From Pseudomonadota bacterium (GTDB lineage: Bacteria; Pseudomonadota; Gammaproteobacteria; Xanthomonadales; Xanthomonadaceae): a DNA stretch of 17,141 nt. Made by a program: the position numbers and the translations under genes. Below are positions 1-17,141 of this stretch, piece by piece. The notes under the pieces were generated by a model. That model searched no databases. It was not told the origin of the DNA and saw only the letters and a program-made list of their open reading frames with translations. The stretch spans positions 1 through 17,141 of the forward strand of contig JAHWKC010000007.1 of NCBI GenBank assembly GCA_019348095.1. Reading direction: 5' to 3'. Numbering within the stretch: position 1 is the stretch's first letter; every line of letters starts with the position of its first letter.

Positions 1-223
1 CCGATGCCAACGCCGGCGAATCGGCGAGGACCGTGAACCCGAACGGCGCCGCATCGGCGCGGGTGTTCCCGGGGGCCGCGGCAGCGTGCGTGGCGCCACG
101 GCCGCCGGTCTCGTACCCGCCGAGCCGTTCGGCCGCGACGGAGGGCCACGCACGACCGCGACGGGACACGACGCGGTGCGTGCGCGTGTCGGCGGTGGCG
201 TGGGAGCGGGTCAGCGGGGACAT
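1..223 (-). CDS. Possible 5' part of an unidentified gene, open at window edge
   Basis: On the reverse strand an open frame runs from an ATG at 223-221 (or a GTG at 232) to the window edge, about 74 codons without a stop. Nearly every third codon position is G or C. It lies about 90 bases downstream of the carbamate kinase fragment in the same direction, so it could be the next gene. The peptide begins MSPLTRSHATADTRTHRVVS and matches no family I recognise. The forward frame from 33 shares the same third positions and has similar GC bias, so composition does not settle the strand. No convincing Shine-Dalgarno site precedes the ATG. Confidence 0.25.
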   Translation of the reverse strand, partial: MSPLTRSHATADTRTHRVVSRRGRAWPSVAAERLGGYETGGRGATHAAAAPGNTRADAAPFGFTVLADSPALAS

Positions 224-314
224 GGACGCCACTCAACACCACGCGCGTGACACCGCGGCGATCGGAGGTGCTGACGCTGTGGAAAAGGACGCCGAGGTCG
301 CCGACGCGGTGCGG

Positions 315-545
315 TCAATCGCCCCGGCGCGGGCGGACGACGGCGAGGTCGCCTGGGCCGCCGTACTTCCCGCCCGGGGTGACGATGGTGCCGGCGCGTC
401 CTTCCAGGATCTCCTGGGCGTCCTCGAGCTTGCCGATCGCGGCCATGTCTCCGGTGAGCTCCACGAACCGGCACGCGGCGTCGACCTTGGGGCCCATCGA
501 GCCGGCGGCCAGGTCCTCGCGGCGCATCGCCGCCGGCGTGGAGGA
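315..545 (-). pseudogene. arcC: Carbamate kinase, C-terminal fragment (actinobacterial type)
   Basis: Carbamate kinase interconverts ATP plus carbamate and ADP plus carbamoyl phosphate in arginine or purine fermentation. Only about the last 75 residues are present. Visible segments are [20 protein letters not shown], then [22 protein letters not shown] and [11 protein letters not shown]. The [14 protein letters not shown] block is the conserved C-terminal signature of the family and is worded as in actinobacterial proteins. The stop is TGA at 315-317. Upstream (higher coordinates) the frame loses similarity near 545 and reaches a stop at 567-569. The first ~240 residues, with the nucleotide- and carbamate-binding regions, are absent, so the fragment cannot be functional. 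It is not expected beside the Xanthomonadaceae-like genes that follow. Confidence 0.6.
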
Positions 546-590
546 CGCGGAGGTTGCCGACGACAGCTACCTCGCCCTGCGCCAGAGCGG
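535..590. other. Junction between unrelated sequences
   Basis: Similarity to reverse-strand carbamate kinase stops at about 540-545. Forward coding sequence of the phosphomannomutase membrane-proximal region is recognisable soon after, by about 590. Both genes are cut internally at the same place. No repeat, integrase or att-like sequence is seen here. The exact breakpoint cannot be fixed without relatives to align. Confidence 0.6.
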
Positions 591-2309
591 CCAGAGCGTG
601 ATCGAGCGCGGCGATACCAGCCTGTCCAATGGTGCCGAAGCGCTGGCCGCCAAGGTGCCCGAGAGCAACCTGCGGATCGCCGCCGCCGTGCCCGATGTCG
701 CCGGTGGACCGTTCGGACTCGGAGCATTGGGCTGTTTTGTCGCCGCCGCCCTGCTCGCGCTGCTGGCCCTGCTGGCCTGGCGCCCGCCGCAGAGGCGCAG
801 CTCGCCTGCCGAGGCCGAAGAGGCCGGTGATGTGGGCGAGCGGACCTTGGCCGAATCGCTCCAACAACTCCCCCCCACACCTGCAGCGGTGCCCGTGAGC
901 AAACCCAAATCCAAACCAGCCGCGACTCCGGTCGCGATCGACCGCGGCATCTTCCGCGCCTACGACATCCGCGGGATTGTCGGCCAGAGCCTCGATGCCG
1001 GTGTCGCCGAACTGATCGGCCATGCAGTCGGGTCGCTGATGCACGAGCAGGGGCTCACCGAGATCGTGGTGGGCCGCGACGGCCGCCTGTCCGGCCCGGA
1101 CCTGGTCGAAGGCCTGATCCGCGGGCTGCGCAAGGCCGGCCGCAATGTCACCGACATCGGCATGGCGCCGACGCCGCTGATCTACTTCGGTGCGTTCCAC
1201 CTGCGCGCCGGCTCCTGCGTATCGGTCACCGGCAGCCACAACCCGCCTGACTACAACGGCTTCAAGGTCGTCGTCGGCGGCGAGACCCTGTCGGGCGACA
1301 CCATTACCGACCTGTACGCGCGCATCGCCGATGACCGCCTGCACACCGCCGAAGCGCCGGGCAACCTGCATTCGCGCGACATCAATGATGACTACGTGCA
1401 GCGCGTGGCCTCCGACGTGCAGATCGATCGGCCGCTGAAGGTCGTGGTCGATGCCGGCAACGGTGTCGCCGGCGAGCTCGGCCCGCGCGTGCTGGAGGCG
1501 ATCGGCGCGGAGGTCACGCCGCTGTACTGCGAGATCGACGGCACCTTCCCCCACCACCACCCCGACCCGAGTGACGCGGCCAACCTGGCGGACCTGATCC
1601 AGATGGTCGGCCGGCTGGACGCCGACCTGGGCATCGCCTTCGACGGCGACGGCGACCGGCTCGGCGTGGTCACGCGCGAGGGCGCAACATTTTCCCCGAC
1701 CGCCTGCTGATGCTGTTCGCCGCCGACGTGCTGGAGCGCAACCCGGGCGCGATGATCATCTACGACGTCAAGTGCACCGGACGTCTGCCGGGGCACATCC
1801 TGCGCCACGGCGGCAGTCCGCTGATGTGGAAAACCGGGCATTCGCTGATCAAGGCCAAGATGCGCGAGACCGACGCCGAGCTGGCCGGCGAGATGAGCGG
1901 GCATTTCTTCTTCAAGGAGCGCTGGTACGGGTTCGACGACGGCATCTACGCCGCCGCGCGCCTGCTGGAGATCCTGGCGGCGCGACCGCAGAGCCCCAGC
2001 GAGACATTGATGGCGCTGCCCGATGGCGTGGCCACGGCCGAGATCAAGGTCGAAGCGCCGGGCGGCGACCCGCACAGTTTCGTCGAGCGCTTCGTGGCGG
2101 CGGCCAGGTTCGAGGGCGCGCGGCTATCGACGATCGACGGCCTGCGGGTGGACTGGCCCGACGGCTGGGGCCTGGTGCGCGCCTCCAACACCACCCCGGT
2201 GCTGGTGCTGCGCTTCGACGCCGACAGCAAGGAGGCGATGGTCCGGATCAAGTCCGACTTCCAGGCGCAGCTGCTGGCCCTCGACCCCAACCTGCAGCTG
2301 CCCTTCTAA
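546..2309 (+). pseudogene. algC: AlgC-type phosphomannomutase/phosphoglucomutase, 5'-truncated, one frameshift
   Basis: This enzyme interconverts mannose-6-P/glucose-6-P and the 1-phosphates for exopolysaccharide and LPS sugar synthesis. A short extracytoplasmic-looking stretch is followed by a membrane helix (709-780, GCFVAAALLALLALLAW) and a Pro/Lys-rich linker. The catalytic module starts near 943 (IFRAYDIRGIVG). Active-site motifs are TGSHNPPDYNG with the phosphoserine at 1234-1236, metal-binding DGDGDR at 1642-1659, sugar-binding GEMSGH at 1887-1904 and phosphate-binding RASNTTP at 2178-2198. The stop is TAA at 2307-2309. Two defects are present. The N-terminal membrane region and start are lost at the 535-590 junction. 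One base is missing at about 1683/1684: GAG GGC GCA ACA should read GAG GGC nGC AAC ATT TTC, giving EGRNIFPDRLLM. All motifs on both sides are intact, so the frameshift may be a sequencing error or very recent. Confidence 0.92.
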
Positions 2310-2314
2310 AAGGC

Positions 2315-2331
2315 GTGCCGCGCAGCGGCAC
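2315..2331. repeat. Short hairpin after phosphomannomutase
   Basis: GTGCCG-CGCAG-CGGCAC forms a 6-bp stem six bases after the phosphomannomutase stop. No T-run follows, so it is a weak terminator candidate at best. Confidence 0.3.
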
Positions 2332-2340
2332 ACCGATTCC

Positions 2341-2359
2341 CCTCCCCTTCAAGGGGAGG
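2341..2359. repeat. Palindromic intergenic repeat CCTCCCCTTCAAGGGGAGG
   Basis: This is a perfect odd palindrome with 9-bp arms around a central C. Its first 16 bases recur at 9371-9386, where only the forward part is kept, and a related CCTTCCCC/GGGGAAGG hairpin lies at 9513-9533. A GGGGGATGGGTTT tail at 2365-2377 resembles GGGGATGGGTTG at 9469-9480. It therefore appears to be one member of a dispersed repeat family in this genome. Confidence 0.6.
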
Positions 2360-2399
2360 GCAAGGGGGGATGGGTTTGGCCTTCCCGCCCCTGCGTCTT

Positions 2400-2423
2400 C
2401 CTTCTCCCGCTCGCGGGAGAAGG
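2400..2423. repeat. Inverted repeat between convergent genes
   Basis: CCTTCTCCCGC and GCGGGAGAAGG are perfect 11-bp arms separated by TC. The element lies 21 bases past the stop of the reverse DUF4124-like gene, between two converging genes. It could act as a stem that protects or ends transcripts, but no T-run follows on either strand. Confidence 0.55.
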
Positions 2424-2443
2424 GGGGCCCCCCACAGGGCCGC

Positions 2444-3091
2444 TCAGCTGTCCGCGCCGTCAGGCGCTTTGAGTTCGCGATAGCGCTGCAGGGCCAGTTC
2501 CAGCTCGCCCTCGATCTCGCCGCGGTCGCGGCGCTGCTCTGCCAGCAGGCTTTGCTGGCGCAGCAGTTGATCGTGCTGGGTCTGGATGGTCGCCGTCAGC
2601 GGCTTGGGCACCGGCTTGCCGCCCAGCTCGCTGTCGCTGGCGCGTCGCAGCAGGCTGAGCAGGCTTTGGCGCAGACCGGCGATCCCGAGCTGGGAAGCCT
2701 TGACCGTTTCATCGAGCAAGGTGATGCGGTGCTGGAACGCCCGGCGCAGCTCGGCTTCGCTGGCGTACGACTCGGCCATCGCACGGTCGCGCCGCGCCGC
2801 AGTGGCAAGCGCGGCTGCCGCCGCGGCACTGGCCTCGGCCGCGGCGGCGGCGGCGGCGCGCTCCTCGGGCGTGAGCGCGCGGTCTACCGCACGCGTGGTC
2901 AGGCCACTGCTGGCGCTGATCTCGGTGCGGGCACTGTCGACCGCTGATGCAGGCAGCGCATCGCCGCAGACCCGGCGGCCGTTGTCGTCCCAGCAGTAGA
3001 CCCTCTTGGCCGGTGACGAGTTCTGCGCAAGCGCCAGCGGGGCCAGGCCCAGCAGCAAAGTCGCGATCAGCAGCGCTAGGTTTTTTTTCAT
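2444..3091 (-). CDS. Secreted DUF4124-like protein with Ala-rich coiled coil
   Basis: The gene encodes 215 residues from the ATG at 3091-3089, chosen because it begins a clear signal peptide (MKKNLALLIATLLLGLAPLA, cleavage likely after ALA at residue 22). Residues 30-46 (RVYCWDDNGRRVCGD) resemble the short DUF4124 module, a Cys-containing beta motif common in gammaproteobacterial envelope proteins. Residues ~75-105 are almost pure Ala/Glu/Arg, and the rest is charged and helical, probably coiled coil. The role is unknown and the likely location is the periplasm. The first codons contain eight consecutive A's, a potential slippage site. No strong Shine-Dalgarno site is visible. It lies 81 bases downstream of pyrE in the same direction and may be co-transcribed with it. 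Confidence 0.8.
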   Translation of the reverse strand: MKKNLALLIATLLLGLAPLALAQNSSPAKRVYCWDDNGRRVCGDALPASAVDSARTEISASSGLTTRAVDRALTPEERAAAAAAAEASAAAAAALATAARRDRAMAESYASEAELRRAFQHRITLLDETVKASQLGIAGLRQSLLSLLRRASDSELGGKPVPKPLTATIQTQHDQLLRQQSLLAEQRRDRGEIEGELELALQRYRELKAPDGADS

Positions 3092-3172
3092 ACGCAACGG
3101 TAGCTTTTGCAGGTTGTTTCGAAAAGTTGATGCAAGACTCGGGCCACCATGCGGCACCCGGACCTCGCCGCC

Positions 3173-3850
3173 TCAGCCCGCGCCGAGGCTGCCATAGGCC
3201 TGGCGATACGCCAGCAGGCGCTCGCGCTGCGCGGCAAACTCGGCGCTGGCATCGGTGAAGGCCAGCAGATCGCCCAGGCTGGCGACCGCCACCACCGGCA
3301 GTCCCCGTTCCTGGGCGACAGTTTCTGCCGCCGAGCGTCGCGAGGCCTCCGGATCGACCGCCTCCTGGCGATCCAGCGCGATCACGATGCCCGCGACCTC
3401 GCCGCCGGCCTGCGCGATGATCGCCAGCGCCTGGGCGATGGCGGTGCCGGCGGTGATCACGTCGTCGACGATCAGCACCCGGCGGCCGTCCAACGACGCC
3501 CCGATCAGGCTGCCGCCCTCGCCGTGGGCCTTGGCTTCCTTGCGGTTGAACGCCACCGGCAGGTCGCGGCCCTGGTGCGCCAACGCCACTGCCGTCGCCG
3601 ATGCCAGGGTGATGCCCTTGTACGCCGGGCCGAACAGCAGGTCGAACTCGGGCTGGCCGCACGTGGCCGCATGCGCATCGATCGCATCGGCGTAGCAGCC
3701 GGCCAGCTCGGCCAGAGCCGCGCCGGAGTCAAAGCGTCCGGCGTTGAAGAAATACGGGCTCTGACGGCCCGACTTGAGGGTGAACTCGCCGAAGCGCAGC
3801 GCGTCGGCGCGCAGCGCGAGCTGCAGGAATCGGTCGCGGTGGTCGGTCAT
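3173..3850 (-). CDS. pyrE: Orotate phosphoribosyltransferase
   Basis: PyrE joins orotate to PRPP to give orotidine-5'-phosphate in de novo pyrimidine synthesis (cytosol, homodimer). It has 225 residues, slightly longer than the E. coli enzyme. The N-terminal LKSGRQSPYFFNAGRF (25-40) is the orotate-side motif. The catalytic loop FNRKEAKAHGEGG is at 101-113. The PRPP-binding motif RVLIVDDVITAGTA is at 124-137. All key residues are present. The start ATG (3850-3848) overlaps the TGA of the upstream acetyltransferase gene (ATGA), which indicates translational coupling. Confidence 0.96.
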   Translation of the reverse strand: MTDHRDRFLQLALRADALRFGEFTLKSGRQSPYFFNAGRFDSGAALAELAGCYADAIDAHAATCGQPEFDLLFGPAYKGITLASATAVALAHQGRDLPVAFNRKEAKAHGEGGSLIGASLDGRRVLIVDDVITAGTAIAQALAIIAQAGGEVAGIVIALDRQEAVDPEASRRSAAETVAQERGLPVVAVASLGDLLAFTDASAEFAAQRERLLAYRQAYGSLGAG

Positions 3851-4416
3851 GGGGGGCTTTGGTCGATGGGAGCGGGCGGCCGCCGGCCAGGCGCGTCGCC
3901 TTGGGCGGACCCGTGCAGCCAGTACAGCAGCAGCTGCTGCGGCCCCGCGTCACCGCCGGCCAGTTGCTCGCCACTGTCGAGGAACCCGGCCCGGCGATAC
4001 GCGGCCAGTGCCGCTCGGTTGCCGCGATGCACGGCCAGGGCGAGCACGCGCCGCCGCGGGTGGCGCCGGCGCAGATCGGCGCAGCACGCGCGCACCGCAC
4101 GCGTGCCGTAGCCGCGGCCCTGCATGCGCGCATCGATCAGCATCGCGCGCAGCCCGACGCTGGGTGCGCCCAGGCTGCGCCCGGCGATGGCATTGGGGGC
4201 GAAGTCGAGGCGATAGAAGCCGACCACCGCCGGGCCGGCGAACACCGCCATCGGCTCGCTGAGCGGGTCGCGCTCGGCGTCGAGCAGATTGAAGGCATGA
4301 TCGCCTACGCAGGCGGTCTGCTCCGGCGCGGCACGCAGCGCACGCACCTCCGGCGCCGAGGCGGCATCGACCTGAGCGACGTGGATGCGGACAGGCGGGG
4401 GCGACGGAGCCGGCAT
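3847..4416 (-). CDS. GNAT-family N-acetyltransferase
   Basis: The product is a 189-residue acetyl-CoA-dependent acyltransferase of unknown substrate. The fold signature is visible: motif A near 88-108 with the QGRGYG acetyl-CoA pyrophosphate loop at 99-104 (MLIDARMQGRGYGTRAVRA), then LALAVHRGNRAALAAYRRAGF at about 125-145 (motif B, the usual N-x-x-A-x-x-x-Y pattern). The C-terminus is Gly/Pro-rich. The start at 4416 fits where similarity should begin; the reading frame is open further upstream, but that part overlaps the divergent exonuclease gene. No Shine-Dalgarno site precedes it, and a TATCAT box (4429-4424) lies only seven bases upstream, so the mRNA may be leaderless. Its TGA overlaps the pyrE ATG. 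Confidence 0.85.
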   Translation of the reverse strand: MPAPSPPPVRIHVAQVDAASAPEVRALRAAPEQTACVGDHAFNLLDAERDPLSEPMAVFAGPAVVGFYRLDFAPNAIAGRSLGAPSVGLRAMLIDARMQGRGYGTRAVRACCADLRRRHPRRRVLALAVHRGNRAALAAYRRAGFLDSGEQLAGGDAGPQQLLLYWLHGSAQGDAPGRRPPAPIDQSPP

Positions 4417-4466
4417 GAGGTGAATGATAGGCCACACACGTCCGCGTTCGGCCGTGAGCGCGTTGT

Positions 4467-4472
4467 TATGAT
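4467..4472 (+). promoter_or_regulatory. Possible -10 box for exonuclease III-ampG
   Basis: TATGAT lies 27 bases before the exonuclease III ATG in the 82-base divergent intergenic region. No good -35 box is seen 16-18 bases upstream, so this is only a candidate. GGAG at 4490-4493 is a plausible ribosome binding site for the gene. Confidence 0.25.
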
Positions 4473-4498
4473 CCGGGCACCCATTTTGCGGAGCCCGC

Positions 4499-5305
4499 AT
4501 GCGCATCATCAGCTTCAACGCCAACGGGCTGCGATCGGCCGCCCGCAAGGGTTTTTTCGACTGGTTTCCGGCGCAGGACGCCGACCTGCTGTGCGTGCAG
4601 GAAACCAAGGCGCAGGAGCACCAGCTGGGCGGGCCGGAGGGCCTGGACAGGAGCTTCCTGCCGGAGGGCTACCGCGCGTTCTTCCGCGATGCGGCCAAGA
4701 AAGGCTACAGCGGCGTGGCGATCTACTCCCGGCGCGAGCCCGACGAGATCCGCACTACGCTGGGTTGGGCGCCTTTCGACGAGGAGGGCCGCTATATCGA
4801 GGCGCGTTTCGGCAACCTCAGCGTGGTCTCGTTCTACATTCCTTCCGGCAGCTCGGGCGAGCTGCGCCAGGGCTTCAAGTTCGAAGTGATGGACTGGCTC
4901 AAGCCGGTGCTCGACGGCTGGCTCGCCAGCGGCCGCGAATACGTGCTGTGCGGCGACTGGAACATCGTGCGCTCGGCGCTGGACATCAGGAACTGGAAGT
5001 CCAACCAGAAGAACTCCGGCTGTCTGCCGCCCGAGCGCGACTGGCTTAACGCCCTGTGCAGCGATGCGGCGGGCGACCGGTGTTGGGTCGACACCTACCG
5101 CGCGCTGCATGCCGAAGGCCAGGACTACACCTGGTGGAGCAACCGTGGCGCGGCACGCGCCAAGGACGTGGGCTGGCGGCTTGATTATCAGCTGGCGACC
5201 CCGGGGCTGGCCGGCACGCTGCGCGGGTGTGCGATAGCGCGCGAGCCGCGCTTCTCCGACCACGCCCCCTTCACCGTCGACTATGCCTGGGAGCTCGGCC
5301 GATGA
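4499..5305 (+). CDS. xthA: Exodeoxyribonuclease III (AP endonuclease, ExoA/Xth family)
   Basis: The enzyme cleaves DNA at abasic sites and has 3' exonuclease/phosphatase activity in base-excision repair. At 268 residues it has the length of the bacterial Xth family. The catalytic set is complete: N7 (FNANGLRSA), E35 (VQETKAQ), Y113 (SFYIPSG), D153 and N155 (CGDWN), D229 (GWRLDY), and D254/H255 (FSDHAPFTVDY). WWSNRGAARAKDVGWRLDY is typical of the ExoA-like branch. The start is supported by a GGAG about six bases upstream and by the family N-terminus MRIISFNANG. Its TGA overlaps the ampG ATG, so the two genes are probably one operon. Confidence 0.96.
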   Translation: MRIISFNANGLRSAARKGFFDWFPAQDADLLCVQETKAQEHQLGGPEGLDRSFLPEGYRAFFRDAAKKGYSGVAIYSRREPDEIRTTLGWAPFDEEGRYIEARFGNLSVVSFYIPSGSSGELRQGFKFEVMDWLKPVLDGWLASGREYVLCGDWNIVRSALDIRNWKSNQKNSGCLPPERDWLNALCSDAAGDRCWVDTYRALHAEGQDYTWWSNRGAARAKDVGWRLDYQLATPGLAGTLRGCAIAREPRFSDHAPFTVDYAWELGR

Positions 5306-6606
5306 ACGATGCAGCGGCGGGATCCTACAAGGGCTGGCACGGCATTCGCCGCGCGTTCGGCACGCCATCGGCGTTCACGCTGCTGCTGCTCGGCTTCGGC
5401 TCCGGCCTGCCGTTCCTGCTGATCGCCTCGATGACGCTGTCCACGCGGCTGCGCGACGTCGGGCTGGACCTGGGCAGCATCGGCCTGATCAGCCTGGCCA
5501 GCTTCTTCTATCTGCTGAAGTTCCTCTGGGCGCCGCTGATCGACCGCTACGCCTTCCCGCTGACCGCGTTCCTCGGCCGCCGGCGCTCGTGGCTGCTGGC
5601 GTCGCAGCTCGGCGTCACCGCCGGACTGGCGGCGCTGGCGCTGACGCGCCCGGAGATGGACGTGACCGCGCTGGTGGTCTGGGTGCTGATCGCCTCGTTC
5701 GCCGGCGCCACCCAGGATTCGGCGGTCGATGCCTACCGCATCGAAATCGCGCCGGTGGATGCGCAGGCCGCGCTGGCGGCGACCTATACGCTGGGCTACC
5801 GCATCGGCCTGATCCTGGCCGGCGCCGGTGCGTTGTACCTGGCCGAATTCCGCGGCTGGCAGACGGCCTACCTGGCGATGGCCGCGTTGATGCTGCTGCC
5901 GATCTTGGCCACCTTGCTGTGCCGGGAGCCGGTGGCGCCGGAGGCGACCGTGCAGCGCCGGATCGACTTCTTCGGCGCGTTCTGGCAGCCGTTCTCGAGC
6001 TTCTTCTCGACCAATGGCCTGGTGCTCGGGCTGGCGCTGCTGGTGTTCGTCGGCCTGTTCAAGTTTCCCGACCAGGTGATTGGCGTCATGGCCGGGCCGT
6101 TCTACCTGGATTCGGGCTACAGCAAGGCCGACATCGCCACGGTATCGAAACTCTACGGGGTGTGGATGGGCATTGCCGGCGCGTTCCTGGGCGGCGTGGC
6201 GGTGGCGGCGTTCGGCTTCCGCCGGATGTTGTTCCTGGCCGCGATCGGGGTGGCGGTGTCGAACCTGGCCTTCGTGCTGATGGCGCAGTACCCGTCGCAG
6301 ATCTGGGCCTTCTATGCCGCGATCAGTGCCGACAACCTGTTCCAGGGGTTCGCCGGGGTGGTGCTGATCGCCTTCATGTCGTCACTGACCGACCGCAATT
6401 TCACCGCCACCCAGTACGCCCTGCTGGTGTCGCTGGCCAACCTGCCGGGCAAGTTCGTCGGCGGGTTATCGGGTTACATTGTCGAGGCGAGCTCCTACGT
6501 CGCGTTCTTCGTGCTGAGCGCCCTGACCGTGGTTCCGACACTGATGCTGCTGCTGTGGCTGTGGGGTCGGATCCAGGAACCTGTGCGGCCCCTCGAGCAA
6601 GGGTGA
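5302..6606 (+). CDS. ampG: AmpG-type muropeptide permease (MFS)
   Basis: AmpG is an inner-membrane major facilitator that imports GlcNAc-anhydroMurNAc peptides for cell-wall recycling; in many bacteria this also feeds AmpR/beta-lactamase induction. The product has 434 residues and about 12 hydrophobic helices. Family markers are GSGLPFLLIASM (34-45), LLKFLWAPLIDRY (71-83), the LGRRRSW loop (91-97) and GATQDSAVDAYRIE in the fourth to fifth helix region. The start was set at 5302 because it overlaps the exonuclease stop (ATGA); the frame is open upstream only within the previous gene. The C-terminus is short and charged. Reverse-strand anmK nearby works in the same pathway. Confidence 0.93.
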   Translation: MNDAAAGSYKGWHGIRRAFGTPSAFTLLLLGFGSGLPFLLIASMTLSTRLRDVGLDLGSIGLISLASFFYLLKFLWAPLIDRYAFPLTAFLGRRRSWLLASQLGVTAGLAALALTRPEMDVTALVVWVLIASFAGATQDSAVDAYRIEIAPVDAQAALAATYTLGYRIGLILAGAGALYLAEFRGWQTAYLAMAALMLLPILATLLCREPVAPEATVQRRIDFFGAFWQPFSSFFSTNGLVLGLALLVFVGLFKFPDQVIGVMAGPFYLDSGYSKADIATVSKLYGVWMGIAGAFLGGVAVAAFGFRRMLFLAAIGVAVSNLAFVLMAQYPSQIWAFYAAISADNLFQGFAGVVLIAFMSSLTDRNFTATQYALLVSLANLPGKFVGGLSGYIVEASSYVAFFVLSALTVVPTLMLLLWLWGRIQEPVRPLEQG

Positions 6607-6615
6607 GGCTGTGTC

Positions 6616-6981
6616 ATGAGCGAGATCGTGCTGCGCGACATCGATCCGATACTGTCGGAGCGCATCCGGCGGGTCGCGGAAGGCTACGGCTGGAGTGTGC
6701 AGGACGCGCTGATGCACCTGCTCGAGCACGGACTGTTCGTATGCGAGGGCGAAATGGCCGGGCGGTTCGATGACTCCGATGCCTCTGCGCTGCAGGCCGC
6801 GATCGCGGCGCTGGAGGAGGTGCCGGACGATCCGGGCTTTTCGCTGATCGGCCGCGCCGCGCCGGCCGTATCGGCCAGCCGCGGCCCGGACCAGTCGATT
6901 CCGCGACACCTGTTCGAAGGCCATCGGCAGCCGGACACGGCGCCGGGCGAGCAGCGGCAGAAAAAGCACCATTCCGAGTAA
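6616..6981 (+). CDS. Hypothetical protein, RHH-like N-terminus
   Basis: The product has 121 residues. The first ~38 (IVLRDIDPILSERIRRVAEG, then YGWSVQDALMHLLEHGL) read as a beta strand followed by two helices, like the ribbon-helix-helix fold of FitA/CopG-type DNA-binding proteins. Residues 39-80 are acidic, and the C-terminus (about 81-121) is polar and low in complexity. Function is unknown. No toxin gene lies next to it, so a toxin-antitoxin role is not supported. It starts nine bases after the ampG stop. Its likely ribosome binding site GAGG (6605-6608) overlaps that stop, so it is probably co-transcribed with xthA-ampG. Confidence 0.8.
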   Translation: MSEIVLRDIDPILSERIRRVAEGYGWSVQDALMHLLEHGLFVCEGEMAGRFDDSDASALQAAIAALEEVPDDPGFSLIGRAAPAVSASRGPDQSIPRHLFEGHRQPDTAPGEQRQKKHHSE

Positions 6982-6988
6982 CGTGCGG

Positions 6989-7004
6989 GCCCCCCAAGGG
7001 GGGC
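6989..7004. terminator. Hairpin between convergent genes
   Basis: GCCCCCC-AA-GGGGGGC gives a 7-bp GC stem between the forward hypothetical gene (stop 6981) and reverse anmK (stop 7036). There is no T-run, so it is at most a weak bidirectional terminator. Confidence 0.35.
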
Positions 7005-7035
7005 GCCGGTCGGTCCTGTTGCAGGTCGCTGCGCG

Positions 7036-8153
7036 TCAGCCCGCGTAGACCGCGCCCAGCACGCGCGGGCCGCGGGCCCCGCTCACGCTGGGGAGATTGC
7101 CGGGCAGGCCGGCCAGGGTCTGCCGGGCCAGCCACGCGAATCCCATGGCCTCGACGAAATCCGGATCGAGCCCGTAGTCGGCCGTCGATTGCAGCGTCGT
7201 CTCCGGCAGGTGCGCGGCAAGCCGCTCCAGCAGCCGCGGATTGCGTACGCCGCCACCGCAGACGATCACGCGGCGGGTGCGCGGCTGATGCGCGCGCAGC
7301 GCGTCCGCGGCGGTGACCGCGCTCAGTTCGAGCAGCGTGGCCTGCACGTCCTCGGCGGCTTCATCGCCGCGCAACGCGGCCTGCACCCAGTCGAGGTGGA
7401 ACTGTTCGCGGCCGGTGCTCTTGGGCGGAGGCAGGGCGAACCACGAGTCCTCGAGCAGGCGCGCCAGCAGGCTGGAGTCGACCTGTCCGCGCGCCGCAAA
7501 CGCGCCGTCGATATCGTAGGGCTGGCCGAGGTGGCGTTCGCACCAGGCATCCAGCAGTGCATTGGCCGGGCCGGTGTCGAAGCCGCGCACGGTGCCGGCG
7601 GTCGATGAGGCGGTACGCGGCAGCAGGGTGAAGTTGGCAATGCCACCGAGGTTGAGCACCGCCCGGTCCTCCTCGGCCGCATGCAGCATCGCGGCATGGA
7701 ACGCCGGCATCAGCGGCGCGCCATGGCCGCCGGCGGCGACATCGCGGCGCCGGAAATCCGCGACCGTGGTGATGCCGCAGCGCTCGGCGATGAGGTTGCC
7801 GTCGCCGAGTTGCCAGGTGAACGGGTGGCGGCCGTCGAAACCGGCGCCATCGGGGCGGTGGCGCACGGTCTGGCCGTGCGAGCCGATCGCCCGGACCTGC
7901 TCGCGCGTCACCCCGGCCTGGTCGAGCAGCTGCCTGGCGGCGTCGGCGAAAGCCTCGCCGATCTGCACGTCCAGCGTACCCAGTTCATCCAGCGAATCGG
8001 CCGCACCGCCCTGGCCAAGCGCGACCAGGCGCGGGCGCAACTGCGCCGCCCATGGATAGGTGCGGCCGAGCACGAGTTCGCAGGCGACGTGCCCGGCGGA
8101 TGCGGAGGAGTTGAAACGCACCAGCGCGGCATCGATGCCGTCGGCGCTGGTGC
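7036..8153 (-). CDS. anmK: Anhydro-N-acetylmuramic acid kinase, start codon region lost
   Basis: AnmK phosphorylates and hydrates anhydroMurNAc to MurNAc-6-P in peptidoglycan recycling. About 371 residues remain. Markers from the N-terminus are [13 protein letters not shown] (ATP loop, normally preceded by a short strand and G), [29 protein letters not shown] with the catalytic Asp, [23 protein letters not shown], and [15 protein letters not shown]. The C-terminus is complete. The native first ~10-12 codons are missing: beyond 8153 the frame continues only into sequence antisense to imuB, with an in-frame ATG at 8265 that would add about 37 unrelated residues. The Gly expected before TSADGID is Ser. 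The gene is therefore probably 5'-truncated at the junction. Confidence 0.93.
8144..8153. other. anmK/imuB junction on ~10 bp of shared sequence
   Basis: GCGCTGGTGC can be read both as reverse anmK (the codons for ..TSA.. of TSADGID) and as forward imuB (ALVLEVGAS). Left of it only anmK is recognisable, and right of it only imuB. Each gene loses its 5' end at this point, so the intervening DNA is absent from this sequence. Confidence 0.7.
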
Positions 8154-9265
8154 TGGAGGTCGGCGCGAGTTTCAAGCTGTTCGGGCCATGGCCGCGGCTG
8201 GAAGCGCAACTGCGCGCCGAACTTGCCGAGCTCGGCTTCCGCCATCGCATCGTGCTGGCGCCCAACCCCTACGCGGCGCGCGTGCTGGCCAATGCGCACG
8301 ATGGGCTGGCGGTCACCGACCCGGCGCCGATGCAGCACGCGCTCGGCCATCTGCCGGTCGAACGCAGCGGGCTGGCGCCGGAGGTCGCGACAAGCCTGCG
8401 TCGCATGGGGCTGCGCAAGTTGCGCCAGGTGTTCGCGTTGCCGCGCGCGGCGCTGACCAGGCGTGTCGGGGTGGAGTCGCTCAGGCATCTGGACCGGCTG
8501 CGTGGCGAGCTGTCGACGCCGCTGCAGTATTACCAGCCGCCCGATTCGTTCCAGTCGCGGATCGAGCTCAACTTCGACGTCGAATCCAGCCAGGCGCTGC
8601 TGTTCCCGCTGCGGCGCCTGACGGGCGACATGGCCGCGTTCCTGGCCGGCCGCGATGGCGGCGTGCAGCGCTTCACGCTGGTGCTGGAGCACGAGCGTTG
8701 CGCCGATACCGAAGTCACGATCGGCCTGCTCGCGCCCGAACGCGATCCTTCGATGCTGTTCGAACTCGCCCGCGGCCGGCTCGAACAGGCGCGCGTGCCG
8801 GCGCCGGTGCGTGGGGTGCAACTGATTGCACGCGAGTTGCCGGCGTTCGTGCCGGCCGGGCGTGACCTGTTCGACGCGCGGCCGCAACAGGCGGTGCCCT
8901 GGGAGCAATTGCGCGAGCGCCTGCGCGCGCGGCTCGGCGACGATGCGGTGCACGGTCTGGCGGTGCGCGCCGACCATCGGCCCGAGCGTGCCTGGCAGAC
9001 CGCCAGCCAATCGCGTCATCCGGTCCAGCCGCCGCCCCTGCCCCGCCCCGGCTGGCTGCTGCCAAAGCCTGTGCCGCTGCGCGACCACCGCCTGCGCGTG
9101 CTTGCCGGGCCGGAGCGCATCGAGACCGGCTGGTGGGACCTTGAGGTGCGCCGGGATTATTACCTGGTCGAAACCAGCCTCGGCCAGCGCGCGTGGGCGT
9201 TCCGGCCGGCCGGCGATCGTGCCGATGCGAGTGGCGGCTTCATGCTGCATGGGTGGTTCGCGTGA
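8144..9265 (+). pseudogene. imuB: ImuB, Y-family polymerase homologue, N-terminus missing
   Basis: ImuB is a catalytically inactive Y-family polymerase relative that links DnaE2 to the sliding clamp in SOS mutagenesis. About 373 residues remain, starting at [20 protein letters not shown], which in full-length proteins lies roughly 100 residues in. [20 protein letters not shown], the HhH-like MGLRKLRQVFALPRAAL, and the little-finger region SRIELNFDVES through LTLVLEHE-like strands are present. The C-terminal part includes GRDLFDARPQ (possible clamp-binding DLF) and [14 protein letters not shown], and the end is normal (TGA 9263-9265). Upstream codons of the same frame (from 8060) are antisense anmK and not ImuB-like. 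imuA is not in the window. Confidence 0.9.
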
Positions 9266-9275
9266 ACGCTGCTTC

Positions 9276-9359
9276 CGTAGGGTGGGCACGTCTTTGGTGC
9301 CCACCACCGCCGGTGCCGGTACCGGTGCAGGTGGGCACACAGAACGTGCCCACCCTACG
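9276..9359. repeat. Nested inverted repeat (REPIN-like) GTAGGGTGGGCAC family
   Basis: The outer arms CGTAGGGTGGGCACGT (9276-9291) and ACGTGCCCACCCTACG (9344-9359) are perfect 16-bp reverse complements. Each half also folds alone: GGTGGGCAC (9281-9289) with GTGCCCACC (9297-9305), and GGTGGGCAC (9330-9338) with GTGCCCACC (9346-9354). This is two REP-like hairpins in opposite orientation, i.e. REPIN architecture. It begins ten bases after the imuB stop. Confidence 0.85.
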
Positions 9360-9370
9360 TGCGGTCGAGC

Positions 9371-9533
9371 CCTCCCCTTCAAGGGGGCGAGGATGGGCGT
9401 TTGCGAGCCACTGGCTCGCGCCCATCGCAGCGCCTTCGCGCAAAGCGCGGAGGCCGGACGGGTTGGGTGGGGATGGGTTGCAACGGCACCCTCCAACCCA
9501 TCCCCATCCCGGCCTTCCCCTTGGAGGGGAAGG
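9371..9533. repeat. Composite palindromic repeat before dnaE2
   Basis: The stretch starts with CCTCCCCTTCAAGGGG (9371-9386), shared with 2341-2356. It then has a 12-bp stem GGGGATGGGTTG (9469-9480) / CAACCCATCCCC (9494-9505) with a 13-base loop. It ends with CCTTCCCC (9513-9520) / GGGGAAGG (9526-9533). With the preceding repeat it fills the whole 275-base imuB-dnaE2 gap, in which I see no gene. Confidence 0.7.
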
Positions 9534-9535
9534 AG
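9513..9535 (+). promoter_or_regulatory. dnaE2 ribosome binding site, partly inside a hairpin
   Basis: AAGGAG at 9530-9535 is a strong Shine-Dalgarno sequence five bases before codon 9541. Its first four bases are the distal arm of the 8-bp stem CCTTCCCC/GGGGAAGG. A folded stem would hide the site. The site thus appears to come from the repeat element itself. Confidence 0.5.
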
Positions 9536-9540
9536 AAAAG

Positions 9541-12500
9541 CTGCCCGCCTACGCCGAGCTGCACTGCCTGTCGGCCTTCAGTTTCCAGCGCGGGGCGTCG
9601 ATCGCGCCGGAGTTGTTCGAGCGCGCGAAACAACTCGGCTACAGCGCGCTCGCGATCACCGATGAAGGGTCGCTGGCCGGCATCGTGCGTGCGCTGGAAG
9701 CGTCGCGAAAGTTCGACCTGAAGCTGATCGTTGGCAGCGAGGTGCAGATCTTCGACGGGCCGAAGCTGGTGCTGCTGGCCGAAACCCAGACCGGTTACAC
9801 CACGCTGTGCCAGCTGCTGACGCGCGCGCGCCGGCGTGCGCCCAAAGGCCAGTACCGCCTGCTGCGCGAGGACTTCACCGGCACCGACGGGCTGCTCGCG
9901 CTGTGGGTTCCCGGCTTGATCCCCGACGACGCCGAAGCGAGGTGGACCAAGGCGAATTTTCCGCAACGCACGTGGCTGGCGGTCGAACTGCACCGCGGGC
10001 CGGACGACGAAGCACGCATCGCGCAATTGCGCGGGATCGGTACGCGCCTGCAACTGCCGCTGGTCGCCGCCGGCGACGTGCACATGCACGTGCGCGGGCG
10101 CCGCGCCCTGCAGGACACGATGACCGCGATCCGCCACAAGACCACGGTCGCGCTGGCCGGCCATCGCCTGTTCCCCAACGGCGAGCGCCACCTGCGCGCA
10201 CGCCGCGCGCTCGCCGCGATCCATCCGGCCGACCTGCTCGCCGAAACCGTGCGCATCGCCGAGCGCTGCACGTTCAAACTCGATGAACTGCGTTACGAAT
10301 ACCCGCACGAGCTGGTGCCCGAGGGGCACGACGCGGCCAGCTGGCTGCGGCATCTGGTCGAACAAGGCGCACGCTGGCGCTGGCCGGAGGGCATCGGACA
10401 GAAGGCCCATGAGCTGATCGAGCACGAACTGGACCTGGTCGCCTACAAGAGGTACGAGTCCTACTTCCTGACCGTGCATGACATCGTGCGTTTTGCACGC
10501 TCCCAGAACATCCTCTGCCAAGGCCGCGGCTCGGCCGCCAATTCGGTCATCTGCTACGTGCTGGGCGTCACCGAGATCGACCCGGTGCGCATGAACATGC
10601 TGTTTGAGCGGTTCATCTCGAAGGAACGCGACGAGCCGCCGGACATCGACATCGACTTCGAGCACGAGCGCCGCGAGGAGGTGCTGCAGTACGTGTTCAA
10701 CCGTTACGGTCGCGAGCGCGCGGCACTGACCGCGGTGGCCACCCAGTACCGCGGCCGCGGCGCGGTGCGCGATGTCGCGCGTGCGCTCGGGCTGCCGCAG
10801 GACATGATCGGCGAGCTCGCCAGCGCCATGGACCAATGGAGCGGCGAGGCGCTGGCTCAACCTGAAACGTTTGCCGAGCACCTGCGCGAACGCGGCTTCG
10901 ACCCCGATTCGCCACTGCTGCGCCAGGTGATCGTGCTGACCGCGCAGCTGGTCGGCATGCCGCGCCACCTGTCGCAACACCCGGGCGGGTTCGTGATTTC
11001 CGAGCATCCGCTGCACACCTTGGTGCCGGTGGAAAACGCAGCGATGGACGACCGTACCGTGATCCAGTGGGACAAGGACGACCTCGACGTGCTCGGCCTG
11101 CTCAAGGTCGACTGCCTCGCGCTGGGCATGCTGACCGCGGTACGCAAGACGCTGGACCTGCTGCGCGATTCAGGCCGTCGCGACATGTCGCTCGGCGATA
11201 TCCCCGCCGAGGATCGGCAGACCTACGGGATGATCAGCCGCGCCGACACCGTCGGCGTATTCCAGATCGAGTCGCGGGCGCAGATGGCGATGCTGCCGCG
11301 GATGCGGCCGGAAACCTTCTACGACCTGGTGATCCAGGTCGCGATCGTGCGGCCCGGACCGATCCAGGGCGACATGGTGCATCCCTACCTGCAGCGCCGG
11401 AACGGGCTGGAACCGGTCCACTATCCCTCGGACAAACTCAAATCGGTGTTGCAACGCACCCTCGGCATCCCGCTGTTCCAGGAACAGGTGATGCAGATCG
11501 CGATGGTCGCGGCCGACTTCACCGCGGGCGAGGCCGACCAGTTGCGGCGCTCGATGGCGGCCTGGAAACGCCACGGTGGGCTGGAGCCGCATCGCCAGAG
11601 GCTGATGGACGGCATGCTACGCAACGGCTACAGCCGCGAGTACGCCGAGCGCATCTTCGAGCAGATCAAGGGCTTCGGCAGCTACGGATTTCCCGAGTCG
11701 CACGCGGCCAGCTTCGCGCTGATCGCCTATGCCAGTTCGTGGCTCAAGTGTCACGAACCGGCCGCATTCGCGTGCGCGCTGATCAACTCGTGGCCGATGG
11801 GGTTCTATTCGCCCGACCAGCTGCTGCAGGATGCGCGCCGGCATGGCATTCGTACCTTGCCGCTGGATGTGCGTTACAGCGGGTGGGATTGCGGTCTTGA
11901 AGAAGATCAACATCCGGTAGGAGCGGCTTCAGCCGCGATCGGAAATCGACGCATGCGAACCGACTCTCCATCGCGGCTGAAGCCGCTCCTACAGGAAACG
12001 GCACGGGAGAATTTCCTGCGTCCACAACCCGCCATCCGCCTTGGCCTGCGTTTGATCCGTGGCCTGCCGGAGGACGCCGCTCGGCGCATCGAGGACGCGC
12101 GCGCGCAGCGGCCGTTCGGCGATGTCGCCGACCTGTGCGCACGCGCCGGTCTGGACCGCCGCGCGCAATCGGTGCTGGCCGATGCCGGCGCCTTGCGCGG
12201 CCTGGCCGGGCACCGGCATCGCGCGCGCTGGGCGATCACCGGCGTCGAGCCGCAACTGCCGCTGTTCGCGGAGGCGCCGGCGGCGAAGGAGACCGAGAAC
12301 ATCGTGCTGCCGCTGCCGAGTGCGGACGAGGATATGCGCGCGGACTACGCGATGACCGGCACCACGCTCGGCCGCCATCCGCTGGCATTGCTGCGCCCTC
12401 GCCTGCGCGCGCGCCGCTACCAGCGCTCGCGCGAGCTGCACGACCTGCCGCACGGCCGCAGCGTCGCGTTCGCCGGGCTCGTCACCCTGCGCCAGCGCCC

Positions 12501-12738
12501 GCAGACCGCCAGCGGCGTGACGTTCCTGACGCTCGAGGACGAGGACGGGCTGGTCAATGTCGTCGTGTGGGCGCACCTGGCGGAACGCCAGCGTCGCGAA
12601 CTGCTCGAATCGCGCCTGCTGGCGGTCGAGGGCCGGCTGGAGTGCCAGCACGGAGTAATGCATCTGATTGCGAAGCGCCTGGACAACCTCACGCCGCTGC
12701 TGGGAACGCTGGAGACACGATCGCGGGATTTTCATTGA
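9541..12738 (+). CDS. dnaE2: Error-prone DNA polymerase DnaE2 (ImuC), with in-frame repeat insertion
   Basis: DnaE2 is the C-family polymerase of the ImuA/ImuB/DnaE2 mutasome that bypasses lesions during SOS. The product is about 1065 residues. The PHP domain begins at [18 protein letters not shown]. The polymerase core has [15 protein letters not shown] and the catalytic aspartates in PDIDIDF (D368/D370) and LLKVDCLAL (D524). C-terminal HhH-like segments and an OB-fold ([20 protein letters not shown]) follow. Residues ~793-818 are encoded by a REPIN between [13 protein letters not shown] and [12 protein letters not shown], a linker region. No ATG, GTG or TTG stands at the conserved start. 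The Shine-Dalgarno site at 9530-9535 points to CTG 9541 (LPAYAEL), where relatives may have Met-Pro. In-frame upstream starts (e.g. TTG 9475-9480 area) would begin inside repeat sequence. Confidence 0.93.
11917..11992. repeat. REPIN copy A, inside dnaE2
   Basis: The arms GTAGGAGCGGCTTCAGCCGC-GA (11917-11938) and its exact reverse complement (11971-11992) flank a 32-base spacer. The arms are identical in all three copies; the spacers differ. This copy is read through in frame and gives VGAASAAIG and SRLKPLL in the protein. Confidence 0.95.
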
Positions 12739-12757
12739 GCGCGCGACGACGGATCCT

Positions 12758-12837
12758 GTAGGAGCGGCTTCAGCCGCGATGAGTTGTCAGGACCGACGCC
12801 GCATGATGAAAGGCATCGCGGCTGAAGCCGCTCCTAC
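12758..12837. repeat. REPIN copy B, between dnaE2 and UdgX-like gene
   Basis: The 22-bp arms lie at 12758-12779 and 12816-12837, with a 36-base spacer. The element starts 19 bases after the dnaE2 stop. Its right arm contains the stop codon (TAG, 12836-12834 reverse) of the converging uracil-DNA glycosylase gene. It may serve as a transcript-end stem for both genes. Confidence 0.95.
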
Positions 12838-13481
12838 AACACCCCCGCCACCGCACGCAGGTCTCTGACGAGTTCCCCATATGCCTCCTCGCGGCGCCGC
12901 TTCTCCGGCATCCGCAGCACCGCCGAGGGGTGCCAGCTCGCGATGCCGCGGGTGTCCTGGCCAATCTCGCGCCACTGCCCGCGCTCGCGGGTGATGCGGA
13001 AGGCGTTGCCGAACATCGTCTGCGCGGCCATCGCACCCAGGCCGACCACCACGCGCGGATGCACGCGCAGCAGCTCGGCGGCCAGCCACATCCGGCACGC
13101 GGCCTGCTCGGCCGCGTTGGCGCGCTTGTGCAGTTTGGCCTCGCCACGCAGCTCGTACTTGAAATGCTTGACGGTGTTGGTGACATACAGCGCCGACCGC
13201 GGCAGGCCGGCTTCCTCCAGCGCGCGGTCCAGCAGCCCGCCGGAAGGGCCGACGAACGGCAGGCCCTGGAGGTCCTCCTGCAACCCGGGCTGCTCACCCA
13301 CCAGCATCACCGGCGCGTCCTCTGGACCGACCCCGAACACGGTCTGCGTGCCATGGCGCCACAGCGGACAGGCGCGACACTCGCGTGCCTTGCGCCGCAG
13401 CGTGCGCACCGTGCCGACGGGGATCTGATCGACCGGCTTGGCGAGCGGGATCTGCGGGTTGTCGGCATTGGCGGAGGGCAT
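12834..13481 (-). CDS. UdgX-like uracil-DNA glycosylase (family 4-related)
   Basis: The enzyme removes or covalently traps uracil in DNA. It has 215 residues. The Fe-S-type CRAC pair is C35/C38. The active-site block GEQPGLQEDLQGLPFVGPSG is at 62-81, then YVTNTVKHFKYELRG and KLHKRANAAEQAACRMWL. The final motif is WHPSAVLR. VKHFK and a His in the inserted loop (H118) match UdgX rather than plain family 4, where the third cluster Cys stands at the VKH position. The UdgX loop usually reads KRRIH, but here it is EAKLH, so the covalent-trapping ability is uncertain. The ATG at 13481 lacks a strong Shine-Dalgarno site. The stop codon lies in REPIN copy B. A repair role fits the neighbouring dnaE2. 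Confidence 0.88.
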   Translation of the reverse strand: MPSANADNPQIPLAKPVDQIPVGTVRTLRRKARECRACPLWRHGTQTVFGVGPEDAPVMLVGEQPGLQEDLQGLPFVGPSGGLLDRALEEAGLPRSALYVTNTVKHFKYELRGEAKLHKRANAAEQAACRMWLAAELLRVHPRVVVGLGAMAAQTMFGNAFRITRERGQWREIGQDTRGIASWHPSAVLRMPEKRRREEAYGELVRDLRAVAGVL

Positions 13482-13571
13482 CAGACATCACGACGGCCAC
13501 GAACCTGGAGCCGAAGCTAGAAGCGGTGCGGTGAATGTGCCGGCAAGGGCGGCTGATCGACATTCGATTTC

Positions 13572-13645
13572 GTAGGAGCGGCTTCAGCCGCGATCGGCGA
13601 TTGGGTCGGCCGAGAACTCGGGATCGCGGCTGAAGCCGCTCCTAC
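13572..13645. repeat. REPIN copy C
   Basis: The same 22-bp arms lie at 13572-13593 and 13624-13645, with a 30-base spacer. The copy sits in the 233-base gap between the UdgX-like gene start and the protease gene end. Nothing else but a terminator is seen in that gap. Confidence 0.95.
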
Positions 13646-13653
13646 AACAAACC

Positions 13654-13681
13654 AAAAAAAGGCCCGGGGATGACCCGGGCC
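13654..13681 (-). terminator. Rho-independent terminator of the protease gene
   Basis: On the reverse strand GGCCCGGG-TCATC-CCCGGGCC (8-bp stem, 5-base loop) is followed directly by seven T's. It lies 33 bases past the protease stop and is a textbook intrinsic terminator for that gene. Confidence 0.92.
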
Positions 13682-13714
13682 ACAGGGATGAAACAGCAGG
13701 GACTTTGCTTGCCG

Positions 13715-16264
<2,550 letters not shown>

Positions 16265-16329
16265 GGGGGCTCCGTGGATGCGCCGCAGGACTGGGGCGTG
16301 TTCACTGTTGTGGCAGCAAGCGGCGCCGT

Positions 16330-16374
16330 CCCCCATCGGGAAATGCCTTCAACCCGGATGGGGGAAATCCCCCA
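16330..16374. promoter_or_regulatory. Palindromic element in the protease upstream region
   Basis: CCCCCATC (16330-16337) pairs with GATGGGGG (16357-16364). A second stem TGGGGG-AAAT-CCCCCA (16359-16374) overlaps it, so the two folds exclude each other. It lies 66 bases upstream of the protease ATG in the 290-base divergent region, where an operator or 5'-leader structure would be expected. I see no coding sequence or clear sigma-70 boxes in the rest of 16265-16554. Confidence 0.35.
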
Positions 16375-16554
16375 GAGGTGCCACAGCCCGCGATCATGAC
16401 GCGGGCATCACATCGGGTCCGCCTTACTGGCACGTGACCCATGAGTGAAACCCCTACAGACGCGGCTGGCCTGATTGGCTAGGCTGCGCTGTGCAACCTT
16501 GCGATCCCCCGTCGGCCTCTTGTCGAGTGCCGCGGCGTCGCCACCGGAGGAAAG

Positions 16555-17141
16555 ATGAAAAAGCTCCTTTTGACGTCGAAACTGCTGGTCGCCGCTGTCC
16601 TGTTGTTCGCCGCGGGTAGTGTCGCTGCCCAGTCGCTGCCGGTGCAGATTGATGCCAGCGGCAACACGGCCACGCTAAGGATCGGCGCGTCGGACCTCCT
16701 CTCTCTGGCCGATGTGACCCTGACCTTCGACGACGCGAGCGGCCTGAGCCCGGCGAGCCTGGGCGCCAGCGCACAGCTGGTCGATCCCAGCGATCCGGAC
16801 CTGCTCTCGCGCCTGCCGGAGCTGACCCAGCTCGACTCGGCCCTGCCGCTGTTGATCACGATCGAGCCGCCGGCCGCGGACGGCCTGAGCTTCAACCGCA
16901 CCGTCCGGGTCGAGGTGCACACCCATGCGCTGACCTACACCGCCGGCAGCTCGTACCGTCTGTTCAAGGCGCAGCTCGGCGGTCCGTTCCGCGACATCAC
17001 CGATGAGGTCGCACCTGGCAGCGTGCGCTCCCGCGGCACCACCGACGGGTTCTCCCAGTTCCTGGTGCTGGCCGACGTGCGTGCATCCGATACGGTGATC
17101 GCGCAGAAGTTCGACTGGCTGCGTGCGCATGTCGCCACCTT
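16555..17141 (+). CDS. Secreted protein of unknown function, 3' end beyond window
   Basis: An open frame of 195 codons runs from ATG 16555 to the window edge without a stop. GGAGG at 16546-16550 is a strong ribosome binding site four bases upstream. The N-terminus is a clear signal peptide (MKKLLLTSKLLVAAVLLFAA, cleavage probably after VAA at residue 25, before QSLPVQ). The mature part is beta-rich and Ser/Thr/Asp-rich: ATLRIGASDLLSLADVTLTF, PLLITIEPPAADGLSFNRTV, VEVHTHALTYTAGSSYRLFK, GFSQFLVLADVRASDTVIAQ. I do not recognise the family. It is divergent from the protease gene with which it shares a 290-base control region, so common regulation is possible. Codon use matches the neighbours. Confidence 0.85.
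   Translation, partial: MKKLLLTSKLLVAAVLLFAAGSVAAQSLPVQIDASGNTATLRIGASDLLSLADVTLTFDDASGLSPASLGASAQLVDPSDPDLLSRLPELTQLDSALPLLITIEPPAADGLSFNRTVRVEVHTHALTYTAGSSYRLFKAQLGGPFRDITDEVAPGSVRSRGTTDGFSQFLVLADVRASDTVIAQKFDWLRAHVAT

Follow-up and report, generated by a model that had tools for sequence, protein, structure and literature searches.

The window, as we refer to the whole stretch of 17,141 nucleotides of DNA that was analyzed, carries the gene dnaE2 at positions 9541..12738 of the forward strand. The encoded error-prone DNA polymerase appears in the database as a protein of 1065 amino acids (P0002) starting at 9541, and the mechanically delimited open reading frame (ORF) begins at 9193 and has 1181 codons. 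The gene was identified by its score of 1479 bits with NCBIfam PRK05672.1 (cut-off 939), and Pfam detected the domains PHP, Pol3, finger, helix-hairpin-helix (HhH) and OB. DnaE2 is an accessory error-prone polymerase, and the initial annotation overstated the constraint on it when it spoke of an essential-fold enzyme.

The ORF found at 8060-9265 of the forward strand, which we take to be imuB, has only weak DNA polymerase IV matches in NCBIfam and matches six out of six loci of relatives only from residue 23-25. AnmK, encoded on the minus strand at 7036-8265, matches its models only from residue 29-37, and their first six or more positions are absent. The truncated imuB-like ORF and AnmK overlap head to head over about 26 bases (8132-8157), in what looks like a chimeric junction or a rearranged region. 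The stretch from the imuB-like ORF to the start of dnaE2 contains an imperfect palindrome of 84 bp (9276-9359; 42-nt arms, 81% complementary), followed by a CTCCCCTTCAAGGGG-type repeat at 9369-9400. The mechanical dnaE2 ORF runs through this palindrome.

Structure and reading frame of the REPIN in dnaE2

REPINs, as outlined in PMC3116915, are inverted doublets of REPs that form a long hairpin, occur in many copies and are thought to be moved by RAYTs, and PMC3733652 defines the GTAG superfamily of REPs by the tetranucleotide GTAG at one of the two ends of the palindrome. An inverted pair of GTAG REPs, with the GTAG ends outside, occupies positions 11917..11992 (forward strand) of dnaE2. The left arm, 23 bp long, spans 11917..11939 on the forward strand; the right arm (11970..11992, minus strand) is its exact reverse complement; and a center of 30 bp (11940..11969, forward strand) separates them. 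The initial annotation had described a complete REPIN with perfect 22-bp arms that is translated in frame and adds about 26 residues, and our results agree with it. Complementarity is exact over 22 bp, or 23 bp when the next pair, T11939/A11970, is counted. The element corresponds to codons 909-933 plus one base of the 1181-codon ORF and to residues 793-817 of P0002, so that it contributes 25 residues and one base. There is no stop in the dnaE2 frame across the REPIN, which lies wholly within the conserved gene, and the two halves of dnaE2 around it are complete and in frame.

The element has therefore the structure of a REPIN, two inverted REPs with a short spacer, and GTAG at the outer end of both arms as expected for the GTAG superfamily. 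The difference lies in its location, since the REPINs of PMC3116915 were defined in extragenic space and the dnaE2 copy is inside an open reading frame. As an extragenic location is a typical and not a structural trait of REPINs, we still place the element in the family and regard it as a REPIN-family copy located within a gene rather than a typical REPIN. A stop-free palindromic element fully contained in a conserved gene is also the mode in which the Rickettsia palindromic elements (RPE) occur. According to the main text of PMC3733652, these are palindromic repeats found in frame in protein genes, one of them in the DnaE of R. conorii; unlike the dnaE2 REPIN, they are CGTC-type or longer and belong to another host, and the likeness to R. 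conorii DnaE drawn here concerns the host gene. An Rfam scan at gathering thresholds gave no match.

The insert had been placed in a linker ahead of the HhH region; instead, it interrupts the tandem HhH region itself. The Pfam HHH_6 match (PF14579; 11845..12222, forward strand) covers ORF residues 885-1010 and profile positions 1-89, that is, 126 residues for a profile of 90 positions, with a score of 60 bits. In P0012, a relative that has no insert, HHH_6 covers 91 residues with 76 bits. The (HhH)2 region is described in PMC3919608 as part of the conserved core. When aligned to the DNA polymerase III alpha subunit of Taq (3e0d), the insertion site falls near the short stretch VVGEEILFG, which suggests that it may correspond to a surface turn directly before the first HhH motif.

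The predicted RNA hairpin of the REPIN has a free energy of -59.8 kcal/mol (z -9.25), and none of 200 shuffled sequences was predicted to be equally stable, in line with the strong mid-gene mRNA hairpin that had been proposed. Such a hairpin could possibly affect translation or mRNA stability.

The REPIN family in the genome and a second site in metG

The exact REPIN pattern with 22-bp arms was found at 49 places in the genome of the window, and the reversed control pattern at none, so that the repeat is much too frequent to be due to chance. Single REPs with at most one mismatch numbered 128 in forward and 141 in reverse orientation. The assembly is fragmented (2.71 Mb in 480 contigs, 72% complete). 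These counts show that the element is present in many copies and, together with the arms and the open frame, confirm the REPIN inside dnaE2. Downstream of dnaE2, the gene for uracil-DNA glycosylase is flanked by two further complete REPINs of this family (12758-12837 and 13572-13645 of the window), and its TAG stop (12834-12836, minus strand) is provided by the GTAG end of the first of them. A REPIN likewise follows dnaE2 in the related genome G108 (L017, 4766-4841).

The genome also contains a Y1-type transposase gene (Y1_Tnp, PF01797, 52 bits) with a cluster of GTAG repeats adjoining it, the stem of which differs from that of the dnaE2 element. This gene may code for a RAYT.

The 300-base flanks of the 49 REPINs were then scored in a codon-usage screen trained on seven genes of the window. 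The same best frame was found on both sides of 11 REPINs, and a clear coding signal on both sides combined with an open frame in only two, the copy in dnaE2 and another in a linker of metG. The nine further same-frame REPINs were set aside, as either a flank or the element itself contained a stop, or the scores were about zero or negative; the REPIN of L271 was set aside with scores of -1 and -4, though its frame is open throughout. The figure of two in-frame copies out of 49 is an estimate, because of these nine cases and because some REPINs are near contig ends.

The second intragenic REPIN (L002, 1501-1574), recognized by the codon-usage screen and by reading the ORF, is located between the anticodon-binding domain and the tRNA-binding domain at the C terminus of MetG. 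A MetG search covered 25 genomes, and the linker was readable in 23, including the genome of the window, and unreadable in G125 and G035. At the DNA level, inverted GTAG-type pairs, intact or decayed, were present in the metG linker of four of the 22 readable relatives: G136, G173 and G163 have pairs tagged GTAG/GTGG, the stems of which differ or the arms of which are mismatched in part, and G011 has a decayed pair. The assembly of the window also includes a second, partial metG (L323; G000:C48:712-1761) that is 87% identical, suggesting a second strain or contamination.

The behavior of metG bears on the question of whether dnaE2 attracts these repeats. The HhH loop of DnaE2 could be a true hot target, with preferential insertion and fast turnover, so that the length of the polymerase would be ever changing and mutagenesis might be affected. 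We consider this quite unlikely. Two unrelated sites, in dnaE2 and metG, behave in the same way, which favors tolerance rather than dnaE2 being especially attractive to repeats.

The same loop in related species

The REPIN is contained in a variable loop between the motifs WDC.LE and QPAIRLGLR (11902..12024, forward strand), which is 41 residues long in the window. This loop was measured in 145 of 146 loci from 141 genomes, window included; the measured loci are among the best listed matches, and 291 genomes had a match. The median length was 8 residues and the 5-95% range 4-31.6, which supports the view that the REPIN lengthens DnaE2. Loops of 20 residues or more were found at 19 of the 145 loci. 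Family matches that end at residues 903-911 were considered as breaks caused by inserts, and this was rejected because the loops there are mostly short.

A repeat origin was firm for seven of the 19 long loops, window included. The evidence was weaker in three others: the patterns in the loops of G131 and G035 have just three and two other near copies, respectively, and the loop of G151 holds only half an element, with an arm outside the one-mismatch search. For the remaining nine of these loops of at least 20 residues a repeat origin was not demonstrated, which indicates that ordinary loop growth also occurs. The RNA z-scores of loops of at least 14 residues ranged from -11.6 (G163) to +0.9, and therefore hairpin strength alone is no marker of repeat origin.

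The closest case is P0003, from Lysobacter sp. D1-1-M9, which is 93% identical over the C-terminal 502 residues used in the search. It has the same insert, including an identical peptide encoded by the center, and the same right flank. P0004 (82% identical) has a decayed version of the insert, and the right flank is common to P0002, P0003 and P0004; P0003 and P0004 are known at the protein level only. The identical insert in P0003 indicates that the insertion predates the split from Lysobacter sp. D1-1-M9. It also bears on the reality of the insert. A misjoin at a repeat could have placed a REPIN in dnaE2, the assembly being divided into 480 contigs and the same window having the chimeric-looking junction near 8132-8157. 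However, D1-1-M9, whose longest listed contig is 250 kb, encodes the same insert, center and right flank, and the two halves of dnaE2 are complete and in frame. An assembly artefact is thus very unlikely, to the point that we rejected misassembly as the source of the REPIN.

Peptides resembling that of the GTAG REPIN, in the same phase and with other centers, were found in P0005, P0006, P0008, P0009, P0010 and P0013, and P0014 has half of such a peptide. The GTAG cases in the loop are read in a common phase (VGAAS.. / SRLKPLL). At the DNA level, the REPIN arms of the window recur in the loop of G108. Palindromes of the CGTC type occupy the loops of G212, G054 and G073, and the loop of G163 has a GTAG palindrome built on a different stem, the stem in G011 being different again. 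The repeats in the loops of these six genomes have further exact or one-mismatch copies in their own genomes. The peptide encoded by the G212 loop equals that of L. concretionis Ko07 (L046), and CGTC-type as well as PPFEK-type segments are present in the same DnaE2 loop of close relatives. The initial annotation had regarded the REPIN as a recent insertion, and our results do not support a one-off or clearly recent event: besides the identical insert and center in P0003 and the decayed one in P0004, six further proteins have REPIN-like peptides. It had also held that a homologous segment of similar length in both close and more distant DnaE2 proteins would speak against a recent insertion. Such a segment is found in near relatives and is missing in distant ones: in all 53 pseudomonad loci measured, out of 80 fetched, the stretch from W to RLGLR has 15-19 residues, versus 51 on the same count in the window.

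Several other loops deserve mention. Within one genus (L028, L029 and L030), the strong loop palindrome of G163, the repeat of which has 81 + 77 genomic matches, has diverged look-alikes in the dnaE2 loops of G287 and G233, with one and two genomic matches, respectively; their likeness to the G163 palindrome is suggestive only. The loop peptides of P0007 and P0072 presumably resemble other known repeats. In L091, a record titled Bacillus subtilis SK7B5, the DnaE2 loop is similar to the one in a Stenotrophomonas record (L068), and L091 is probably mislabelled or contaminated.

History and meaning of the insertion

The history of the loop was studied on a tree of 45 DnaE2 proteins built by a quick method after cutting the loop out. 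In four of them, P0011, P0045, P0051 and P0094, the script did not locate the loop, which was left in, and the states of database proteins rest on peptides and not on DNA. With four states (GTAG, CGTC, PPFEK and none) at least 11 changes were needed, or 10 without the doubtful rows P0004, P0014, P0022 and P0024. The nearest neighbors P0010 (GTAG-like) and L. concretionis (CGTC-type) differ in their repeat, with a support of 82. Taken alone, the GTAG state needs seven changes, or one gain and eight losses.

The last figure raises the alternative of one ancestral REPIN insertion in the clade, followed by losses, decay and homogenization of the arms by gene conversion against genomic copies. The common phase of the GTAG cases and the right flank shared by P0002, P0003 and P0004 agree with such a history, and, provided that the arms were homogenized afterwards, one gain with eight losses accounts for the distribution of GTAG on the tree. 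The comparison of the window with G108 argues against it. Outside the loop, the two dnaE2 DNA sequences are 0.795 identical, and the arms of their REPINs are identical at 44 of 44 bases, which has a chance of 4e-5 if the arms evolved like the rest. The centers, compared among the 49 REPINs of the window's genome and 17 of the 118 of G108, are no closer than those of other REPIN pairs drawn from the two genomes (an equally high score is reached by 40% of 832 such pairs) and give no support to orthology of the two dnaE2 REPINs. Identical arms around centers without special likeness point to separate insertions or to later replacement, not to one quietly inherited element. The context was checked for 17 G108 REPINs (those at the top of the list and two in L017), and of these the dnaE2 copy alone combined an open frame with positive coding scores in both flanks. 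Furthermore, the CGTC-type and PPFEK-type segments in the same loop of close relatives require repeated events anyway. We consider a single ancestral insertion unlikely, and the best reading is that the dnaE2 loop has been used and turned over repeatedly, in related species, by REPINs of the GTAG family and by other palindromic repeats.

Our preferred explanation, to which we assign a probability of about 0.8, is that a GTAG REPIN, probably mobilized by a RAYT, landed in a tolerant loop of dnaE2 and was kept because it was in frame, and that the same sites are reused. A mobile REPIN of the GTAG superfamily would have entered a loop that tolerates changes in length, where the tandem HhH domain starts, presumably through the action of a RAYT transposase. 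It would have been retained because the frame stays open and the fold is kept, the insert being free of stops and adding only to a loop that is probably exposed at the surface. The REPIN-bearing dnaE2 would then have drifted to fixation with a near-neutral effect. The insert would be an inheritance from before the split from Lysobacter sp. D1-1-M9, and the longer DnaE2 is probably expressed. The dnaE2 loop and the metG linker would thus be safe landing places and not unique accidents.

A function of the insert, either in tuning DnaE2 (for instance, the mutation rate) or as an mRNA hairpin for pausing or cleavage, is an alternative that we find distinctly improbable. The predicted hairpin is very stable, and the authors of the 2013 study speculated in its main text about mutator effects of REPs recurring in repair genes (PMC3733652). 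However, close species lack the insert or have others of different length and peptide, no peptide is conserved across the clade, and the metG linker behaves alike.

Intragenic REPs as such, and their presence in DnaE2, were described in a study of 2013. The main text of that study (Di Nocera, De Gregorio and Rocco, PMC3733652) reports many of them from genes for replication and repair, mentions DnaE2 and tRNA synthetases by name, and proposes loops and linkers as sites that tolerate REPs. The insert described here resembles those intragenic GTAG/CGTC REPs, which are palindromes tagged by the tetranucleotide, often dimers, lying in frame in genes. According to the same text, only recB of X. campestris and X. 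oryzae has a REP site in common, and the other genes of that category differ in site; the word Lysobacter does not occur in it. Unlike the sections of that study compared here, our results describe the repeated occupancy of the same site of DnaE2 or MetG by different repeats. No description of the repeated occupancy of the DnaE2 site was found in the open-licence literature, the 2013 supplement being outside this search. What our results add is the recurrent use and turnover of these sites, one in dnaE2 and one in metG.

The insert in dnaE2 provides an example, dated in relative terms, of a mobile hairpin that turned into protein-coding sequence. It is also a caution that peptides encoded by repeats can be genuine parts of annotated proteins and not annotation errors. 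The natural series of empty, fresh, decayed and replaced sites at dnaE2 and metG could be used to measure the rate at which such repeats enter genes and to find the loops that tolerate them.
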